Shown here: positions 1 through 64,000 of the stretch, one piece after another | Position numbering within the stretch: the first letter of the stretch is position 1 | Layout of the letters: the number at the start of each line of letters is the position of its first letter | Assembly (NCBI RefSeq): GCF_022701295.1 | Contig: NZ_CP033204.1 | Coordinates: 2,790,001 to 2,854,000, forward strand | Source: Sphingopyxis sp. YF1 | GTDB lineage: Bacteria; Pseudomonadota; Alphaproteobacteria; Sphingomonadales; Sphingomonadaceae | Direction of reading: 5' to 3' | Length of the DNA stretch: 64,000 bases | Position numbers and translations under genes: made by a program | Notes under the pieces: generated by a model | What the model saw: the letters and a program-made list of their open reading frames with translations, nothing else | The model's database searches: none | What the model was told of the DNA's origin: nothing

Positions 1-97
1 AGACGGTGAAACGGCGTGCCGCGACCATCGGCCCGACGGTGTGCGAGCTGGAGGGTCCGACGCCGATCTTGAACAATTCAAACAGGCTGATGGTCAT
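1..97 (-). CDS. sdaA: L-serine dehydratase (L-serine ammonia-lyase), N-terminal 32 codons, cut by window edge
   Basis: Reading leftward from the ATG at 97-95, the frame starts [20 protein letters not shown] and continues with VGPM. The [16 protein letters not shown] stretch is the signature of the N-terminal beta domain of iron-sulfur L-serine dehydratases, which convert L-serine to pyruvate and ammonia. The start is preceded by an AGAAG ribosome-binding-like sequence. The gene begins 13 bases after the stop of the split acyltransferase, so the two were probably co-transcribed before the prophage inserted. Only the beginning is visible, so nothing can be said about the cysteine ligands or the ACT region. 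Confidence 0.85.
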
Positions 98-110
98 GGC
101 CGAGATTCTT

Positions 111-1546
111 CTAGGGTGCCGGGGCAATCGCTTCGAGAGGGAGCGCCGCGACGATCTGGCGCGACGCGGGCAGCGTATAATGGCCATAGTCAAAATGGAA
201 AGGCGAACCATCGGGCGCGAACAGCGGACAGACGCCCGCCGCCGGGCATTCGAGGTCCTGCATCGAGATATAGGTCGCGCCCGCAGCGCGGACCTGGGGC
301 GCCATCAGCCGGTCGAGCGCGACCGGTCCCTGCGCGCGGCCGGCGCGCGCCACCGCGAGGTCGTCACGCGCGACCGCGCGGGCGAGCAGGCGCGGCAGCG
401 GTTCGTCATATTCGACCGACGGCCCGAGCACGGTCACCGCGATGCCGCGGTCGCGGAAACGGCGAATGGCGCGGAGCACGCCGGCCATCTCCCCTTCCTG
501 CCAGCGCGCCGACAGGATGACGCGGTCGAGCCGCCCTTCGCCGGGCAGCGTGCCGAAACCGATCTCCATCACCTCGGTACAGCGTTTTGCGCCCGCAGTC
601 GGCCAGACCGGCCGGCACCCCGACCCGTTGACCTGCATCACATGCACGTCGGGCAGGCGTTCGGCGATCGCCTGCACCACCTGTCCGGCGTGGCTGTCGC
701 CGAGGATCATCACGTTCGGCCGGTCGGGGCGCAGCGTCGCGCAGCGCGCCACGTCGAAGCGCGGGTTGATGCTGTCGGCCATGCACAGCCCGCTCTTGAA
801 CTGCAGCTTCGCGGCCGGCGAGAAATCATAGTCGAGATAGGTCAGGATGCGTTCGATCTTCGGGTCGGCGATGCGCGCCGCCGACGCCTGCATCGCGAGA
901 ACCGCCGCGGCGCCCGCGACCGCCAGCATCGCGACCAGCGCCGACCACAGGATGCGCGGCGTCGCCCAGCCGCGGCCGCGATCGAGGAAGGGGCGCTCGA
1001 TCAGGCGGTAGCTGAGGATCGCCAGCACGAAGGACAGCGCGATCGTCGCCGCCATCTCGCCCGCGTCGAGCGTCATGCCGCGTTCGAAGCGCCAGAAGCT
1101 CATCACCGGCCAGTGCCACAGATAGAGCGAGTAGCTGATGTCGCCGACGAAACGCATCGGCGCGAGCGAGAGCAGCCGCGCCGTGCCGCCGCTCTCGCCA
1201 TAGGCGATGAGCAGCGCGGTGCCGATGCACGGCAGCAACGCCCACGGCGCGGGGAAGCTGCTGTCCTCCGTGATCACGAACAGCCCCGCGATCACGAGCG
1301 CGAGGCCGGTCCACGCCGCGGCGACCCTGATCCGGCCGGCCAGAGCGGGAAAGCCCCCCGTCGCGACAAGCGCGCCAAGTCCCAGTTCCCATGCACGCGT
1401 CGGCAGCAGGTAGAAGGCGAACGCCGCCTTGTTGATCATCGTGAAGGCAAAGGCCAGCCCCAGCGACGCCGCGACAATCGCCCACAGCGCGGGCACGATC
1501 CGCTTCGGCAGCCAGCGATGGAGCGCGAGCAGCAGCAGCGGATAGA
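111..1546 (-). pseudogene. Acyltransferase-3/SGNH surface polysaccharide acyltransferase, C-terminal part, cut by prophage
   Basis: This is the larger piece of an OafA/YrhL-type membrane acyltransferase; its N-terminal piece lies at 42470-42907. It carries the remaining membrane helices (for example LPTRAWELGLGALVA and ISYSLYLWHWPVMSFWRF) and then a C-terminal SGNH domain with the block-I motif MILGDSHAGQV. Such proteins transfer acyl, usually acetyl, groups onto O-antigen or exopolysaccharide at the inner membrane. Joining the two pieces and dropping one 5-bp ATAGA copy gives 1,869 nt, an exact 622-codon frame plus stop, with the junction reading EEQFYIFYPLLLLAL, a normal acyltransferase motif. 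A start at codon MPALWAI inside this piece is possible but would lack the catalytic N-terminal helices, so the gene is very likely inactive in this lysogen. Confidence 0.93.
1542..1546. repeat. Left copy of the 5-bp target-site duplication (ATAGA)
   Basis: ATAGA lies directly outside the left prophage end (TGTTAGGGG...). The same five bases lie directly outside the right end. A 5-bp duplication is the hallmark of Mu-type transposition, and deleting one copy with the prophage repairs the host reading frame exactly. Confidence 0.95.
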
Positions 1547-1572
1547 TGTTAGGGGACTAGAGGTTCCAGAAC
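1547..1572 (+). repeat. Left phage end with first transposase-site candidate
   Basis: The terminal TGT is followed after 10 bases by GAGGTTCCAGAAC (1560-1572). Related sequences occur inverted at the right end: GCTTCTGGAGT about 15 bases in, and GAGGTTCTGGAGC about 35 bases in (both read from the right end). The similar placement suggests these are MuA-type transposase binding sites. A palindrome, GCTTCTTAGAAGC (1731-1743), may be a further internal left site, but the match is weaker. Confidence 0.7.
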
Positions 1573-1657
1573 GCCGGGATTGAGCGGCATATTGTGGGAT
1601 TGCGCGGGACGAAGGGCGGAAAACCGGGCGTTTCGGCACATTCGGGGCGCTCCGTGG

Positions 1658-1957
1658 AAGTGGGACCGTTATCTAGATTAACCACCGTAATAGACATCGC
1701 TCGGACAGGATCAACCAGAGTCGGGCGCGAGCTTCTTAGAAGCGCGTGAGACGGCGCTGAGCGGGCTCTCAGGCGGCTTTCAGTCGGGCGATGACGGCGG
1801 GGCGGCCCGAAAACGAGCGCGGTAAGTGGGACCGGAAGTGGGACCCTGGGCAAAAATGGGTCGTTTCAGGTCCCACTTAGCATTTGGCGCGGAAATCCGG
1901 GCGTTTTGACGCGGCGAATGGCACGCACCGCCTTGCAGTCAAAGACTTAAGTGGGCC
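1658..1957. repeat. Cluster of AAGTGGGACC repeats near the left end
   Basis: AAGTGGGACC occurs exactly at 1658-1667, 1824-1833 and 1836-1845. It occurs inverted (GGTCCCACTT) at 1869-1878, and a degenerate copy, AAGTGGGCC, is at 1949-1957. No copies were noticed at the right end. The 1547-1965 stretch otherwise holds no convincing gene. Repeated sites at this place in Mu-like phages are usually repressor operators, transposase sites or a transposition enhancer; which of these applies cannot be told from sequence alone. Confidence 0.7.
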
Positions 1958-1965
1958 GGATCAAA

Positions 1966-2442
1966 TCAGCTGTCGACGGCGTTTGCCATGCGACAATCTT
2001 CCAGGATCGGCAGGCCCATGATCTCGCGGACTTCATTGCAAACGACGGTCGCCTGTTGACCTTTTTTGAGCGAGCCGGTGGATGCTCCGGCCCGTTTATC
2101 GAAGAGTGCCTGCACCGGTCGCGTCTGGCCGGTTTCGAACAGCACGGCCGGATCATCAGCAAAGTCCAGCACGACGCGGCGGACGGTGCCGGTGAGTTGG
2201 ACCGGAACGCCGCCATAGTCTTGCATCGCCCCAACTTCGTTCGCTTCGAAGGCGGCTACAAGTTGGTCGACCGTGACCTTTACAGCCGGGTTTGATGCCG
2301 CCACTGCGTCGCGCGCACCTGCCTGCTCAGCGCCGGAACCTTCCAGCTGCCCGATTGCCAGAGCGCCATCGTCGGGTTCGGCCGGCTCGGGGGAGGAACA
2401 GGCGGCGAGGCCCAGTGCGGCGCCGATCAACAGTTTCTTCAT
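1966..2442 (-). CDS. Small secreted lipoprotein with OB-fold (tRNA_anti-like) domain
   Basis: The ATG at 2442 gives a 158-residue protein beginning MKKLLIGAALGLAACSS, a typical lipoprotein signal with Cys15 as the acylated residue. An acidic linker leads into a C-terminal part containing VTVDQLVAAFEANEVGAMQ and VQLTGTVRRVVLDF, the pattern of the tRNA_anti-like OB-fold family of small bacterial proteins. A longer reading from 2457 (MGEGY...) would bury the signal peptide, so 2442 is preferred. It lies leftward between the phage end and the repressor, on the repressor strand, so it could be expressed in the lysogen. An envelope role such as superinfection exclusion or lysogenic conversion is inference. 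Confidence 0.8.
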   Translation of the reverse strand: MKKLLIGAALGLAACSSPEPAEPDDGALAIGQLEGSGAEQAGARDAVAASNPAVKVTVDQLVAAFEANEVGAMQDYGGVPVQLTGTVRRVVLDFADDPAVLFETGQTRPVQALFDKRAGASTGSLKKGQQATVVCNEVREIMGLPILEDCRMANAVDS

Positions 2443-2461
2443 ATACCCCTCCCCCAATTCA

Positions 2462-2713
2462 TCAGCCGACCAGCCTGAGTGTCGGCCTTATCTTCAACGC
2501 GACGACATTGTCGACCTCTGGCACATCCATCGCGGGTTCGACCTGTCGCGTGACGATGTCGGCCGGGACGGTCAGGAATATGCAGCGGTGATAGCGATCT
2601 CGCTGGGCGCGGCCTTCGCGCAGCGCGTCGAGTTCGGCGTCGCGGCGGTGCGCGCGCCAGGGACCGACGCGCTTGCCACACCAGGAGTAGGCATATTGGG
2701 TGACGGTGCGCAT
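2462..2713 (-). CDS. Small hypothetical protein, 83 aa
   Basis: This frame begins MRTVTQYAYSWCGKRVGPWR and ends KIRPTLRLVG. Its ATG overlaps the TGA of the YozE-like gene upstream (ATGA at 2715-2711), the coupling style used throughout this phage, which is the main reason to accept it. It is basic in the middle and has no recognised domain. It belongs to the leftward block read with the repressor and the lipoprotein. The reading frame is open further upstream, but that extension only shadows the neighbouring gene. Confidence 0.6.
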   Translation of the reverse strand: MRTVTQYAYSWCGKRVGPWRAHRRDAELDALREGRAQRDRYHRCIFLTVPADIVTRQVEPAMDVPEVDNVVALKIRPTLRLVG

Positions 2714-2946
2714 CAGTCGAGCGCCTCCCGCAGCCATTCGCCTTCGGCCTGTTCGAGCGCGTCGTGAAATTCCCAGCTCGCTTCGTCCTGGTTGAGGCGT
2801 TTCGACAGATCGAGCGCGGTCGACAGGCGCGCCGAGCGCGGGTCGCTGCGCACCGATCGCGCGAGTTCGCCGACGAGGTCCTTTCGCGTGTGCTGGCGCC
2901 GCAGCCAGTCGATGAAGGTTCCAGCGGCGGTAGTCACGTTCGACAT
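2713..2946 (-). CDS. YozE/SAM-like small protein
   Basis: Starting at the ATG at 2946 (MSNVTTAAGTF), which has an AAAGGAG Shine-Dalgarno 8 bases upstream, the product is 77 residues. The segment TFIDWLRRQHTRKDLVGELA followed by RSVRSDP matches the YozE_SAM_like family, small helical proteins of unknown function common in Firmicutes and phages. A longer 93-residue reading from 2994 has no ribosome-binding site. It sits between the repressor and the 83-aa gene and overlaps the latter by 1 base. Confidence 0.75.
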   Translation of the reverse strand: MSNVTTAAGTFIDWLRRQHTRKDLVGELARSVRSDPRSARLSTALDLSKRLNQDEASWEFHDALEQAEGEWLREALD

Positions 2947-3032
2947 CGCATGTTCTCCTTTCCGGTTCACGAGTCGCAAGCGACGGTAGAACAAAATGAG
3001 AACATCGACAATCGAGCGCCACGGCGGCGTCC

Positions 3033-3728
3033 CTAAATCGGACGGGCGAGCTGGCCGACGACGCGCGCCACCACCTCGTACTGATCCTCTTCGTGTCCGA
3101 GATCGCGGGACAGGACGGTGTGTTCGTCGCTGCCGTCGTCGCGCAGCGCAAAGCGCGCCATCACGATCCCGCCATTGACGCGGAAGAGATAGTAGGCACC
3201 GTGGACCATTCGCTCGCCCTTGCGGTGATCGCGACAGAATAAAGGCGTGCCGGTGTTGAGGGTCAGCGCATCATACGGCGCCGGCAGGCGACCGATCCAC
3301 AGGCCGGAATTTTCGCCCAGACTGGAGTAGAGCCAGTCGCGTCGGAACCTCGTCGACGAGATCGGGTCCATCTTTCCCAGTTCGTCGATTTCCAAGAGCG
3401 CATATTCGGGCACCTCGACCCAATCGGCGTCGTTCGCGTCGACCAGCGGGCGCGGTCCGGCGCTTTCGCGGCCATCGATCAAAAACTCGACCGAAGTTCC
3501 CAAGGCGCGAGCAATCAAAACCGCGTTGTCGGCGCGCGAAATGCCCTTTCTGACATAATCGCTGATCGTGCTCGTTGAAATTCCGGTTTTCTCGGACAGC
3601 CAGCCGTAATCCCGGCCGTCGAGCAACGACAAAATGCGCCTTCCAACCGAATTATCGGTTTGAGATGGTTGACGGCGTTTTTTCGGCTCGCTATCCGGGT
3701 TTTCGTTACGAACTTTCGGATTTGCCAT
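3033..3728 (-). CDS. Phage repressor, HTH plus degenerate S24-fold domain
   Basis: The 231-residue product has a basic N-terminus, a helix-turn-helix at about residues 28-85 (SEKTGISTSTISDYVRKG) and a C-terminal domain laid out like LexA/CI peptidases. Where active family members have GDSM, this protein has YDAL, and where they have the lysine in VKR it reads VMARF. Both residues of the Ser-Lys self-cleavage dyad therefore appear to be missing. It is transcribed leftward, divergent from the Ner-like gene with one base between the annotated starts, the standard genetic-switch layout. Its role as lysogeny repressor is inferred from position and fold. Induction probably does not use RecA-stimulated autocleavage. 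Confidence 0.85.
   Translation of the reverse strand: MANPKVRNENPDSEPKKRRQPSQTDNSVGRRILSLLDGRDYGWLSEKTGISTSTISDYVRKGISRADNAVLIARALGTSVEFLIDGRESAGPRPLVDANDADWVEVPEYALLEIDELGKMDPISSTRFRRDWLYSSLGENSGLWIGRLPAPYDALTLNTGTPLFCRDHRKGERMVHGAYYLFRVNGGIVMARFALRDDGSDEHTVLSRDLGHEEDQYEVVARVVGQLARPI
3645..3660. promoter_or_regulatory. Operator candidate in the repressor 5' region
   Basis: AACCGA-ATTA-TCGGTT is a perfect 6-bp inverted repeat with a 4-base AT spacer, inside the start of the repressor gene. The divergent switch has no free intergenic space, so regulator sites must lie within coding DNA, as this one does. No binding data exist; it is offered as a candidate only. Confidence 0.35.
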
Positions 3729-3729
3729 T

Positions 3730-3978
3730 ATGTCACTCGCTCAAATGCACAGGGAGGATGTTAAAGCCGCGCTTCGCAAGAAGTACGGCACCATCCGAAA
3801 ATTCGAAATTGCGCACGGGTTTTCGCCCGGCTCCGTCCACGACGTCCTCCGACACAGGAAATGGGCACGGGTGGAGCGGGCAATCGCGGCCGCCATCGAC
3901 GTTCCTTCGAGTCTATCCGAAAAAACGGATAGCACCGCCGAATCCTCGACGCAGCATCTAATTGCGGGAGCCCAATAG
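3730..3978 (+). CDS. ner: Ner-like DNA-binding regulator
   Basis: The 82-residue product contains MHREDVKAALRKKYGTIRKF followed by EIAHGFSPGSVHDVLRHRKW, the Ner/Nlp (SfsB-like) lambda-repressor fold that opens the early operon in Mu and represses both early and repressor promoters. The first ATG (3730) leaves only one base to the divergent repressor start, so the ATG at 3745 (MHREDV...) may be the true start; neither has a good Shine-Dalgarno. The C-terminal tail is longer than in Mu Ner. It is followed after 2 bases by the ParB-like gene. Confidence 0.85.
   Translation: MSLAQMHREDVKAALRKKYGTIRKFEIAHGFSPGSVHDVLRHRKWARVERAIAAAIDVPSSLSEKTDSTAESSTQHLIAGAQ
3913..3932. promoter_or_regulatory. Perfect inverted repeat CTATCCG-A6-CGGATAG in the ner gene
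   Basis: CTATCCG (3913-3919) and CGGATAG (3926-3932) flank exactly six A residues. Another CTATCCG occurs at 3691-3697, near the repressor start. No T-tract follows, so an operator is likelier than a terminator. The regulator that would bind it is unknown. Confidence 0.4.
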
Positions 3979-3980
3979 GT

Positions 3981-4982
3981 ATGGCTTCCCAGCATTCTGA
4001 AATCTTCCCGCTCGATCCGGCTGCGGTTGTCGTCGGTCCGCGTATCGGCCTGTTCTGGCCGGAAAAGGCTAGCGCGCTCGGCGCGCTGATGAAGCGTGAC
4101 GGGCAGAATGACCCGATCAAGGTCCAGCACAAGAAGGGCGAATGGTTGCTCGTCACGGGTCTGCACCGGCTGCGCGGGGCGATCGAAGCCGGGCTGGACA
4201 CGATCAAGGCGATCGAGGTCGAGGGCAGTTCCGCCGAGCTGGCGCTGATCGAGGCGAGCGAGAATATCCATCGCCGGGATTTTGGCCCGATCGAGCGCGC
4301 CCTGTTCATCCGCGAAATCGCCGAGCTAGCCGAGGAGCGTTGGTCGAAGGGTCATGAAAACCTGACCCCCCAGCAGATCGGCCAGATCAAGCGCTGGGAA
4401 CGCGAGCGCGAGAAGGCGCCGGGCGTTGTTCGCGCTGATGATGCCGCAGCGATGGAGGCGGAGTATAGTGCGGCAACAATTGCCGGACTATATGGATGGC
4501 AGGAAGAAGTTGCGGAATCACTCGGCCTTTCGCCGCGCACGATCCGCGATTCCCTGAAAATCCATCGCCAGCTGATCGCGCCTTTCGAGGCAGAGCTTTG
4601 GGAACTGCTCGCGCGTTCGCCCCTGGGCAAGAAGCGCGCGGCGCTGATGGAACTCGCCGACATCGCCGACGAGGAAACGCGCCGGTTGGTGATCGACACG
4701 ATCGTCGGCGATGACATGGGCGAGATCAAATCCGTCTCGGACGCGATGATCGCGGCGGGCGCGAAGGCGGCGGCGGGCAAGGTCCGCAAAGCCGGCGATA
4801 GCAAGTGGATGGATGGGGCCGGTACCAATCTCGATCGCCTGAGCGCATCGGGGTGGCGGCAGTTCGCCCCAACGCTGGTCGAGAAGATCAAGCCAAGCGC
4901 CCTCGTCACCATCCGCGACGCTGTCCTTGCGAGAATTGCCGCCGAGGGCGGCGTCGAAGCGATCGGAGCCGACGATGCCTGA
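3981..4982 (+). CDS. ParB/Spo0J N-terminal domain protein
   Basis: The 333-residue product has a ParB-type N-terminal domain: IKVQHKKGEWLLVTGLHRLR (GxHR box near residues 60-67) and ENIHRRDFGPIERALF (about 94-109). A ParB-like HTH follows (ESLGLSPRTIRDSLKIHRQL), then a helical C-terminal half. ParB proteins bind DNA and, in the chromosome-partition family, hydrolyse CTP. There is no ParA next to it, so segregation is unlikely; DNA binding, nuclease activity or early gene control in phage replication are the options. ParB-like proteins at this position recur in Mu-like phages of alphaproteobacteria. Confidence 0.85.
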   Translation: MASQHSEIFPLDPAAVVVGPRIGLFWPEKASALGALMKRDGQNDPIKVQHKKGEWLLVTGLHRLRGAIEAGLDTIKAIEVEGSSAELALIEASENIHRRDFGPIERALFIREIAELAEERWSKGHENLTPQQIGQIKRWEREREKAPGVVRADDAAAMEAEYSAATIAGLYGWQEEVAESLGLSPRTIRDSLKIHRQLIAPFEAELWELLARSPLGKKRAALMELADIADEETRRLVIDTIVGDDMGEIKSVSDAMIAAGAKAAAGKVRKAGDSKWMDGAGTNLDRLSASGWRQFAPTLVEKIKPSALVTIRDAVLARIAAEGGVEAIGADDA

Positions 4983-5301
4983 TCATTCCACATCGGTTTT
5001 CCTTGAGCGTATGCGCGTCGGGGTTTTGGGACTCTGGTTCGAAGCGCAGGCAGTCGATCGGCAGATGGAGGCCGCTCGCCGCGTTGGCGTGATCGCCCAT
5101 GCCGATGCGTTGCACTTGGCCGGGTTCTCGCGATGTCTCGCGGACACGGCGGCTGGATATGCTGCCGGGGTCGCGCCGCGAACCATCGACAAATGGCGCC
5201 GCCGCGTTCGCGGTGTGCGGCTGGATCGAGCCGAAGCTCTTTATCTGCTTTGTCCGCGGACCATGCGGACGCGATCCAAGCGGAAAGGGCGTCGAGCATG
5301 A
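4975..5301 (+). CDS. Small HTH-like hypothetical protein, 108 aa
   Basis: The ATG at 4975 overlaps the end of the ParB-like gene by 8 bases and begins MPDHSTSVFLERMRVGVLG. The middle reads AGYAAGVAPRTIDKWRRRVR, a plausible helix-turn-helix, and the C-terminus is strongly basic (RTRSKRKGRRA). It is probably a DNA-binding early protein, but no family was recognised. Its stop overlaps the start of the next gene (ATGA). Confidence 0.65.
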   Translation: MPDHSTSVFLERMRVGVLGLWFEAQAVDRQMEAARRVGVIAHADALHLAGFSRCLADTAAGYAAGVAPRTIDKWRRRVRGVRLDRAEALYLLCPRTMRTRSKRKGRRA

Positions 5302-5573
5302 TCCGCCGTCCCGTCACCTGCGCGGCGCCGGGGTGCCGCTGTGTGATCGAGCCCGGCAATTGGCTGTGCCCGGGTCACTGGTTTTCGCTGCCGGAGCGGC
5401 TGCGCAAGGCGTTGGGCGCGACGTGGCGTGCGCGGCATGTCGCGGCCTTTCAGGAAAATTGGACCGAGGCGCTGGTCATCCTCGACCCGTCGCCTTCGCG
5501 GCGCACGACGCCGCCGACGATCGCCTTCGAGGGCGAGCGTCCGGTCGCCTATGCAACGGGGAGGATGCTGTGA
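5298..5573 (+). CDS. Cys/His-containing early protein, 91 aa
   Basis: The start ATG (5298) shares ATGA with the preceding stop. The N-terminus CAAPGCRCVIEPGNWLCPGH has four cysteines and a histidine in a spacing suited to zinc binding. The rest, with SLPERLRKALGATWRARHVA, is helical. No family was recognised. Its place in a tightly overlapped early operon argues that it is real. Confidence 0.6.
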   Translation: MIRRPVTCAAPGCRCVIEPGNWLCPGHWFSLPERLRKALGATWRARHVAAFQENWTEALVILDPSPSRRTTPPTIAFEGERPVAYATGRML

Positions 5574-5917
5574 GCAGCGAACTCAAAATCAATCCGAACT
5601 TCGTGCTCGCGCTGGACATTTTTGCGCGACCCGACCGGCGCCCGATCCTGATCGTTGTCGACAAGGAAACGGCTGATTATTCGGTCTACGAATTGAGCAC
5701 CGACACCATCGCCGACATCATCTCGGCGGTGGATCAGGAAATCGATGTCGCCCAGGAAATCCCGCGGGCGATCGAGACCGACAGCGCGATTTGCTTCTGC
5801 TCTTCCGAACTGCGGGCTTGGCTCGCCATGAAGGGTATCGAGCATCGCTTCCGTCCGCTGATGCCGATTGTCGAGGCGCTGATCCGTCAAAATGCACCCG
5901 ACTGGAACGCCCAGTGA
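5570..5917 (+). CDS. Hypothetical early protein, 115 aa
   Basis: A GTG at 5570 overlaps the previous TGA (GTGA). The protein begins with GTG-coded Met followed by SSELKINPNFVLALDIFARP and is acidic, with an alternating pattern suggesting a small alpha/beta fold (RPILIVVDKETADYSVYELS). No motif was recognised. It ends in a GTGA overlap with the methyltransferase gene, so the two are probably translationally coupled. Confidence 0.55.
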   Translation: MSSELKINPNFVLALDIFARPDRRPILIVVDKETADYSVYELSTDTIADIISAVDQEIDVAQEIPRAIETDSAICFCSSELRAWLAMKGIEHRFRPLMPIVEALIRQNAPDWNAQ

Positions 5918-6600
5918 GCGCGGCCGAACTGACCGCGCTCGCCGCCGACCGTCATCCCTGGGATTGGTATGTCGACGAGAGCTGGTGCACCGAGGCGCTG
6001 ATCGCGACGATCGGCTTCGACGCCTTCAAGGGGCAACTGATCCACGATCCGTGCTGCGGGCGCGGGACGATTCCGCAGGTGTTCGCGACATTCGGTTTCG
6101 AGGTCAGCGGCGGCGATGTCGAGGACCGGCGCGGTGCGTACGGCTTTCACGTCGACGACTGGGCGTTCGCGATCCGCGATTTTTACCTGTCGCCGCCGAA
6201 ACGGAGCGATAGGCCGACGTCGATCGCGTTCAATCCGCCCTATTCGACACAGGACGGGTGCGTCGTCACGGCGCTGTCGTCGATGATGGTCAGCCGGGCG
6301 CTGCGCGTCGCGACGCACAAGGTTTGCGCGCTGGTGCCCAGCAAATGGCTGCACAGCGATGAGCGGTACCGGCTGTTCGAGCGCAAGATGCCGTCGGACG
6401 TCATCCACCTGATGGAGCGGCCGTCGATGCCGCCGGGGCATTTGATCCCCGCGCTGGGCGACGACGCGTTCGGCAACGGCAAGGCTGATTATTCGTGGGT
6501 GATGTTCGACAATCGCGCCGTCACCGCGCCGGGCGAGACGCGGACTCATTTCGTGAAGCCGCGCGACGCGGTGTTCAAGGCAGCGGGGCGCGGGCGATGA
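5914..6600 (+). CDS. Early SAM-dependent methyltransferase with NPPY motif (probable adenine-N6 type)
   Basis: Starting at GTG 5914, the 228-residue product carries HDPCCGRGTIPQ (about residues 44-55), the SAM-binding motif I, and AFNPPYSTQDG (NPPY at 107-110), the catalytic motif IV of amino-methyltransferases acting on adenine N6. The order motif I then NPPY fits the gamma-class/N6A layout in compact form, without an obvious target-recognition domain. A role in modifying phage DNA against restriction early after infection is plausible; a protein or RNA target cannot be excluded. A second, Dam-type methylase lies at the right end of the prophage. Confidence 0.75.
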   Translation: MSAAELTALAADRHPWDWYVDESWCTEALIATIGFDAFKGQLIHDPCCGRGTIPQVFATFGFEVSGGDVEDRRGAYGFHVDDWAFAIRDFYLSPPKRSDRPTSIAFNPPYSTQDGCVVTALSSMMVSRALRVATHKVCALVPSKWLHSDERYRLFERKMPSDVIHLMERPSMPPGHLIPALGDDAFGNGKADYSWVMFDNRAVTAPGETRTHFVKPRDAVFKAAGRGR

Positions 6601-6848
6601 GCAAGTCGAAACCGACGCGCGCCGAGCAGCTGCGCCGCCACCGCGAAATCTTTGAATATGCGCTGGCCCATGGGCTGACGCTGGTCGCGGCCGAGATCGC
6701 CATGCTGCGCGAGGCGCGCGCGGCGCGGCTGGCGCGACAGGAAGCCACCCGCCGCTGTGGCCGCGTGATCGCGCCTGCGTCGGTTGCGGTCGCCGATCGG
6801 CCGCTGACCCCGATTCCCGTTGATGCACCCTGGATGATGAGGGATTGA
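6597..6848 (+). CDS. Basic hypothetical protein, 83 aa
   Basis: The ATG at 6597 overlaps the methyltransferase stop (ATGA). The product begins MSKSKPTRAEQLRRHREIFE and is a basic helical protein rich in Arg and Ala, ending VPIPVDAPWMMRD-like. There is no recognised domain. It is conserved in context only, as part of the overlapping early gene chain. Confidence 0.55.
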   Translation: MSKSKPTRAEQLRRHREIFEYALAHGLTLVAAEIAMLREARAARLARQEATRRCGRVIAPASVAVADRPLTPIPVDAPWMMRD

Positions 6849-6852
6849 AGTG

Positions 6853-7548
6853 ATGAGCAATATTCGCCCGATTTCTGACCCCACCGTCGCGACCGCGATG
6901 GTTGCGACCTTCCGGTCGATCGAGCACCGCGACGCGTTGCTCGCCGCGATCGCGAAGGCAAACAAGGACCTTGGCGACCAGGTCGTGTTCATCGGCATGG
7001 ACGTGTCGACCAAGCCCGACATGTCGGTCGAGGTGCTTGCGCGCGGACGTCCCAACGGCGCGATCGAGATCGTCAAGATGCAGCCGCCGATCGATCCGGC
7101 CGACGTGCCGGCATGCATGCGGCCCGATTGCATGCCGCCCGCACCGCCTTCCGTTTCACGCCCGCCGATCATCAAGAGCCGCGCGGAGCGACTTCGGGTT
7201 GAACAAACAAACAGTGATGGCCGGCGTAGCGCAGCGGTAGCGCGCCCGTTGCAAGGGGCGGTTCGCCGCGATCGGGTCGCACCCGATCGTGCCCCGCGCA
7301 CGATGGAGGAGGTCGCGGGTTCGAATCCCGCCGCCGGCCAACCCCGCCGCCAGCCCGGCCGCAACTGGATCGAGCAGCGGCAGGCTCGGATCGACGGCGC
7401 GATCGCGTTCCTTCGCGATCGGGGTGTCGTGGTGTCGATCATGGACAGGCAGGCGCCGATCCGCACCTATTTCGTCTCGGCAAACCGCCGCTCGCTCTAT
7501 GCCGAAGAGCTGGTCGAGATGGCGATCGAATGGGGCTGGGTCGAATGA
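6853..7548 (+). CDS. Early hypothetical protein with tRNA-like sequence embedded in frame
   Basis: The ATG at 6853 (or GTG at 6850) opens a 231-codon frame. Residues 1-122 form one block (SIEHRDALLAAIAKANKDLG) with a Cys/Met/Pro-rich end. The next roughly 41 codons translate a tRNA-like sequence and give MEEVAGSNPAAGQ, a sequence typical of translated tRNA T-arms. The last 65 residues (RNWIEQRQARIDGAIAFLRD) form a separate small block ending EWGWVE. The frame is open throughout, so either the RNA element was inserted without breaking the gene, or two genes are separated by it, with an internal ATG at 7303 available. No protein family was recognised. Confidence 0.55.
   Translation: MSNIRPISDPTVATAMVATFRSIEHRDALLAAIAKANKDLGDQVVFIGMDVSTKPDMSVEVLARGRPNGAIEIVKMQPPIDPADVPACMRPDCMPPAPPSVSRPPIIKSRAERLRVEQTNSDGRRSAAVARPLQGAVRRDRVAPDRAPRTMEEVAGSNPAAGQPRRQPGRNWIEQRQARIDGAIAFLRDRGVVVSIMDRQAPIRTYFVSANRRSLYAEELVEMAIEWGWVE
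7219..7340 (+). tRNA. tRNA-like element with abnormal, expanded anticodon/variable region
   Basis: The acceptor strands GCCGGCG (7220-7226) and CGCCGGC (7332-7338) pair over 7 bp, or 8 bp if G7219-C7339 is added. Then come T8-A9, a perfect 4-bp D stem (GCGC/GCGC, 7229-7243, loop AGCGGTA), and a perfect 5-bp T arm GCGGG-TTCGAAT-CCCGC (7315-7331) with the canonical TTCGAAT loop. The anticodon region is odd: GCCC/GGGC pairs around an 8-base loop GTTGCAAG (GCA would read Cys). About 54 further bases then precede the T arm, including a 9-bp hairpin CGATCGGGT-CGC-ACCCGATCG (7269-7289). CCA is not encoded. It may be a decayed tRNA, a tRNA with an insertion, or a tRNA mimic. Anticodon identity is uncertain. 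Confidence 0.6.
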
Positions 7549-7751
7549 CGAAACGCTCCTTCCAGACCATGATGGACATCAACGCGCATTGCACGTTTTG
7601 CGATGCGCGGTGCGATGCTCGCAATGCGCAGGCTTGGGCACATCAGCACGCCAAGACCACGGGCCATGTCGTCTATTTCTCCCCGGTCTTTAAGGTCGAA
7701 TCGGCGCAGCGTCCCTTGTTCGCGTTCGAACCGGCGGTGCCCGTCCGGTGA
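7545..7751 (+). CDS. C2H2-type zinc-finger-like protein, 68 aa
   Basis: The ATG at 7545 overlaps the previous stop (ATGA). The sequence HCTFCDARCDARNAQAWAHQ continues with HAKTTGHVVYF, giving Cys-x2-Cys and His-x5-His pairs about 17 residues apart, the layout of a single C2H2 finger. It ends in a GTGA overlap with the next gene. It is probably a small nucleic-acid-binding early protein; partner and function are unknown. Confidence 0.6.
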   Translation: MTKRSFQTMMDINAHCTFCDARCDARNAQAWAHQHAKTTGHVVYFSPVFKVESAQRPLFAFEPAVPVR

Positions 7752-8215
7752 CCAAGCGCAGCCCCGCCTTCAGTTCCGACCAGCTGGCCTTCACGTTCGA
7801 GGTGCCGCAGCCGCAGCGCCACGAGGGCGCCTTGGCTGGGCTGTCGCGCGAGGTTTCGTCGGCGGTGGCGCGCATCCTGAAAGAGGATGGCCGCAGCCGC
7901 CCGGCGCTGGCGGCTGCGCTGTCCGAGCTGCTCGACGAAGAGATCGACAAGATGACGATTGACGGCTGGGCGAGCGAGGCGCGTGACCGGTTCAACATCT
8001 CATTCGCGCGCCTGCTCGCGCTCGTCCAGGTCACCGACCGCGTCGACGTGCTGGACGCGCTGCTCCGCCGGATCGGCGTGGCCGCGCTGTTCGGCGAGGA
8101 AATCATGACCGCGCAGCTGGGCCATCTCGATCGCCAGATCGCCGAGCTGAACGCCCGCAAGAAACAAATCCAGCAACGAGCCGTGCCGATCGGGCGCGCG
8201 ACGGGGGACGCATGA
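7748..8215 (+). CDS. Hypothetical protein directly upstream of the transposase, 155 aa
   Basis: GTG at 7748 is the start, overlapping the previous TGA. The product is helical (EVSSAVARILKEDGRSRPAL, then ALSELLDEEIDKMTIDGWAS) and ends in a coiled segment, ELNARKKQIQQRAV. It overlaps the transposase start by 4 bases, so it is probably co-translated with it. It resembles early regulators found before transposase genes in Mu-like phages, but no named family is claimed. Confidence 0.6.
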   Translation: MTKRSPAFSSDQLAFTFEVPQPQRHEGALAGLSREVSSAVARILKEDGRSRPALAAALSELLDEEIDKMTIDGWASEARDRFNISFARLLALVQVTDRVDVLDALLRRIGVAALFGEEIMTAQLGHLDRQIAELNARKKQIQQRAVPIGRATGDA

Positions 8216-10158
8216 AATTCACCGGAGGAAAATTCTGGTTCTCGGCCAGCGAGCTTGCCGAGTTGAAATTGCCCGGCCTGCCGTCGTCGAAGCGCAAGGT
8301 GAACGAGCGCGCGGACAAGGAATGCTGGGCGCTGAAAGTCGATGCCGACGGCATGCCGCTGGCGCGGCCGCGCAAGGCGGTCGGCGGAGGCCTTGAATAT
8401 CATGTGTCGATCCTGCCCGCGGCGACGCAGACGGCGCTGGTGCGGCGCGGCATTTCGGTCGCGTGCGAGCCGACCGAGGACGAAGCGCTGCGTCAGGGCA
8501 CGGCATGGAGTTGGTACGAGGCGCAGTCCGGCAAGGTGAAGGCGGAGGCCGAGCGCCGCAACGCAATCCTGACGCAGGTCGAGGCGCTGATCGAGGGCGG
8601 CATCCCGGTCAGCAACGCGGTGGCGGCGGTGGCGATCGGCGAGAAGGTCGGCGGGTCGACGCTGCACGAATGGCGCGCGATGGTCAAAGGCGTGCCCGGC
8701 GCCGACTGGCTGCCGCATCTTGCCCCGCGCCGGAAGGGCGGCGGTCGGCAGGTCGATATCGACCCCGAGCTTTGGCAGGTGCTGATTTCCGATTATCTGC
8801 GTCCCGAACGCCCGACCTTCTCGTCCTGCTATTGGCGGGCCAGCCAGATCGGCGAGGCGAAGGGCCTCTCATTGCCGTCTGAGAAGACGTTGAAGCGCCG
8901 CTTCGACGCCGAGATCGACAAGCGCCTCGTCACCGCCAAGCGCCATGGGAAGGATGCGCTGCGCCAGATGCTGCCGCCGCAGCGCCGGTCGGTCGCACAC
9001 CTGCACGCGATGGAAGCGGTCGATATCGACGGGCACAAGTTCGACGTCTGGGTCCACCGCAAGGGCGCGAAGCCGAACGACAAGCCGATCCGCCCGACAA
9101 TGATCGCGATTCAGGACCTGCACAGCCGCAAGATGCTGGCGTGGCGGCTGGGCGAGAGCGAAAGTGCGTTGCTTACCCGCCTGACCTTTGCCGACCTGTT
9201 CCGCGATTATGGTATTCCGAAGCGCTGCACGAGCGACAATGGTCGCGCGTTCGCGTCGAAGGAAATCACCGGCGGCGCCGAGACGCGCAATCGCTTCACG
9301 ATCCGCGCCGACGATCCGACAGGGCTGCTGACCGCGCTGGGGATCAAGACCGACTGGGCGTTGCCCTATCGCGGTCAGTCCAAGCCGATCGAGCGCTTCT
9401 TCCGTGACGTCGCCGACTATATCTCGCGTCACCCGGCCTGCTCGGGGGCGTGGACGGGCAACCGGATCGACAACAAGCCCGATTACAAGCCCGACGCGAT
9501 CGAATGGGACACGTTCGTCCAGATCGTGAATGCCGGGGTGAAGGCGCTCAATGCCAAGCTGGGCCGCCGGACCGAGATGGCGAACGGGCGCAGCTTCGAC
9601 CAGGCGTTCAACGCCAGCTATGCGACGGCGCCGATCGGCAAGGCGACCGAAGAACAGATGCGGCTCGCGCTGCTGACTGCCGACCGCGTGACGACCGACC
9701 GCAAAAGCGGCGAGATCAAGCTGGCGAAAAATCGCTATTGGTCGCCCGAGCTGATGCAGATCGCGGGCCAGAAGGTGACGATCCGCTTCGACCCCGACCA
9801 GCTGCACGGTGATATCCATGTCTATGACCCGACGGGCCGCTTTCTCGTCACCGCGCAGCTGATCGAGGACAGTGGATTTCACAGTCTGGAAGCCGCGCGC
9901 GCGCGGGCCAAGCTGGAACGCGACCATCGCAAGGCGACCCGCGAGCTGGAAGAGCGCGAGCAGTTGCTCGTCGCCTCGTCGATCGCGGCGATGCTGCCCG
10001 ACACGGCCGAACCCGAATTGCCCGAGCCCGAGGTTATCCGGGTGGTGCGTCCGCGCCATCGCAACGGGTCCGCGGCCGTTGCCGTGCAGGCCGAACAGAC
10101 CCCGAATTTCATGAACCGTTTTGGTGCCGCCGTCGCGCAGTTCCGGGTGGTCGAATGA
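8212..10158 (+). CDS. MuA-type DDE transposase
   Basis: The 648-residue protein (Mu A is 663) begins with a Mu-type N-terminal DNA-binding domain (FWFSASELAELKLPGLPSSK). Its RNase H-like catalytic core shows Asp273 in VDIDGHKFDVWV, Asp342 in CTSDNGRAFASKE and Glu394 in YRGQSKPIERFF. These sit almost exactly where Mu A has D269, D336 and E392. A Mu-transposase C-terminal barrel follows (RYWSPELMQIAGQKVTIRFD), then a charged helical tail that in Mu contacts the B protein and ClpX. It cuts and joins the TG...CA ends during integration and replicative transposition. The start ATG overlaps the upstream gene. Confidence 0.97.
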   Translation: MKFTGGKFWFSASELAELKLPGLPSSKRKVNERADKECWALKVDADGMPLARPRKAVGGGLEYHVSILPAATQTALVRRGISVACEPTEDEALRQGTAWSWYEAQSGKVKAEAERRNAILTQVEALIEGGIPVSNAVAAVAIGEKVGGSTLHEWRAMVKGVPGADWLPHLAPRRKGGGRQVDIDPELWQVLISDYLRPERPTFSSCYWRASQIGEAKGLSLPSEKTLKRRFDAEIDKRLVTAKRHGKDALRQMLPPQRRSVAHLHAMEAVDIDGHKFDVWVHRKGAKPNDKPIRPTMIAIQDLHSRKMLAWRLGESESALLTRLTFADLFRDYGIPKRCTSDNGRAFASKEITGGAETRNRFTIRADDPTGLLTALGIKTDWALPYRGQSKPIERFFRDVADYISRHPACSGAWTGNRIDNKPDYKPDAIEWDTFVQIVNAGVKALNAKLGRRTEMANGRSFDQAFNASYATAPIGKATEEQMRLALLTADRVTTDRKSGEIKLAKNRYWSPELMQIAGQKVTIRFDPDQLHGDIHVYDPTGRFLVTAQLIEDSGFHSLEAARARAKLERDHRKATRELEEREQLLVASSIAAMLPDTAEPELPEPEVIRVVRPRHRNGSAAVAVQAEQTPNFMNRFGAAVAQFRVVE

Positions 10159-10162
10159 AAGC

Positions 10163-10192
10163 GGCGGCGGAGGGTTAGGAGCCTCCGCCGCC
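10163..10192 (+). promoter_or_regulatory. Strong hairpin between transposase and B genes
   Basis: Eleven perfect base pairs (GGCGGCGGAGG, 10163-10173, with CCTCCGCCGCC, 10182-10192) flank an 8-base loop. It begins just after the transposase stop and ends 36 bases before the B start. No U-tract follows, so it may set mRNA stability or partial attenuation between the A and B genes rather than full termination. Confidence 0.5.
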
Positions 10193-10227
10193 GGCAATGT
10201 CCCGTGAAAGACAAAGGAAAGCGTAGC

Positions 10228-11187
10228 ATGAACAATCCCGAAAATCAGCCCGTCGATATCGAAGACCAGCGCGCTTGGCTGATCGATCATAAGGCGGCCA
10301 CCGGCATGAGCTGGTCGGACTTGGAAAAGCGCATCGGTCGCGCCGCCGGGACGCTCAGCCAGTTCGCCAGCGCCAAGGGCTATGCCGGCGACGAGAAGGG
10401 CGTTGCCGAACAGGTCTATCGTTATCAGCAGCAGCTGCTCAGCCAGAAGGCGTTTGCCGTGACGGCGCCCGAGCTGCCGACCTTCTTCGCGGGGCCGACC
10501 GCTAGCGAAGTCATCCAAATCCTGACCTATGGTCAGCGCGGTCGCATTGTCGTGATCGCTACCGGCGCCGGCATGGGCAAGACCAAGGCGATCGACCATT
10601 ATCGCGCCAGCGTGTCGAACGTCTGGAAAGCGACGATCCGCCCGTCGTCGTCGGGTGTCATGAACATGCTGCTCGCGGTGCTCGCCGCGCTGGGCGAGCG
10701 CGACATCACCGGACCGCCGAACAAGCTCAGTCAGCTGATCATCGACAAGGTTCGTAACAGTGGCGGGCTGATCGTCATCGACGAAGCTCAACATCTGTCG
10801 GAAAAATCGCTCGAAGAGCTGCGCAGCCTGCACGATGAGACCGGCGTCGGCATCGCGCTCGTCGGCAATATTTCGGTGCTATCGCGGCTCGAAGGCGGCA
10901 CCCGCAAGGCGAATTTCGCGCAGCTGTTCAGTCGGGTCGGCATGCGCATGGTCCGCGCCCAGCCTCTGCAAGGCGACGCCGACGCGCTTTGCGATGCGTG
11001 GAACATCGGCGACGCGAAGATCATCACCGCAGTGCGCGAAATCTGCCAGAAGCCGGGCGCGCTGCGCGGCGCGACGATGACGCTTGAGCTGGCGCACATG
11101 ATCGCGGCGAGCGAGGGCCAGACGGTCAACGCCGGTCACGTCCGCGATTGTTGGGCGCAGCTCTCGACCCGGCAGATCGCGGCGTGA
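10228..11187 (+). CDS. MuB-type AAA+ ATPase, transposition target selector
   Basis: The ATG at 10228 (MNNPENQ...) has a GGAAAG ribosome-binding site; an upstream GTG at 10204 is less likely. The 319-residue product has an N-terminal HTH (WSDLEKRIGRAAGTLSQFAS) as in Mu B. Walker A is GAGMGKT (113-119) and Walker B is LIVIDEAQ (Asp185-Glu186). AAA_22-type sequence follows, with a C-terminal DNA-binding helical part. In Mu, B forms ATP-dependent filaments on target DNA, stimulates A and gives target immunity. It is the only gene in the early run separated from its neighbour by a hairpin. Confidence 0.95.
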   Translation: MNNPENQPVDIEDQRAWLIDHKAATGMSWSDLEKRIGRAAGTLSQFASAKGYAGDEKGVAEQVYRYQQQLLSQKAFAVTAPELPTFFAGPTASEVIQILTYGQRGRIVVIATGAGMGKTKAIDHYRASVSNVWKATIRPSSSGVMNMLLAVLAALGERDITGPPNKLSQLIIDKVRNSGGLIVIDEAQHLSEKSLEELRSLHDETGVGIALVGNISVLSRLEGGTRKANFAQLFSRVGMRMVRAQPLQGDADALCDAWNIGDAKIITAVREICQKPGALRGATMTLELAHMIAASEGQTVNAGHVRDCWAQLSTRQIAA

Positions 11188-11339
11188 CCCGCATGTCGGA
11201 CATCGCGGCCGCGCTGACGCGGCAGGGGCGCGACCGGCCTTCGGTCGTCGCGCTCAAGCTCTATGCCTTTGCGTGGATCGTCATCTTTGGCGCGCTGGGC
11301 GTGATGGTCGCGGGCGTGATGACGGGAGCGATCGAATGA
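11184..11339 (+). CDS. Single-pass membrane protein, 51 aa
   Basis: A GTG at 11184 overlaps the B stop (GTGA); the ATG at 11193 (MSDIAAAL...) is an alternative. The C-terminal half, LYAFAWIVIFGALGVMVAGV, is one clear transmembrane helix. It is too short to have been listed as a well-supported gene on its own, but the overlaps on both sides (ATGA with the next gene) support it. Function unknown. Confidence 0.55.
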   Translation: MTRMSDIAAALTRQGRDRPSVVALKLYAFAWIVIFGALGVMVAGVMTGAIE

Positions 11340-11596
11340 GCATCCCCATGTTCCGCGACCGCGCGCACGCCAAACGGTGGCTGGCCGAAAAGGCGGCGGT
11401 GATCGGCGCGCTCGAAGCGCTCGGTACCCGCGAGGAGATCGAGGCGGCGTCCTTCGAATATGCGCTGGTGCGGGCGTGGTTGGGCGACGATCGGGACATG
11501 CGTTCGCCGCGTCCCTGGTATGTCGAGCTGGCGCTCGTCGCGGCCTTCACGCTGGTGCTGATCGGCGTGCTTTGGCTGGCGGGAGAAATCCGGTGA
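11336..11596 (+). CDS. Tail-anchored small membrane protein, 86 aa
   Basis: It begins MSIPMFRDRAHAKRWLAEKA and has a helical soluble part and a C-terminal transmembrane helix (ELALVAAFTLVLIGVLWLAG). Start and stop overlap both neighbours (ATGA, GTGA). Two consecutive genes encoding single-helix membrane proteins suggest an early membrane function, but none can be named. Confidence 0.55.
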   Translation: MSIPMFRDRAHAKRWLAEKAAVIGALEALGTREEIEAASFEYALVRAWLGDDRDMRSPRPWYVELALVAAFTLVLIGVLWLAGEIR

Positions 11597-12333
11597 GCGT
11601 CGCGGCCCGTGCCTTCGTCACTCCCGGCGACCAGCGTCGCCGGGGGCTGCTCGCCAAGGTCCATATCGCGAAGAAGCAACTCGGCCTGTCGGACGATGAT
11701 TATCGCGCGATCATCTTCACGCACTGCTCGGCGACGCCGATCGAACAGGCGAGCGATGAAGACCTCGCGCTCGCCAGCGCGCGCAACGCGACAGACGATC
11801 AGCTGGAGCGCATCGTCCAGCATTTCGCGCAGCGCGGATTCAAGACGGTCGCGAAGGTGCCGGGTCGCAAGGCGCCCGCGGCCGACTTCCCCGCGGCGAA
11901 GAAGGCGCGCGCGCTGTGGATTTCGCTCTACCAGCTCGGGGCGGTGCGCAACCGGTCGGACGCCGCGCTGGAGGCGTTTGCGAAGCGCCAGATGCAGGTC
12001 GAGAATTGGCGCTGGTCCGACCAGTCGATGTCGTACCGGCTGATCGAGGCGCTCAAAGCGATGGCGAAGCGCCATGGCTGGGACGTCGGCGAGGGCAGCC
12101 ACGCGAAGCTGATCGGGAGCAAATACCGGCTCAACCGCGCGATCCTGAAAAAGCTGGTCGACGCCGGCGTCGCGCACCCGGACTGGCGCGTGCCCGAGGC
12201 GTTGTTCCGCCTGACCGGCGAGGAAGTCCGTGAAATCGACCTGACCCTGTCGATCGAGTTGCAGACGCGCGTGTCGCAGCTGCTCGGCGACGTCCTGCGC
12301 GACCGCGCGCCCATGCACAACCCGGAGGCCTGA
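11593..12333 (+). CDS. gemA: GemA family protein (Mu gp16-like)
   Basis: From GTG 11593 the 246-residue product starts with GTG-coded Met followed by SVAARAFVTPGDQRRRGLLA. It contains KVHIAKKQLGLSDDDYRAII followed by ARALWISLYQLGAVRNRSDA. These are the two conserved blocks of the phage GemA/gp16 family. In Mu, GemA alters host gene expression and DNA supercoiling. It is located between B and the Mor-type activator, as in Mu's semi-essential early region. Confidence 0.9.
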   Translation: MSVAARAFVTPGDQRRRGLLAKVHIAKKQLGLSDDDYRAIIFTHCSATPIEQASDEDLALASARNATDDQLERIVQHFAQRGFKTVAKVPGRKAPAADFPAAKKARALWISLYQLGAVRNRSDAALEAFAKRQMQVENWRWSDQSMSYRLIEALKAMAKRHGWDVGEGSHAKLIGSKYRLNRAILKKLVDAGVAHPDWRVPEALFRLTGEEVREIDLTLSIELQTRVSQLLGDVLRDRAPMHNPEA

Positions 12334-12334
12334 C

Positions 12335-12526
12335 ATGCAAGATTATCGCCTGCACCGCGACAAGCTGCGCACCGATCGCGAACCGCTGGAGTTCCGTACG
12401 TTGCCGCTGTTCGAAACCCGCGCGCAGCGGCTTCGCCGCGAGGCGGCGCGCCAGCGCGCGCTGACCTTTGCCGGCGGAGTCGGCTTCGCCATCGCGGCGA
12501 TCGCCGCGCTGGCGGTTATCTTCTGA
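12335..12526 (+). CDS. Basic membrane-anchored protein, 63 aa
   Basis: MQDYRLHRDKLRTDREPLEF is a charged N-terminus, followed by an Arg-rich stretch and a C-terminal transmembrane helix (GGVGFAIAAIAALAVIF). It starts one base after the GemA stop. No family recognised. Confidence 0.5.
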   Translation: MQDYRLHRDKLRTDREPLEFRTLPLFETRAQRLRREAARQRALTFAGGVGFAIAAIAALAVIF

Positions 12527-12530
12527 TCCC

Positions 12531-12914
12531 ATGAAGCAATCGCGAATCCTCGATTCCGCGATCTTTGACCAGGTCGCTGCCGTGATCGGCAGCGGCGACG
12601 CCGCCAAGCTGTGCGATCGGCTGGGAGGCACGTGCCTTTATGTGCCCGCCAGCGTCGGCACGAATCATCCGATCACGCTCGCGATCGGCGCCGCTGCCGC
12701 GAAATTGCTTTGCGAACATTTCACCGGCGAGCAGCTCCAGCTTCCCAAGGCCTGGCACCGCAAGCGGCGCGTCATCGAACTCGCGGCGCAGGAGCCGAAA
12801 CTGACGCTCGCCGAGATCGCGCTTGCCACCGACTACAGCCAGCGGCATGTCATCCGCATCCTGGCCGAATCCCAAGAGGATGACGGCCAGCTGGACCTCT
12901 TCGCCGACTTGTGA
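12531..12914 (+). CDS. Mor/C-type transcription activator of middle/late genes
   Basis: The 127-residue product contains LCDRLGGTCLYVPASVGTNH and LLCEHFTGEQLQLPKAW, the paired dimerisation signatures of the Mor/C family. A C-terminal HTH follows (LAEIALATDYSQRHVIRILA). In Mu, Mor activates the middle promoter and C the four late promoters; only one such gene is seen here, so it may do both jobs. The gene ends inside a dyad element (TGAC-GAAT-GTCA) that recurs upstream of the head operon, which makes this protein the natural candidate to bind it. Confidence 0.9.
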   Translation: MKQSRILDSAIFDQVAAVIGSGDAAKLCDRLGGTCLYVPASVGTNHPITLAIGAAAAKLLCEHFTGEQLQLPKAWHRKRRVIELAAQEPKLTLAEIALATDYSQRHVIRILAESQEDDGQLDLFADL

Positions 12915-12955
12915 CGAATGTCATCTGACCGCGCGGCGCCCGACGCGCCATTGCA
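12910..12955 (+). promoter_or_regulatory. Late promoter candidate, Plys position
   Basis: TGTGAC, three bases, then TGTCATCTGACC (12910-12930) contain the dyad TGAC-N4-GTCA. Seventeen bases later comes CCATTGCA (12948-12955). The same two blocks with the same 17-base spacing occur at 24915-24960. The dyad is a plausible activator site and CATTGC a plausible -10. If so, transcription would start within a few bases of the endolysin ATG at 12962, which lacks a Shine-Dalgarno, so the mRNA might be nearly leaderless. Confidence 0.65.
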
Positions 12956-12961
12956 GCGGTC

Positions 12962-13627
12962 ATGGGGAGCGACACCAACACCACCGAAACGGACGACATC
13001 GTCGTCGAAAGCTGGACGCCGCGCTTTGCGCGCGCTGTCGACAAGCTGCTGAAAATCGAAGGCGGGTTCGTCGACGATCCGGTCGATCGCGGCGGCGCCA
13101 CGAAATACGGCTGGTCGCTGCGCACGCTGGTCCATGAAGGCGCGATCGACCTCGACGAAGATGGGCGGCTCGACTTCGACCTCGACGGCGACGGCGACAT
13201 CGATCGCGACGATGTCCGCAAGCTGACGCGCGGCGACGCGAAGTTCCTCTACCACCGCTGTTTCTGGCAGCGCCTGGGCGCCGATAACCTGCCGCGACCG
13301 ATCGGCGAGATGCTGTTCGACCAGGGCGTCAACGCCGGGCTGGGCAATGCGCGCCGGCTGCTCCAGCTCGCGCTCAACCGCTGCCTTGCCCGCGCAGTCG
13401 CCAGCGCCAAGCCCGAGGCGCTCAGCGCCGACCGCAATCTCGGCCCGCTCACGATGAAGGCGCTGGACTGGGTGCTGAAATGGCCGGCGCTCGGCATGCC
13501 GGCGCTGATCGACGCGTACCGCACCGAAGTGCGGCTTCGCTACCGCGCGATCGCCGCCGCCAATCCTTCGCAGAAGCGATTCCTGAATGGCTGGCTGGCG
13601 CGCGCCGACGAACTGGGGAGGGATTGA
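12962..13627 (+). CDS. Endolysin, glycoside hydrolase 108 family, with EF-hand insertion
   Basis: The 221-residue product shows KIEGGFVDDPVDRGGATKYG, the GH108 (secretion activator/muramidase) signature with Glu33 as the expected catalytic acid. A C-terminal peptidoglycan-binding-like half follows (IGEMLFDQGVNAGLGNARRL). Between them lies an acidic insertion whose core, DLDGDGDIDRDD (73-84), is a textbook EF-hand calcium loop preceded by a second, weaker loop (DLDEDGRLDFD). There is no signal peptide, so export to peptidoglycan would depend on the holin candidate. It is first in the lysis operon behind the Plys-like element. Confidence 0.9.
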   Translation: MGSDTNTTETDDIVVESWTPRFARAVDKLLKIEGGFVDDPVDRGGATKYGWSLRTLVHEGAIDLDEDGRLDFDLDGDGDIDRDDVRKLTRGDAKFLYHRCFWQRLGADNLPRPIGEMLFDQGVNAGLGNARRLLQLALNRCLARAVASAKPEALSADRNLGPLTMKALDWVLKWPALGMPALIDAYRTEVRLRYRAIAAANPSQKRFLNGWLARADELGRD

Positions 13628-14175
13628 TGAAGGTCTTGTCGGGATTTCGGCTGTTCGGCGCGGCGACGGGCGCGCTGCTGCTCGCCGCGTTGATCATCGG
13701 CGCGTGGACCGGGCTCGCCGCGAAACGCGATCTCAAGCAGCTGCGCGGCGACGTCGCCAGTTGCTCGCTCGCGGCCGAGAAAGCCAGCGCGCCCGCCGAT
13801 CGCTGCGCCGAGCCGGTCAAGGCGGTGATCACCGCCGCGCGCCAGGCGAAGCAATGCGACGTCGCGCTGGTCGCCCGCAACCGCGATGCAACGCGCTTCG
13901 CGATCCACTCGGCCTGTTCGACCGCGGTCAAGGCCGAGGTTGCGGCGCGCACCGCCGCCGAGGATGGACAGCGCGCGGCCGAGGGCGAGGTCGACCGGCT
14001 GATCGCCGACCAGGGAAAGATCGCCGACCGCGCCGAGGCGCGCGGTCGCGACCAGGCAAAAAGAAAGGACGCCGCCGATGACGCGATCAAATCCGCGCCG
14101 AGCGCTGGCGATGGCAGCGGCACTCGCAAGCATTGCGATGCTGCCTGCCTGCGCAAACTCTCCCGCGCAGCCTGA
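13627..14175 (+). CDS. Inner-membrane spanin candidate (Rz-like)
   Basis: The 182-residue product has an N-terminal transmembrane helix (GAATGALLLAALIIGAWTGL) and a long Ala/charged coiled-coil periplasmic region (AAEGEVDRLIADQGKIADRA). This is the architecture of Rz i-spanins. The start overlaps the endolysin stop. An o-spanin-like lipoprotein gene begins inside its 3' part in another frame, the classical Rz/Rz1 nesting, which is the best support for the call. Confidence 0.75.
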   Translation: MKVLSGFRLFGAATGALLLAALIIGAWTGLAAKRDLKQLRGDVASCSLAAEKASAPADRCAEPVKAVITAARQAKQCDVALVARNRDATRFAIHSACSTAVKAEVAARTAAEDGQRAAEGEVDRLIADQGKIADRAEARGRDQAKRKDAADDAIKSAPSAGDGSGTRKHCDAACLRKLSRAA

Positions 14176-14398
14176 GCCGGGCGCCGCGCCCGACCCGGTG
14201 ATCGAGCGCCGGGTCGAGACGAAACCCGTCTGTCCGCCCGAGCTGAGCCAGGCGCTGCCGCCGTCGCCCGCGATGCCCGCGGGCGCCGCGATCGACGCCG
14301 ACCCGCCGACGCTCGCCTGGATCGCCGCCCGCTTCGCGCGCGAGCTGTTGCTCGAAGCGCGCCTGATCGACGCAAGGACTGCCTGCCCCAATGGCTGA
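14078..14398 (+). CDS. Outer-membrane lipoprotein spanin candidate (Rz1-like), overlapping Rz
   Basis: The frame begins MTRSNPRRALAMAAALASIA and has a lipobox LPAC with Cys25, followed by a Pro/Ala-rich segment typical of o-spanins. It starts 98 bases inside the Rz-like gene and runs past its end, then overlaps the tail gene start by 8 bases. At 106 residues it is longer than Mu or lambda Rz1. Spanins fuse inner and outer membranes in the last step of lysis. Confidence 0.75.
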   Translation: MTRSNPRRALAMAAALASIAMLPACANSPAQPEPGAAPDPVIERRVETKPVCPPELSQALPPSPAMPAGAAIDADPPTLAWIAARFARELLLEARLIDARTACPNG

Positions 14399-16643
14399 TA
14401 CCGTTCCCTTTGAAACGCGCACGCTGGAGCAAATGGCGCGCGCGACGGCGGTATCGCCGAAGGCGCTGATCGGGTGTCAGGAGCCAGGCGGGTCGATGCA
14501 GTCGGTCGAAGCCCGGCGGCTGTTCGGAAAATTGCTCCAGGTCGATACCGCCTATGAAACCGAGGCCGCCCCAGCAGGGCTCCAGGGCGATCTTGCGTGG
14601 CCCGCGTTTTCCTGTGGTTTCGTCTATGCCGATCCCACCCCGGCGAAAAATGGCTGGTGGCGCAAGATCGGCGCGCCGGGCGCCGGCAGTTGGGAACAGT
14701 TCGAAAAGCTGTCGTCGGAGGCCGCTGCCGAAGTGCAAGGGCTGGTCGGTGATGCGCAGGATGCGCGCGACGATGCGGTGGGCGCCGCGGCGGGGTTGCA
14801 GCACATGTTGCCCGCGACCTTCTTGCCCGCGGTCTGGACAGCGGGATATTGGTGGCGCCGTCCGCGCGGTACCGTCATTCGCGACTTCATCGGCAACAAG
14901 CATGTCGACATCGCCACCGCCTTTCCGAACGGCCTGTCGTTCGACGGCGATGGCTGGCTGATCCTTGCCAACCAGGGGGCGAAGCTCCCCGCGCAGGGAC
15001 ACAAGGCGCAGCTTCATATCTTCGAGGTCGAAGAGGGCGGCGGCACCGGATATTATTTCGCAACCTCTACGGGAAAGGCAGCCGGCAAGGGTCAGGTCGG
15101 CGGCCTCGCCACTTGGACCAAGGTCTATGGGGTGCAGGGTTGGGGTCCGCATCAGATATTTCGGCGCGGCGATTTGGGCGGCACCGGCGGCTATGAATGG
15201 GAAGGCGGCGGCGTCGTGGGCGTCGCGGCCGTTGCCGCCGACAACCCGACAGGACAGCCGGTGCTCGCCGCGGCCAGTTCGGCCCTGGCGGGCAAGGCGT
15301 CGTGGATTCGGCATATCTGCTCGCTTTATGCCGCGACCGAACCCACCGAAGCGGAAATCAGCCAGGCGGCGCAATATCTGCGACCGGAGCTCGCCGAGCA
15401 CCGGAAGTGGCTGCGGGTCGAGGATTGCCCGCGCGAAGCGATCCCCGTGTTCGCCTTCGGTGAAAGCACCGACACGTCGACGCTGTTCGCAGCGGCGACG
15501 GCCAGTTTCGCCGGCGACGTGATGACGGTGATCGGCTTCAACGGCAACGCGCCTCGCGCGCTGGAGGCCGGTCACGCGCTGAAGGCGAGCGCCAACGCCG
15601 ACCTCAACCAATATGTCGTCGCGCAGCTGACCAGCAACGAGCCCGACGGGGCGATGGGCAAGCGCGGAACCTATCGCGTGAGCTGGGCACCCGCAGTGAC
15701 GGGGAACCAGGCAGTCTATTACCCTGACATGACGGTCGCTCAGCAGAATCAGCGCGCGAACAATGTCCGCGTCGTCGCGCGAAACAGCAACAGTTCGGGC
15801 ACCACGGGCGTGTCGATGGACCGGCTGACGATGCGGCCGCCCTACGACAACCAGGCGGCGCCGAACGTCAAATCGATCGCACCGAAATCGGGCTGGGCCT
15901 ATGGCTTCGTTCGTGCCGCGAACGAAGCGCCCGACGACGGGCGCTTCTATGACCTGGTGTTCGTTTCGCAAGGATCGACACAGGATTGCCCGGGCGGTTC
16001 CGAAGCCGCGCAAACGACCTCGACCAACTATGTCAACGCGCTCGGTGGCACCACGAATGTCACCGCTGCGCTGTCGCGCAATGTCAAGAACCTTGTCTCG
16101 GCGGGAATGGTTGGCTCGCTGCTCAATCGCAATGTTCACCGCGAAGAGCAGCGCAGCCGCAAGCTCGGCGTCGGGTACACCGTCGTCCATTGGGTCAAGA
16201 GCTGGGGCCTCAACACCGCGTTCATCGGGACGGGCGCGGTTCCCGACGTCGCCACCCCGCTGCAATGGCTGGAAGACGATCGCCAATTCATCATCACCTT
16301 CGTCGGCATCGCCGACCCTCAGATGACGATCGTCGATCCGCATCAGCCCGATGGCGACGGCGACGGCTTCGCCGACGGCGTCTTGGGCGGCGATCCCGAT
16401 TACCCGAACAGTCCGGCTGGCGTGAACCGTGCCGCCGCCCTGGCGAACGAACGCGACGCCGGCACCGCCTTCAAGGCTGCGCATCTCGCTTCGGTCGACC
16501 GGATCGACGGCAACGTCGTCCATCTGAACAGCGCGAATGGCGATCGGGTGCACCCCAGCTTTGCCGGTCAGGACAAGCTCGGCGGGCTGATCCACGCAAA
16601 TGTCCGCGCCAAGCGCAATGTGCGCACAACACCCGTTTTTTAG
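14391..16643 (+). CDS. Tail-associated SGNH-hydrolase-like protein, 750 aa
   Basis: The N-terminal third looks like a virion-attachment domain (a helix AAAEVQGLVGDAQDARDDAV next to WTAGYWWRRPRGTVIRDFIG). The C-terminal half has FAFGESTDTS (Ser359 candidate), a glycine-rich middle, and NGDRVHPSFAG with Asp718 and His721 in the D-x-x-H arrangement of SGNH esterases. A calcium-loop-like stretch, DGDGDGFADG, precedes it. It may be a tailspike or virion esterase acting on surface polysaccharide. The family assignment rests on motifs only; a different fold is possible. It is placed between lysis and terminase genes rather than with the tail fibres. Confidence 0.6.
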   Translation: MADTVPFETRTLEQMARATAVSPKALIGCQEPGGSMQSVEARRLFGKLLQVDTAYETEAAPAGLQGDLAWPAFSCGFVYADPTPAKNGWWRKIGAPGAGSWEQFEKLSSEAAAEVQGLVGDAQDARDDAVGAAAGLQHMLPATFLPAVWTAGYWWRRPRGTVIRDFIGNKHVDIATAFPNGLSFDGDGWLILANQGAKLPAQGHKAQLHIFEVEEGGGTGYYFATSTGKAAGKGQVGGLATWTKVYGVQGWGPHQIFRRGDLGGTGGYEWEGGGVVGVAAVAADNPTGQPVLAAASSALAGKASWIRHICSLYAATEPTEAEISQAAQYLRPELAEHRKWLRVEDCPREAIPVFAFGESTDTSTLFAAATASFAGDVMTVIGFNGNAPRALEAGHALKASANADLNQYVVAQLTSNEPDGAMGKRGTYRVSWAPAVTGNQAVYYPDMTVAQQNQRANNVRVVARNSNSSGTTGVSMDRLTMRPPYDNQAAPNVKSIAPKSGWAYGFVRAANEAPDDGRFYDLVFVSQGSTQDCPGGSEAAQTTSTNYVNALGGTTNVTAALSRNVKNLVSAGMVGSLLNRNVHREEQRSRKLGVGYTVVHWVKSWGLNTAFIGTGAVPDVATPLQWLEDDRQFIITFVGIADPQMTIVDPHQPDGDGDGFADGVLGGDPDYPNSPAGVNRAAALANERDAGTAFKAAHLASVDRIDGNVVHLNSANGDRVHPSFAGQDKLGGLIHANVRAKRNVRTTPVF

Positions 16644-16653
16644 GGAAGCAACG

Positions 16654-17223
16654 ATGCTCGATCCGCAATATCAGTGGCTGCTGGAGGGGATGTTCCCGCC
16701 CCCGCGAATGCTCAACAGCGCGCTCTTTCTGGACACGCTTCCTGCCGCCGACTGGCTGCGCGAAGTCTGTGTCGACGCGGGCAAGCTGTTCGTGATCGTC
16801 GCGCCCGAGCAGATTGCCGGCGGGCGGATCGCGGTGAGCGATATCGCGCTGGTCGCAGATTACGACCCGATGATCCATTTCGAACGGCCCCGGCCCGAAC
16901 TGTCCGACGGCGCGCGGCGATTGAAGTTGAACAAGCTATTCGACCCGGCGCTGGTCGGTGACCCCTTCGATGTCGGCGTATGCGGCGACATCGTCCTTTG
17001 CGACGGCAAGGCGGGCGTTCTGATCGGCGACGACGGCAGTTCGGCGCACGTGCTTCTGGCGGGGCTAGCCGTCGAAAAGTGGCCGCTCGCCGACTGTTCC
17101 TTCCGTCATCCGCCCCAAACTCATGGCAGCGACTTCATGGCGCGCTTTGCGCTTCGCCCAGACGGGACGCTCAATCGTGCTGCGATGAACTGGCTGCTCG
17201 GCGAAGAGGAGCCCGATAGATGA
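16654..17223 (+). CDS. Hypothetical protein following the SGNH tail protein, 189 aa
   Basis: The ATG at 16654 has a GGGAAG ribosome-binding site. The product begins MLDPQYQWLLEGMFPPPRML and contains repeated beta-rich segments (DIVLCDGKAGVLIGDDGSSA). It has no recognised domain. As the immediate partner of the 750-aa protein it may be a chaperone or accessory subunit; that is inference from position. A terminator-like palindrome lies about 150 bases downstream. Confidence 0.6.
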   Translation: MLDPQYQWLLEGMFPPPRMLNSALFLDTLPAADWLREVCVDAGKLFVIVAPEQIAGGRIAVSDIALVADYDPMIHFERPRPELSDGARRLKLNKLFDPALVGDPFDVGVCGDIVLCDGKAGVLIGDDGSSAHVLLAGLAVEKWPLADCSFRHPPQTHGSDFMARFALRPDGTLNRAAMNWLLGEEEPDR

Positions 17224-17225
17224 CA

Positions 17226-17810
17226 TCAAGAGCAGGCCGTATCAGCGATCCTCTTCTTGAGTTCGGAACGCCCGGCCGCGTTCGCATGAACGTCGTCGGT
17301 GCGCAGAATCGCGGGCAACGCAGGAATGACCGCCCAGCCATTGCGGACGGCGAGCGATGTGGGCGCATCGATAACGATAGCCCCGCGCGGGGCTATCTTT
17401 TCAAGGTCCCGGTGCCAGGCATCGCCTTGTTCCCGGTCATTCGCCCCGGCGGAAACGACAATGATGCTCGGCCTGAGCTTATCAATGAGCACTGCGGAAA
17501 GCGGTGCGATCTGATCGGCTCTCGCGCCGGCCATCCCGGCGTTGAATACCGGTTTGCCGCACAGTTCGGGAATGTAGAGTCGGTGAACGATACTGTCGCC
17601 GATAAGGAGGGCACCGCCGGTCGGAAAATCTTCCGCCCGCTTTTCATGCGCAAAGCGCCACTTAGCGTAGGGGTCGTGCGGTTTGTTCCAGCGCACGTAG
17701 CCGGCCGCGCCCGCCACTGCTCCGCCAAGAAAAACGCCTACAAAAAACAGTATCACCGCTCTCATGCGGCGCTGCTGCCACGGCATTTTGCTTTCGTCAA
17801 TTCGGGACAT
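17226..17810 (-). CDS. Membrane-anchored SGNH/GDSL hydrolase, reverse-strand cargo gene
   Basis: Reading leftward from the ATG at 17810 (MSRIDESKM...; 17825 and 17786 are alternatives), the 194-residue product has a transmembrane anchor (VILFFVGVFLGGAVAGAAGY). The four SGNH blocks are all present: GDS (Ser73), NAGMAGA (Gly92), SAGAND (Asn124) and DDVH (Asp172, His175). It therefore looks like an intact periplasm-facing esterase or deacetylase. It is the only gene on this strand within the rightward late region and its base composition looks less GC-rich than its neighbours, both typical of a moron expressed in the lysogen. The substrate is unknown. Confidence 0.8.
   Translation of the reverse strand: MSRIDESKMPWQQRRMRAVILFFVGVFLGGAVAGAAGYVRWNKPHDPYAKWRFAHEKRAEDFPTGGALLIGDSIVHRLYIPELCGKPVFNAGMAGARADQIAPLSAVLIDKLRPSIIVVSAGANDREQGDAWHRDLEKIAPRGAIVIDAPTSLAVRNGWAVIPALPAILRTDDVHANAAGRSELKKRIADTACS
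17376..17401 (+). terminator. Terminator candidate downstream of the lysis/tailspike genes
   Basis: A perfect 22-bp palindrome (GATAGCCCC, GCGC, GGGGCTATC; 17376-17397) is followed on the + strand by TTTT. It would fold into a 9-bp stem with a GCGC loop and end rightward transcripts from the Plys-like promoter. It lies within the reverse-strand SGNH gene. Confidence 0.5.
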
Positions 17811-17812
17811 CG

Positions 17813-18286
17813 ATGACCCAGCCAACCGATACTCTCGCCGGCTTCTATGCCGCCTGGACGCCGTCGCTGCTGTTCGCCAGCTCGGCGAGCAAGGCGTCGC
17901 CGGCCGACGTCGTCATCGCCGCGGGCGGGTTCGAATGGCCGGTCGTCACGCTGGCGCTCGCCGCGATCGGCGTGCTCGCCGCGCGTCCGCTCGCGCCGAA
18001 GCGTAACCCACCGCTCAGCCTGGCGAAGAATGTCCTGGTGTCGCTGATCATGCTGGTCGCGGCGCTGTTGTGGGTGGTCGACAGCCGGCCCGGCATGCTT
18101 TTCGCCTTTGTCGTGTCGATCGGGCTCGGCTTCAGCGGCTACACGCTGATCGAGCTGCTGGGCGAAGAGATCGCGGCATACATCAAGCGCGCGATCGCCG
18201 CACTGCCGCTCCCCGGCCTGCGACCGAAATCTCCGACACCCGCCCCGACACCCGACCATTTGGCCGCCGACGAGGAACAGGCATGA
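17813..18286 (+). CDS. Holin candidate (LydA-like, superfamily III type)
   Basis: The 157-residue membrane protein has three hydrophobic helices (VVTLALAAIGVLAARPLAP; NVLVSLIMLVAALLWVV; GMLFAFVVSIGLGFSGYTLI) and a charged, Pro-rich cytoplasmic tail. The helix pattern and the GFSG segment resemble LydA-like holins. It is separated from the endolysin and spanin genes by the tailspike and cargo genes, so the assignment rests on topology. It overlaps the DUF2730 gene by 4 bases. Confidence 0.5.
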   Translation: MTQPTDTLAGFYAAWTPSLLFASSASKASPADVVIAAGGFEWPVVTLALAAIGVLAARPLAPKRNPPLSLAKNVLVSLIMLVAALLWVVDSRPGMLFAFVVSIGLGFSGYTLIELLGEEIAAYIKRAIAALPLPGLRPKSPTPAPTPDHLAADEEQA

Positions 18287-18585
18287 AAACGCTTTCCGAT
18301 TTTTACCAGCTGGCGATCATCGCCTTCATCCTCGCCGGCGTCTTCATCGCCTGGCGCGCCGGGCAGCAGAACCCCGAGGGCACCGGGCGCATCGCGCGCC
18401 GGATCAGCCGGGTCGAACAGGAACTCCAGGGGAAGGCGACGACAGAGGATGTCGCGGCGCTGAAGGCCGCGCTTGCGCGCGTCGATGCGAACATCGCCGC
18501 CGAACATGAACTCAACGCGCGCACCTTTCTCGCGGTGACCCGCATCGAATCCTTCCTGATCGAAAAAGCGCTGAAGGGCGAATGA
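18283..18585 (+). CDS. DUF2730 family phage protein (Mu gp25-like)
   Basis: The 100-residue product has an N-terminal membrane helix (QLAIIAFILAGVFIAWRAGQ) and a C-terminal coiled coil with RVEQELQGKATTEDVAALKA, the DUF2730 pattern. In Mu-like phages this family sits just before the small terminase, as here. Exact function unknown. Confidence 0.8.
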   Translation: MKTLSDFYQLAIIAFILAGVFIAWRAGQQNPEGTGRIARRISRVEQELQGKATTEDVAALKAALARVDANIAAEHELNARTFLAVTRIESFLIEKALKGE

Positions 18586-18884
18586 TGAACTACGGCGATT
18601 TCCATTTTCAGCATGTGCGCCTGACCGTTCTGCGGCTGCTCGCCGAGGCGCCGGGCTATTCGACGAACGACAGCGTGCTGACCGACGCCGTCAACGCGAT
18701 GGGCCTCGTCTGCACCCGCGACCAGATGCGCACGAACATCGCCTGGCTGGAAGAGCAGCGGCTGGTCACGCTGCTGCGGCCGACGGCGACGCTGACCGTG
18801 GCGACGATCACCGAACGCGGTGCCGACGTCGCCGCGGGCCGCTCGATCGTCGCCGGCGTCCAGCGCCCGTCGCCGAGCGCCTGA
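18582..18884 (+). CDS. Mu gp26-like phage protein (VpaChn25_0724 type)
   Basis: The product, beginning MMNYGDFHFQHVRLTVLRLL, has a winged-helix-like layout (AEAPGYSTNDSVLTDAVNAM and NIAWLEEQRLVTLLRPTATL). It matches the small conserved protein between gp25 and gp27 in Mu-like phages. It overlaps its upstream neighbour (ATGA) and ends one base before the small terminase start. Confidence 0.8.
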   Translation: MMNYGDFHFQHVRLTVLRLLAEAPGYSTNDSVLTDAVNAMGLVCTRDQMRTNIAWLEEQRLVTLLRPTATLTVATITERGADVAAGRSIVAGVQRPSPSA

Positions 18885-18885
18885 C

Positions 18886-19473
18886 ATGGCGCGCCGTCCC
18901 GTCCGCGCGAAACCCGCGCGCCATACGCCGTCGTCGATCGACAAGCTCGACCAGGAGGTCCGCGAGCTGATCGGCAAGTTGCGCATGGATCATGGCTGGA
19001 CGATCGACGAGATTTTGCAGCGTCTGAAGGACATGGGACAGTCGGTCAGCCGGTCGGCGCTGGGGCGGCACGTCCGCACGCTCCAGGACGTCGCGGCCGA
19101 GATGCGCGAGGCGCAGGCGATGGCGACCGCGCTGGCGCGCGAGGTCGGCGACGCCGATCAGTCGCGCATGCTCGACGTCAACGTCCAGCTGCTCCAGTCG
19201 AACATGTTCAAGCTGATGCTCGCGGCGAACGAAGAGGGCGGCGAAGGCGTCCAGCTCGGCGCGAAGGATGCGAAGGCGTTCGCCGACGCGTTGCGCTCGA
19301 TCGCGCTGACCCGCAAGACCGACCTCGACCTGATCGAGCGCGCCGAAAAGCGCGCGGCCGACAAGGCGAAGGCGGAGGCGGCCGAGAGCGCGACCCGTGC
19401 GGCCCGCGCCAAGGGCCTGTCGAAGGAAACCGTCGAATCGATCCGCTTTGCCGTGCTGGGGAGCGGCGAGTGA
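18886..19473 (+). CDS. Small terminase subunit, DUF3486 (Mu gp27-like)
   Basis: The 195-residue product has a basic start, then SIDKLDQEVRELIGKLRMDH and an HTH (WTIDEILQRLKDMGQSVSRS), the DUF3486 arrangement, and a long helical C-terminus (ERAEKRAADKAKAEAAESAT). It recognises phage DNA at the left end for headful packaging, by analogy with Mu. It overlaps the large terminase start (GTGA). Confidence 0.88.
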   Translation: MARRPVRAKPARHTPSSIDKLDQEVRELIGKLRMDHGWTIDEILQRLKDMGQSVSRSALGRHVRTLQDVAAEMREAQAMATALAREVGDADQSRMLDVNVQLLQSNMFKLMLAANEEGGEGVQLGAKDAKAFADALRSIALTRKTDLDLIERAEKRAADKAKAEAAESATRAARAKGLSKETVESIRFAVLGSGE

Positions 19474-21008
19474 GGTTATCGCCCGAGGAGGATTTCAAGC
19501 GTGTCCAGGCGGCGCGGGCGGAATCAACCCGTTTCCGCGAAATCCAGGGCGACCGCGCCGCGGCCGAGAATGCCATCTTCCGCCTGCCGCGCGGCGACCT
19601 GTTGCTCGGCTATCAGCAAAAGCCGATCGACTCGCTCTTCGCCGGCACCGCGCTGCTCGTCATCGAGAAATCGCGGCGCATCGGTCTGACGTGGGGAATG
19701 GCCGCATTCGCTGCGCTCAAAGCTGCGGCGGCGCCCGAAGCGGGCGGCCAGAACATCTGGTACATGGGCTACGACAAGGACATGACCCTCGAATTTATCG
19801 AGGTCTGCGCTATGTGGGCGCGTGCCTTCGGCCTGGTCGCCGGCGACATCGAGGAGGAAGAAGTTCTCGAAGCCGATGAGAAGGGCGTGAAGGCCTTCTC
19901 GATCCGCTTTGCATCGGGCTTCCGCATCACGGCCCTGCCATCGGTACCGCGCGCGCTGCGCGGTAAGCAAGGCATTGTCATCATCGACGAAGCGGCGTTC
20001 CACAAGAATGTCGGCGAAGTCATCAAGGCCGCGATGGCGCTGCTCATCTGGGGCGGTCAGGTCGTCGTCATTTCCACCCATGACGGCATTTCGAACCCGT
20101 TCAACCTGCTGATCCAGGACATCAACACCGGCAAGCGTGCCGGCCAGACGATGAAAATCACCTTTCGCGATGCGCTCGATGCCGGGCTCTATGAGCGCGT
20201 CGCCATGGTGTCGAAGACCAAAGGCGTCGAACTCCCGCCCAAGGAACAATGGGTCGCGGGCATCTATGCAGCCTATGGCGACGACGCCGACGAGGAACTC
20301 GACTGCAACCCGAAAATCGGCTCGGGTTCGCTGCTCAACATCACCGATATCGCCGCTTGCGAGCATGCCGATTGCGGCCTGCCCGAACTTTACCAGGGCG
20401 GCATCTGCTACATCGGCCGCGACGTCGCGCGGCGCCGCGACGGTCAGGTCCAATATTGCATGGAGCTGGTCGGCGACGTCTTGTGGCAGCGCGACACCTA
20501 TGAGGAGGTCGGGCAAAGTTTCGCGCACCAGGACGCGTTCTTCAACCAGCTGTTCAAGACGCGGCGCATCGGCTCGGCATGGGTCGACCAGACCGGCATG
20601 GGCGAAAAGGTCGTTGAAGACCTTGTGCGGCTGCACGGCAACCGCGTTCATGGCGAGCTGCTCACCGGTCCGTCACGCGTGGACCTGGCGCTGAGCCTGC
20701 ACAAGCGCGTCCAGGAACATCGCATCCGCATTCGGTATGACCCGTTCACGCGCGCCGACCTGATGGCGATCAAGAAGATCGGGTCCGAGCTGTCCGGGGG
20801 CATCCGCATCGTCAATGCGGACGATGAGGTCCACGCCGATCGCTTCTGGGCCTATGCGCTCGCCAGTCGCGCGGCCGACCTTCCGCCATCGCTCTACCAA
20901 TATCGCGCGGTGTCGCCTTCAGCTGGCCGACTGGCGGGCCGCGATCGCGACGACGACCGACCCGATCGACACAGCCGGGGCAGCCGCTTCGGCCGAGGAG
21001 CTTATTGA
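19470..21008 (+). CDS. Large terminase subunit (Mu gp28-like)
   Basis: The 512-residue protein starts at GTG 19470. An atypical Walker A, VIEKSRRIGLTWGMA, and Walker B, GIVIIDEAAFHK, form the packaging ATPase. The C-terminal RNase H-like nuclease shows IGRDVARRRDGQ and SAWVDQTGMGEKVVEDLVRL. HADRFWAYALA marks the usual end of the family core. The last 30 or so codons (after YQYRAVSPS) are Arg/Asp-rich and look poorly constrained, while the +1 frame there has higher GC3, so a sequencing or real frameshift near 20916 is possible. Confidence 0.93.
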   Translation: MRLSPEEDFKRVQAARAESTRFREIQGDRAAAENAIFRLPRGDLLLGYQQKPIDSLFAGTALLVIEKSRRIGLTWGMAAFAALKAAAAPEAGGQNIWYMGYDKDMTLEFIEVCAMWARAFGLVAGDIEEEEVLEADEKGVKAFSIRFASGFRITALPSVPRALRGKQGIVIIDEAAFHKNVGEVIKAAMALLIWGGQVVVISTHDGISNPFNLLIQDINTGKRAGQTMKITFRDALDAGLYERVAMVSKTKGVELPPKEQWVAGIYAAYGDDADEELDCNPKIGSGSLLNITDIAACEHADCGLPELYQGGICYIGRDVARRRDGQVQYCMELVGDVLWQRDTYEEVGQSFAHQDAFFNQLFKTRRIGSAWVDQTGMGEKVVEDLVRLHGNRVHGELLTGPSRVDLALSLHKRVQEHRIRIRYDPFTRADLMAIKKIGSELSGGIRIVNADDEVHADRFWAYALASRAADLPPSLYQYRAVSPSAGRLAGRDRDDDRPDRHSRGSRFGRGAY

Positions 21009-22681
21009 TGACCGACCCGACCGCACCCGCCCCGCGCATTCCGCTCGTCTGGCCGAACGGCCAGTTGATGCAGCGCGAGCAGCTGCCGCGCGAGATCGCG
21101 GCTCCGCGCATGGCGTCGGTGCGATCGATCCTGTCGGGGCATCCTGCCGCCGGCCTGACACCGCATCGCCTGGCGAACATCCTGCGTGCCGCCGAAAATG
21201 GCGATGCGACCGCCTACCTCGAACTCGCCGAAGAGATGGAGGAGAAAGATATGCACTATCTTTCCGTTCTCGGCACCCGCAAGCGCGCCGTCGCGCAGCT
21301 GCCGATCGAGGTCGAGGCCGCGAGCGACGCGCCGCATCACAAGGAACATGCCGACTTCATCCGCAAATGGCTGAAGCGTGACACCCTCCAGGCCGAAATC
21401 TTCGACATCCTCGACGCGATCGGCAAGGGCTACAGCGCCACCGAAATGATCTGGCAGACCAAGCCGGGGAAATGGTTGCCGCACGAGCTGAAGCGCCGCG
21501 ATCCGCGCTGGTTCGAGTTCGACCGCATAAACGGCGAAACGCTGAAGCTGCGCACTGCCGGCGAGCCCGAGCCGCTGGCGGCGGGCAAGTTCATCGTCCA
21601 CATCCATTCGGCCAAGTCAGGTCCGCCGATCCGCGGAGGCGTCGCGCGCATCGCCGCCTGGGGATGGATGTTCAAGAATTTCGCGATCAAAGACTGGGTC
21701 AGCTTCCTCGAAACCTATGGCATGCCGATGCGCATGGGCCGTTATGACAATGGCGAGACCGAGGAAAACATCGACATCCTGATGCGAGCGGTCTCCGACC
21801 TGGGGAGCGATGCCGCGGCTGTCTTCCCCAAGTCGATGGAGATCATGTTCCAAGAGGCCAGCACCGGAAGCGCGCCTGGCGACCTGTGGCGCGCCAAGGC
21901 CGAGTTCGTCAACGACGAGCTGAGCAAGGCGGTACTCGGCCAGACCAACACCACGGACGCCAAGGCGGGCGGCATGGGATCGGGTCAGGCCGAGGTTCAC
22001 GACGGCGTGCGGCACGACATCCGCGACGCCGACGCGATGATGGTGGCCGCAACGATCAATCACGACCTGGTTGTGCCGATGATCATGTTCAACTTCGGCC
22101 CTCAGGATGAATATCCGCGTATCACGATCGGCGAGCCCGACGCGGTCGACGTGAAGGCCCTGACCGAAGCCGCCGCGGCGCTGGTCCCGCTGGGCGTCAA
22201 GGTTGGCGCGCGCGCCATGCGCGAGAAGGCCGGTTTGCCCGAACCGGAAGACGATGACGATGTGCTGAAGGTCGCCTCCAGCCCGACCCCCGAAAATTTG
22301 CCCGCAGGAGCGCCCTCAGGCACCTTGCCCGGACTGCCCCAGCGCCCGAGGTCGACTCCTGCCCTCTTAGCCCCTCTTAAACGGCCTGTGGGGCGTGTCG
22401 GGGTCGCGAGCGCCGACCCCAACGGCGACTATCGTGATCCGATCGATGAATCCGCCGACGCGTTCCTCGACGACTGGGTCGAGCTGGTCGAACCGATCCT
22501 GTCGCCGATCGAGCAGCTTGTCGCCACCTCGACGTCGCTCGAACAGGTCCGCGACGGGCTGACCGGACTGATCGGCCGCATGGATGAAAGCGAACTGGCC
22601 GGCATGCTTGCGATGGCCGGGTTCGCGTCGCGGCTGGCGGGCGATGCCGACCAGCAGCGCGACGAGCGCGAGGCCGGGTGA
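21008..22681 (+). CDS. Portal protein, DUF935 (Mu gp29-like)
   Basis: The 557-residue product contains YLELAEEMEEKDMHYLSVLG, TRKRAVAQLPIEVEA and NFAIKDWVSFLETYGMPMRM, all typical of DUF935 portals. AEVHDGVRHDIRDADAMMVA lies towards the C-terminal half. The start is the ATG at 21008, overlapping the terminase stop. Twelve copies of such proteins form the DNA entry vertex. A Pro/Thr-rich linker (about 430-470) precedes a helical C-terminal tail. Confidence 0.93.
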   Translation: MTDPTAPAPRIPLVWPNGQLMQREQLPREIAAPRMASVRSILSGHPAAGLTPHRLANILRAAENGDATAYLELAEEMEEKDMHYLSVLGTRKRAVAQLPIEVEAASDAPHHKEHADFIRKWLKRDTLQAEIFDILDAIGKGYSATEMIWQTKPGKWLPHELKRRDPRWFEFDRINGETLKLRTAGEPEPLAAGKFIVHIHSAKSGPPIRGGVARIAAWGWMFKNFAIKDWVSFLETYGMPMRMGRYDNGETEENIDILMRAVSDLGSDAAAVFPKSMEIMFQEASTGSAPGDLWRAKAEFVNDELSKAVLGQTNTTDAKAGGMGSGQAEVHDGVRHDIRDADAMMVAATINHDLVVPMIMFNFGPQDEYPRITIGEPDAVDVKALTEAAAALVPLGVKVGARAMREKAGLPEPEDDDDVLKVASSPTPENLPAGAPSGTLPGLPQRPRSTPALLAPLKRPVGRVGVASADPNGDYRDPIDESADAFLDDWVELVEPILSPIEQLVATSTSLEQVRDGLTGLIGRMDESELAGMLAMAGFASRLAGDADQQRDEREAG

Positions 22682-23178
22682 TGGCGGACGGCGATATCGG
22701 TCGGCAGCATTTCGCCGCATGGTTCGACTTCGGCCGACCGACCGCCGCGCCGTATCGCGACGCGGCGGGCGCGATCGTCACCGCGGCGATCGACGTGCCG
22801 CGGTTCGACCATGACGCCGCGGGCGCGCCGATCGGCCTGCTCGTCGAGCCCGGCGCCGAGCTGGGGCAAGCGGACCGCGCGCGGCTTCAGGTCGACGCGA
22901 TCGGCGCGACGATCGCGACGGTGTTCCATGAACGGCGGGACGCGGACGGCACGATCGTGCGCCGCGCCTGGTACAGCCGCGATCCGCAGGCGACGATCGA
23001 CGCCTGCCTGTCGCAGGCGGGGCATCATCTGCGCATCGGCGCCATCCCCGGCTATCGCCGCAATCTCGGCGGCTTCGTCCGCTTTCGCGGCATCGACTGG
23101 CAGCTGACCGAATTGATCGCCGCGGGCGCCGGTGCCGCGATCGGCGACGATGCCGGTCGCGGCCTGATCGGTGCGTGA
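22678..23178 (+). CDS. Phage structural protein between portal and gpF, 166 aa
   Basis: From GTG 22678 (or ATG 22681) the product has FAAWFDFGRPTAAPYRDAAG and VPRFDHDAAGAPIGLLVEPG. The latter is a motif found in many phage head or tail decoration and lectin-like proteins that carry a PRFDHDPxTGxPLGLLIE-like signature. It is inserted where Mu has no gene. The role is unknown. Confidence 0.6.
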   Translation: MMADGDIGRQHFAAWFDFGRPTAAPYRDAAGAIVTAAIDVPRFDHDAAGAPIGLLVEPGAELGQADRARLQVDAIGATIATVFHERRDADGTIVRRAWYSRDPQATIDACLSQAGHHLRIGAIPGYRRNLGGFVRFRGIDWQLTELIAAGAGAAIGDDAGRGLIGA

Positions 23179-24818
23179 TGGAAATTCCGTTCGGACTGAC
23201 GCCCGTCGAGGCGCTCGCCTGGTTCCGCGCCAAGGGCTTTGTCTTTGGCTTTTCGTGGCAGGATGTCTGGCACCAGGAGCATGGGCGCGGCTTCACCGTC
23301 GCGAAGGCGATGACGCGCGACGTGCTGGAGACGATCCGCGAGGCCGTCGACCGCGCGATCGCCGAAGGGCAAACGCTCGACCAGTTCCGGAAGGACCTGC
23401 GCCCGCTGCTCGAAAAGCTCGGTTGGTGGGGCAAGCGGCGCGCGATCGATCCCGCGACCGGCGAAATCGAGACGGTGCAGCTCGGCAGCCCGCGCCGGCT
23501 GAAGACGATCTTCAGCACCAACATGCGCACCAGCTATGCCGCCGGGCGCTGGGAACGCATCCAGCGCAACAAGCGCGCCTTCCCGCTGCTCGAATATGTC
23601 AATCCGATGGATGGGCGCGAGCGCGAGCAGCACCATATCTGGCACGGGACGGTGCTGCCGGTCGACGATGACTGGTGGGACGAGCATTACCCGCCGAACG
23701 ACTGGGAATGCCGCTGCCTGCCCAAGCCGGTTTCGCGCGGCCAGGCCGCGCGGCGCGGGCTGAAGATCACCCAGCCGCGCGTGTTCCCGAAACGGCAGTG
23801 GGTCAACAAGCGCACCGGCGAGATCCACATGATCGAACAGGGCCTCGGCGCCGGCTGGGCCTATCATGTCGGTAAGGCCCGTCACGACGGCCTGACCCCT
23901 GGCCCGATGAATGGCGACGGCATTGCGGCGATGAGCGCGCTCTCAGGGAGCGATGAGGCGGCGGTGAGCGGCTTCCTCGCGGCCTTCGGCATGCGGACCC
24001 GCGACGAGCGGATCGGCGGGCGAACCTATGTCGACGCCGGCAACTGGCCGATCGCGATCGCGGCGAGCTGGTTTCGCGGCGACGATGGTGCGGGGGCGCT
24101 ACCCGCCGGCCTCGACGCGGCCGAGCTGGACGATGTAGCGGCCGCGATCATGGCGCCCGCCGAAATCCGCTGGCTGTGGATCGTGTCGAAGGATGTCTCG
24201 CCCCAGCTCGTCCGGCGCTATTTCGGCGCACCCGATCAGGACGGTGCGGTGATGGTCGTCGACGTGGCGCGCTGGTGGCGTGCGAAACGGGTACCGGCGG
24301 CGCGCGCGGCGGCGATGCGCCGGGGCGCGCTCGCGTGGTCGCCCGAGCTGGGCGTCGCCGCCTATGACCCGTCGCAGCCGCGCCACCCGAAGGGGAGCCG
24401 CGACGGCGGGCGGTTCCGGTCCACCGGCCGCGGCGCCGCGCTGGTGTCGCTCGGTTCCCCCGGCGTCCCGTTCTTCAAGACCGCGCTGCTCGGCAAGGTC
24501 GGCGACGGCGCGGCCGATCGCGCGGCCGACGCGGGGATCGACATTCGCGGCAAGGGCGTCCGGCTGGAACATCGCTATGCCAAGCACATATTGAAGGTGC
24601 ACGGGGCCGAGGGCGTCACCGGCCGCGATATCGTGAACGCGCAATCGCACCTCAATGCGGCGACGAAGTTCCTGCCGGCGAAGCCCGGCCGCGGCGGCGC
24701 GCAGCGGTTCGAGGCGATCGCCGGCAAGCGCGGCGCGATATTCGAGCAGAGCAAGCGCAACGTCGCGCTGATCTCGCTCTATCCGGTGTGGAAAAGTCGC
24801 GGGCTTGATGACGACTAG
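23178..24818 (+). CDS. Mu gpF-like head morphogenesis protein fused to a PBECR-type nuclease-like domain
   Basis: Residues 1-230 carry the gpF/SPP1 gp7 head-morphogenesis signature (IFSTNMRTSYAAGRWERIQR, then WHGTVLPVDDDWWDEHYPPN and WECRC). The C-terminal 90 residues contain LEHRYAKHILKVHGAEGVTG followed by GKRGAIFEQSKRNVALISLY, resembling the phage Barnase-EndoU-ColicinE5/D-RelE-like nuclease (PBECR) domains known as fusions in virion proteins. The middle segment is unassigned. The protein may be packaged and delivered on infection. The start is ATG 23178 (GTG 23175 possible). Confidence 0.8.
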   Translation: MEIPFGLTPVEALAWFRAKGFVFGFSWQDVWHQEHGRGFTVAKAMTRDVLETIREAVDRAIAEGQTLDQFRKDLRPLLEKLGWWGKRRAIDPATGEIETVQLGSPRRLKTIFSTNMRTSYAAGRWERIQRNKRAFPLLEYVNPMDGREREQHHIWHGTVLPVDDDWWDEHYPPNDWECRCLPKPVSRGQAARRGLKITQPRVFPKRQWVNKRTGEIHMIEQGLGAGWAYHVGKARHDGLTPGPMNGDGIAAMSALSGSDEAAVSGFLAAFGMRTRDERIGGRTYVDAGNWPIAIAASWFRGDDGAGALPAGLDAAELDDVAAAIMAPAEIRWLWIVSKDVSPQLVRRYFGAPDQDGAVMVVDVARWWRAKRVPAARAAAMRRGALAWSPELGVAAYDPSQPRHPKGSRDGGRFRSTGRGAALVSLGSPGVPFFKTALLGKVGDGAADRAADAGIDIRGKGVRLEHRYAKHILKVHGAEGVTGRDIVNAQSHLNAATKFLPAKPGRGGAQRFEAIAGKRGAIFEQSKRNVALISLYPVWKSRGLDDD

Positions 24819-24914
24819 CGTCCCCAGGCAGCACGTCCGAGACGGTCGCGACCCGTTTCATATAGCCCGAATCGCGTTACCGTGCAATGAACGCTCGGCG
24901 GCGCGCTTCTTCGC

Positions 24915-24960
24915 TGTGACTTTTGTCATCTGACCCCGCGCCTTTGACCCCTCCATAGCA
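24915..24960 (+). promoter_or_regulatory. Late promoter candidate, PI position (head operon)
   Basis: TGTGAC, TTT, TGTCATCTGACC (24915-24935), 17 bases, then CCATAGCA (24953-24960) repeat the arrangement found upstream of the endolysin gene. The dyad is TGAC-TTTT-GTCA. It lies in the 160-base space between gpF and the protease gene, one of the largest non-coding gaps in the structural region, and 19 bases before the protease GTG. The rest of the gap (24819-24914) shows no gene. Confidence 0.65.
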
Positions 24961-24978
24961 AGCTCATCGACCGGCGCG

Positions 24979-26070
24979 GTGCCGGGCGCGGGGAGCGTTG
25001 CGGACGTGGCACGGGGGAAAGTCGAGCTGGACTATGGCGCTGCTGCGATCGCGATCGCGACGGCCGCGGGCCAGTCAGCACCCGCCACGATCCAGCTGCT
25101 CGCCATGGGCGCCAATCCTTCGCGCAATGGCAAGCCCGCGATCGTCCGTGTCGACGACGCAGCGCACGCGAGCCGCATCGCCGCGGCGACCGCGGCGCAC
25201 CACCGCAGCAACGACATCGTCATCGACTATGATCATCAGTCGGTGTTCGGCGCGCGCGCCGGTGTCGGCGGGACGGCCCGCGCGGCGGGCTGGATGAAGC
25301 GGATCTATGCCACCGACCAGGGCGTGTTCGCCGACGTCGATTGGACCGATGCCGCCGCAAGCGCGCTCGGCGCGCGCGAGTATCGCTACATCTCCCCGGT
25401 TTTCCAGCACGACGCCCAGGGGCGCGTCGTTCGCATCATCAACGCGGCGCTGACCAACACGCCGTCGCTCGATCTCGCCGCGGTGGCGAGTGCCTTTTCC
25501 ACCGAAGAAGGAACAGCATCCATGAATTATGGTCCAATCGCCAAGGCGCTCGGCCTTGGCGAAGATGCGAGCGAGGAGGAAATCCTCCGCGCGATCGCAA
25601 ATCTCGGCAGCGCCGCCACGATGACGGCGATTGCCAGTGCGCTTGGCGTTGCCGAAGGCGGCGACCTGGTCGCCGCGGCGACCGCGCTCAAAACACAGGC
25701 CGATGCCGGCGCACCCGACCCGGCGAAGTATGTGCCGATCGAAACCGTCGCGGCGATGCAGACGTCGATCCAGTCGCTCACCGCAAACATGGGCACGATG
25801 CAGGAAGAGAAGCGCAAGGCGAAGATCGACGCCGCCCAGCGGGACGGTCGCCTCGCTCCGGCGATGGTCGCCTACGCCACCTCGATCACCGACGACGACA
25901 AGCTCGATCAGCTGCTCGCCGCCTTGCCCGCGACCAATCTCGGCAAGCCGGCCGTCGACGGCAAGCTCTCCACCGATGGCAAGCTGACCGAAGAACAGGT
26001 CGCGCTCTGCACGTCGATGGGTTGGGACCAGGCGGCATATCTCGCCGAGCTGAAGAAGGAGGCTGAATAA
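24979..26070 (+). CDS. Head maturation protease (Mu I-like) with internal scaffold
   Basis: The GTG at 24979 gives a 363-residue protein. The N-terminal half has ATIQLLAMGANPSRNGKPAI, IVIDYDHQSVFGAR and REYRYISPVFQHDAQGRVVR, the Mu-like prophage I protease pattern. The C-terminal half is a scaffold. The family's proteases cleave scaffold and themselves during head assembly. No Shine-Dalgarno is visible; the start would lie about a dozen bases after the inferred transcription start. Confidence 0.9.
   Translation: MPGAGSVADVARGKVELDYGAAAIAIATAAGQSAPATIQLLAMGANPSRNGKPAIVRVDDAAHASRIAAATAAHHRSNDIVIDYDHQSVFGARAGVGGTARAAGWMKRIYATDQGVFADVDWTDAAASALGAREYRYISPVFQHDAQGRVVRIINAALTNTPSLDLAAVASAFSTEEGTASMNYGPIAKALGLGEDASEEEILRAIANLGSAATMTAIASALGVAEGGDLVAAATALKTQADAGAPDPAKYVPIETVAAMQTSIQSLTANMGTMQEEKRKAKIDAAQRDGRLAPAMVAYATSITDDDKLDQLLAALPATNLGKPAVDGKLSTDGKLTEEQVALCTSMGWDQAAYLAELKKEAE
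25522..26070 (+). CDS. Scaffold protein, in-frame internal start (Mu Z-like)
   Basis: ATG 25522 (MNYGPIAKALGLGEDASEEE) has an AAGGAAC ribosome-binding site and is in frame with the protease gene, giving a separate 182-residue scaffold identical to its C-terminus. This is the I/Z nested arrangement of Mu and lambda C/Nu3. The sequence is helical and acidic, with an AMQTSIQSLTANMGTMQEEK coiled segment, as expected for a scaffold. Confidence 0.75.
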   Translation: MNYGPIAKALGLGEDASEEEILRAIANLGSAATMTAIASALGVAEGGDLVAAATALKTQADAGAPDPAKYVPIETVAAMQTSIQSLTANMGTMQEEKRKAKIDAAQRDGRLAPAMVAYATSITDDDKLDQLLAALPATNLGKPAVDGKLSTDGKLTEEQVALCTSMGWDQAAYLAELKKEAE

Positions 26071-26543
26071 TGGCGGCTCTCACCGCACCGAAGCGCACCC
26101 AGGAACTGGCGGGTGGCCCCAAGCGCTTTCAGCACCCGGTCAAAGCCACCGTTGCGATCCATGCCGGCGCACTGGTCATCCTTGCTGCGGGTTGGCTTCG
26201 TCCTGCTCGTGAGGGCCAGGGTGCCGATAACGCCGCGAAGGCCGCCGACGCCGCAACCTATCGTTGCGTCGGTATCGCCGAGCAGTCGATCGTCGGCGGC
26301 GCGGTCGATGGCGACGTCGTCGTCGACACGCGCAGCGGATGCTTCCTGATGAAGAATGGCACCGCTGGCGACGTGCTCGCCAAGGATGACGTCGGGTTCC
26401 CCTGTTACGTCATCGACGACCAGACGGTCGGCAAAACCAATCCCAACAGCACGCGCTGCGTCGCCGGCGTCGTCGCCGACGTGACGGGCGAAGGCGTCTG
26501 GGTCGAGGTCAGCCCGGTCATCGCCGCGGCCCTCACCGCCTAA
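26070..26543 (+). CDS. Head decoration-like structural protein, 157 aa
   Basis: It starts at ATG 26070, overlapping the protease stop (TAATG). The product is small and beta-rich, with HPVKATVAIHAGALVILAAG and GGAVDGDVVVDTRSGCFLMK. Its position between scaffold and major head protein and the fold pattern suit a capsid decoration or stabilisation protein, but no family is claimed with certainty. Confidence 0.6.
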   Translation: MAALTAPKRTQELAGGPKRFQHPVKATVAIHAGALVILAAGWLRPAREGQGADNAAKAADAATYRCVGIAEQSIVGGAVDGDVVVDTRSGCFLMKNGTAGDVLAKDDVGFPCYVIDDQTVGKTNPNSTRCVAGVVADVTGEGVWVEVSPVIAAALTA

Positions 26544-26562
26544 TTCCGACCAGGAGAGTATC

Positions 26563-27447
26563 ATGCGTCAAATCACCGCCATCTTGTTGCAGGGTCTGCG
26601 CACCGGCTTCAAGACCGACTTTCAGCGCGGCCTGGACAAGGTCAAACCGACCTATCTGAGCTTCACGACGAAGGTCAATTCGACCACCAAGGTCGAGACC
26701 TATGGCTGGCTCGGCGACTTCCCGCTGTTCCGTAAATGGATCGGCGAAAAGCGGATCAAGCGGTTGGCCGAAAAGGCGTATCGCCTGGTCAACGAGGCCT
26801 ATGAGGTCACGCGCGGCATCCACAAGCACGACATCCAGGATGATAATCTGGGCCTGTGGCCGGCCCAGATCGAAGGATGGGGCGAGGAATCGGCGGCGCT
26901 GCCCGACCGACTCGCCTATGCGGCGCTCGCCAACGGCCACCTGGCCGTTTGCTACGACGGCCAGAATTTCTTCGATGACGAGCATCCGATGGCCGATGGC
27001 GTCGCGTCGAACATCAGCGCCGCCGGCGGGTCGCAGGCATGGTTCCTGCTGGTGACCGGCAAGTCGCTCAAGCCGATCCTGCTCCAGGAGCGCGAGAAGC
27101 CGCACTTCCACATGGTCACCGACATGACCGACAGCCGCGTCTTCGAGACGGGCGAATATCTGATCGGTGGCGAAGCGCGTTATGGTGCCGGCTACACCTA
27201 TTGGCAGCTCGCCTATCGGTCGACGCAGACGCTGAACAAGGCCAATTACGAGGCCGCGCGCGACGCGATGAAGGCCTTCACCGACGACGAAGGTGAACCG
27301 CTCGCGCTGCGTCCCGACACGATCGTCGTCGGTCGCAGCAACCAGGCGGCGGCGAAGGAGCTGTTTGAAAAGCAGAACCTCGTCGGCGGGGAAAGCAACG
27401 TCCTGTGGAAGGAAGTTGCGATCCTTGAGTCGGATCGCCTGCCGTGA
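26563..27447 (+). CDS. Major head subunit, Mu gpT-like
   Basis: The 294-residue product matches the Mu gpT family: LQGLRTGFKTDFQRGLDKVK near the start, WLGDFPLFRKWIGEKRIKRL, and YGAGYTYWQLAYRSTQTLNK. A C-terminal KELFEKQNLVGGESNVLWKE block completes it. A GGAG ribosome-binding site precedes the ATG. It forms the capsid shell. Confidence 0.93.
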   Translation: MRQITAILLQGLRTGFKTDFQRGLDKVKPTYLSFTTKVNSTTKVETYGWLGDFPLFRKWIGEKRIKRLAEKAYRLVNEAYEVTRGIHKHDIQDDNLGLWPAQIEGWGEESAALPDRLAYAALANGHLAVCYDGQNFFDDEHPMADGVASNISAAGGSQAWFLLVTGKSLKPILLQEREKPHFHMVTDMTDSRVFETGEYLIGGEARYGAGYTYWQLAYRSTQTLNKANYEAARDAMKAFTDDEGEPLALRPDTIVVGRSNQAAAKELFEKQNLVGGESNVLWKEVAILESDRLP

Positions 27448-28112
27448 CCGCGCTGCTTCGCGTCGTCTCGGCCCGCTCGCCCTATCGTCGCGGCGGGATC
27501 GAGTTCGGCAGCCTGCCGCTCGTCCTTGGCCCCGAGCATTTCGAACGCGGCATCGCGGCCCTGAAGGCACTTGCAGCGATCGTGGCCGATCCGGTGCTGA
27601 AGGTGAAGGTTGCCGACCCCGACACCCCGGACGTGTTCCGCGAGCTGACCGAAGTCGAGGTCGAGACGATCGTCGCAGCGGCCGACGCAGCGGCGGCGCA
27701 CTCCGATCCCGATGCGGCCGAGGAAGCGGCGCAGGCGATCTTTGCCGGCATCGTCGGCGAGATTGCGCCGCCGGTCGATCCCGAGCAGCAGGCGCACGCC
27801 GAGCGGCTGGCCGCCGCGATGGCCGCGGAGAAAGCCGACGCAGCGCGGCTTGCCGCCGAGAAGCAGGCGGCCGACGCCAAAGCGGAAGAGGAGCGCGCCG
27901 CGGCTGCGAAGGATGAGGAACAGCGGCTCGCCGACCAGGCTGCCGCTGCCACCGCCAAGGAAACGGCCGCGGCTACCGCCGCCGCCGAACAGGCTTCGAA
28001 GGGAGAGCCGGCCCCGTCCGCGGCGAAAGCCGAGGCGGTTGCCAAACCGGCGAGCTCTTCGGGTCGCAAGCCCAAGGCCGATGCCGCCAACACGAAAGCG
28101 GCCAAGGGCTGA
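27444..28112 (+). CDS. Mu gp35-like protein with long Ala-rich coiled tail
   Basis: It starts at GTG 27444, overlapping the major head stop. VVSARSPYRRGGIEFGSLPL is the conserved N-terminal block of Mu gp35-like proteins. From about residue 85 the protein is an Ala/Glu/Lys-rich coiled coil (AEKQAADAKAEEERAAAAKD) ending in a Lys-rich tail, far longer than in Mu. Its function is not known. Confidence 0.75.
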   Translation: MTALLRVVSARSPYRRGGIEFGSLPLVLGPEHFERGIAALKALAAIVADPVLKVKVADPDTPDVFRELTEVEVETIVAAADAAAAHSDPDAAEEAAQAIFAGIVGEIAPPVDPEQQAHAERLAAAMAAEKADAARLAAEKQAADAKAEEERAAAAKDEEQRLADQAAAATAKETAAATAAAEQASKGEPAPSAAKAEAVAKPASSSGRKPKADAANTKAAKG

Positions 28113-28121
28113 AGGGGGAAA

Positions 28122-28153
28122 GGGTCGGCGGTTTCGCCATTCTCCGCCGACCC
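28122..28153 (+). terminator. Hairpin after the head genes, attenuator candidate
   Basis: GGGTCGGCGG (28122-28131) pairs perfectly with CCGCCGACCC (28144-28153) across a 12-base loop, 10 bases after the gp35-like stop. No U-run follows, so it may attenuate or protect rather than fully terminate between head and connector genes. Confidence 0.4.
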
Positions 28154-28187
28154 CGACCTCTACTCTCCATCACCATGATGAGTTTCC

Positions 28188-28607
28188 ATGCCGATCGTCT
28201 ATGCCACTCTTGCCGACATGCAGGCCCGGTTCCGGCCCGAGCAGCTGATCCAGCTGTCGGACTGGGATGGTACGGGTGCGCTTGACCAGGCACGTATCGA
28301 CCAGGCGATCGCGCGAGCCGGGAACAGGATCGATGGCTATGTCGCCGCGAAATATTCGAACTGGACGGCCGTCCCGGTGCTTGTCGACCTGGCATGCGAC
28401 ATTGCCTTTTACGAGCTGCACCGCGCGACCCCGCCCGAGGGCGTCGAAAAGAAGCACAAGGCGGCGATCGACACGCTGAAGGATATCGCGGCGGGCCGCT
28501 ACAAGATCGATGGCGGTGATGTCGCCGCCGTGCCCGCGCGTCCCGGCGCGATCCATATCGCGGGGCGCAAGCGCTTTACCCGCGACCAGCTCGACGGTGC
28601 GATGTGA
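28188..28607 (+). CDS. DUF1320 family head-tail connector (Mu gp36-like)
   Basis: The 139-residue product begins MPIVYATLADMQARFRPEQL and carries IDQAIARAGNRIDGYVAAKY and LVDLACDIAFYELHR, the DUF1320 pattern. Proteins of this family are head-tail connectors in Mu-like phages. It overlaps the next gene by 4 bases (GTGA). Confidence 0.88.
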   Translation: MPIVYATLADMQARFRPEQLIQLSDWDGTGALDQARIDQAIARAGNRIDGYVAAKYSNWTAVPVLVDLACDIAFYELHRATPPEGVEKKHKAAIDTLKDIAAGRYKIDGGDVAAVPARPGAIHIAGRKRFTRDQLDGAM

Positions 28608-29131
28608 CCGCGTCGGTCCAGATTTCCGTCCTGGGCGACGGCCCCGACCAAATCGTCCGCGAGATGGCCGCGCTCGTCGCCGCCGGCGAGGACCTGTCGG
28701 AGTTCAACAGCGCGCTGGGGCTGGAGTTCGAGGCGGTGACGATGGACCTGTTCGACCTTGAGCAGGATGTCGACGGCAACGCCCTGAAGCCGAGCATCCG
28801 GGCGAAGACCGAAGGCGGCAAGACACTGACCGACAGCGGCCGATACAAGGCATCGATCACGTCGGAATCGGATGCGCGCACGATCCGCTGGGGCAGCAAT
28901 GTCATTTATGCCGGTCCCAACAACGAGGGCGCGACGATCCGCGCGAAATCGGGCGGCAAGCTGAAGTTCCAGCTGCCGGGCGGGCTCGGTTTCCGGTCGG
29001 TCGACGAAGTCGTCCTGCCTGCGCGTCGCGTCATCGGCTTCGGTCCGCGGCACGAAGAGGCGGCGCGCGACATGTTCACCGAATTTTTCCCAGGCAAGGC
29101 GCCGGGCCTGTTCGCGGGCGGCACGGCATGA
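28604..29131 (+). CDS. Phage virion morphogenesis protein (Mu gpG-like)
   Basis: It starts at GTG 28604 and has 175 residues. NALKPSIRAKTEGGKTLTDS, GSNVIYAGPNNEGATIR and LPARRVIGFGPRHEEAARDM match the gpG/tail completion (Phage_tail_S) family, which helps join head and tail. It overlaps the following membrane-protein gene. Confidence 0.85.
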   Translation: MTASVQISVLGDGPDQIVREMAALVAAGEDLSEFNSALGLEFEAVTMDLFDLEQDVDGNALKPSIRAKTEGGKTLTDSGRYKASITSESDARTIRWGSNVIYAGPNNEGATIRAKSGGKLKFQLPGGLGFRSVDEVVLPARRVIGFGPRHEEAARDMFTEFFPGKAPGLFAGGTA

Positions 29132-29346
29132 CGATCACGCCCGTCATCGCCTGGATCGTCGTCGCGGCGCTGATCATCACGGCACCGCCGCTGCGTTCGC
29201 GCGCCGATTGCTGGTGGCTGGCGCTGCTCTGGCCGGGCGTGATCGTGCTCGCCGCGGCGATCCTGTTTTACGAGATCGCGCTGTTTCGCCCGTTCGTGCT
29301 GCCGATCCTGCGCGCGCTGCGCCGGCGCCGGGAGCGCGTGTCGTGA
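29128..29346 (+). CDS. Small membrane protein, 72 aa
   Basis: It has two hydrophobic helices (MTITPVIAWIVVAALIITAP and WLALLWPGVIVLAAAILFYE) and a basic tail (LRALRRRRERVS). The ATGA and GTGA overlaps on both sides support it. It is an unusual membrane gene inside the tail-connector run; function unknown, and a second holin or antiholin is one possibility. Confidence 0.6.
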   Translation: MTITPVIAWIVVAALIITAPPLRSRADCWWLALLWPGVIVLAAAILFYEIALFRPFVLPILRALRRRRERVS

Positions 29347-29993
29347 TCGCCGAAATCGAACTCGGCATGATTGCCGTGCTTGGCGACGCAAGCGACAGCG
29401 GCGCCATCCCCTATCACTATCGCACGCGCGAGACCTATCCGGCCGACTGGGATGAGCGGTTTCGCGAGACGACCGAATGGAACGCGCCGGGCGCCTGGGC
29501 GACCTTTGCCGGGGCGAACAGCATTACGCTGCTCGGCAGCGGCGACATTCAGGTCGAGGGTGCGCAATTCGGGCTGGTCGTCGGCGCCGAAAATCTGCGC
29601 AACGAACAGGCGACGCGTCACGGCTTCGCCGGCGGCGAGGTCGGCAGCTACCAGCTCGCGGTCGATGCCGTCCGTCTGCTCAGCGGGAATGCGCTCGGCC
29701 TGGGCATCCAGGCATTGCAACCGAAGCGCCTGCTGCTCGTGCGGCCGAGTGAGCTGATGCTCGAACGCAAGGCGTCGCTGATCGCGATCCAGTTCGAAAC
29801 CAGCTTCACCCTGTCGCCGCTCGATCCGGCCTTTGCTGTCGAGATTTTCGAGCGGCTGCACCTCGACTGGGACGTGCCGCCCTTCGGCGGCATCGACGGC
29901 GACCTGGGCGAACCCGGCATCCAGCTTCCGGCGCCCGACGCCGGCCCCGGCCGCGCCGACGCGTCCGACCATCTGATCCTTCCGCAGGAGTGA
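29343..29993 (+). CDS. Mu gp37-like protein
   Basis: From GTG 29343 the 216-residue product includes AIPYHYRTRETYPADWDERF, LVVGAENLRNEQATRHG and VGSYQLAVDAVRLLSGNALG. These fit the phage gp37 family located directly before the sheath gene in Mu. It is probably a tail terminator or connector component. A Pro/Ala-rich tail ends HLILPQE. Confidence 0.8.
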   Translation: MIAEIELGMIAVLGDASDSGAIPYHYRTRETYPADWDERFRETTEWNAPGAWATFAGANSITLLGSGDIQVEGAQFGLVVGAENLRNEQATRHGFAGGEVGSYQLAVDAVRLLSGNALGLGIQALQPKRLLLVRPSELMLERKASLIAIQFETSFTLSPLDPAFAVEIFERLHLDWDVPPFGGIDGDLGEPGIQLPAPDAGPGRADASDHLILPQE

Positions 29994-30000
29994 GTATCGC

Positions 30001-31464
30001 ATGATCAGTTTCAACCAGATTTCGGCGGATATCCGCACGCCCGGCGCCTATGTCGAGTTCGACGCCAGCCGGGCGCGCGGCGGCCTGCCCGTCGTCGCGA
30101 ACAAGGTGCTCATCATCGCGCAGAAGCTGGCCGCCGGCACCGCGCCGTCGCTGGTACCGCAGCGCGTATTTCAGGCGGCGCAGGCGGATCAGCTGTTCGG
30201 CAAGGGTTCGATCGCGGCGCGCTGCTATGCTGCGTTCAAGCGCGCCGACGCGTCGAGCGAATGCTGGATCATCGGCCTGACCGACCTGGTCGCGGGCACC
30301 CAGGCGACCGGAACGATCACGGTCACCGGACCGGCGACGGCCGCGGGCACGATCGCGCTGATGATCGCCGGGCAGAAGGTGCCCGTCGGCGTCGCCAATG
30401 CGTCGACCGCCGACACCGTCGCGACGGCGATCGCGGCGGCGGTGAACGCGAAGGCGGACCTGCCGGTGACGGCGAACGCCGCCGCGGCGGTCGTCACGCT
30501 GACCGCGAAGCACAAGGGCACCGCGGGCAACGATATCGATGTGCGTCACAGTTTTTACCAGGGCGAGGCGCTGCCCGCCGGGATCGGGCTGGCCGTCGTC
30601 GCGATGGCCGTGGGTGCCGGCGACCCCGATTATGACGCCGTTTGGCCCGCGCTGGGCGAGGTCGATTATCGCACGATCATCCTCGCCGCGCATTCGGCGA
30701 CGGTGCTCGGCTCGATCGAAGTCGAGCTGGCGAGCCGCTGGGGACCGCAGCGGATGCAGGAGAGCTTTTGCTGGACCGCGAAGCGCGGCGACCTTGCCGC
30801 GCTGCTCGCCTTTGGCCCGACGCGCAACAGCGAGCTGGTCAGCAACCTGGGCACCGGCATGTCGCCGACGCCGCCCTGGGAATGGGCGGGCGCCTATGGC
30901 GGCATCGCCGGGTACCAGACCGCGACCGATCCGGCGCGGCCGCTCCACACGCTCACGCTGCCCGGCGTGCTCGCGCCGGTTCCGGGCGGTAGGATGGCGC
31001 GCGGCGATCGCGAGGCGCTGCTAAAGGCGGGCGTCGCGACCTACACGGTCGGCAGCGACGGCACGGTCGCGCTCGAGCGCACGATCACCAGTTACCAGAA
31101 GGACGCGTTCGGCCAACCGAACACCGCCTTCCTCGACGCCGAAACGGTGCTGACGCTGTCGTACATCCGCATCGCGGTGCGCGCGCGCTTCCTGGCGAAA
31201 TTTCCGCGCCACAAGCTTGCGAGGGACGGCACGCGCTTCGGCGCCGGCCAGTCGATCGTCACGCCATCGGTGCTGCGCGCCGAGCTGGTCGCGCTGTTCC
31301 GCGAGCTGGAAGAGGCGGGGCTGGTCGAAAATCTCGACCAGTTCAAGGCCGACCTGATCGTCGAGATCGACGCGAACGATCCGAACCGCGTCAACGCGCT
31401 GATCCCGCCCGACCTGGTCAATCAGCTGCGCGCCTTTGCCGCTCAGCTCCAGTTCCGCGTCTGA
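30001..31464 (+). CDS. Contractile tail sheath protein (Mu gpL-like)
   Basis: The 487-residue product has the sheath N-terminus (ISADIRTPGAYVEFDASRAR), an Ala/Val-rich insertion domain (about 100-180) and conserved C-terminal blocks KDAFGQPNTAFLDAETVLTL and NDPNRVNALIPPDLVNQLRA. It identifies the phage as a myovirus with a contractile tail. A GGAG ribosome-binding site lies before the ATG. Confidence 0.95.
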   Translation: MISFNQISADIRTPGAYVEFDASRARGGLPVVANKVLIIAQKLAAGTAPSLVPQRVFQAAQADQLFGKGSIAARCYAAFKRADASSECWIIGLTDLVAGTQATGTITVTGPATAAGTIALMIAGQKVPVGVANASTADTVATAIAAAVNAKADLPVTANAAAAVVTLTAKHKGTAGNDIDVRHSFYQGEALPAGIGLAVVAMAVGAGDPDYDAVWPALGEVDYRTIILAAHSATVLGSIEVELASRWGPQRMQESFCWTAKRGDLAALLAFGPTRNSELVSNLGTGMSPTPPWEWAGAYGGIAGYQTATDPARPLHTLTLPGVLAPVPGGRMARGDREALLKAGVATYTVGSDGTVALERTITSYQKDAFGQPNTAFLDAETVLTLSYIRIAVRARFLAKFPRHKLARDGTRFGAGQSIVTPSVLRAELVALFRELEEAGLVENLDQFKADLIVEIDANDPNRVNALIPPDLVNQLRAFAAQLQFRV

Positions 31465-31559
31465 ATATTCGCCGTCTGAGCGGGGCGGAGTCCTGAGTTG
31501 CCGTTCTGCTGAAGCAGCACTCAGCGCCCTCTCAGCGACCCATGAAGGAGAGTTTTCGC

Positions 31560-31928
31560 ATGACCAATCCCAATCAGATCGTCGGTCAGGTCAAGATCAA
31601 GATCGACGGCGACCCGCAGGAATCGAAGCCCGGCGCCGTGCTGGAAATCGGCGGCGCCACCCGCACCGCGCAGCGCGGCGATTATCAGGCGGGCGCCTTC
31701 AGCGAAGAGACCGCCGAATCGAAGGTGACGTTCACACTGCTGACGAAACGCGGGGTCAGCCTGTCCGCGATCCGCGCGATCGACAATGCGACGATCACCT
31801 TTGAAACCGACACCGGCAAGGTGTGGATCATCCGCAACGCCTATTCGGCCGAACCGCCCGTGCTGACCGCCGGCGGCGAAGGCGCGGCCTGCGTCTTCCA
31901 GGGACCGCCCGCCGAGGAGCTGAACTGA
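31560..31928 (+). CDS. Tail tube protein (Mu gpM-like)
   Basis: The ATG at 31560 has an AAGGAGA ribosome-binding site 9 bases upstream. The 122-residue product (MTNPNQIVGQVKIKIDGDPQ, RTAQRGDYQAGAFSEETAES) matches the Mu tail-tube family. The 95 bases before it contain two CTGAG and two CTCAG copies in inverted arrangement but no gene. Confidence 0.9.
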   Translation: MTNPNQIVGQVKIKIDGDPQESKPGAVLEIGGATRTAQRGDYQAGAFSEETAESKVTFTLLTKRGVSLSAIRAIDNATITFETDTGKVWIIRNAYSAEPPVLTAGGEGAACVFQGPPAEELN

Positions 31929-32227
31929 TGTCGCGCAAGGTCCACAAGAGCTATCGGCTCGCGACGCCAATCACGCCGAAACAGGGCACCCCGATTACCG
32001 AGGTTCTGATCGTTCGTCCTCGCGGCCGCGATCTCAAGGTCCTCGACCAGATCGACGGGCACGTCGAAATCATGGCGACGATGATCGACCGCCTGTGCCG
32101 GATGCCCGACGAGACGGATGTCTTCGTGGGCTTTTCCGACGAGTTGGACGTGGAGGATTTCGCCGCGCTGGGGGAGTCTGTGATGTCGCTTATCACCGAT
32201 GCCCTCCCAACTGGCGGCAAGTCCTAG
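31928..32227 (+). CDS. Tail assembly chaperone, short form
   Basis: The 99-residue product (MSRKVHKSYRLATPITPKQG, then DGHVEIMATMIDRLCRMPDE) fits the phage tail assembly chaperone E/gp41 family, located between tube and tape measure. An overlapping frame at -1 continues with a gpE-type sequence, so a programmed frameshift probably makes a longer form. Confidence 0.85.
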   Translation: MSRKVHKSYRLATPITPKQGTPITEVLIVRPRGRDLKVLDQIDGHVEIMATMIDRLCRMPDETDVFVGFSDELDVEDFAALGESVMSLITDALPTGGKS

Positions 32228-32355
32228 CCTGTCTGGCGCTCCATTTTCATTGGCCGGACGATCGGCTGATGGGGATGCCCTGGGATGAGGTCGAGGCATG
32301 GTTCGACGAGCTTACGGTGCTCCTCGAACCCGACCCGACCGGAACAAGTGGGTGA
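32168..32355 (+). CDS. -1 frameshift extension of the tail assembly chaperone (gpE'-like)
   Basis: In the -1 frame relative to the chaperone, the sequence reads NWRQVLACLALHFHWPDDRL, then MGMPWDEVEAWFDELTVLLE, ending at 32355. FHWPxxxLxxMxxxExxxWF is the P2/Mu gpE-type signature. There is no good independent start. Slippage may occur at the run of five G (32170-32174) or at CTCCCAA (32204-32210); neither is a perfect X-XXY-YYZ heptamer. The fused product is the usual second chaperone form in contractile-tailed phages. Confidence 0.7.
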
Positions 32356-32358
32356 TAA

Positions 32359-33843
32359 GTGGCAATCAAATTCGCCATGATCCTGGAAGCGGTCGACCGG
32401 ATGTCCGGTCCCGCGAAACGTGCGGCCGCCGGCGCCAAGGAATTGACCAAGGGCGCGCGACAACTGGCGCGCGAAGGCAGTCCGGCGGCGCGCGCGATCG
32501 ACAAGGTCTCCGCCGCCGCATCACGCATGCGCGGGCGCCTGGGTGCCGGCCTCACCAAGGTTCGACAGTTCGCCGGGCGGGCTGGGCTTAAGGGGCTGGA
32601 GCTGGCGGCAAAGGGTGCAGGCTGGGCCATCGGCACGGTGATCGGCAAAGCACTTCGTCTGACTGCTGTCGTTGCCCAGCTCGCGGTGGGCGCCGCCGCG
32701 ATCGGGGCGGGGTCGCTATTTGGCGGTATGATCCGGATCGGATCGACGTTCGAGGAACTCGAACTTCGTCTCGCGCGGGTCAGCGGCTCGGCCGCCGACG
32801 CGAAACGCGAGCTGCGCTGGCTCGTCGACCAGAAATTGCCGGTCCCGATCGAGCAGCTCGGCGAGGCGTTCGTACAGGCGCGAAAGGCGGGCATCGACAC
32901 GACGATCGATAGTCTGCGCGCCCTGGTCGACGAGGCCATCGGGTCGAAAAAGGAACTGGTCGCCGTAGTCGACGCGGTAAAGTCGGCAAAGAACGGTGAT
33001 CTCGGCGCTTTGGAGCCGTTCGACATCCAGACCACCCGCAAGAACGGGCGCGTCATCCTGCAATGGCTCGACAAGACCGGCAAGCGGATGACGAAGAATG
33101 TCCGTGACAATGCGCGCGACATCGAGCGCGCACTGGTCGGCATCTTTGGCGAGCGTTCGAAGGGCGCGGCCGAGGATTATGGCCGCACGCTGAAGGGCAT
33201 GTGGGCACGGCTGACGGGATGGTGGCAGCGCTTCCAGCTGAAGATCGCTGACGCGGGCATCTACGACAAGCTGAAGGAAAAGATGGAGGCCGTTCTCGGC
33301 TGGCTCGATCGACGACTGGAAGACGGTTCGATCGATCGCTGGGCGAATAGCGTGTCGAAGAAGTTGGAGGAGATCGCGAACTGGCTGGGTCAGTTCACGG
33401 AAAAAGACTGGGCAGCTTTTGGTGCCGATCTTTGGAACATCGCGAAGGCGGTTTGGTCGGTCGCTAAGGCGTTCGCTGACGCCGTGAACTGGGCAAGCAA
33501 GCTCATCAACACACAGGATAGGATCAAGGAAAACGGCGCTACCACAGTTGTCGACGGCGGTCCGCTATTCCGCATCCGACGCGCGAATGAAGCTCCACCA
33601 AAGGCACCTGGCAAGCCACCAGCGCGGCTTCCTCGCGGTCCGGCGACCCCGATCCCGCAGCGGATGCTTCCCGGCAATTCGCGCAGCACGCCGATCGCAC
33701 CGCAGAAAGTCGCGGTCGGCGGCACCATGGAGGTGAAACTGACCCCGCCGCCCGGATGGTCCGCGACGCCGACGCGCATGTCGACGGCGAACCCCGCCGT
33801 GCCCGTCGTGTTCCGCGGCGGCGCCAATCGGGGTTTCGGCTGA
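32359..33843 (+). CDS. Tail tape measure protein
   Basis: It starts at GTG 32359 (MAIKFAMILEAVDRMSGPAK). The 494-residue product has an N-terminal helical region, hydrophobic segments (VVAQLAVGAAAIGAGSLFGG), and Trp-rich helices (WARLTGWWQRFQLKIADAGI). A Pro-rich C-terminus follows (PPKAPGKPPARLPRGPATPI). It is short for a tape measure, which predicts a shorter tail than Mu's. It follows the chaperone pair, as expected. Confidence 0.88.
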   Translation: MAIKFAMILEAVDRMSGPAKRAAAGAKELTKGARQLAREGSPAARAIDKVSAAASRMRGRLGAGLTKVRQFAGRAGLKGLELAAKGAGWAIGTVIGKALRLTAVVAQLAVGAAAIGAGSLFGGMIRIGSTFEELELRLARVSGSAADAKRELRWLVDQKLPVPIEQLGEAFVQARKAGIDTTIDSLRALVDEAIGSKKELVAVVDAVKSAKNGDLGALEPFDIQTTRKNGRVILQWLDKTGKRMTKNVRDNARDIERALVGIFGERSKGAAEDYGRTLKGMWARLTGWWQRFQLKIADAGIYDKLKEKMEAVLGWLDRRLEDGSIDRWANSVSKKLEEIANWLGQFTEKDWAAFGADLWNIAKAVWSVAKAFADAVNWASKLINTQDRIKENGATTVVDGGPLFRIRRANEAPPKAPGKPPARLPRGPATPIPQRMLPGNSRSTPIAPQKVAVGGTMEVKLTPPPGWSATPTRMSTANPAVPVVFRGGANRGFG

Positions 33844-35141
33844 TGGCGAGCGTTCCGCCCTTTCAGCAGGCACCGATCGACGCGACCGCCGCCGCGGCGC
33901 CGGGCTGGCGCGAGCGCTATGTCCAGGGCAGCTTTCGCGGCGTGCCCTTTACCACCACCGACCGCGACCTGTCGGGCGGGCGGCGCGTCGCGCTGTTCGA
34001 ATTTCCCTTTCGCGACAAGCCGGGCAGCGAGGACATGGGGCGCCGCGCCGAGGAAGCGACGCTGGAATGCTTCGTCATCGGTCCCGACTATATGGAGAAG
34101 CGCGACGCGCTCCTCGTCGCGCTGCGCGCTTATGGTCCCGGCACCTATGTCGACCCGTGGACCGGCGAGCAGCTTCAGGTGTCCGTCGAGGACTGGCGCG
34201 TCACCGAAAGCACCGCCGAGGGCGGCATGGCTCGCTTCTCGATCGTGCTGCGCGAAAGCGGTGCCGACCAGCCGATCGCGGCGCGCACCGATACCGCCGC
34301 GCTGGCGCGCGCGACGGCGGGCGACATCACCGGCGCCTTGCCCGCCGACTTCGCCGACCGCTTCTCGATCGACAAGGCCGCGGGTTTCGTCGAGGAAGCG
34401 GCGGCCGAGCTGGTCGACAAGGCCGCGATCGTTGCCGAATTGTCCGCCGCCAGCTCGGGCGGGCTCGGCCAGGCGCTGCGCGCGTTCGAAAGCGGATTGC
34501 GATTATTGCCCGCAGGCAAGGCGTCGCTGCTCCGCGCGCCGCTCGCGCTCGGCCAGACGCTGGTCGGGCTGGTCGCCACCGTCGCCGCGCTCGCGCCCAA
34601 TCCGCGCACGCGCATGCGCTCGATCGAGCCGCTTGCTTCCTTCGGCGCCGACCTGAAGCCCGTCGAGCGATCGACGCCGCAGCGCGATCGCCAGGCCGCG
34701 AACCAGGACGCGATTGTGCACCTGGTGCGCGCGGCCGCGGGCGCCGAGCTGGTGCGCGCCGCCGCGGCGATCGCGTGGACCAACCGCGGCGATGCCGGCG
34801 ACGTGCGCGACCGGCTGGCGGCGCTGTTCGAAGGCCATGCGCTGGCCGCGGCCGACGCCGGCGACGATGCCCGCGCCGCGACCTTTGACGCGCTGCGCGG
34901 TGCGGTGGTCCGCGATATCGTGGCGCGCAGCGCCGGGCTGGCGCGCGGATACAGCTATACCCCGCGCGCGACCGAACCCGCGCTGGTCATTGCCCAGCGC
35001 CTTGGCGGTTTCGGCCGCACGATGGAGGCGATGGCGGCGGCGATCGTCGCGATGAACCGCGTCCGCCATCCGGGCTTCGTCCCCGGCGGCTCCGCGATCG
35101 ATGTCGTCGCCAGTCCGGCGGGGGCGGTGCGCCGTGGCTGA
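33843..35141 (+). CDS. DNA circularisation/tail protein (Mu gpN-like)
   Basis: The 432-residue product has the DNA_circ_N signature: GWRERYVQGSFRGVPFTTTD, LFEFPFRDKPGSEDMGRRAE and ALRAYGPGTYVDPWTGEQLQ. A long Ala-rich helical C-terminal region follows. It overlaps both neighbours. In Mu, gpN is a tail hub/baseplate component. Confidence 0.92.
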   Translation: MASVPPFQQAPIDATAAAAPGWRERYVQGSFRGVPFTTTDRDLSGGRRVALFEFPFRDKPGSEDMGRRAEEATLECFVIGPDYMEKRDALLVALRAYGPGTYVDPWTGEQLQVSVEDWRVTESTAEGGMARFSIVLRESGADQPIAARTDTAALARATAGDITGALPADFADRFSIDKAAGFVEEAAAELVDKAAIVAELSAASSGGLGQALRAFESGLRLLPAGKASLLRAPLALGQTLVGLVATVAALAPNPRTRMRSIEPLASFGADLKPVERSTPQRDRQAANQDAIVHLVRAAAGAELVRAAAAIAWTNRGDAGDVRDRLAALFEGHALAAADAGDDARAATFDALRGAVVRDIVARSAGLARGYSYTPRATEPALVIAQRLGGFGRTMEAMAAAIVAMNRVRHPGFVPGGSAIDVVASPAGAVRRG

Positions 35142-36192
35142 TCCGCGCGCCACCCTGACGATCGGCGGCAAGGTCTATGACGGCTGGACGAAGGTGTCGG
35201 TCGTCCGGTCGATCGAGACGCTGACCGGATCGTTCGAGCTGGAAATCGCCGCGCGCGAGTTTACCGGCGCGCCGCGCTGGCCGCTGCGCACCGGCGAGGC
35301 GTGCACGGTGCAGCTCGACGGCGAAACGGTGATCAGCGGCCATGTCGACAGCTTCGATCCCGATTTCGATGCCGACGGCTATTCGATCCGCGTCGCCGGC
35401 CGCGACCGGTCGGCCGACCTGGTCGACTGTTCGGCGATCGCCAAGCCTGGCAGCTGGACGCAGCGCAGCATCGAGGCGATCGCGGCCGAGCTGGCGAAGC
35501 CGTTCGGGATCACGGTCACTGCGCGCACCGACACCGGCGCCAAGGTCAAGCGGTTCGCGTTGCAGCAGGGCGAGACGGTGTTCTCGGCGATCGAGCGGCT
35601 GGCGCGCTATCGCGGCCTGCTCGCGGTCACCGATGCCGAGGGCAATGTCGAGCTGATCCGACCCGGTACCGGCGCGATCGTCGCCGAGCTGGTCGAGGGC
35701 GTGAACATCCTGGGCGGCAGCGCCAGCCACGACGCGAAGGAGCGCTTCAGCGACTATATCGTCAAGGGGCAGGCATCGGGCGACGATCGCGCGAACGGCA
35801 AGGCGGTGTCGGCGGTGAAGGCCGAGGTGCGCGACCCGGCGATCGGGCGGTACCGCCCCATGCTGATCGTCGGCGAGGAACAGTCGACGATCGCCGAGCT
35901 GCGCAAGCGCGCGGCGTGGGAAGCGACGACGCGCGCGGGCCGATCGCAGTCGGTGACGATCCCGGTGCCGGGCTGGCACATGCCATCCGGCGCGCTGTGG
36001 AGACCCAATGTGCGCGTTTCGGTGTCGTCGCCCTTCCTGCACGTCGAGGGCGTGATGCTGGTCAGCGAAGTGCGTCAGTTAAAGGAAGAGCGGCGCGGCA
36101 CGGTCACCGACCTGACGCTGATGCCGCCCGAGGCATTCAGCCTGATTCCGGTGCGCGAGGACGCCGACGCGTCGGCGGTGGGCCGGTCATGA
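35134..36192 (+). CDS. Baseplate hub protein (Mu gpP/gp44-like)
   Basis: It starts at GTG 35134 with an 8-base overlap. The 352-residue product includes LTGSFELEIAAREFTGAPRW, DFDADGYSIRVAGRDRSADL and KRFALQQGETVFSAIERLAR, typical of the gp27/gp44-fold hub family. It forms the centre of the baseplate that carries the spike. Confidence 0.92.
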   Translation: MADPRATLTIGGKVYDGWTKVSVVRSIETLTGSFELEIAAREFTGAPRWPLRTGEACTVQLDGETVISGHVDSFDPDFDADGYSIRVAGRDRSADLVDCSAIAKPGSWTQRSIEAIAAELAKPFGITVTARTDTGAKVKRFALQQGETVFSAIERLARYRGLLAVTDAEGNVELIRPGTGAIVAELVEGVNILGGSASHDAKERFSDYIVKGQASGDDRANGKAVSAVKAEVRDPAIGRYRPMLIVGEEQSTIAELRKRAAWEATTRAGRSQSVTIPVPGWHMPSGALWRPNVRVSVSSPFLHVEGVMLVSEVRQLKEERRGTVTDLTLMPPEAFSLIPVREDADASAVGRS

Positions 36193-36728
36193 GCGAGTTC
36201 CGCCGCCTGTTGGAGCCGATCGCCGGCCGTATCCAGATGATGCTCGGCCGCGGGACGATCGGCACGGTCGACGACGCGCCGCAGGCGCAGGAAATGCAGG
36301 TCGAGTTGCTCGCCGACGAGGCCCAGGACGCGATCGAGCGCTTTCAGGGCTATGGCTTCACCAGCGTGCCGCATCCCGGCGCCGAAGCGATCGTAGCCTT
36401 CGTCGGTGGGCTGCGCAGCCGCGGTATCGTGGTGCAGGTCGAGGATCGCCGGTACCGGATGAAGGCGATGCAGCCCGGCGAGGTCGCGATCTTCGACGAT
36501 CTCGGGCAGGCCGTACACCTGAAGCGCGACGGCATCCGCATCGAAAGCGATTTCAAGGTCGATATCGACGCGCCCGAGGTCAACGTGACGGCCGACAGCG
36601 TGACGATCGAGAGCGGCGATATCGGGCTGGGCGGCGCAGGCGGCGCGCCGGTCGCGCGCGTCGGCGACGACGTCGACCTCGCCACCGGCAAGATCATCAG
36701 CGGCAGCGACGTGGTGAGGGCGGAATGA
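36189..36728 (+). CDS. Baseplate spike protein (Mu gp45-like)
   Basis: The 179-residue product has the OB-fold N-terminal part (FQGYGFTSVPHPGAEAIVAF) and a C-terminal repeated beta-helix (HLKRDGIRIESDFKVDIDAP, VNVTADSVTIESGDIGLGGA). It is the membrane-piercing tip of contractile tails. The ATGA overlap with gpP is preserved. Confidence 0.92.
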   Translation: MSEFRRLLEPIAGRIQMMLGRGTIGTVDDAPQAQEMQVELLADEAQDAIERFQGYGFTSVPHPGAEAIVAFVGGLRSRGIVVQVEDRRYRMKAMQPGEVAIFDDLGQAVHLKRDGIRIESDFKVDIDAPEVNVTADSVTIESGDIGLGGAGGAPVARVGDDVDLATGKIISGSDVVRAE

Positions 36729-37015
36729 GGAAGCTGCGCAAAAATGCACGTCGCAAGACGTCGGCTAGCTATCGCTGGATCGTCGAGCCGGGGCCGAGCT
36801 GGGACAATATCGCCGAGATGATCGGCAAGGTCAGCGGCCATATCTTCGAAGGAAAGCCAACCCAGCTGCTCGGCACGGCCGAGCGCGGTACCGGGCGCAT
36901 CCTGCGCGTGAAGGCGACCTATGGCCCCGGCGAGACGGTCGTCCTCAACATCCGCAAGGACGGCAGTCACAGCGTCTCGTTCGGCCTGCGCATGGTCACG
37001 ACGGTGCGCCAATGA
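36725..37015 (+). CDS. Hypothetical baseplate-region protein, 96 aa
   Basis: The product begins MRKLRKNARRKTSASYRWIV and has a beta-rich centre (RILRVKATYGPGETVVLNIR). It overlaps both gp45 and gp46 equivalents. Mu has no gene at this place. A basic N-terminus and small size suggest a minor structural or chaperone role, but nothing is recognised. Confidence 0.55.
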   Translation: MRKLRKNARRKTSASYRWIVEPGPSWDNIAEMIGKVSGHIFEGKPTQLLGTAERGTGRILRVKATYGPGETVVLNIRKDGSHSVSFGLRMVTTVRQ

Positions 37016-37476
37016 CCGATATCGCAATTCTCTGGTCGAACGACAGCTTCAGCGGCGACTTCGCGCTCGATGACGGGCGGCTGGCGACCGATGACGGGCT
37101 GCGCACCGCGATGATTCTGTCGCTGTTCACCGACGCGCGCGCGCGGCCCGATGACGTGCTGCCCGATCCGGGCGGCGACCCGCGCGGATGGTGGGGCAAC
37201 GCCTTTCCGGGCGATGCCGGCGACGACTTCGAACTCGGGTCGCGGCTGTGGCTGCTCGAACGCGAGAAGCTGACCCCGCGCGTCGTCGAGCGCGCGCGCG
37301 GCTATGCGGCCGAGGCGCTCGCCTGGCTGAAGCTTCTCGGCATCGTTTCCTCGCTTACCGTCACCGCCGCGCGGATCGGCGACCAGACGCTGGCGATTTC
37401 GGTCGCGGTCGAGCGGCCCGAGGGGCCGGCGCGCGAAGTTTATGATTTCACCTGGGAGGCCAGCGTTGCCCTTTAA
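37012..37476 (+). CDS. Baseplate wedge protein (Mu gp46-like)
   Basis: The 154-residue product reads MTDIAILWSNDSFSGDFALD, GGDPRGWWGNAFPGDAGDDF and GSRLWLLEREKLTPRVVERA, the gp46 family hallmarks. It is the gp25-type wedge component of the baseplate. Confidence 0.93.
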   Translation: MTDIAILWSNDSFSGDFALDDGRLATDDGLRTAMILSLFTDARARPDDVLPDPGGDPRGWWGNAFPGDAGDDFELGSRLWLLEREKLTPRVVERARGYAAEALAWLKLLGIVSSLTVTAARIGDQTLAISVAVERPEGPAREVYDFTWEASVAL

Positions 37477-38518
37477 CCGTCCAACCCTGACCGCGCTCAT
37501 CGATCGCGCCCGCGCCGATATCGACGGCCGCTTGCCCGGCGCCGACAGCAAATTGCCGGCAAGCGTCCTGGACGTGAAGGCGCGCAACAGCGCCGGCGCG
37601 GTGAACGGGCTCTATGGCTATCTCGATTGGCTGGCCGACCAGATTTTGCCCGACCGCGCCGAGGCGGAAATCCTCATGCGTCATGCCTCGACCTGGAACA
37701 TCCCGCGCAAGGGCGCGGTCGGCGCGACAGGGCCGGTCGGCCTGACCGGCGTCCTGGGCGCGGCCGTTCCGGTCGGTAGCCCGCTCGTCCGCGAAGACGG
37801 TGTCGAATATCGCACCACCGCCGCGGTGACGCTCGGCGCCGGAACGACGATCGCGCCGGTCGAGGAAGTGGCGGGCGGCGTCGCCGGCGACACCGCGCCC
37901 GCGACCCAGCTGCGCTTCATCGCGCCGATCACCGGGGTGAACGCCGCCGCGATCGTCCAGGCGCCGGGGCTGACCGGCGGAGCGGCCGAGGAAGATGACG
38001 AGGCGCTGCGCGCCCGCCTGCTCGCGCGCATCCGCACGCCACCGAACGGCGGATCGAAAGGCGATTACCAGCGCTGGGCGCTGGAGATCGCCGAGGTCAC
38101 GCGCGCATGGGTGTTTCCGGGCTGGATGGGCGCGGGCACGGTCGGCGTGACTTTCGTCCTCGACGGCCGCGCCGACATCCTGCCACTTCCCGGCGATCTC
38201 GCGGCGGTCGAGGCGCATCTCGACGATCGGCGCCCGGTCACCGCCGATGTCGTCGTCTTTGCGCCCGAGCCCTTTCCGATCGACGTTCGGATCAAGATCG
38301 TGCCCGACACGACGGCCGCGCGCGCCGCGGTGCTGGCCGAACTCGACGACTTCTTTCGCCGCGATGCCGAGCCGGGCGGCATGATCTACCTGTCGCGCAT
38401 GCGCGAGGCGGTGTCGATCGCCGCGGGCGAGGTGTGGCACGATCTTGAACTGCCCAGCCTCAATATCCAGGCGCCCGCCGGATCGCTGCCCGTGCTGGGA
38501 GATGTCGAATGGGTGTAG
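37466..38518 (+). CDS. Baseplate J-like protein (Mu gp47-like)
   Basis: The preferred start is TTG 37466, with GGGAGG 8 bases upstream, giving the family-typical N-terminus MPFNRPTLTALIDRAR; an ATG at 37442 would add eight residues. The 350-residue product has NGLYGYLDWLADQILPDRAE, ATQLRFIAPITGVNAAAIVQ and GDYQRWALEIAEVTRAWVFP, all gpJ/gp47 blocks. The TTG lies within the gp46 gene, so translation is coupled. Confidence 0.92.
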   Translation: MPFNRPTLTALIDRARADIDGRLPGADSKLPASVLDVKARNSAGAVNGLYGYLDWLADQILPDRAEAEILMRHASTWNIPRKGAVGATGPVGLTGVLGAAVPVGSPLVREDGVEYRTTAAVTLGAGTTIAPVEEVAGGVAGDTAPATQLRFIAPITGVNAAAIVQAPGLTGGAAEEDDEALRARLLARIRTPPNGGSKGDYQRWALEIAEVTRAWVFPGWMGAGTVGVTFVLDGRADILPLPGDLAAVEAHLDDRRPVTADVVVFAPEPFPIDVRIKIVPDTTAARAAVLAELDDFFRRDAEPGGMIYLSRMREAVSIAAGEVWHDLELPSLNIQAPAGSLPVLGDVEWV

Positions 38519-39189
38519 CGCCGTCGACCAACCAGCTGCCGGTACGCGACGCCATCGCCTATCGCGAGCAGCTCGCCGCACTGCTGCCGCGCGGTCGCGC
38601 CTGGCCGCGCCACGAAGACAGCACGTTGATGCGGTTGCTTCATGCCGAGGCGGACGAGCTGGCCCGCGTCGACGGCCGCGCGTCCGACCTGTTCGAAGAG
38701 GTGGACGTGCGCACGGCGCTGGAACTGCTCGGCGACTGGGAGCGCGTCGCGGGCTTGCCCGATGCGTGCACGCCGGCGCCCGATTCGATCGCCGAGCGGC
38801 GCGCGGCGTTGCTGTCGCGGATCACTGGTCAGGGCGGGCAGACGCCGGCCTATTTCGTCGAGCTGGCGGCGAGCATCGGTTACGCGATCACCATCGACGA
38901 GTTCCGGCCCTTTCGTGCCGGCATGCGGTGCGGCGAGCGCCTCTATGACGAAGCCTGGGCGCATGTCTGGCGCGTCAACGTCCAGCCCGCCGCGATCGAC
39001 ACCGGGACCGGTGTGTCGGTCCGCTATTTCCGCGCCGGGCAGAGCCGCGCCGGTGAACGGCTCGTCGGTTACGGATCGCTCAACCTCGAATGCCTGATCA
39101 TGCGCGCCCGGCCCGCGCACACCAACGTCCTTTTTGCCTACGACATCGAACCCGAGCCGCTGGCCTGGTTCGACTTTACCGAAGAATAG
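38509..39189 (+). CDS. DUF2313 baseplate/tail protein (Mu gp48-like)
   Basis: The 226-residue product contains REQLAALLPRGRAWPRHEDS and ERRAALLSRITGQGGQTPAY, which match DUF2313 (YmfQ/gp48). It links the baseplate to the fibre and overlaps gp47 by 10 bases. Confidence 0.9.
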   Translation: MGVAPSTNQLPVRDAIAYREQLAALLPRGRAWPRHEDSTLMRLLHAEADELARVDGRASDLFEEVDVRTALELLGDWERVAGLPDACTPAPDSIAERRAALLSRITGQGGQTPAYFVELAASIGYAITIDEFRPFRAGMRCGERLYDEAWAHVWRVNVQPAAIDTGTGVSVRYFRAGQSRAGERLVGYGSLNLECLIMRARPAHTNVLFAYDIEPEPLAWFDFTEE

Positions 39190-39199
39190 GAGACCAGCC

Positions 39200-39871
39200 A
39201 TGCATCGCATCGACGGCCCCGGCCATGTCGGAAACCAGTTCACCTCGGGCGATCCCTCGATCGGCCAGCAGGCGACGATGGTCACCGCCGACTGGCTCAA
39301 TGACATGCAGGGGAACATGGCCCGCGCCATCGAGCAGGCGGGGATCGCGCTGGCGAAGGGGAACTTCGATCAGCTCTATGCCGCGATCGTCGCGATCGCT
39401 GCCGGCGCGGCGGGCGACGGCAGCGGCGCGGTGCCGACGACGCGCCAGCTGATCGGCGCCGGCCTTGTCCAGGTGATCGGCGACCTTGCGGTCGATCGCA
39501 CGATCAACGTGAAGAAGGCGTCGCCGGCCAGCGTGGCGGCAATGATCGCTGACGACGAAGCCATCACGCCCTTCGCGCTCCAGGGCGGTGCGGGCGGCAG
39601 CCTCATGGCCGGCATTGGCTATAAAACGATCTTCGGGCTGATCATCCAGTGGGGCACCTATTCGGTGGGCGCGAACGCGTCGGTCAACGTCACCTTTCCC
39701 ACGACTTTTCCGACAATGTGCGTGCACGCGGACTGCGCCGGTGGCCGCCTCGATTATGGCGCCCAGGACAATAATCCCGTGGTTAGCAGCAAATCCGCGG
39801 GAGCCGCGACGATCTTCAACGCCACCGACGGCGTTGGCGTGACCGGCACCTGGTTCGCGATCGGTTTCTAA
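39200..39871 (+). CDS. Tail fibre protein, 223 aa
   Basis: ATG 39200 has a TAGGAG ribosome-binding site. The N-terminal part (GNQFTSGDPSIGQQATMVTA followed by DWLNDMQGNMARAIEQAG) is a typical short-fibre attachment region. The C-terminal part (YKTIFGLIIQWGTYSVGANA, ending GTGVTGTWFAIGF-like) is a gp53/gpH-type receptor-binding tip. It is far shorter than Mu S, and no invertible G segment or Gin-type recombinase is present. Confidence 0.8.
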   Translation: MHRIDGPGHVGNQFTSGDPSIGQQATMVTADWLNDMQGNMARAIEQAGIALAKGNFDQLYAAIVAIAAGAAGDGSGAVPTTRQLIGAGLVQVIGDLAVDRTINVKKASPASVAAMIADDEAITPFALQGGAGGSLMAGIGYKTIFGLIIQWGTYSVGANASVNVTFPTTFPTMCVHADCAGGRLDYGAQDNNPVVSSKSAGAATIFNATDGVGVTGTWFAIGF

Positions 39872-39883
39872 GGAGACATCGAC

Positions 39884-40390
39884 ATGGAACAGCTTCAGCA
39901 TTTCTTCAGCCCGTCGACCGGCAGCTGGTTCAACGAGGCGATCCACGGCCCGCGCCAGATTGCCGACCCACAAACCGAGGCGCAGATTGAGGCCGGGCGT
40001 AAGCCGCGGTATCGCGTCAACCCCGCGTGCACGATCCCGGTCGACGCGATCGCCGTCGACCAGTCGCGCTGGATGGCGCTGCTGACTGCGCAAGGCGAGG
40101 GCAAGGTCATCAGCATCGATGCCGGCCGCGTCGTCGCGATCGACCCGGTGTCGACAGCCGAGGAGCAGCTCGCCGCGATCCGCGCGCGCCGTGATCGCCT
40201 GCTCCTCGCGACCGACCCGATGGTCACGGTGCCGGACTATCCGATCACCGAAGAACAGCGCGCCGAGCTGCTCGCCTGGCGCCAGGCGCTGCGCGACTTC
40301 CCCGACGCGATCGCGCCGTCGCTGCCATCGGCCGACGTCGAATGGCCGCCCCGGCCGAGCTGGATCGGTGAGCAGGGGGAAAAGCTGTGA
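39884..40390 (+). CDS. Tail fibre assembly-like chaperone
   Basis: The 168-residue product starts MEQLQHFFSPSTGSWFNEAI and ends with RDRLLLATDPMVTVPDYPIT, then EEQRAELLAWRQALRDFPDA. This C-terminal pattern marks phage tail assembly chaperones that fold fibres. It directly follows the fibre gene and overlaps Gam (GTGA). Confidence 0.8.
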   Translation: MEQLQHFFSPSTGSWFNEAIHGPRQIADPQTEAQIEAGRKPRYRVNPACTIPVDAIAVDQSRWMALLTAQGEGKVISIDAGRVVAIDPVSTAEEQLAAIRARRDRLLLATDPMVTVPDYPITEEQRAELLAWRQALRDFPDAIAPSLPSADVEWPPRPSWIGEQGEKL

Positions 40391-40944
40391 GCCGCCGCAA
40401 GCAACCCGCGCTGCCCGTCCCGACGACCGACGAGGCCGCGATCGCGCTGATCAGCGAATATATCGACGTCGAGCGGAGGTTGCGCCTAGCTGCTGAAGCC
40501 GCCGACGAGATGATCGCGGGGGTGAAGGAGGGACTCGACGAGATCAAAGCCGAGGCGCGCCCCGAACAGGAGCAGCGCTTCGCGGCGATCAAGAGCTGGT
40601 GGGAAGCGGGTGCCGCCCAACGATGGGCGGGGAAGAAGCGTTCGGCCGACGTCGCCGGCGCCAAGATCGGGACGCGCCTGTCGAACGCGTCGGTGCGCAT
40701 GCCGAAAGGGATCAAGATCGACGCGATCGTCGAATGGCTGCGCGGCCACTCCTGGACGGGCGCGTCGCGCTTCGTGCGCGCCAAATATGAGTTGAACAAG
40801 GACGCGCTGATCGCCGCATGGCCCGACGAGGCCGACACCCGCAAGCTGTTCGAGGACAAGGGCGTGAAGGTCAGCCAGGCCGACCAGTTCTTCATCGACG
40901 TCACCCCGGCCGACACCAAGGAAGAGGCGCGCACCGATGGCTGA
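40387..40944 (+). CDS. gam: Gam-like host-nuclease inhibitor (Mu Gam family)
   Basis: It starts at GTG 40387 and has 185 residues. IALISEYIDVERRLRLAAEA, then AAQRWAGKKRSADVAGAKIG and VEWLRGHSWTGASRFVRAKY match the Mu Gam family, which binds DNA ends and blocks exonuclease attack, being homologous to Ku. In Mu, gam belongs to the early left region; here it is coupled to fibre assembly at the right end, which suggests either late expression with packaging into the virion or a separate promoter. Confidence 0.85.
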   Translation: MSRRKQPALPVPTTDEAAIALISEYIDVERRLRLAAEAADEMIAGVKEGLDEIKAEARPEQEQRFAAIKSWWEAGAAQRWAGKKRSADVAGAKIGTRLSNASVRMPKGIKIDAIVEWLRGHSWTGASRFVRAKYELNKDALIAAWPDEADTRKLFEDKGVKVSQADQFFIDVTPADTKEEARTDG

Positions 40945-41131
40945 AACCTCCCGCGAAGCCGCGCTCGCAAAGGAAAACGCGGACCTCAAAGCCCAGGCCG
41001 AGCGCCTCGTCTCGACTATCGAAATCCATCATCGGAACTTCGACGAGATGTACGAGCGCGCGTCGGCCGAGCCGGGCGAGTTCGCCGCCTGGGTCGCCGG
41101 CATGACGCACCCCGACGCGGCGCAGCGGTGA
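40937..41131 (+). CDS. Small coiled-coil protein, 64 aa
   Basis: The product, MAETSREAALAKENADLKAQ then AERLVSTIEIHHRNFDEMYE, is helical and acidic. It overlaps Gam and the DUF2786-like gene, which supports translation. No family is recognised. Confidence 0.5.
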   Translation: MAETSREAALAKENADLKAQAERLVSTIEIHHRNFDEMYERASAEPGEFAAWVAGMTHPDAAQR

Positions 41132-41442
41132 AAGCCGGTCCCGCCGATCGCGCGCGCAAGTGCTTCGCGCTCGCCCGCCAACCTGGCACGCACGGCGAAC
41201 GCGATGCGGCGATCGCGCGCGGCATGGCGATCGTTGAGCGTCACGGCCTCAACCCCAATGACTTCGACATTCCCGGCCGCATTCGCGGGAAAAGTGGAAC
41301 GGTGATCATCGATGATCCACTGGCGCCGCACCGGGATGAAAGGTTTGATCAGGCGTGCCGCGACCAGCGTTGGCGCGCTCGCGTCGCCGCTCACCACCTC
41401 GGCCGATCGCGCTTCACGGTGTTGACCGACCGTATCGACTGA
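41128..41442 (+). CDS. DUF2786-like protein, 104 aa
   Basis: It starts at GTG 41128. ADRARKCFALARQPGTHGER followed by DAAIARGMAIVERHGLNPND resembles the DUF2786 helical motif (KIRALLALAxxxxxxxEAxxAxxxAxxLMxxxxL). This family is common in phages and plasmids, function unknown. It is the last gene of the rightward operon before the hairpin-rich gap. Confidence 0.65.
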   Translation: MKAGPADRARKCFALARQPGTHGERDAAIARGMAIVERHGLNPNDFDIPGRIRGKSGTVIIDDPLAPHRDERFDQACRDQRWRARVAAHHLGRSRFTVLTDRID

Positions 41443-41574
41443 CCCCGAATAGGGGGAGGCAACGGGCGTTGCAGCGCCCGTCACCGCAGGGTCTGGACCC
41501 CGCACCTCGCGCTGCCCGGGCAGCGCTACGTTCCCCCGCCGGCTGGCCGGCAGGGATGGCGATAGGTGTTATAA
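41443..41574 (+). promoter_or_regulatory. Hairpin-rich leader upstream of the Dam-type methylase
   Basis: Within 132 bases there is ACGGGCG-TTGCAG-CGCCCGT (41462-41481), an 18-bp perfect palindrome GCGCTGCCCGGGCAGCGC (41509-41526), and GCCGGCTGGCCGGC. GATAGGTGTTATAAGTG then leads into the GTG start. The hairpins may terminate the tail operon. The TATAAG-like segment could be a promoter element, but it lies too close to the start to be certain. Neither late-promoter block seen at 12910 and 24915 occurs here. Confidence 0.5.
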
Positions 41575-42420
41575 GTGAACGAAGAATTGACCTTGGAGCC
41601 GGTGGCTCCGACCCGCCCCGTTGCAGGATATATTGGCGGTAAGAAGAACCTGTCGAAGCGGCTCGTAGCGCTAATCAACGAGACGCCCCATGACCTCTAC
41701 GTGGAGCCGTTCGTCGGCATGGGCGGCGTCTTCTTTCGGCGTGATCGCCGCCCCAAGACCGAAGTCATCAACGATATCTCGGCCGACGTGACGACATTGT
41801 TCCGCATCCTCCAGCGCCACTATCAGCAATTCCTCGACACGCTGAAATGGCAGCTGGCGAGCCGTGCCGAGTTCGACCGGCTGCTGCGAGTCGACCCCGA
41901 CACGCTGACCGACCTCGAACGGTCGGCCCGCTTCCTCTACGTCCAGAAGCTCGCTTTCGGGGGCAAAGTGACCGGCCGCAGCTTCGGCGTAACCACCACC
42001 GGTCCCGCCCGCTTCGATCTGACGAAATTGGTGCCGATGCTCGAAGCCGTCCACGATCGGCTCGCGCCGGTCATCATCGAGCGGCTGCCGTTCGAGAAGC
42101 TGATCCCGCGCTACGATCGCCCCGGTGCGCTGTTCTATTGCGACCCGCCCTATGTCGACGGCGAAGATGACTATGGCAAAGGCGTCTTCTCACCGGCCGA
42201 TTATGCCCGACTGAGAGACCTCTTAGAAGCCGTTGAAGGACGCTTCATCCTGTCGATCAACGACCGCCCCGAGATCCGCGAGCTGTTCGCTGCCAGCACG
42301 ATCGAGCCGGTCGAGCTGAACTATCGCATCAGCGGCAAAACAACACCGGCGCGCGAACTGATCATCACTGGCGGTCAGGGCGCGGCGGCGCTACATGCTA
42401 CCCATGAACGGCGGCGCTAG
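41575..42420 (+). CDS. DNA adenine methylase, Dam/D12 class
   Basis: It starts at GTG 41575 and has 281 residues. YIGGKKNLSKRL and YVEPFVGMGGVFF (SAM motif I, about residues 42-54) lead to FYCDPPYVDG (DPPY at 190-193), the alpha-class N6-adenine methylase order of motifs. The target is probably a short site such as GATC, but sequence alone does not fix it. It lies 49 bases from the right end, where Mu has mom, and so appears to be the anti-restriction modification gene of this phage. Confidence 0.92.
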   Translation: MNEELTLEPVAPTRPVAGYIGGKKNLSKRLVALINETPHDLYVEPFVGMGGVFFRRDRRPKTEVINDISADVTTLFRILQRHYQQFLDTLKWQLASRAEFDRLLRVDPDTLTDLERSARFLYVQKLAFGGKVTGRSFGVTTTGPARFDLTKLVPMLEAVHDRLAPVIIERLPFEKLIPRYDRPGALFYCDPPYVDGEDDYGKGVFSPADYARLRDLLEAVEGRFILSINDRPEIRELFAASTIEPVELNYRISGKTTPARELIITGGQGAAALHATHERRR

Positions 42421-42421
42421 T

Positions 42422-42469
42422 GCTCCAGAACCTCTTGTCCGAGACTCCAGAAGCTTTTGCCGCGCTACA
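42422..42469 (-). repeat. Right phage end with two transposase-site candidates
   Basis: Read inward from the right end, TGTAGCGCGG is followed by GCTTCTGGAGT (42454-42444) and GAGGTTCTGGAGC (42434-42422). These resemble GAGGTTCCAGAAC of the left end in inverted orientation, as expected for MuA-type binding sites R1 and R2. Confidence 0.7.
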
Positions 42470-42474
42470 ATAGA
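42470..42474. repeat. Right copy of the 5-bp target-site duplication (ATAGA)
   Basis: ATAGA follows the terminal ACA of the prophage directly and matches 1542-1546. Confidence 0.95.
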
Positions 42475-42907
42475 AAATGTAGAATTGTTCCTCGACCCCC
42501 AGCGACCAGGTGTGGAGCAAGGGGGTCAGTTCGGCGTCGCCGAAATAATTGACCGTGCGCCAGAACCAGAAGTTCGACCCCGACAGCGCGGTCGCCGCGG
42601 CGCTCCACGACAGGTCGCGCATGTCCTGCGGGAAGAGCCGCCACCATCCGACCGCGAGCACGACGAGGAGCATGGCGAGCAGCGCGGGCAGGATGCGCAG
42701 CGCGCGGCGGCGATAGAAGCCCGCGAGCGTAAAACGATCGCCGTCCATCTCCTTGAGGATGATGCGGCTGATCAGATAGCCCGAGATGACGAAGAAGATG
42801 TCGACGCCGACGAAACCGCCAGGGATGGCATCAAGGCCGGCGTGGACGAGCAGGATTGGCAGGACGGCAACGGCGCGCAGCCCGGCGATGTCGTTGCGAT
42901 ACTGCAT
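42470..42907 (-). pseudogene. Acyltransferase-3/SGNH gene, N-terminal part, cut by prophage
   Basis: The ATG at 42907 opens MQYRNDIAGLRAVAVLPILL, then FFVISGYLISRIILKEMDGD and LHTWSLGVEEQFYIF, the conserved N-terminal half of acyltransferase-3 proteins, including the catalytic-region RxxR/H-type motifs of that family. The frame runs into phage DNA after 146 codons and stops at 42398 after 23 phage-coded residues. The rest of the gene is at 111-1546, 41 kb away. Any truncated product would lack most membrane helices and the SGNH domain. Confidence 0.93.
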
Positions 42908-42980
42908 GGTCCCCCGAAAACTGGCCGGCGCGAGCCGACGCTGACTAGCGGCTTGGGGGCATCAGGGAAAGGGGGATGGC

Positions 42981-43002
42981 GCGGGCGGACGCAAGCGCCC
43001 GC
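42981..43002 (-). terminator. Terminator-like hairpin after sodB
   Basis: GCGGGCG and CGCCCGC pair over 7 bp around GACGCAAG. On the minus strand the hairpin follows the sodB stop and is followed by CCCCCTTTCCC. It is a weak intrinsic terminator between sodB and the split acyltransferase. Confidence 0.4.
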
Positions 43003-43013
43003 CCGCCGCCGGA

Positions 43014-43628
43014 TCAGGCCGGATAGGTCCAGGCGCCGTCGCGGGCGAAATTCTCTGCCGCGAAATCCCAGTTGAGCAATTCGTCGACCACCGCGTCGAC
43101 ATAGGCCGGACGCAGGTTCTTGCGGTCGATGTAATAGGCATGTTCCCACACGTCGATCACGACGAGCGGCTTGATGCCCGCGGTCAGCTCGGTGCCCGCA
43201 TCGTGCGTGTCGGTGACCGACAGCGTGCCGTCGCGCGAGACGAGCCACGCCCAGCCCGAGGCGAAATGATTGACCGCGGTTTCCTTGAGCTTCTTCTTGA
43301 GCTCTTCGAGCGACCCGAAGTCGCGCTCGATCGCGGCGGCGAGATCGCCCTTGGGCTCGGTCCTGGTCGGGCTCAGGCTCTCCCAGTAGAAGGCGTGGTT
43401 CCACGACTGCGCCGCATTGTTGAACAGGCCCTTGTTGCCCGAGCCTTCGGCGTGGTGGACGATTTCCTCGAGCGGCTTCGACGCGAGGTCGGTGCCCTCG
43501 ATCGCGGCATTGACCTTGTCGACATAGGCCTTGTGATGCTTGCCATGGTGCGTCGCCAGCGTGTCGGCCGAGATATGCGGCTCCAGCGCGTCCTGGGCGT
43601 ACGGCAGGGGAGGATGAGCGATCGTCAT
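43014..43628 (-). CDS. sodB: Superoxide dismutase, Fe/Mn family (SodB-like)
   Basis: The ATG at 43628 has an AAGGAAG ribosome-binding site; longer readings run into the repeat upstream. The 204-residue product has HHGKHHKAYVDKVNAAIEGT, NAAQSWNHAFYWESLSP and DVWEHAYYIDRKN, which hold the four metal ligands (two His, then Asp and His). It converts superoxide to hydrogen peroxide and oxygen, in the cytoplasm as no signal peptide is present. NHAFYWE near the second ligand is typical of the iron form. Confidence 0.96.
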   Translation of the reverse strand: MTIAHPPLPYAQDALEPHISADTLATHHGKHHKAYVDKVNAAIEGTDLASKPLEEIVHHAEGSGNKGLFNNAAQSWNHAFYWESLSPTRTEPKGDLAAAIERDFGSLEELKKKLKETAVNHFASGWAWLVSRDGTLSVTDTHDAGTELTAGIKPLVVIDVWEHAYYIDRKNLRPAYVDAVVDELLNWDFAAENFARDGAWTYPA

Positions 43629-43715
43629 GGCAGTCTTCCTTTTGTTTTGAACGTTCGGGGTCTTAACTCGGTATCGGGGGGCGCGGTTGCAACCCCGGGA
43701 CGGGGAAATTTTCAT

Positions 43716-43825
43716 CTCGTCATTGCGAGCGAAGCGGGCCGAAGGCGGCCGTAGGCCAACCAATCCAGAGCGGTTACCGCCTACGCTGGATTGCCGCGTC
43801 GCCTTCGGCCCCTCGCAATGACGAG
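43716..43825. repeat. Extragenic palindromic repeat, family A, copy 1
   Basis: CTCGTCATTGCGAG (43716-43729) and CTCGCAATGACGAG (43812-43825) are inverted arms. Between them are secondary arms built on CAATCCAG/CTGGATTG and GCCGAAGGC. It lies between sodB and the DNA ligase gene. A related element is at 49153-49239. Its role is unknown; such elements are often bidirectional terminators or non-autonomous mobile repeats. Confidence 0.8.
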
Positions 43826-43829
43826 GGGG

Positions 43830-45398
43830 CTACGTCACCATGCCGCGCAGCGTCGCGATCCGGTCGGCCTCCTCGGCGGGCTTGTCGCGGCGGATGCGCG
43901 AAATCCGCGGGAAACGCATCGCAAGCCCCGACTTGTGGCGTTTCGACGCGTGGATCGAATCGAACGCGACCTCGAGCACGAGCGACTTTTCGACCTCGCG
44001 TACCGGGCCGAAGCGGTTCAGCGTGTGGTCGCGGACGAACTTGTCGAGCCATTTCAGCTCCTCGTCGGTGAAGCCCGAATAGGCCTTGCCCACCGGAAGC
44101 AGTTCGCCGTCGTCGGACCAGCAGCCGAAGCTGTAGTCCGAATAGAAGCTCGCGCGGCGCCCGTTGCCGCGCTGCGCGTACATCATCACGCAGTCGGCGG
44201 TGAGCGGGTCGCGCTTCCACTTGTACCAGAGGCCGGCGCGGCGGCCCGCGACATAAGGGGCGTCGCGGCGCTTGAGCATCACCCCCTCGATCGCCGCATC
44301 GCGCGCGCCGGCGCGGCGCTCGGCGAGGTCGCCCCAGTCTTTCGCATCGATGACTTGCGACAGGTCGAAATGGCTGTCGGCGAGGCGCGGGACGAAGGCT
44401 TCGAGTTGCCGCCGCCGTTCGGTCCATGGCAGGCCGCGCAGGTCGTTGCCGTCGACCGCGAGCAGGTCGTACACGCGGACGAAGGCCGGATAGTCGGCGA
44501 GCATCTTCTTCGACACCGTCTTGCGTCCGAGGCGTTGCTGGAGCGCATTGAAGCTCGCGGCCTCACCCCCCTGCACCGCACCGCGCACCAGCAGTTCGCC
44601 ATCGATCACCGCTTCCTGGTCGAACGCCGCGACCAGTTCGGGGAACGCCGCACCGATTTCTTCGCCGCCGCGGCTGTAGAGACGCGTTTCGCCGCCCCCG
44701 TGGACGATCTGGACGCGGATGCCGTCCCATTTCCATTCGGCGGCATAATCGGCGAGGTCGACGCTTTCCGCCTCGAGCGGATGCGCGAGCATGAAGGGGC
44801 GGAAGAAAGCAACGTCATCGAGGTCGGGACGATCCCCCCGTCCCTCGCCCCAGGCGAACAGCGGCGCATAGGGCGGCGGAATCGCGTACCACAGCTCCTC
44901 GACATCGTCGACCGGCACGTCGAACGCCTGCGCAAACGCCTGTTTCGCGAGCCGCGCCGACACCCCGACGCGCATGCCCCCCAGTGCCAGTTTGAGCAGC
45001 GCATAGCGCCCGTCGGCATCGAGCCGGTCGAGCAGCGAAGCGACGATCGCGGGCGCATCGCTGCGGGTGGCGGACGCGAGCGCATCGACCGCCTGGCTCA
45101 CGCTGACGTCGTCCTTCGCCCCCGGGGCATCGGGCCAGAGCAGCGCCGCGGTCTCCGCCGTGTCGCCGACGAAATGCCGCGACAGGCGGAACAATTGCTC
45201 GTCCACCCGGGTCGCCAGCAGCGCGCGCACCGTCCCCGCCTTCACCGCCGGAAAGTCGAGGCTCTCGGTCAGCGCCGCGATCGCCCAGCCGCGGTCGGGA
45301 TCGGGGGCGTGCCGCAAATAATCGACGATCAGCGCGAGCTTCGAGTTGCGCGAGCGCGTGTAGACCAGACGGTCGATCAGGGCCGCGAAGCGCTTCAC
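43830..45398 (-). CDS. ATP-dependent DNA ligase (LigC/cisplatin-response type)
   Basis: From GTG 45398, which overlaps the exonuclease stop, the 522-residue product has an N-terminal DNA-binding domain and the nucleotidyltransferase motif EWKWDGIR with Lys223 as the AMP-carrying residue. ELLVRGAVQGGEAASFNALQ and EGVMLKRRDAPYVAGRR follow (motifs III-V), then an OB-fold C-terminus. It belongs to the repair-type ligases co-encoded with a metallo-beta-lactamase exonuclease, distinct from the replicative NAD-dependent LigA. The DEXH helicase often found in this cluster is not in the window. Confidence 0.93.
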   Translation of the reverse strand: MKRFAALIDRLVYTRSRNSKLALIVDYLRHAPDPDRGWAIAALTESLDFPAVKAGTVRALLATRVDEQLFRLSRHFVGDTAETAALLWPDAPGAKDDVSVSQAVDALASATRSDAPAIVASLLDRLDADGRYALLKLALGGMRVGVSARLAKQAFAQAFDVPVDDVEELWYAIPPPYAPLFAWGEGRGDRPDLDDVAFFRPFMLAHPLEAESVDLADYAAEWKWDGIRVQIVHGGGETRLYSRGGEEIGAAFPELVAAFDQEAVIDGELLVRGAVQGGEAASFNALQQRLGRKTVSKKMLADYPAFVRVYDLLAVDGNDLRGLPWTERRRQLEAFVPRLADSHFDLSQVIDAKDWGDLAERRAGARDAAIEGVMLKRRDAPYVAGRRAGLWYKWKRDPLTADCVMMYAQRGNGRRASFYSDYSFGCWSDDGELLPVGKAYSGFTDEELKWLDKFVRDHTLNRFGPVREVEKSLVLEVAFDSIHASKRHKSGLAMRFPRISRIRRDKPAEEADRIATLRGMVT

Positions 45399-46408
45399 GC
45401 CTCCTCCTCCAGATCGCGGCCGACGAGGTGCAGCGCGCGCGCCTTGCGCTGCGTGAGTTCGCACCAGCGCAAGAGGCCGTCCTCGCTGCCGTGGGTGATC
45501 CACGTCTCCTTGGGGTTCACGTCGGCGATCGTCGCGGTGAGTTCGTCCCAGTCGGCATGGTCCGAGATGACGAGCGGCAGTTCGACCATCCGCTGCCGCG
45601 CGCGCTGGCGCACGCGCATCCAGCCCGACGCCATCGCGGTCACCGGATCGGGGAGCCGCCGCGACCAGCGGTCGTTCAGTGCCGCGGGCGGCGCGACGAC
45701 GATCTGCCCCGCCATCGCGGCCTTGTCGCTTTCCGACACGAGCCTGAGTTCGCCGAGGTCGACGCCGTGATCGGCATAGAGCCCGCACATGCGTTCGAGC
45801 GCGCCGTGGATGAAGATCGGCGCATCCCACCCCGCGCCGCGCAGCTCGGCGATCACCCGCTGCGCCTTGCCGAGCGCATAGGCGCCGACGAGCACCGACC
45901 GGTCGGGCTCGGCGCGCACCGCGCCGATCAGCTTTGCGATCTCGTCGCCGGTCGGCGGGTGACGGAACACCGGCAGGCCGAAGGTCGCCTCGGTGACGAA
46001 GATGTCGCACGGCACGACCTCGAACCGCGCGCAGGTCGGGTCGGCGCGGCGTTTGTAGTCGCCGGTGACGACGATCCGCTCGCCCGCATATTCCATCAAT
46101 ATCTGCGCGCTGCCGAGCACATGTCCGGCGGGATGAAAGCTGAAACGCACCCCGCCGCGCTCGAAACCCTCGCCATAGGCAAAGGCGGCATTGTGGCTCG
46201 CCTCGGCATCGACGCCGTAGCGCAGCGCCATGATCGCGAGCGTCTCGGGGGTCGCGAAGACCGCGCCATGCCCGCTGCGCGCATGGTCGGCGTGGCCGTG
46301 GGTGACGGCGGCGCGTTCGACCGGGCGCGAGGGATCGATCCACACATCGGCGGGCTTCACATGGATGCCGTGCGGATGCGGCTCGATCCAGGTCTTCGCC
46401 TTCGCCAT
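45395..46408 (-). CDS. Ligase-associated DNA exonuclease (metallo-beta-lactamase fold)
   Basis: The 337-residue product has the metal motif THGHADHA (His37, His39, Asp41, His42), then HPAGHVLGSAQILMEYAGER, IVVTGDYKRRADPTCARFEV and ISDHADWDELTATIADVNPK. These are the beta-CASP/MBL blocks of SNM1-like nucleases. Its start and stop overlap UdgX and ligase genes, so the three are translationally coupled. It probably trims damaged ends before ligation. Confidence 0.93.
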   Translation of the reverse strand: MAKAKTWIEPHPHGIHVKPADVWIDPSRPVERAAVTHGHADHARSGHGAVFATPETLAIMALRYGVDAEASHNAAFAYGEGFERGGVRFSFHPAGHVLGSAQILMEYAGERIVVTGDYKRRADPTCARFEVVPCDIFVTEATFGLPVFRHPPTGDEIAKLIGAVRAEPDRSVLVGAYALGKAQRVIAELRGAGWDAPIFIHGALERMCGLYADHGVDLGELRLVSESDKAAMAGQIVVAPPAALNDRWSRRLPDPVTAMASGWMRVRQRARQRMVELPLVISDHADWDELTATIADVNPKETWITHGSEDGLLRWCELTQRKARALHLVGRDLEEEA

Positions 46409-47835
46409 CAGGCGGCGAGTTTCCGCGCGCGGATCAGGTCGGCAACAAACGCCTTGCGCTCCTCGGCGGCGCGCTCACGGTCAGGCAGGCGGAGCAGGAA
46501 GGATGGATGGATCGTCGCGATCAATTTGCTCCCCCCTTCCAGTTCGTGCACCGCGCCGCGCATCGACTTGATGCTGGCGCTCTTGCCCGTCACGCCGCGC
46601 AGCGCGCTGGCGCCGAGCGTGACGATCAGCTCGGGCTGCACCAGCGCGCGCTCCTTGTCGAGCCACCAGCGGCAGATGTCGATCTCGCCTGTGGTCGGGT
46701 TCTGGTGGAGCCGGCGCTTGCCGCGCGGCTCGAACTTGAAATGCTTGACCGCATTGGTGAGGAAGAGCCGCCGCCGGTCGAGCCCCGCCTCGTCGAGCGC
46801 CGCGTCCAGCACCTGCCCCGCCGGCCCGACGAACGGCCGTCCCTGCAGATCCTCCTGGTCGCCCGGCTGCTCGCCGACGAGCATGATCCGCGCTTTCGTC
46901 GGCCCCTCGCCCGCGACCGCCTGCGTCGCGTTGCAATAGAGCGGGCAGCGCGTGCAGCGATCGATCGCCTTCGCCAGCGCGCCCAGCGTCTTCACATCGT
47001 CGATCGGGGCAAGCTCTTCGGGCACGCGCGTTCGCCATTTGTCGGTCCGGGGGTTCGCAGCCGAAACGGCGGCCGCGCGCATCCGTTCCACTCGTGCACC
47101 GGCGCCCGCGAGCAACGGCGCGATATCCTGCGCCTCGGGCAGGTTGTGCCAGTATTTCTTCGGCATCTCGGCGCGCATCGCCTCGATCTTGACCCGCGCG
47201 GGGTTGAAGATCGCGCCATAATAGGTGCGCCACTGATCCTCGACGACGTCGCCGTCGGGCACCTCGTCGCGCGTGCCGCCAGGGCCAAGGGTCAGCAGCT
47301 CGTCCTGCCAGATCGCGCGTGCGTCGGGGGTCAGGATCGCCCAGTCCATCCCGTAGAAGCGCCGCTGGAAGAAGGGCGCAGTCAGCCGCAATATGCGGTG
47401 ATCAGGCTCGAACCACGCCGCGAAGCGCTCGCGTTCCTCGCCCTCGCCGAGGCGGCGAAAGCGCACGAAGGCGTGCATCTTGTGGATGTCGCGGCGGATT
47501 GCCTTGTCGGTCCTGCGCAGCCAGTCGACATCGGGGTCGGTCGTCCGCGCGAGCAACTGCCGCTCGCGCGCCGCGCGCCAGACGAGGCGGTAGAGCCGCG
47601 CCGGCACCTCGGCGCCGCGATGACAGATCACCCGGTCGGCCATCGCGAGCAATTCGCGCGGCAGCTTCACCGCGCCCGCCGATGCGGGCGGCGCCTCGTC
47701 GCCGAACAGCGACGCGCCGTCTTCCGCACCGCGCCAGCTCACATCCTCGGGCGCCACGCCGCCCGCGAGCAGCGCGCGCGCGACGCCGCGCCATTCGGCG
47801 AAATCGCCGGGCCGCTCCAGCACCACCTCCCTCAC
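46408..47835 (-). CDS. udgX: UdgX family uracil-DNA-binding/glycosylase protein fused to DUF4130
   Basis: Residues 1-260 match the DUF4130 domain (ADRVICHRGAEVPARLYRLV, KMHAFVRFRR, PDHRILRLTAPFFQRRFYGM). Residues 280-475 are a family-4-like uracil glycosylase with Cys294 and Cys297 of the iron-sulfur cluster, GEQPGDQEDLQGRPFVGPAG, and KRRLHQNP with His377. In characterised UdgX that His links covalently to the abasic site after uracil excision; the loop here is RRLH rather than RRIH. It overlaps the exonuclease gene by 1 base. Confidence 0.92.
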   Translation of the reverse strand: MREVVLERPGDFAEWRGVARALLAGGVAPEDVSWRGAEDGASLFGDEAPPASAGAVKLPRELLAMADRVICHRGAEVPARLYRLVWRAARERQLLARTTDPDVDWLRRTDKAIRRDIHKMHAFVRFRRLGEGEERERFAAWFEPDHRILRLTAPFFQRRFYGMDWAILTPDARAIWQDELLTLGPGGTRDEVPDGDVVEDQWRTYYGAIFNPARVKIEAMRAEMPKKYWHNLPEAQDIAPLLAGAGARVERMRAAAVSAANPRTDKWRTRVPEELAPIDDVKTLGALAKAIDRCTRCPLYCNATQAVAGEGPTKARIMLVGEQPGDQEDLQGRPFVGPAGQVLDAALDEAGLDRRRLFLTNAVKHFKFEPRGKRRLHQNPTTGEIDICRWWLDKERALVQPELIVTLGASALRGVTGKSASIKSMRGAVHELEGGSKLIATIHPSFLLRLPDRERAAEERKAFVADLIRARKLAA

Positions 47836-47845
47836 GGAACGAGCC

Positions 47846-49096
47846 TCATAGGGCCAACGCCAGTTGTTCGGCCGGCGGCGCGAAACGCGCGCGCAAGTCG
47901 GCGCTGTCGGTGAGCTTGCCCGGCCGCCAGTCGGGGGTGACGATGAAGGGCAGGATCTTCTTCACCGACGCGGTGAGCTTGGCGAGATCGCCCAGCCGCA
48001 GCTTGCCGGTGCGCCGCACCGCGACGATCCGGTCGACCGCGCGCGTCCCCAGCCCCGGCACGCGGAGCAGCAGCTCGCGCGGCGCGCGATTGACATCGAC
48101 GGGGAATATCTCGCGCCGCGTCAGCGCCCAGGCGAGCTTGGGATCGATCGCGAGGTCGAGCATGCCCCCACGCGCGCCCTCCATGATCTCGCTGCGCCCA
48201 AAGCCATAGAAGCGCAGCAGCCAGTCGGCCTGATACAGCCGGTGCTCGCGCATCAGCGGCGGGCGCACCGGCGGCAGCGCGCTGCTCGCGTCGGGGATCG
48301 GGCTGTACGCCGAATAATAGACGCGGCGGAGGTGATAGCCCGAATAGAGATTGTCCGCCGCGGCGAGGATATCGTCGTCGCGCGCGGCATCGGCGCCGAC
48401 GATCATCTGGGTCGATTGCCCCGCGGGCGCGAAGCGCGGCGGCTTCGCCTTGCCGATCAGCCGGCTCTTCGCCGCCTCGAGCGCATCCTCGGCGCCGACG
48501 CGCACCGACGCCATCGTCTTGCGGATCGTCGCGGGTTTCTTTTCGGGCGCGAAGCTTTCGAGCCCGGCCTCGGTCGGCAGCTCGACATTGGTCGACAGCC
48601 GATCGGCATAGAGCCCCGCGAGCGCGACCAGCGCCGGGTCGGCGCCCGCGATCGTCTTCAAATGGATATAGCCCTGGAAACGATGCTCCTCGCGCAGGAT
48701 GCGTGCCACCTCGACGAGTTGCTCCATCGTATAATCCTCGGACCGGATGATGCCCGACGAAAGGAACAGCCCCTCGATATAGTTGCGCTTGTAGAAATCG
48801 AGCGTCAGCGTGACGACTTCCTGCGGCGAAAAGCGCGCGCGTTCGACATTGCTCGACGCACGATTGATGCAGAAACGGCAGTCATAGACGCAGAAATTGG
48901 TGAGCAGGATCTTCAGCAGCGAGATGCAGCGGCCGTCGGGCGCATAGCTGTGACAGATGCCCATGCCCTCGGTCGACCCGATGCCCTTGGAGGCGACCGA
49001 GTCGCGCTTCACCGTGCCCGACGAGGCGCAGGAGGCGTCATATTTGGCGGCATCAGCGAGCACCGCGAGCTTCTGGAGAATCGTCTTGCTGCTCAT
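47846..49096 (-). CDS. Radical SAM DNA modification/repair protein
   Basis: From ATG 49096 (MSSKTILQKL...; 49108 also possible) the 416-residue product has the radical SAM cluster CVYDCRFC (Cys69, Cys73, Cys76) preceded by KILLTNFCVYD. SSGIIRSEDYTMEQLVEVAR and NVELPTEAGLESFAPEK follow, and a C-terminal helix-hairpin-helix (LLRVPGLGTRAVDRIVAVRR) suits DNA binding. It matches the family named putative DNA modification/repair radical SAM protein, regularly paired with the UdgX-type gene next to it. An SOS box lies about 20 bases upstream. Confidence 0.92.
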   Translation of the reverse strand: MSSKTILQKLAVLADAAKYDASCASSGTVKRDSVASKGIGSTEGMGICHSYAPDGRCISLLKILLTNFCVYDCRFCINRASSNVERARFSPQEVVTLTLDFYKRNYIEGLFLSSGIIRSEDYTMEQLVEVARILREEHRFQGYIHLKTIAGADPALVALAGLYADRLSTNVELPTEAGLESFAPEKKPATIRKTMASVRVGAEDALEAAKSRLIGKAKPPRFAPAGQSTQMIVGADAARDDDILAAADNLYSGYHLRRVYYSAYSPIPDASSALPPVRPPLMREHRLYQADWLLRFYGFGRSEIMEGARGGMLDLAIDPKLAWALTRREIFPVDVNRAPRELLLRVPGLGTRAVDRIVAVRRTGKLRLGDLAKLTASVKKILPFIVTPDWRPGKLTDSADLRARFAPPAEQLALAL

Positions 49097-49116
49097 GCCG
49101 ATCGGCATAGCATATG

Positions 49117-49131
49117 GAACAAAAAAAGAAC
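49117..49131 (-). promoter_or_regulatory. LexA (SOS) box upstream of the repair operon
   Basis: On the + strand GAAC-AAAAAAA-GAAC (49117-49131), read on the gene strand as GTTC-N7-GTTC, exactly fits the alphaproteobacterial LexA consensus. It sits about 20 bases upstream of the radical SAM start, so it would block RNA polymerase for the whole leftward repair operon until DNA damage. Confidence 0.8.
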
Positions 49132-49152
49132 AAACTTGGGTTAGCTTCAACC

Positions 49153-49239
49153 CCGTCCTTGCGAGGAGCCGAAGGCGACGCGGCAATCCAGGATGGGTGT
49201 GAACCGCCCTCGATTGCTTCGCTTCGCTCGCAATGACGG
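49153..49239. repeat. Extragenic palindromic repeat, family A, copy 2
   Basis: CCGTCCTTGCGAGGAGCCGA at the left and GCTCGCAATGACGG at the right, with GCGGCAATCCAGG and CGATTGC inside, correspond to copy 1 at 43716-43825, with more divergence. It fills the space between the repair operon promoter and the Crp/Fnr gene. Confidence 0.7.
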
Positions 49240-49252
49240 TGGTTTTCGTACC

Positions 49253-49984
49253 CTACCCCAACCGCATGCGAAACGCGTCGAGGTGGAAATAGCTTGGATC
49301 GAACCCGCACATCGCCGCCAGCGCGTCGGCGTCGAGGAAGCGGATCCACTGGCGGTTCGTCTCGATATAGCCCTCGCGCACCAGCCGCCGCAAAACCCGG
49401 TTCGTGTGGATCGGGGTCAGCCCCAGCGTGTCGGCGATCTGCGTCTGGGTCATCGGCAGGCGCAGCACATCCTCGCCCGCCAGATTGACGATCTGCGCGC
49501 GGCGATGGAGTTCGAGCAGCAAATGGCCGATCCGTTCCTGCGCGGTCTGGCGCCCGTTGCGGACGATCTGTTCGCGCAGGAACGCCTCTTCCTGCACCTG
49601 CGTCCACCAGAAGGCCGTCGTCAGCGCGCCCGATCCCGCGAGCAGGTCGCGTACCGCGTGCGGCGCAATCGCGTAGAGCGACCCCGAAGTCACCGTCACC
49701 ACGCCATGGTCGGCCTCGGCCGCGACGAGCACCTGCAGATCGAAGATGTCGCCGGGCAGCAGGATGTTGAGGATCTGGCGCCGCCCGTCCTCGAGTTCCT
49801 TGAAACGCGCCGCCCAGCCTTCGCGCATCACCAGCACCGCGTCCATCGGTTCGCCCGCGCTGATGATTTCGCTGTTCGCCGCGAAGGGGCGGACCTTGCC
49901 GCCGAGCGCGAGCAGCTGCGCGCGATCCCCGTCGCCGAGATCGCTGTAATAGGACAGGCGCGCAACCAGCGCTTCGAGCGTCAT
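49253..49984 (-). CDS. Crp/Fnr family transcriptional regulator
   Basis: The 243-residue product has a cyclic-nucleotide-binding-type N-terminal barrel (EIISAGEPMDAVLVMREGWA, ILLPGDIFDLQVLVAAEADH). A C-terminal HTH_Crp follows (LRLPMTQTQIADTLGLTPIH, then TNRVLRRLVREGYIETNRQW). No Cys cluster of oxygen-sensing Fnr is seen. It starts 16 bases before the histidine kinase stop on the same strand. The ligand is unknown. Confidence 0.9.
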   Translation of the reverse strand: MTLEALVARLSYYSDLGDGDRAQLLALGGKVRPFAANSEIISAGEPMDAVLVMREGWAARFKELEDGRRQILNILLPGDIFDLQVLVAAEADHGVVTVTSGSLYAIAPHAVRDLLAGSGALTTAFWWTQVQEEAFLREQIVRNGRQTAQERIGHLLLELHRRAQIVNLAGEDVLRLPMTQTQIADTLGLTPIHTNRVLRRLVREGYIETNRQWIRFLDADALAAMCGFDPSYFHLDAFRMRLG

Positions 49985-50000
49985 GGGTCCTCCGCCCCGA

Positions 50001-51503
50001 TCAGGTTTCGCGCCAGCGCGCGGGCAGCGTGATCGTGCACACCAGCCCGCCCGGCTCCCATTGCCGTTCGATCGTCCCGCCCAGATTGTTGCGCACGCTG
50101 CGCTCCATCAACAGGGTGCCGAAGCTGGTGCGTTCGGGCGCGGCGACCGCGCCGCCGCCCCCGCTCTCGGCCCAGGTCAGGCGGAACCGGCGTTCGTCGC
50201 CCGCGCCGTCCTGCGTCCAGTCGACGTCGACGCGGCCGTTTTCGGTCGCCAGCGCGCCATGCTTGACCGCGTTGGTCGCCAGTTCGTTGAACAGCAGCGC
50301 CATCGCGACGAGCGCATTTTCGGGGAGTTCGAGGTCGGGGCCCGACCAGCGGATGCGCGGAAAGGCCGCCTCGACCTCGCGCATCAGCGCGTGCATCGAC
50401 CCGGTCAGGAAATTGGCCCCGAGCAGCACATTCTGCGCACGGTTGAGCGCGTCGAGGCGGCTGCTGATCCGTTCGACATAATCGTCGACCCCGGTCGCGG
50501 CGTGCCGCGTGAGCGAGATGATCGCGCCGACCGTCGCGAACAGGTTGCGCATCCGGTGGTGCAGTTCGCGCAGCAGGATGGTGGCATTGTCCTGCCGCTG
50601 CTTCTGTTCGGTGATGTCGCGGCTGATCCCCGTCAGCACGGCGTCGTTCGACCGCACGTCCCAGTCGGCGTGCGCGGCGAGCCAGCGCACCCCCGTCTCG
50701 GGATGGACGATCCGATATTCGGTGACATAGGGCTCGCCCGTCGCGACCGATTCGCCGAGCACCGCGCGCACGCGATCGCGATCGTCGGGATGCAGGCGTT
50801 CGAACACGCCCTCGATCGTGCCGAGCGCGGTCGCATAATCCGTGCCCCACAATTGGGCGACCGCCCCGCTCCAGCGCACCTCGCCCGCCTGCGCATCGTA
50901 GCGCCAGGTCGCGATGCTCGAAAAGTCGAGCGCGCGCTCGAGCGTGCGCTGCGCCTCGTCGCGGTCGATCGCGGTGCGGCGCAATTCGGCCTCGGCCATG
51001 AGGATCGCGGCGAAATCGGCGAGCCGGTCGAGGTCCTTGGGCGCCGGCGCCGGGCGCGGCTTGTCGTCGATGATACACAGCGTCCCCAGCACGTCGCCAT
51101 TATAGGCGCGCAGCGGCATGCCGGCGTAAAAGCGGATATGCGGCGCGCCGGTGACGAGCGGATTGTCGCGGAACCGCGGATCGGCGCGCGCGTCGGTCAC
51201 GACCAGCGGCGCATCGTCGATCACCGCATGGTGACAGAAGCTGACGTCGCGCGGCGTCTCGCCGGCGTCGAGGCCGACCGCCGACTTGAACCATTGCCGG
51301 TCCTCTTCGACCAGCGACACCAGCGCGATCGGCACCTCGAACAGGTCGGCGACCAGCTTCGTCACCCGGTCGAACGCCGGTTCGGGCGCCGTGTCCATGA
51401 TCCGATATTCGCGCAACGTGCGCAGGCGCCGCTTTTCGTGCTGCGCCTCGTCGCGATCCCCGCCGTCCGCCAATTGCCGCCCCTTGTCTGCCGCTGGCGT
51501 CAT
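50001..51503 (-). CDS. GAF-PAS HWE-family sensor histidine kinase
   Basis: The 500-residue cytoplasmic product has a GAF domain (about 40-175; VSFCHHAVIDDAPLVVTDAR), a PAS domain with PAC end (about 190-300; GVRWLAAHADWDVRSNDAVL), and an HWE/HisKA_2 kinase core. The core has LRELHHRMRNLFATVGAIIS (phospho-acceptor His316), LLFNELATNAVKHGA and a C-terminal ATPase end, LGGTIERQWEPGGLVCTI. This class commonly feeds PhyR, whose gene is the divergent neighbour 230 bases away, so it is likely a general-stress-response input. No membrane helix. Confidence 0.92.
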   Translation of the reverse strand: MTPAADKGRQLADGGDRDEAQHEKRRLRTLREYRIMDTAPEPAFDRVTKLVADLFEVPIALVSLVEEDRQWFKSAVGLDAGETPRDVSFCHHAVIDDAPLVVTDARADPRFRDNPLVTGAPHIRFYAGMPLRAYNGDVLGTLCIIDDKPRPAPAPKDLDRLADFAAILMAEAELRRTAIDRDEAQRTLERALDFSSIATWRYDAQAGEVRWSGAVAQLWGTDYATALGTIEGVFERLHPDDRDRVRAVLGESVATGEPYVTEYRIVHPETGVRWLAAHADWDVRSNDAVLTGISRDITEQKQRQDNATILLRELHHRMRNLFATVGAIISLTRHAATGVDDYVERISSRLDALNRAQNVLLGANFLTGSMHALMREVEAAFPRIRWSGPDLELPENALVAMALLFNELATNAVKHGALATENGRVDVDWTQDGAGDERRFRLTWAESGGGGAVAAPERTSFGTLLMERSVRNNLGGTIERQWEPGGLVCTITLPARWRET

Positions 51504-51733
51504 ACCGCCACCATCCTGCCCCCGGGCCGCTGTGCCATGATTCAGCTCCTTACAAAAGCATGGAGGCCGAAACGGCGAAAAGAGCCGGAATTCCGTCCCT
51601 TCCGCCGCGGCCCTGGCGCGTCCCGTCGGTTTCTACGCACCGCGCGCCGACAGGTTGCGCAGATTCCTGCGGCCGCATCGGAACCGCATCGGGCGCGGGT
51701 GCGTATGACCCGTATCAGAGAGGGAGGTTCTGG

Positions 51734-52522
51734 ATGAGTCTGGGCGAAGAAATCCGCGGTCATCTGCCGTTCCTGCGCCGCTATGCGCGCGCGCTGACGG
51801 GCAACCAGCAGCATGGCGACAATTTCGTCCACACGATGCTCGAGGTGATCGTCGCCGCGCCGGACGAATTCCGCACCGACGACGGCATCCGCATCGACCT
51901 CTACCGCACCTTCCACCGCATCTGGGAAAGCGCCTTCATCGAGGATGGCGAGCAAAGCGAGGAGGATGCGTTCGTCCGCGCCGCGACGCGCCGCCTGTCG
52001 CGCCTCACCCCGCTCGGCCGCCAGATCCTGCTGCTGACCGCGCTCGAGGGCTTTTCGACCGAGGACGCCGCGCGCATCACCGCGACCGACCTCGCCACCG
52101 TCGAAGCGCTGCTGGCCGAGGCGGTCGACGACCTCGACCGCGAATCGCGCACCTCGGTGCTGATCATCGAAGACGAACCGCTGATCGCGATGGAGCTCGA
52201 ACAGATCGTCCGCGGCCTCGGCCACGACGTCGCGGGGATCGCGGCGACGCACGACGACGCCGTCGCGGCGTTCGAGAACAGCGACGCGGGGCTCGTCCTC
52301 GCCGACATCCAGCTCGCCGACGGCTCGTCGGGCATCGACGCGGTACAGGACATTCTCGCGATCGCGCCGGTTCCCGCGATCTTCATCACCGCTTTCCCCG
52401 AACGGCTGCTCACCGGCCACCGCGTCGAGCCGACCTTCCTGATCTCCAAACCCTTCCGCGAAAACACCGTGCGCGCGGCGATCAGCCAGAGCCTGCTCTT
52501 CACGCCCCAGCTCGCGGCCTGA
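51734..52522 (+). CDS. phyR: PhyR, general stress response regulator (sigma-like plus receiver)
   Basis: The ATG at 51734 has a GGGAGG ribosome-binding site. Residues 1-135 resemble sigma-factor regions 2 and 4 (HLPFLRRYARALTGNQQHGD, LTALEGFSTEDAARI). Residues 140-262 form a receiver with Glu146-Asp147, phospho-acceptor Asp191 (LVLADIQLADGSSG), ITAF and the lysine of ISKPF. When phosphorylated, the sigma-like part binds NepR and frees EcfG. The 230-base divergent gap to the kinase gene holds both promoters; no clear GGAAC-N16-CGTT was seen there. Confidence 0.95.
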   Translation: MSLGEEIRGHLPFLRRYARALTGNQQHGDNFVHTMLEVIVAAPDEFRTDDGIRIDLYRTFHRIWESAFIEDGEQSEEDAFVRAATRRLSRLTPLGRQILLLTALEGFSTEDAARITATDLATVEALLAEAVDDLDRESRTSVLIIEDEPLIAMELEQIVRGLGHDVAGIAATHDDAVAAFENSDAGLVLADIQLADGSSGIDAVQDILAIAPVPAIFITAFPERLLTGHRVEPTFLISKPFRENTVRAAISQSLLFTPQLAA

Positions 52523-52574
52523 CCCCCGTCCTTCGGGCTGGACAGAATCGGACGCGCGCCGCTACCGGCGCGCG

Positions 52575-52781
52575 ATGGGTATCGTCGCAACAATCATGAA
52601 CACCGCCACCGGCCAGCCGATCCAGAAAATGAGCTTCGGCCGCATGCCGAAACCATGGGCCAGCTTCAATCTTGAAACGGGCGAACTCGTCACCGCCGAA
52701 CGCATCGACGTCGGCAAACCCGCCCCGGGCAAATTCGCCGCGCCGGTCCATGTGTGGGTCACCGTCAAGCCGAAGGGCTGA
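52575..52781 (+). CDS. Small hypothetical protein, 68 aa
   Basis: The product MGIVATIMNTATGQPIQKMS continues with PWASFNLETGELVTAERIDV. It is short, without a signal or membrane helix, and not recognised. It lies between phyR and a GC-rich repeat. Acceptance rests on an uninterrupted frame with normal codon usage only. Confidence 0.4.
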   Translation: MGIVATIMNTATGQPIQKMSFGRMPKPWASFNLETGELVTAERIDVGKPAPGKFAAPVHVWVTVKPKG

Positions 52782-52839
52782 ACCGGGCGGAATGACCGAA
52801 ACGGGGTGGGGAGCAGCCGACTGAGTGGCGAACCGGTTT

Positions 52840-52956
52840 CCCCTCCCGCGTGCGGGAGGGGCAGCGAGGCTTGCCAGCTTGCTGGTTAGCCGCAGCGGGG
52901 TGGGCCATCGCGACGCCGCTGCCCACCCCCGACCCCTCCCGCAAGCGGGAGGGGAG
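52840..52956. repeat. Extragenic palindromic repeat, family B, copy 1
   Basis: CCCCTCCCGC...GCGGGAGGGG hairpins at both ends flank AGCGAGGCTTGCCAGCTTGC and GCGGGGTGGGC. A closely related copy is at 62638-62790. It occupies the gap between the 68-aa gene and the first ecfG; the remaining bases up to 53036 show nothing clear. Confidence 0.8.
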
Positions 52957-53036
52957 AAGAGTGTCCGCAATCGCTCGAAAGCCGCACCCACGGCGTCCCG
53001 ACACGGCTCGCCGCCGCGCGGTGAAGGCGGGGCGGC

Positions 53037-53651
53037 CTATCCCCCGCTCGGTCCGTTCGCGGTCAGTTCGTCGACATTGTCCATGATCGCGCGGAACGCC
53101 TCGCTCGCGGGCAGTTCGTCGTCGCTGCGCAGCGGCATCGCGCCGCCGTCGAGGATCGCGTGCAGCGCGGTGCGCGCGCGCGACACGCGGCTCTTCATCG
53201 TGCCGACCGCGCAGCCGCAGATCGCCGCCGCCTCCTCGTAGGACAGCTGCCCCGCGCCGATCAGCACCAGCGCCTCGCGCTGGTCGACGGGCAGCTGCAT
53301 CAGCCCGCGCTGGACGTCGGCAAGGTGCAGGCTGTCGTCCTGGTCGTCGGGCGCGACGAGCAGGCGTTCGGCGGCGAGTTCGTCATAGTCGGCGGTGAAT
53401 TTCTTGCGCCGCATCTGCGACAGGAAACAGTTGCGCAGGATCACGAAGGCCCAGCTCTTCATGCTCGACGGGCCCGGGATATATTGTTCGCGCGCCTTCC
53501 ACGCCTTCATCATCGTTTCCTGGACCAGGTCGTCGGCGAGATCGGCGTTGCCGCACAGGCTGCGCCCGAAGGCGCGCAGGTGCGGCAGCATCGCCGCGAG
53601 TTCGCGCTTGAAGGCCGTGTCGTCGAGCGGACGGGCCGTGCCGTCGGTCAT
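53037..53651 (-). CDS. ecfG: EcfG-type RNA polymerase sigma factor, paralogue 1
   Basis: The 204-residue product has region 2 (HLRAFGRSLCGNADLADDLV, QETMMKAW, AFVILRNCFLSQMRRKKF) and region 4 (LPVDQREALVLIGAGQLSYE, AAAICGCAVGTMKSRVSRAR) of ECF15/EcfG factors. Its acidic tail ends NVDELTANGPSGG. It directs RNA polymerase to GGAAC-N16/17-CGTT promoters. It is very similar to the second paralogue at 54592 and is read in the opposite direction. Confidence 0.94.
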   Translation of the reverse strand: MTDGTARPLDDTAFKRELAAMLPHLRAFGRSLCGNADLADDLVQETMMKAWKAREQYIPGPSSMKSWAFVILRNCFLSQMRRKKFTADYDELAAERLLVAPDDQDDSLHLADVQRGLMQLPVDQREALVLIGAGQLSYEEAAAICGCAVGTMKSRVSRARTALHAILDGGAMPLRSDDELPASEAFRAIMDNVDELTANGPSGG

Positions 53652-53762
53652 CGGGCGCGCCGCTCCGGACGCTTGGGCGGGGCCGGGAAGGTTTTTCTTA
53701 TCATCTGTCCAGAGCTTAACCCGTCGAGCGCATGATGCAAACCCATATAGCAGCCGCCCCGC

Positions 53763-54167
53763 TCACCCCGCCCCGCCGTGTCCGCCGAGCGCGAGGAAAC
53801 TGGTGATCAGCCGTTCGTCCTGCGGATCGAGCCCGCCCCGCGCGGCAAGCCGCGACAGATCCTCGCCATGGTCGCGGAACAGCGGGCTGTAGAGCATCGA
53901 AAAAGCTGCGAACTCGCGCGCCTCGACCAGCCGGCGGCGCACCTCGATCATGCCGTTGTGGCGCCGGTCGGCGCGGATGCGCGCGAGGCAGGCCTCGACT
54001 TTCGAAACCGGCCCTTCGAGCAGCTGCATGAAATTCTGGCCGTTGTAGATCAGCGCCCCGGTCAGCGCGTCGCGGGCATTGTTCGCCTGCGCCTGCGCGA
54101 CCAGCGCGACGAGATCGGCGGACCCGATGGCCGGGTCCGCGACGCTGACATAGATGACCGAAAGCAC
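53763..54167 (-). CDS. BLUF-domain blue-light receptor
   Basis: GTG 54167 has a GGGAGGGG ribosome-binding site and yields MLSVIYVSVADPA, the usual BLUF start; the longer ATG reading from 54197 is less likely. The 134-residue product has Tyr6, Asn30 and Gln48 (ALIYNGQNFMQLLEG), the flavin-contacting triad. RIRADRRHNGMIEVRRRLVE and FAAFSMLYSPLF follow, where the usual Trp is Phe but the Met is kept. It is a short single-domain BLUF protein whose partner is probably another protein. It lies between the two ecfG genes and divergent from nepR. Confidence 0.9.
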   Translation of the reverse strand: MLSVIYVSVADPAIGSADLVALVAQAQANNARDALTGALIYNGQNFMQLLEGPVSKVEACLARIRADRRHNGMIEVRRRLVEAREFAAFSMLYSPLFRDHGEDLSRLAARGGLDPQDERLITSFLALGGHGGAG

Positions 54168-54307
54168 ACCATACCCCTCCCGCGCCGGCCGCGGCACGCG
54201 GCGACCCGGCGCGACCGTAGCGACCGTCCGGATCGCGCGCCTTAATCTGGATTAGGCCGCGAATATTTTGTCCGCGCAGCATCCCGTCGCAAAAAACAAC
54301 CCGCGCG

Positions 54308-54334
54308 GGAACTCCGGCCGTTTTTTTTCGTTCC
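54308..54334. promoter_or_regulatory. EcfG-dependent promoter of nepR-ecfG, symmetrical
   Basis: GGAAC (54308-54312), 16 bases, then CGTT (54329-54332) is the canonical alphaproteobacterial stress promoter, placed just upstream of nepR. On the other strand GGAAC (54334-54330), 16 bases, then AGTT (54313-54310) gives a near-consensus promoter pointing to the BLUF gene, so the element may work in both directions. Confidence 0.8.
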
Positions 54335-54340
54335 TCGGAC

Positions 54341-54595
54341 ATGGCAACACACGGCGATCACAGGACGAAAGGCGATGGCGCTCCCCGGCCGCTCAACGGC
54401 TCGCGCTCCACGCCGGGCAGCTTCGCGGGCCTTGGCGGCGATCACTGGCACCGCGCGCTCACGGGCCGCCAGTCGCCCGAACCGGTCAGCACCAAGCTGC
54501 GCATGATCTATGGCAACATCGTCGCCGAACCGCTGCCCGACCGGATGTGCGACCTTCTTTCGCAGCTCGACCACAAGGTGTCCGACCGGAAATGA
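54341..54595 (+). CDS. nepR: NepR anti-sigma factor
   Basis: The 84-residue product has a variable N-terminus and the conserved core VSTKLRMIYGNIVAEPLPDR followed by MCDLLSQLDHK, the two-helix NepR fold that holds EcfG inactive until PhyR is phosphorylated. It overlaps the second ecfG by 4 bases. The transcription start predicted from the EcfG promoter would lie only a few bases from its ATG. Confidence 0.92.
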   Translation: MATHGDHRTKGDGAPRPLNGSRSTPGSFAGLGGDHWHRALTGRQSPEPVSTKLRMIYGNIVAEPLPDRMCDLLSQLDHKVSDRK

Positions 54596-55227
54596 CGCAA
54601 AACAGTGCCGTTGCGCGAGCGGAGGGAACGGCCAGCCTTTCGGATCGCGAATTCAAGACTCTGCTCGCCGGGGTCATTCCGCACCTGCGCGCCTATGGCC
54701 GCAGCCTGTCGGGCAACCCCGACCTCGCCGACGACCTGACGCAGGACACGATGGTCAAGGCGTGGGCCTCGCGCGAACGCTTCGAACCCGGCACTTCGAT
54801 CAAGGCGTGGACCTTCGTCATCCTGCGCAACACCTTCCTGTCGCAGATGCGGCGCAACAAGTTCGTCGGCGATTATGACGAGAGCGCGGTCGAGCGGACG
54901 CTGTCGACCCCCGCCAGCCAAGAGGAATCGGGCGAGATGGCCGATCTCCAGCGCGGGCTGATGGAATTGCCGCAGGACCAGCGCGAGGCGCTGATCCTCG
55001 TCGGCGCGGGGGGCATGTCGTACGAGGAGGCGGCGACGATCTGCGGCTGCGCGCTCGGCACGATGAAGAGCCGCGTGTCGCGCGCGCGCACCGCGCTCGA
55101 GGACATCATGGACCGCGGCCATTTCAGCCAGAAGCGCGCCGACGCCGCCCCCGCCAGCGAGGCGATCGACGCGATCATGGGCAGCGTCGAGACGATCGCG
55201 GCGCGCCACGAAGCCGGCGGCCGCTGA
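54592..55227 (+). CDS. ecfG: EcfG-type RNA polymerase sigma factor, paralogue 2
   Basis: The ATG at 54592 overlaps nepR (ATGA), as in most nepR-ecfG operons. The 211-residue product carries HLRAYGRSLSGNPDLADDLT, FVILRNTFLSQMRRNKFVGD and LPQDQREALILVGAGGMSYE, then EAATICGCALGTMKSRVSRA. It is the likely main general stress sigma factor because it is coupled to its anti-sigma, while paralogue 1 stands alone. Confidence 0.95.
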   Translation: MTQNSAVARAEGTASLSDREFKTLLAGVIPHLRAYGRSLSGNPDLADDLTQDTMVKAWASRERFEPGTSIKAWTFVILRNTFLSQMRRNKFVGDYDESAVERTLSTPASQEESGEMADLQRGLMELPQDQREALILVGAGGMSYEEAATICGCALGTMKSRVSRARTALEDIMDRGHFSQKRADAAPASEAIDAIMGSVETIAARHEAGGR

Positions 55228-55312
55228 ACGCCGGCGCCGTTCGCGCCTCTCGACTTTGCCGGCCGGGGGCGCCAGATTGCTCCCCCCTCCTCCCCAGCCA
55301 AGCGAGTTCCCC

Positions 55313-56488
55313 ATGAAGAAGATTTCCGCCCTCGCCCTGTCCGCCGCCGCGGCGGTCGCGGCCTGCTCGTCGGGCGCGACGCAAAGCGGCGCCGCCGCAC
55401 CGGCCGCCGCGATCGACAGCAACGGCGACCAGCCCGCCATCCCTCTCGCCGACGCGCCCTTCACGGTCGAGGAGGTGGCGAGCTTCGACGAACCCTGGGC
55501 GATGACCTTCCTCCCCGGCGGGCGGCAGGCGCTGATCACCGAGAAATCGGGCAAGCTCAAACTGTGGCAGGAGGGCGGTTCGACACGCGACGTCGCGGGT
55601 GTCCCCGCGGTCGCCTATGGCGGCCAGGGCGGCTTCGGCGACGTGATCCTCGCGCCCGATTTCGCGGCCAGCGGCACCGTCTATCTGAGCTGGGTCGAAC
55701 CTGGCGAGGGCGGCACCTTCGGCGCGGTCGCGGGCAAGGCAAAGCTCGTCCTGGGCGCCGCGCCGCGGCTCGAAGGGCTCGAGACGATCTGGACCCAGTC
55801 GCCCAAGGTCACCGGGCGCGGCCATTTCTCGCACCGCCTCGCCTTTTCACCCGACGGCAAATATCTGTTCATCGGGTCGGGCGAGCGCCAGAAATTCGAT
55901 CCCGCGCAGGACATGAAGGCCAATCTCGGCAAGATCGTCCGCCTGAACCCCGACGGCAGCGTCCCCGCCGACAATCCCTTCGCGTCCGAAGGCGGCGTGA
56001 CCGCGCAGATCTGGTCGCTCGGCCACCGCAACATCCTCGGCCTCGCCTTCGACGGCGCGGGCCGGCTCTGGAACCAGGAAATGGGTCCGAAGGGCGGCGA
56101 CGAGGTCAATCTGGTCGAGGCAAAGGCCAATTACGGCTATCCGGTCGTGTCGAACGGCGACCATTATGACGGCCGGGACATCCCCGACCATCCGACGCGC
56201 CCCGAATTTGCCGCGCCGAAGCTGTGGTGGAACCCTTCGGTCTCGCCGGGCGGGCTCGTCTGGTACGGCGGCGACCTCTATCCGGGCTGGAAGAACAGCC
56301 TGCTGATGGGCGCGCTCTCGGGCGAAGGGCTGATCCGCATGGGCATCGACGGCGACCGGCTCACCAAGTCCGATCGCTGGGACTTCGGCCGGCGCATCCG
56401 CGAGGTCGAGGTGCGCGAGGACGGGACGGTCTGGCTGCTCGGCGACGGCCCCGGCGGCAAGCTCATGAAGCTGGTTCCGCGGGGATAA
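55313..56488 (+). CDS. PQQ-dependent aldose sugar dehydrogenase-like lipoprotein
   Basis: MKKISALALSAAAAVAACSS is a lipoprotein signal with Cys18. The 391-residue product shows the six-bladed glucose/sorbosone dehydrogenase family blocks: DEPWAMTFLPGGRQALITEK, FSHRLAFSPDGKYLFIGSGE, WSLGHRNILGLAFDGAGRLW and NQEMGPKGGDEVNLVEAKAN. It oxidises aldoses with soluble PQQ in the periplasm. No PQQ synthesis genes are in the window. Confidence 0.93.
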   Translation: MKKISALALSAAAAVAACSSGATQSGAAAPAAAIDSNGDQPAIPLADAPFTVEEVASFDEPWAMTFLPGGRQALITEKSGKLKLWQEGGSTRDVAGVPAVAYGGQGGFGDVILAPDFAASGTVYLSWVEPGEGGTFGAVAGKAKLVLGAAPRLEGLETIWTQSPKVTGRGHFSHRLAFSPDGKYLFIGSGERQKFDPAQDMKANLGKIVRLNPDGSVPADNPFASEGGVTAQIWSLGHRNILGLAFDGAGRLWNQEMGPKGGDEVNLVEAKANYGYPVVSNGDHYDGRDIPDHPTRPEFAAPKLWWNPSVSPGGLVWYGGDLYPGWKNSLLMGALSGEGLIRMGIDGDRLTKSDRWDFGRRIREVEVREDGTVWLLGDGPGGKLMKLVPRG

Positions 56489-56490
56489 TT

Positions 56491-56561
56491 GTTCCCCGGC
56501 GAAAGCCGGGGTCCATGAAGCTTTGCACGGGCTGGCTGGACCCCGGCTTTCGCCGGGGAAC
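56491..56561. repeat. Extragenic inverted repeat, family C
   Basis: Two perfect 25-bp inverted arms (56491-56515 and 56537-56561), each starting GTTCCCCGGCGAAAGCCGGG when read inward, are separated by 21 bases. Each arm is itself a small hairpin (CCCCGGC-GAAA-GCCGGGG). It follows the sugar dehydrogenase stop directly and may terminate transcription. Confidence 0.85.
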
Positions 56562-56582
56562 AGGAATGACTATATCCCCCCG

Positions 56583-57332
56583 ATGATCCGCGCCTTTCTC
56601 GCCCGCCGTGCCGAATGGCCCGCGCGCGTCCCCGATCCCGACGCGCCGCCGCGGCTCGCGCTGCTGTGGCGCGAGGCGGGATCGCTGCTCCGCGCGCTCG
56701 GCGGCCGCATCCGCCCGATGCCGCCCGAACCCAACCCCGACAGCGACCATCCGCCGGTGATGGTGCTGCCCGGTTTCCTGTCGGGCGACTGGGCGACCAA
56801 GGCGCTGCGGGCCGACCTGCGCCGCGCGGGGTTTCGCTGCTACGCGTGGGGCCTCGGGTTCAACCGCGGCGCGACCGCCGACATCATCGAGCGTATCGAC
56901 ACCCGCGTGCAGTGGATCATCGACCGCACCGGCCACGCCCCGGCGCTCGTCGGCTGGAGCCTCGGCGGCATCTATGCGCGCGAATATGCCAAGCACCATC
57001 CCGCCAAGGTCGCGCGCGTCGTGACGCTCGGCTCGCCCTTCTCGGGCAGCCGCCGCGCCAATCGCGCGTGGCGCCTCTATCATCTGATCGCGCGCCACCC
57101 GGTCGACAATCCGCCGATCGACTTCCACCCCGCGCCGCGCCCCGAAATGCCGACCTTCGCGCTGTGGTCGGCTTTCGACGGGGTCGTCGCGGTGAACAGC
57201 GCGCGCGGCGGCCCGCACGAAAGCGACCGCCAGGTCGAGGTCGACTGCGCGCATATGGGTTTCGCCTATGCCCCGACCTCAGTCGCGGCGATCGTCAAGG
57301 CGCTGAAGGAAGAGGTCGGACGCGCCAGCTGA
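56583..57332 (+). CDS. Alpha/beta hydrolase, lipase/esterase-like
   Basis: The 249-residue product has the nucleophile elbow LVGWSLGGIYAREYAKHHPA, an early VMVLPGFLSGDWATKALRAD segment, and DRQVEVDCAHMGFAYAP with the likely catalytic His. No signal peptide is visible. The substrate is unknown. Its stop abuts the stop of the convergent GNAT gene. Confidence 0.88.
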   Translation: MIRAFLARRAEWPARVPDPDAPPRLALLWREAGSLLRALGGRIRPMPPEPNPDSDHPPVMVLPGFLSGDWATKALRADLRRAGFRCYAWGLGFNRGATADIIERIDTRVQWIIDRTGHAPALVGWSLGGIYAREYAKHHPAKVARVVTLGSPFSGSRRANRAWRLYHLIARHPVDNPPIDFHPAPRPEMPTFALWSAFDGVVAVNSARGGPHESDRQVEVDCAHMGFAYAPTSVAAIVKALKEEVGRAS

Positions 57333-57845
57333 TCAGCACACGTCGATCCCCGGTCCGGGGCGCCATTTCATCAGCATCCGCCCGGGCCGCCGCCCGATCT
57401 GCCCCGTCGCGAGGAAGCCGACCCGCCGCAGCAGCGCGCGCGAGCGCTCGTTCCCCGGATGGCATTCGGCGACGATCGCCGCCCCCGGCCGCGAGGCCGC
57501 GATCTCGCGCACCACCGCGTTCACCGCCTCGGTCGCGAGCCCCTTGCCGCGTGCCGAGGCCGCGAACCAGTAACCGACCTCGACCTCGCGCGCGTCGCGG
57601 CGGTGCACCCCGACCACCCCCTGCAGCCGCCCTTCGGCGCGGTCGCGCACCGCGTGGAACACGTCGCCGCCGCCCGAGCCGGCGATCAGCGCACGCGCAT
57701 CGGCCTCGGTGAAGGGCGCGGGCAGGAAATGCACCTGGTCGGTCACCGACGCATCGGTGATCGCGGCAAGCGCCGACGCGTCGTCGGCGTGGAGCGGTGC
57801 GATGCGGCACCGGTCGGTCGAGAGGGCAAGCAAGGTATCGGTCAT
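57333..57845 (-). CDS. GNAT family N-acetyltransferase (RimJ/RimL-like)
   Basis: From ATG 57845 (MTDTLLALSTDRCRIAPLHA) the 170-residue product has VGVHRRDAREVEVGYWFAAS followed by ARGKGLATEAVNAVVREIAA, the acetyl-CoA pyrophosphate loop. A later ERSRALLRRVGFLATG completes the fold. This is the ribosomal-protein-alanine/GCN5-type fold. Substrate unknown. Confidence 0.9.
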   Translation of the reverse strand: MTDTLLALSTDRCRIAPLHADDASALAAITDASVTDQVHFLPAPFTEADARALIAGSGGGDVFHAVRDRAEGRLQGVVGVHRRDAREVEVGYWFAASARGKGLATEAVNAVVREIAASRPGAAIVAECHPGNERSRALLRRVGFLATGQIGRRPGRMLMKWRPGPGIDVC

Positions 57846-58214
57846 GTCGCGTCTTCCAAGATGCGCACGCCGTGACCGGATGGGGGATGTGATGGGATAA
57901 CCATTCGCCTGTCCGAACACGGCGGCGATGGTCACAGGTGATGCCATGCCGCTCCTATGTAAAGGAGCGCCAATATGCCTTGAATCGGGGTTGCAGGGCG
58001 TCGGTCATCGCGGGCGGACCTAACAGCGCCGCGCGCCGCGATCAAGCCCCCGCCGGCACGGCATTGTTTCGCCCGACGAGCCCCCTTCACCGCCAGCGCG
58101 TGATGCCCGGGGCGCGCCGCGCCCGCCCCTCGACCCGTCATGCCGCTTGCATCGACGATTATTACAATATATTGCGCAATATATTGTAATAATCGTCCTG
58201 GAGCAGCAAATTCG
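57846..58214. other. Intergenic region, 369 bp, with divergent promoters
   Basis: This gap between the leftward GNAT gene and the rightward S41 peptidase gene holds the 42-bp palindrome (58155-58196) and otherwise no convincing gene or RNA. Short open frames in it have no ribosome-binding site or recognisable content. Confidence 0.6.
58155..58196. promoter_or_regulatory. Perfect 42-bp AT-rich palindrome, operator candidate
   Basis: The arms ACGATTATTACAATATATTGC and its exact reverse complement meet without a spacer. It is strikingly AT-rich against a GC-rich background and ends 18 bases before the S41 peptidase start. The gene after the peptidase encodes a MarR-type regulator, the likely binder, but a Rrf2, PadR or TetR protein is also possible. 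Confidence 0.75.
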
Positions 58215-59534
58215 ATGACCGACAAACGCTGGACCGCCCTGCTGGTCGCCGCGACCGCGTGGCTGACGACCGTCGCCGCAGCGGACGAGGCGCCGCTTTC
58301 CGCCGCCGACAGGCGCGCCGTGGTCGAGCAGCTCGGCCGGACGCTCGAGGCCAATTACGTCTTTCCCGACAAGGCAAAAACCATCGCCGCGGCTTTGCGT
58401 CACAACCTCGACGCCGGCGATTATGACGCCGCGCACGATCGCCCCGCCCTTGCGCGCGAGCTGACCGACGATCTGATCGCCGCAAGCAACGACCTGCATT
58501 TCGCCGTCGGGGTCGATCCGGCGTGGGTCGCCGACCATGCGGCGCGACAGGACCCCGCGCGCGCCGCCGCGGTGCGCGACGAGGAACGCCGCGACGAGGC
58601 GCGGCAGAATTTCGGTTTTGCCGGCCTCCGCTACCTCGACGGCAACATCGCCTATGTCGACCTGACGCATTTCGCCGACCCCGAACTCGGGTACGACGCG
58701 GCGGCGGCGGCGATGCGCTTCATCGAGAATGGCGACGCGGTGATCTACGACCTGCGCTACAACAACGGCGGACATCTGGAGATGGCGCAACTGCTCGCCA
58801 GCCAGCTCTTTCGCGGCGACAAGGATCAGGAGCTGTTCGACTATTATTACAACCTCGACGGCCGCCGCGTCGAACGCGGCCAGTGGGTGCTCCCCGCGCT
58901 GCCCGCGAAACGGCTGACCGGCAAGCCCGTCTATGTCCTCACCGGCTCGACCAGTTTCTCTGCCGCCGAATGGTTCGCCTACACGCTCAAGAAGCTGGGC
59001 CGCGCGACCCTCGTCGGCGAACGCACCGCGGGCGGCGCGCACCCGGTCGACCGCAAGCCCGTCGGCACCGACTTCTTCCTGCAGGTGCCGATCGGCCAGA
59101 TCCGCGATCCCGTCGATCGCGGCGATTTCGAGGGCCAGGGGGTCACGCCCGACCATCCGGCGGCCTCCGCCGATGCCCTCGCCGTCGCGCACCGCCTCGC
59201 GCTCGCCGACCTCGCCAAAGCCGACCCGGCCAAACGGGCCGACGCCGACTGGCTCGCGCCCGAACTCGCCGCGCGGCCGCCCCTGTCCACCGCCGCGCTC
59301 AGCGCGATCGCCGGCCGATACGAAGGACGTCGCATCGACCTCGTCGACGGCAAATTGCGCTACACTTGGCGCGAACGCTTCCGTCTGGCGCTCGAACCGC
59401 TCGGCGGCGACCTGCTCGCGATCGAAGGGGTGCGCGACTTCCGCTTTCGCATCGTGCGCAAAGGCGGCAAGATAGCCGCGCTCGAACGCATCGACCGCGA
59501 CGGAACGACCCGGATTTATGCCCGCCTCCACTGA
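58215..59534 (+). CDS. S41 family peptidase, secreted or periplasmic
   Basis: ATG 58215 gives a signal-like start (ALLVAATAWLTTVAAADEAP) and a 439-residue protein. An IRBP-type N-terminal helical domain (VVEQLGRTLEANYVFPDKAK) precedes the tail-specific protease core: DAVIYDLRYNNGGHLEMAQL, YVLTGSTSFSAAEWFAYTLK (nucleophile Ser region) and TLVGERTAGGAHPVDRK. A C-terminal beta domain ends the protein. The longer reading from 58140 runs through the palindrome and is rejected. It overlaps the MarR gene by 17 bases. Confidence 0.92.
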   Translation: MTDKRWTALLVAATAWLTTVAAADEAPLSAADRRAVVEQLGRTLEANYVFPDKAKTIAAALRHNLDAGDYDAAHDRPALARELTDDLIAASNDLHFAVGVDPAWVADHAARQDPARAAAVRDEERRDEARQNFGFAGLRYLDGNIAYVDLTHFADPELGYDAAAAAMRFIENGDAVIYDLRYNNGGHLEMAQLLASQLFRGDKDQELFDYYYNLDGRRVERGQWVLPALPAKRLTGKPVYVLTGSTSFSAAEWFAYTLKKLGRATLVGERTAGGAHPVDRKPVGTDFFLQVPIGQIRDPVDRGDFEGQGVTPDHPAASADALAVAHRLALADLAKADPAKRADADWLAPELAARPPLSTAALSAIAGRYEGRRIDLVDGKLRYTWRERFRLALEPLGGDLLAIEGVRDFRFRIVRKGGKIAALERIDRDGTTRIYARLH

Positions 59535-59997
59535 TCTCCCCAATGCCCTGGACGACATCTCGTTCCTCGGCCGCCTCAGCGAAGCGCTGAGCACGCGGAT
59601 CGAGGAACAGACGCGCCCCTTGTTCGACGACGCCGGCATCACCGTCCCCGTCCGCTCCTGCTCTTTGCTCGCCGCGCTGGAGGCGGCGGGAGAAGCCTCC
59701 GCCGCCGATCTCGCCCGCGCGCTCGGCCAGTCGCACCAGCTGGTGGTCCAGAAATGCCCCGCGCTGCTTCGTCTCGGCCTCATCACCCAGCACGCCGACC
59801 CCGCCGACGCACGGCGCAAGATTTTCCGGCTGACGGACGCGGGCCGCGACCAGCTCCGCCGCATCGACGCCTATAGCGTGCGGATAAGCCGCGTTTATCG
59901 CGCACTCTTCGAAGAGGTCGGCGACGTCCACGCCGTGATATTGAAAGCGCTCGACGCGCTCGCCGACAAACCGCTGAGCGAACGCGTCAACGATTAG
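59518..59997 (+). CDS. MarR family transcriptional regulator
   Basis: The 159-residue product has the winged-helix pattern SLLAALEAAGEASAADLARA, LGQSHQLVVQKCPALLRLGL and the wing DPADARRKIFRLTDAGRDQL. Flanking dimerisation helices complete it. Its start lies inside the S41 peptidase gene, so the two are co-transcribed and it may autoregulate through the 42-bp palindrome. Confidence 0.9.
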   Translation: MPASTDLPNALDDISFLGRLSEALSTRIEEQTRPLFDDAGITVPVRSCSLLAALEAAGEASAADLARALGQSHQLVVQKCPALLRLGLITQHADPADARRKIFRLTDAGRDQLRRIDAYSVRISRVYRALFEEVGDVHAVILKALDALADKPLSERVND

Positions 59998-60105
59998 CCA
60001 AAGCGTCCGGACCATCACCGTCGCATCGGCGGACGCGGCGGAACCGGTCGGCGCACGCTCACCCGGAATCTTGACGGCAGCATATCACGCACTATTTAAA
60101 GTTAC

Positions 60106-60564
60106 ATGAAACGCGACAGCCGGCTCTCGGGCGTGCTCCACGTCCTCCTCCACATGGCCGAACAGGCTGCCCCGATGACGTCAGAACAGCTTGCAGGGGC
60201 GATGCAGACCAATCCGGTCGTCATCCGCCGCATCCTCGGCGGGCTGCGCGACGCGGGCTTCGTCCGCAGCGAAAAGGGCCATGGCGGCGGCTGGACGATC
60301 GCGCGCGACCTGGCGGCGATCACGATGCACGACGTCTATGATGCCATCGGCCGCCCGAAGCTGATGGCGATGGGCAACCGCACCGAGGCGCCCGGCTGCC
60401 TCGTCGAACAGGCGGTCAACGCCGCGCTCGATCCCGCCTTTCGCGATGCCGAGGCGCTGTTGCTCGACCGCTTTGCCGCAGTGACGCTGGCCGAGCTCGC
60501 CGCCGATTTCCATGCGCGCAGGACCGCGCGCCCCTCGAACGCACAGGATCATCATCATGGCTGA
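60106..60564 (+). CDS. Rrf2 family transcriptional regulator
   Basis: The 152-residue product has [20 protein letters not shown], then [20 protein letters not shown] and [15 protein letters not shown], the Rrf2 winged-helix. Only one cysteine (PGCLVEQ) is present, so it lacks the three-Cys iron-sulfur site of IscR/NsrR. It overlaps the methyltransferase gene by 8 bases, which is probably its target. Confidence 0.92.
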
Positions 60565-61252
60565 CGGCGCGCAGCATTTTCTCGACAGCTTCAGGGACCC
60601 CGCGGCGGTCGCGCGCTACACCGACGGCCCGCGGCGCTTCGTCCCGGGGCTCGACGGTCTCCACCGCATGACCGGCCTGCTTCTCGCCGAGCGCGTGCCC
60701 GCCGACGCGCATATCCTCGTCCTCGGCGCGGGCGGCGGACTGGAACTCAAGGCGATGGCCGAAGCCCATCCGGGCTGGCGCTTCACCGGGATCGACCCGG
60801 CACGGCAGATGCTCGACCTCGCCGCGCAGGTCATGGGCCCGGACGCCCGCCGCGCCGAGCTGATCGAAGGCTATATCGACGATGCCCCCGCCGGTCCGTT
60901 CGACGGCGCCACCTGCCTGCTGACGCTCCACTTCCTCGAACGCGACGAGCGCATCCGCACCGCCGCCGCCATCCGCAAGCGGCTCAGGCCCGGTGCGCCC
61001 TTCGTCGCCGCGCACGGCAGCTTTCCGCAGGAAGCGGGCGCGCGCGACCGCTGGCTCGACCGCTACGCCGCCTATGCCATCGCCTCGGGCGGCGACCCCG
61101 AACAGGTCGCCAGGGGGCGCGAAGCCGTCGCCACGCACGTCGCGATGCTCAGCCCGGAAGCCGACGAAGCCGTGCTCCGCGCCGCGGGCTTCACCGGGAT
61201 CGAGCTCTTCTATGCCGCCTTCACCTGGCGCGGGTGGGTCGCCTGCGCGTGA
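60557..61252 (+). CDS. Class I SAM-dependent methyltransferase
   Basis: The 231-residue product has [20 protein letters not shown] (motif I), [16 protein letters not shown] (motif II) and a C-terminal [20 protein letters not shown]. This is the Methyltransf_25/12 type acting on small molecules. It is paired with the Rrf2 regulator. Substrate unknown. Confidence 0.9.
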
Positions 61253-61255
61253 CGG

Positions 61256-61744
61256 TCAGAGCGTGCGATGCATGACGAACGCGTCGACGGCGCCGTGCGC
61301 CGGATGATCGAACGCCCCGGGCAGCCGTCCGACGACGTCGAAGCCGAGCGACTGCCACAGCCGCACCGCGCGCGCATTGGTGCTGACGACGAAGTTGAAC
61401 TGCATCGCCCGAAACCCGCGCGCCCGCGCCGCCTCGAACGAATGCGCCGCCATCGCGCGAGCAACCCCGCGCCCGGCCGCCGCGGCGTCGGTCATATAGC
61501 CGCAATTGGCGACATGCGCGCCGCCGCCCGCCTGGTTCGCGCGCAGATAATAGGTCCCCAGCACCGCGCCCGCCGCCTCGGCGACGAACACCGCCTTGTC
61601 GGCGCCGAACCAGTAGGCGAGCGCATCCTCCTCGCTCAGCGTGCGGTCGAGCGTATAGGTCTCGCCCGCGCGGATCACCGGCGCGATGATCGCCCAGATG
61701 GCGGCGGCATCGGCGCGCGTCGCCGGACGGACCGCGACCGTCAC
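61256..61744 (-). CDS. GNAT family N-acetyltransferase (PA4866/Pat-like)
   Basis: From GTG 61744, overlapping the previous stop, the 162-residue product has AIWAIIAPVIRAGETYTLDR, TYYLRANQAGGGAHVANCGY and AAAAGRGVARAMAAHSFEAA (acetyl-CoA loop), then MQFNFVVSTNARAVRLWQSL. Substrate unknown. Confidence 0.9.
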   Translation of the reverse strand: MTVAVRPATRADAAAIWAIIAPVIRAGETYTLDRTLSEEDALAYWFGADKAVFVAEAAGAVLGTYYLRANQAGGGAHVANCGYMTDAAAAGRGVARAMAAHSFEAARARGFRAMQFNFVVSTNARAVRLWQSLGFDVVGRLPGAFDHPAHGAVDAFVMHRTL

Positions 61745-62226
61745 GCCGAAACCCGCCGCCGCATCAGGTGCGATCCGGGTCCATAGGGCCCGTCCTCGCC
61801 CGGCGCGGCATAGGCGAAGCCCTGCGCCGACCAATAGCTGTCCGCGCCGTGGACCGCGACGAGCATGACCTCGTCGCACCCCGCCGCCGCCGCCTGTTCA
61901 AGCACGAACGCCATCGCGGCGGCGCCGGCCCCCGTCCCGCGCGCCGACGGCAGCAGCGCGATGTCGTGGAGATAATAGCTGCCGGTGGCTTCGGGGATGC
62001 GCTCCAGCATCGCCCCGATCTTGGGCGCGGCGTCGCGGTGCCAGGGGTGCGTGACCAGAAATCCGGCGATCGTGCCCCCGGCCTCGAAGATGCGGCACCC
62101 GTCGGGATAGAGGGCCAGCCGCTCGGCGTAGACCGCGAGCGGCTCGGTGAAGACCCCGTGCACTTCGTCGGCGATCGCGACGACCGCGGACAGGTCGGCC
62201 GCGCGCATCGGACGCCAGCCGCTCAC
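61741..62226 (-). CDS. GNAT family N-acetyltransferase
   Basis: From GTG 62226 (GTGA overlap with the thioesterase stop) the 161-residue product contains IAGFLVTHPWHRDAAPKIGA, GSYYLHDIALLPSARGTGAG with the R/G-rich acetyl-CoA loop, and ADSYWSAQGFAYAAPGEDG. It is the middle of a three-gene coupled operon. Substrate unknown. Confidence 0.88.
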   Translation of the reverse strand: MSGWRPMRAADLSAVVAIADEVHGVFTEPLAVYAERLALYPDGCRIFEAGGTIAGFLVTHPWHRDAAPKIGAMLERIPEATGSYYLHDIALLPSARGTGAGAAAMAFVLEQAAAAGCDEVMLVAVHGADSYWSAQGFAYAAPGEDGPYGPGSHLMRRRVSA

Positions 62227-62621
62227 GCCGCGTCCCCGAACGGCGCCACGACCTCGGCGGTGACGCGCAGCGGCCGGCCGCTCGCCTTGTCGAGCAGCGC
62301 CCACACCGTCCGCGCGCGGACATGGACCTTTCCGTCCGCGCCGGTGAATTCCATGAAGCGGTCGAACTTCGCCCCCTGCGGCTTGTCGGCGACCCACGTC
62401 CGCGCGGTCACCGTCTCGCCCGGGCCGAGCGCGCGCAGATAGTCGATCTCGTGCCGCACCACGACCCAGACATAGGCATCCTTGTGCGCCTGCGGCGCTG
62501 CGGCGTCCCAATGGCCCGTCGCGACCTGCTGGATCCACTGGACCCAGACGGCATTGTTGACATGGCCGAGTTCGTCGATGCTCTCGGGCGTGGCGGTGAG
62601 CTGGAGGGTAAAGTCTTTCAT
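62223..62621 (-). CDS. Acyl-CoA thioesterase, hotdog fold (YbgC/FadM-like)
   Basis: The 132-residue product reads ESIDELGHVNNAVWVQWIQQ, the family signature with the Asp-containing turn, then RHEIDYLRALGPGETVTART and KFDRFMEFTGADGKVHVRAR. It probably hydrolyses acyl-CoA thioesters in the cytoplasm. It is first in a leftward operon with two GNAT genes. Confidence 0.9.
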   Translation of the reverse strand: MKDFTLQLTATPESIDELGHVNNAVWVQWIQQVATGHWDAAAPQAHKDAYVWVVVRHEIDYLRALGPGETVTARTWVADKPQGAKFDRFMEFTGADGKVHVRARTVWALLDKASGRPLRVTAEVVAPFGDAA

Positions 62622-62637
62622 GCCTGTTGCTTAGCAT

Positions 62638-62790
62638 CCCCCTCCCGCCTGCGGGAGGGGTTGTGAGACTTGCGAACTTGTTCGCTAGTCGCAGCGGGGT
62701 GGGCATGCAGCGAGGCCGGTTTGCCCACCCCGCTGCGGCTAGGCAGCAAGCTGCCAAGCCTCGCTACCCCTCCCGCAAGCGGGAGGGGAG
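62638..62790. repeat. Extragenic palindromic repeat, family B, copy 2
   Basis: CCCCTCCCGCCTGCGGGAGG at the left and CCCTCCCGCAAGCGGGAGGG at the right flank GTCGCAGCGGGGTGGGCA and its inverted partner TTGCCCACCCCGCTGCGGCT. It matches the copy at 52840-52956 but with longer inner arms. It separates the thioesterase operon from the threonine ammonia-lyase gene. Confidence 0.85.
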
Positions 62791-62792
62791 GA

Positions 62793-64000
62793 CTACGCCA
62801 ATTCGACCGTCGTCACCATATAGCCCGCCTCGCGCAACGCGGCGACGAGGCTGTCGAGATGCTCGCGGTCGCGTGCCTCGCACTCGATGTCGGTGATCAG
62901 CCCCTTGGCGGGCAGCGTCGTGAAGATGCGCTGGTGATAGATTTCGATGATGTTGACCTGTTTCTCGTCGAACAGCTTCATCACCTTGAACAGCGCGCCC
63001 GGCCGGTCCTGCAGGCGGATACGCAGCCGCGCGATGCGCCCCGAGCGCGCGAGGTCGCGCAGCAGCACGTTGGCGAGCAGCCGCGTGTCGATATTGCCGC
63101 CGGTGAGCACCAGCCCGACCTTGCGCCCCGCAAACTCCTCGGGATGTGCGAGCATCGCCGCGAGCCCCGCCGCACCCGCGCCCTCGACCACGGTCTTTTC
63201 GATCTGGAGCAGCAGGCTGACGGCGCGTTCGAGATGGCGTTCGGCGACGAGCACGATATCATCGTTGAGCCCCGCGACGAGCTTGCGCGTGTAGCTTCCC
63301 GGCTCCTTCACCGCGATGCCCTCGGCCAGCGTATCGCCTTCGCACGCCATGTCGACGCCGTTGAGCTCGGCGTACATCGACGGATAGAGCTCGGCCTGCA
63401 CCCCGACGAGGCGCATGTCGTTCTTGATCCCGCGCGCCGCCGTGCCCATGCCCGCGAGCAGCCCGCCGCCGCCGATCGGCACGATCAGCGTGTCGAGTTC
63501 GGGCACATCCTCGAGCATTTCGAGCGCCACCGTCCCCTGCCCCGCCGCGACGTGCGGGTGGTCGAAAGGATGAACGAAGGTCAGCCCGCGTTCCTTTTCG
63601 AGCACGCGCGCATAAGCATAGGCGTCGTCGAACTTCTCGCCGTGGAGGACGATCGTCGCGCCGTGGCTTGCGGTCTGCGATACTTTCACCTGCGGCGTCG
63701 TGCTCGGCATCACGATCGTCACCGGCACGCCGAGGCGCTTGCCGTGATAGGCGAGGCCCTGCGCATGGTTGCCCGCCGACGCCGCGATCACGCCGCGCGC
63801 CTTCGCCTCGTCGTCGAGCAGCAGCAGCGCGTTCAAGGCACCGCGTTCCTTGTACGCCGCGGTGAACTGCAGATTCTCGAACTTCAGCCACACCTCGGCG
63901 CCGACCATTTCGGACAGGGTCTGCGAATGGAGCGTCGGCGTGCGCACGACCGCGCCGTTAATTCGCCCCGCCGCCGCGCGCACATCGTCCAATGTGATCG
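62793..64000 (-). CDS. ilvA: Threonine ammonia-lyase with C-terminal ACT domain, 5' end outside the window
   Basis: The visible frame continues without a stop to the window edge (ITLDDVRAAAGRINGAVVRT); a TTG at 63992 could be a start, but homologues extend further. The PLP lysine is in FTAAYKERGALN. AASAGNHAQGLAYHGKRLG and VPIGGGGLLAGMGTAARG, the glycine-rich phosphate loop, follow, and a C-terminal ACT domain ends EAGYMVTTVELA. It converts threonine to 2-oxobutanoate. The single short ACT-like tail fits the catabolic/short biosynthetic subgroup, so ilvA or tdcB naming is open. Confidence 0.92.
   Translation of the reverse strand, partial: ITLDDVRAAAGRINGAVVRTPTLHSQTLSEMVGAEVWLKFENLQFTAAYKERGALNALLLLDDEAKARGVIAASAGNHAQGLAYHGKRLGVPVTIVMPSTTPQVKVSQTASHGATIVLHGEKFDDAYAYARVLEKERGLTFVHPFDHPHVAAGQGTVALEMLEDVPELDTLIVPIGGGGLLAGMGTAARGIKNDMRLVGVQAELYPSMYAELNGVDMACEGDTLAEGIAVKEPGSYTRKLVAGLNDDIVLVAERHLERAVSLLLQIEKTVVEGAGAAGLAAMLAHPEEFAGRKVGLVLTGGNIDTRLLANVLLRDLARSGRIARLRIRLQDRPGALFKVMKLFDEKQVNIIEIYHQRIFTTLPAKGLITDIECEARDREHLDSLVAALREAGYMVTTVELA

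Follow-up and report, generated by a model that had tools for sequence, protein, structure and literature searches.

RNase P is described as measuring the stack formed by the T stem and the acceptor together with the elbow of its substrate (PMC4919913), and according to section 4.3 of the same article any RNA with a T-stem-acceptor structure is recognized and cleaved by the enzyme. tRNA-like RNase P substrates are already known in non-coding RNAs and in some mRNAs, and many, but not all, of the non-tRNA substrates have been proposed to resemble tRNA (PMC4919922). Phage RNAs processed by RNase P are also on record (PMC4919922, PMC5320573). The C4 antisense RNA of P1/P7 and its Acinetobacter relatives (PMC5320573) is the nearest phage precedent for the element described here, and the allo-tRNA-UAU pseudogene of Edaphobacter C40 (PMC7609411) is the nearest precedent for a tRNA-like sequence that overlaps an open reading frame (ORF) of a mobile element. 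Here we report a 121-nt tRNA-like element on the plus strand at positions 7219..7339 of the window, the whole stretch of 64,000 nucleotides of Sphingopyxis sp. YF1 that was analyzed. Our best explanation, held with middling confidence, is a pre-tRNA-like mimic of the elbow and acceptor in the early-operon mRNA of sphingomonad Mu-like phages, which would invite RNase P-type cutting, the cleavage itself being putative. We regard it as a new RNA family that belongs to a known kind, the tRNA-like processing substrates, but occupies an unusual location; the mimic seems to be retained within an ORF, whichever frame reads it. A published account of such an element was not found in our literature search, which is not proof of absence, and the parts examined of an article on the Mu-like prophages of Citromicrobium (PMC12486242) describe no such element.

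The host genome is a single contig of 4,367,405 bases, and PHROG matches identify a Mu-like prophage in the window. A divergent repressor gene on the minus strand (3033..3728; PHROG transcriptional repressor, 1.9e-9) is followed by PHROG matches to a small repressor-like protein (3730-3978), a ParB-like protein (3981-4982) and a methyltransferase (5914-6600). The early gene with the element (6850/6853-7548, plus strand), delimited by the ORF list and its homologues, lies between the methyltransferase gene and a regulator gene (7748-8215, PHROG match). Downstream of the element, the same early operon carries the gene of the MuA-type transposase (8212..10158, plus strand; PHROG transposase, 1.3e-147), and the MuB-type transposition protein is encoded at 10204..11187 (plus strand; PHROG DNA transposition protein, 2.1e-55). 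MuA is 873 nt downstream of the element in the window, and in five loci the distance from the element to the transposase start or match is 703-1206 nt. The protein that hosts the element consists of a MarR-like N-terminal region in relatives, which is shortened in the window's own protein, a disordered linker and a conserved C-terminal domain. The relative P0003 matches Pfam MarR_2 with 4.3e-5 and 24 bits, under the cut-off of 27. In its AlphaFold2 model, with a mean pLDDT of 62.6, the N-terminal helical part (residues ~31-100) and the C-terminal domain (281-338) are confident, while the element residues (~222-264) mostly have a pLDDT < 50; the top Foldseek matches of the model are MarR-family regulators, none of them at E <= 0.001. 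The low-confidence linker in this model suggests that the element is placed where the protein would tolerate an insertion.

Four further phages carry the element in the same gene, and their elements align with that of the window without gaps. Together with the window, these four loci, L016 (Sphingopyxis sp. GW247-27LB), L017 (Sphingopyxis sp. H073) and the viral contigs L019 and L021, are referred to as group A. The element starts with the 5' strand of the acceptor stem, GGCCGGCG (7219..7226), which pairs with the 3' strand CGCCGGCC (7332-7339) as 8 bp or as 7 bp plus a G-1:C73 pair. It continues with a D arm, GCGC-AGCGGTA-GCGC (7229..7243), which has a G18G19-type GG in its loop, a 66-nt arm that replaces the anticodon arm (7245..7310; 7246-7248 with 7304-7306 and 7250-7252 with 7298-7300) and encloses an inner hairpin of 7-9 bp, CGAUCGG(GUCGCAC)CCGAUCG (7269..7289), and a T arm, GCGGG-UUCGAAU-CCCGC (7315..7331), all on the plus strand. 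The acceptor 3' strand is followed by AACC (7332..7343, plus strand) without CCA, whereas CCA is encoded by 44/44 host tRNAs. The ORF is open throughout, with MEEVAGSNPAAGQ as the in-frame peptide across the element. Directly upstream is an A-rich leader (7195..7218, plus strand), for which AT is 0.58-0.71 vs 0.32-0.34 locally in all five group-A loci and whose last base (-1) is U in each of them. A Shine-Dalgarno-like AGGAGGU is invariant in the five group-A elements and absent from the divergent copy at L084 described below; in the window, AGGAGGTC (7307-7314, in the variable loop of the element) is a perfect Shine-Dalgarno without a start codon at the usual distance.

Measured against a canonical tRNA, the acceptor, D and T arms are present with the T-loop UUCRA and the D-loop GG, and a 5-bp anticodon stem with a 7-base loop is absent, the best substitute being a 3-bp stem with an 8-base loop. 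This CCC/GGG stem (7245-7247 with 7256-7258) leaves an 8-base loop, of which bases 7250-7252 covary with 7298-7300; because of this covariation, either the anticodon arm is replaced by the long arm or its loop is held in a pseudoknot. The energies of the extended arm predicted by RNAalifold and of the local CCC/GGG hairpin with a downstream-pairing loop are close, the extended arm being slightly better in the window and L016 and the local hairpin in L017, L019 and L021. The D stem has a probability of 0.00-0.02 in the thermodynamic model alone. The initial annotation had noticed an acceptor of 7-8 bp, a 4-bp D stem and a perfect TTCGAAT T arm in an open frame, a hairpin before the T arm and the lack of an encoded CCA, and all of these are borne out by the element at 7219-7339. 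The 8-base anticodon loop that it also described does exist in the sequence, but three of its bases covary with a downstream triplet. We claim no decoding identity, UGC or GCA, for the possible loop of the window, since these three bases differ among the members and covary with the downstream triplet.

We searched the whole window on both strands with all Rfam families. The tRNA model (RF00005) matched at 7220-7339 with 40.0 bits (cut-off 29, E 5.8e-5) and was the sole family over its cut-off; of the 45 matches to the tRNA model across the host genome, the element scores lowest. L017, L019 and L021 scored 48.2, 44.4 and 40.5 bits, respectively, and L016 fell under the cut-off. Our own covariance model scored the window at 141 bits, with the window among its training sequences. 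ARAGORN reported no tRNA in the window, nor in 6 and in 60 related loci; for tmRNA, there was no match over the cut-off in the window with the Rfam models and none with ARAGORN. The Rfam C4 antisense RNA model also gave no match over the cut-off in the window and none at E <= 1 in 7100-7450. When the same peptide was redrawn with synonymous codons, all 17 cloverleaf pairs arose in 27/20000 redraws and all 11 tRNA-typical bases in 31/20000, but the pairs and the bases arose together in 0/20000. The folding energy of the element is unremarkable (z -1.44, with 17/200 shuffles equally good), and in a folding-energy scan of the six genes that bear it, the element never ranked within the top three windows; folding energy does not discriminate and was dropped as evidence. 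A cloverleaf pattern of our own, with 8 matches on the plus strand and 6 on the minus strand vs 4 in a shuffle, was likewise not used as evidence.

The group-A alignment allowed us to examine covariation. All 33 chosen pairs, of which the arm pairs were picked after seeing the alignment as pairing in all five sequences, form in 5/5 sequences; these include the 5 pairs of the T arm and 7 pairs of the inner hairpin, two of the latter with one-sided G-U changes, and the acceptor/T lengths are 8/5 or 7/5 in every member. Five pairs show changes on both sides, namely a single pair each in the acceptor and the T stem and three in the middle arm, where columns 32-34 with 80-82 read TGC/GCA, TCG/CGA, TCC/GGA or CCC/GGG. 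The D-arm pairs are invariant in 5/5 and therefore provide no covariation for this arm. The covariation score was 0.170 vs 0.082 in shuffles and was reached in 0/500 of them; the number of pairs changed on both sides was matched in 1/500 and that of further pair types in 14/500. RNAalifold, which was not given the arm pairs, predicted this arm as well; 6 of its 39 pairs are compensated, and it drew the D stem differently. Synonymous resampling yielded a mean of 22.95-24.31 pairs vs the 33 observed, with 0/5000 resamples as good for each of the five sequences. The variable columns of the element are spread over codon positions 1/2/3 as 12/11/14, and the pairwise differences as 50/58/78 in the element (5 sequences), 75/45/175 in the N-terminal part (4 sequences) and 90/75/175 in the C-terminal part (4 sequences), indicating that the peptide constrains less within the element than in the flanking domains. 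What is observed directly is the conservation of an acceptor, a D arm and a T arm like those of a tRNA, together with compensatory changes and the absence of an encoded CCA, and the covarying stems in relatives agree with the earlier proposal of a tRNA mimic inside an early mRNA.

Given that the element lies within an ORF, we compared protein relatives. A profile search, in which the best 8000 candidates by shared words were scored, gave 35 proteins, one of which is P0001, the cluster of the window itself; searching with the L084 protein added P0036 (the L084 protein itself) and P0037, for a total of 37. Each was compared with the translations of both element halves, against 200 shuffles of its own. 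Both halves are found in 22/35 proteins. The T arm is read as VAGSNPAPGQ-like in 18 of them (P0001-P0013, P0015, P0016 and P0025-P0027) and as SQVRILPPAN-like, in a frame that we call frame B, in the other 4 (P0017, P0019, P0020 and P0024). AGSNPAPGQ and QVRILPPAN are two frames of a single nucleotide string, GGTCGCAGGTTCGAATCCTGCCCCCGGCCAACC, frame B being deduced from the protein; the DNA of the four frame-B members is predicted to contain GCAGGTTCGAATCCTGCCCCCGGCCAACC or a paired variant. In the 22 proteins the 3' half matches at 8 to 10 of 10 residues and the 5' half at 7 to 10, with shuffle maxima of 5 to 7 for each half (across all 37 proteins for the 3' half); the weakest 5' halves are those of P0011, P0017 and P0025 (7 vs 6). 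P0037, which is of the L084 type, matches at 6/10 vs a control of 6, which is not above it, and has AGSNP in a similar setting. In all four frame-B proteins the C-terminal domain resumes its own frame directly after the element, and P0029 ends with ...MAGVAQW, as expected if a stop codon lies within the D arm. A search with P0019 for frame-B DNA found none in phage records or 328 family genomes.

Because the nucleotides are conserved while the frame of the 3' half differs between relatives, the RNA itself, rather than the peptide, seems to be under selection, a reading drawn from sequence comparison. The initial annotation had named a conserved peptide with lost pairing as the refuting outcome among homologues; we found the reverse, the nucleotides being kept in a differing 3'-half frame, the second of which was read back from protein. 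This result suggests that hidden RNA genes can be spotted through proteins with GSNPA or VRILPPA peptides. The element is absent in 12/35 proteins (P0014, P0018, P0021-P0023, P0028 and P0030-P0035), among which P0014 may simply be a sequence that ends early, and phages can therefore do without it. Five proteins (P0012, P0013, P0025, P0027 and P0028) have a different C-terminal module, LTPELVTSLRAAIPPR...HHPERCG-like, instead of the common one; in P0028 the element preceding it is not recognizable.

To look further afield, we drew Mu-like loci by transposase similarity, first 85 sources and then 75 of 78 new loci, three that repeat group-A contigs being excluded. Among these Mu-like loci, matches to our RNA model at E <= 0.01 were limited to group A and L084, with L177 being the L084 contig again. 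L084 carries a divergent element at 5106-5233 (38.9 bits, E 0.0014) in a gene that shares the C-terminal domain and has a different N-terminus. Its lowest-energy fold has a 6-bp acceptor, a D arm, a T arm and three hairpins between them, the T stem having a mean pair probability of only 0.33, and its leader is not AT-rich (AT 0.46). The 3' end, CCGGCCAACC, is identical in L084 and all five group-A sequences, but is read in another frame in L084.

Between the constant arms the element varies. The gap from D stem to T stem is 71 nt in the window and 74 nt in the L084 fold, and the proteins P0011 and P0025 imply about 17 nt. Whole-element sizes calculated from residue distances, with the 121 nt of the window as yardstick, are about 67, 111, 112, 121 or 123 nt. 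The acceptor, elbow and T arm are constant across relatives, and hand decoding showed that the P0019 protein also permits a D stem of GCUC/GAGC instead of GCGC/GCGC. Judging from protein sequences, the element is probably conserved in a second frame, and two members have probably lost most of the anticodon region.

Searches beyond these loci returned little. Phage and plasmid records gave no tblastn match, and a DNA pattern for the 3' half occurred in 1/396 genomes of the order, the window's own. In the genus, the protein profile matched 4/80 genomes, namely the genome of the window, two with full relatives and one with a match of 19 bits. The RNA model matched 178/397 family genomes, and among the matches listed all but the own element are 73-83 nt long, as ordinary host tRNAs are. 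We rejected an origin from a single host tRNA, as there was no close match among five elements x 44 host tRNAs (best, 45/56 core positions); the highest-scoring host tRNAs are those for Gly and Pro.

Sister loci without the mimic (L018, L024/L037, L035 and L057) have two consecutive hairpins in the corresponding linker, of which the second is near-perfect, with ~11-14 bp, and reads GGCGCGGUCGGCUC...GAGCCGACCGCGCC in L018, L024 and L057. In L018 (z -4.3) and L057 (z -2.8), this double-hairpin element (L018 ~8171-8260, L024 ~2490-2580, L035 ~5133-5220, L057 ~3525-3615) coincides in part with the gene's most stable windows, while in L035 the top three lie elsewhere; the values for L037, computed in a wrong reading frame, are disregarded. 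The element has no Rfam match at E <= 0.5. A nested overlapping open frame of about 75-100 residues, with the core LAAxMTGLxxPGP...SETPxRP, is conserved in the linker of the same gene, starting in the second frame at L018 8191, L024 2613, L035 5207 and L057 3545. In addition, L018, a Blastomonas locus, shows at 2169-2371 a sub-threshold match to the Caulobacter sRNA CC2171 (35.2 bits, cut-off 75).

A processing site in the early mRNA is favored because RNase P gauges its substrates by the very part that is constant in the element, decoding would require constancy of the part that varies, and an A-rich leader precedes the element in group A. A T-stem-loop stacked on the acceptor, as in non-tRNA substrates of RNase P, is present, and the composition of the 5' leader suggests that it is single-stranded. 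Cleavage of another substrate required an encoded RCCA end (PMC12710915); the element has none, which counts against the processing reading. In the proposed mechanism, the module would fold when the mRNA is free of ribosomes and present the acceptor-T stack and elbow behind the A-rich leader to RNase P, which would cut the 5' end; the 3' end would perhaps be trimmed by tRNase Z or exonucleases. Such a cut would detach the early genes that lie upstream from those of the regulator, MuA and MuB, keep down the amount of full-length host protein and free a small tRNA-like RNA. Passage of a ribosome would unfold the module, so that cutting would be coupled to translation. A more specific version, which we offer tentatively, is a translation-gated self-destruct and release site: the translated gene would yield a DNA-binding regulator, and the unread gene would be cut by host tRNA enzymes with release of a tRNA-shaped RNA, the same nucleotides serving both as RNA and, in two frames, as an inert linker peptide. 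Sister phages may use the unrelated double hairpin likewise, a shared end that is speculation. If the element is processed, the phage would switch its early operon via tRNA maturation enzymes, and the relatives would provide a natural series (about 67 to 123 nt, with or without the long arm) for probing RNase P requirements.

It is also conceivable, but unlikely in our estimate, that the released tRNA-like RNA works in trans, for example in immunity or as an antisense RNA like P1/P7 C4, with a constant processing chassis and a variable specificity arm. The constancy of the acceptor/D/T part next to a strongly variable arm would fit, and C4 RNA, like the element, starts with GG, where RNase P cuts it, and has variable target loops (PMC5320573). 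However, when two arm pieces from each of the five phages were searched for duplexes against up to 4.5 kb on each side, the phage's own region gave the lowest duplex energy in 1/10 rows where 2 are expected; moreover, the five DNA sequences hardly differ in the inner hairpin, and Rfam C4 is not matched. To our knowledge, C4 RNA has no D or T arms.

The insertion scar of the initial annotation, a tRNA-gene relic in the linker that is now a mere stretch of protein, is improbable. A linker of low model confidence that tolerates insertion and 12/35 proteins that lack the element are compatible with it, but the compensatory substitutions change amino acids, and the conservation is independent of frame with a near-even codon-position spread. 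Integration favors tRNA 3' ends, which raises the question of a DNA-level role as a decoy attachment site or a recombination boundary that resembles a host tRNA 3' end, and different C-terminal modules do follow the element in P0012, P0013, P0025 and P0027. We see little probability in this, as the 5' half (acceptor strand and D arm) is kept as well, the covarying arm pairs have no obvious use at the DNA level and no host tRNA is a close match. Very improbable, too, is a stable fold in the linker that makes ribosomes pause or shift frame: strong stems in coding sequence and the perfect AGGAGGU of all five group-A elements would suit it, but it has no need of tRNA-typical loop bases, the energy is not exceptional and L084 lacks the AGGAGGU. 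Finally, an unusual aminoacylated or decoding tRNA, such as an allo-tRNA or the odd suppressor once suggested, is scarcely credible despite the 8-bp acceptor, the long extra region and the reported allo-tRNA-like sequences overlapping a transposon-related ORF (PMC7609411), because there is no constant anticodon loop, the region in its place being reduced to about 17 nt in P0011/P0025 and forming a long arm elsewhere, or three hairpins in the L084 fold, and because CCA is missing and the acceptor-T lengths are 8/5, not 8/4 or 9/3.

The putative processing site can be set beside several described systems. C4 RNA shares with it a GG start and a constant fold with variable loops, and would also share the origin as a small RNA cut by RNase P from a larger phage transcript (PMC5320573), but C4 is about 77 nt long with three stem-loops (PMC5320573), and the element sits in a translated gene. 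The Edaphobacter C40 pseudogene is likewise an irregular tRNA-like sequence on a transposon-related ORF with a possible G-1 pair, and was not usable for translation in E. coli (PMC7609411). Allo-tRNAs have an acceptor domain of 12 bp, 8/4 or 9/3 (PMC7609411), which the 8/5 or 7/5 of the element does not match; the allo-tRNA-UAU pseudogene has several base-pair disruptions (PMC7609411), whereas the stems of the element are fully paired, and section 7 of PMC7609411 does not mention conservation across reading frames for such pseudogenes. MALAT1 mascRNA, MEN-beta menRNA and plant mitochondrial t-elements are tRNA-like parts of longer transcripts cut by RNase P or PRORP, the first two also by RNase Z (PMC4919922). 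These RNAs, which may function in a similar way, are eukaryotic, the first two being located in long non-coding RNAs, in contrast to an element in the ORF of a phage mRNA whose cleavage is putative. Bacterial tRNA-Sec, which has an extended D stem and a UCA anticodon, shares the 8-bp acceptor and 5-bp T stem with the element, which differs in its 4-bp D stem and the lack of a UCA anticodon loop or arm. Among bacterial RNase P substrates, mRNAs, the lac operon and riboswitches are examples of non-tRNA transcripts cut by a tRNA enzyme (PMC4919922), a group in which the phage element would take its place through its putative cleavage.
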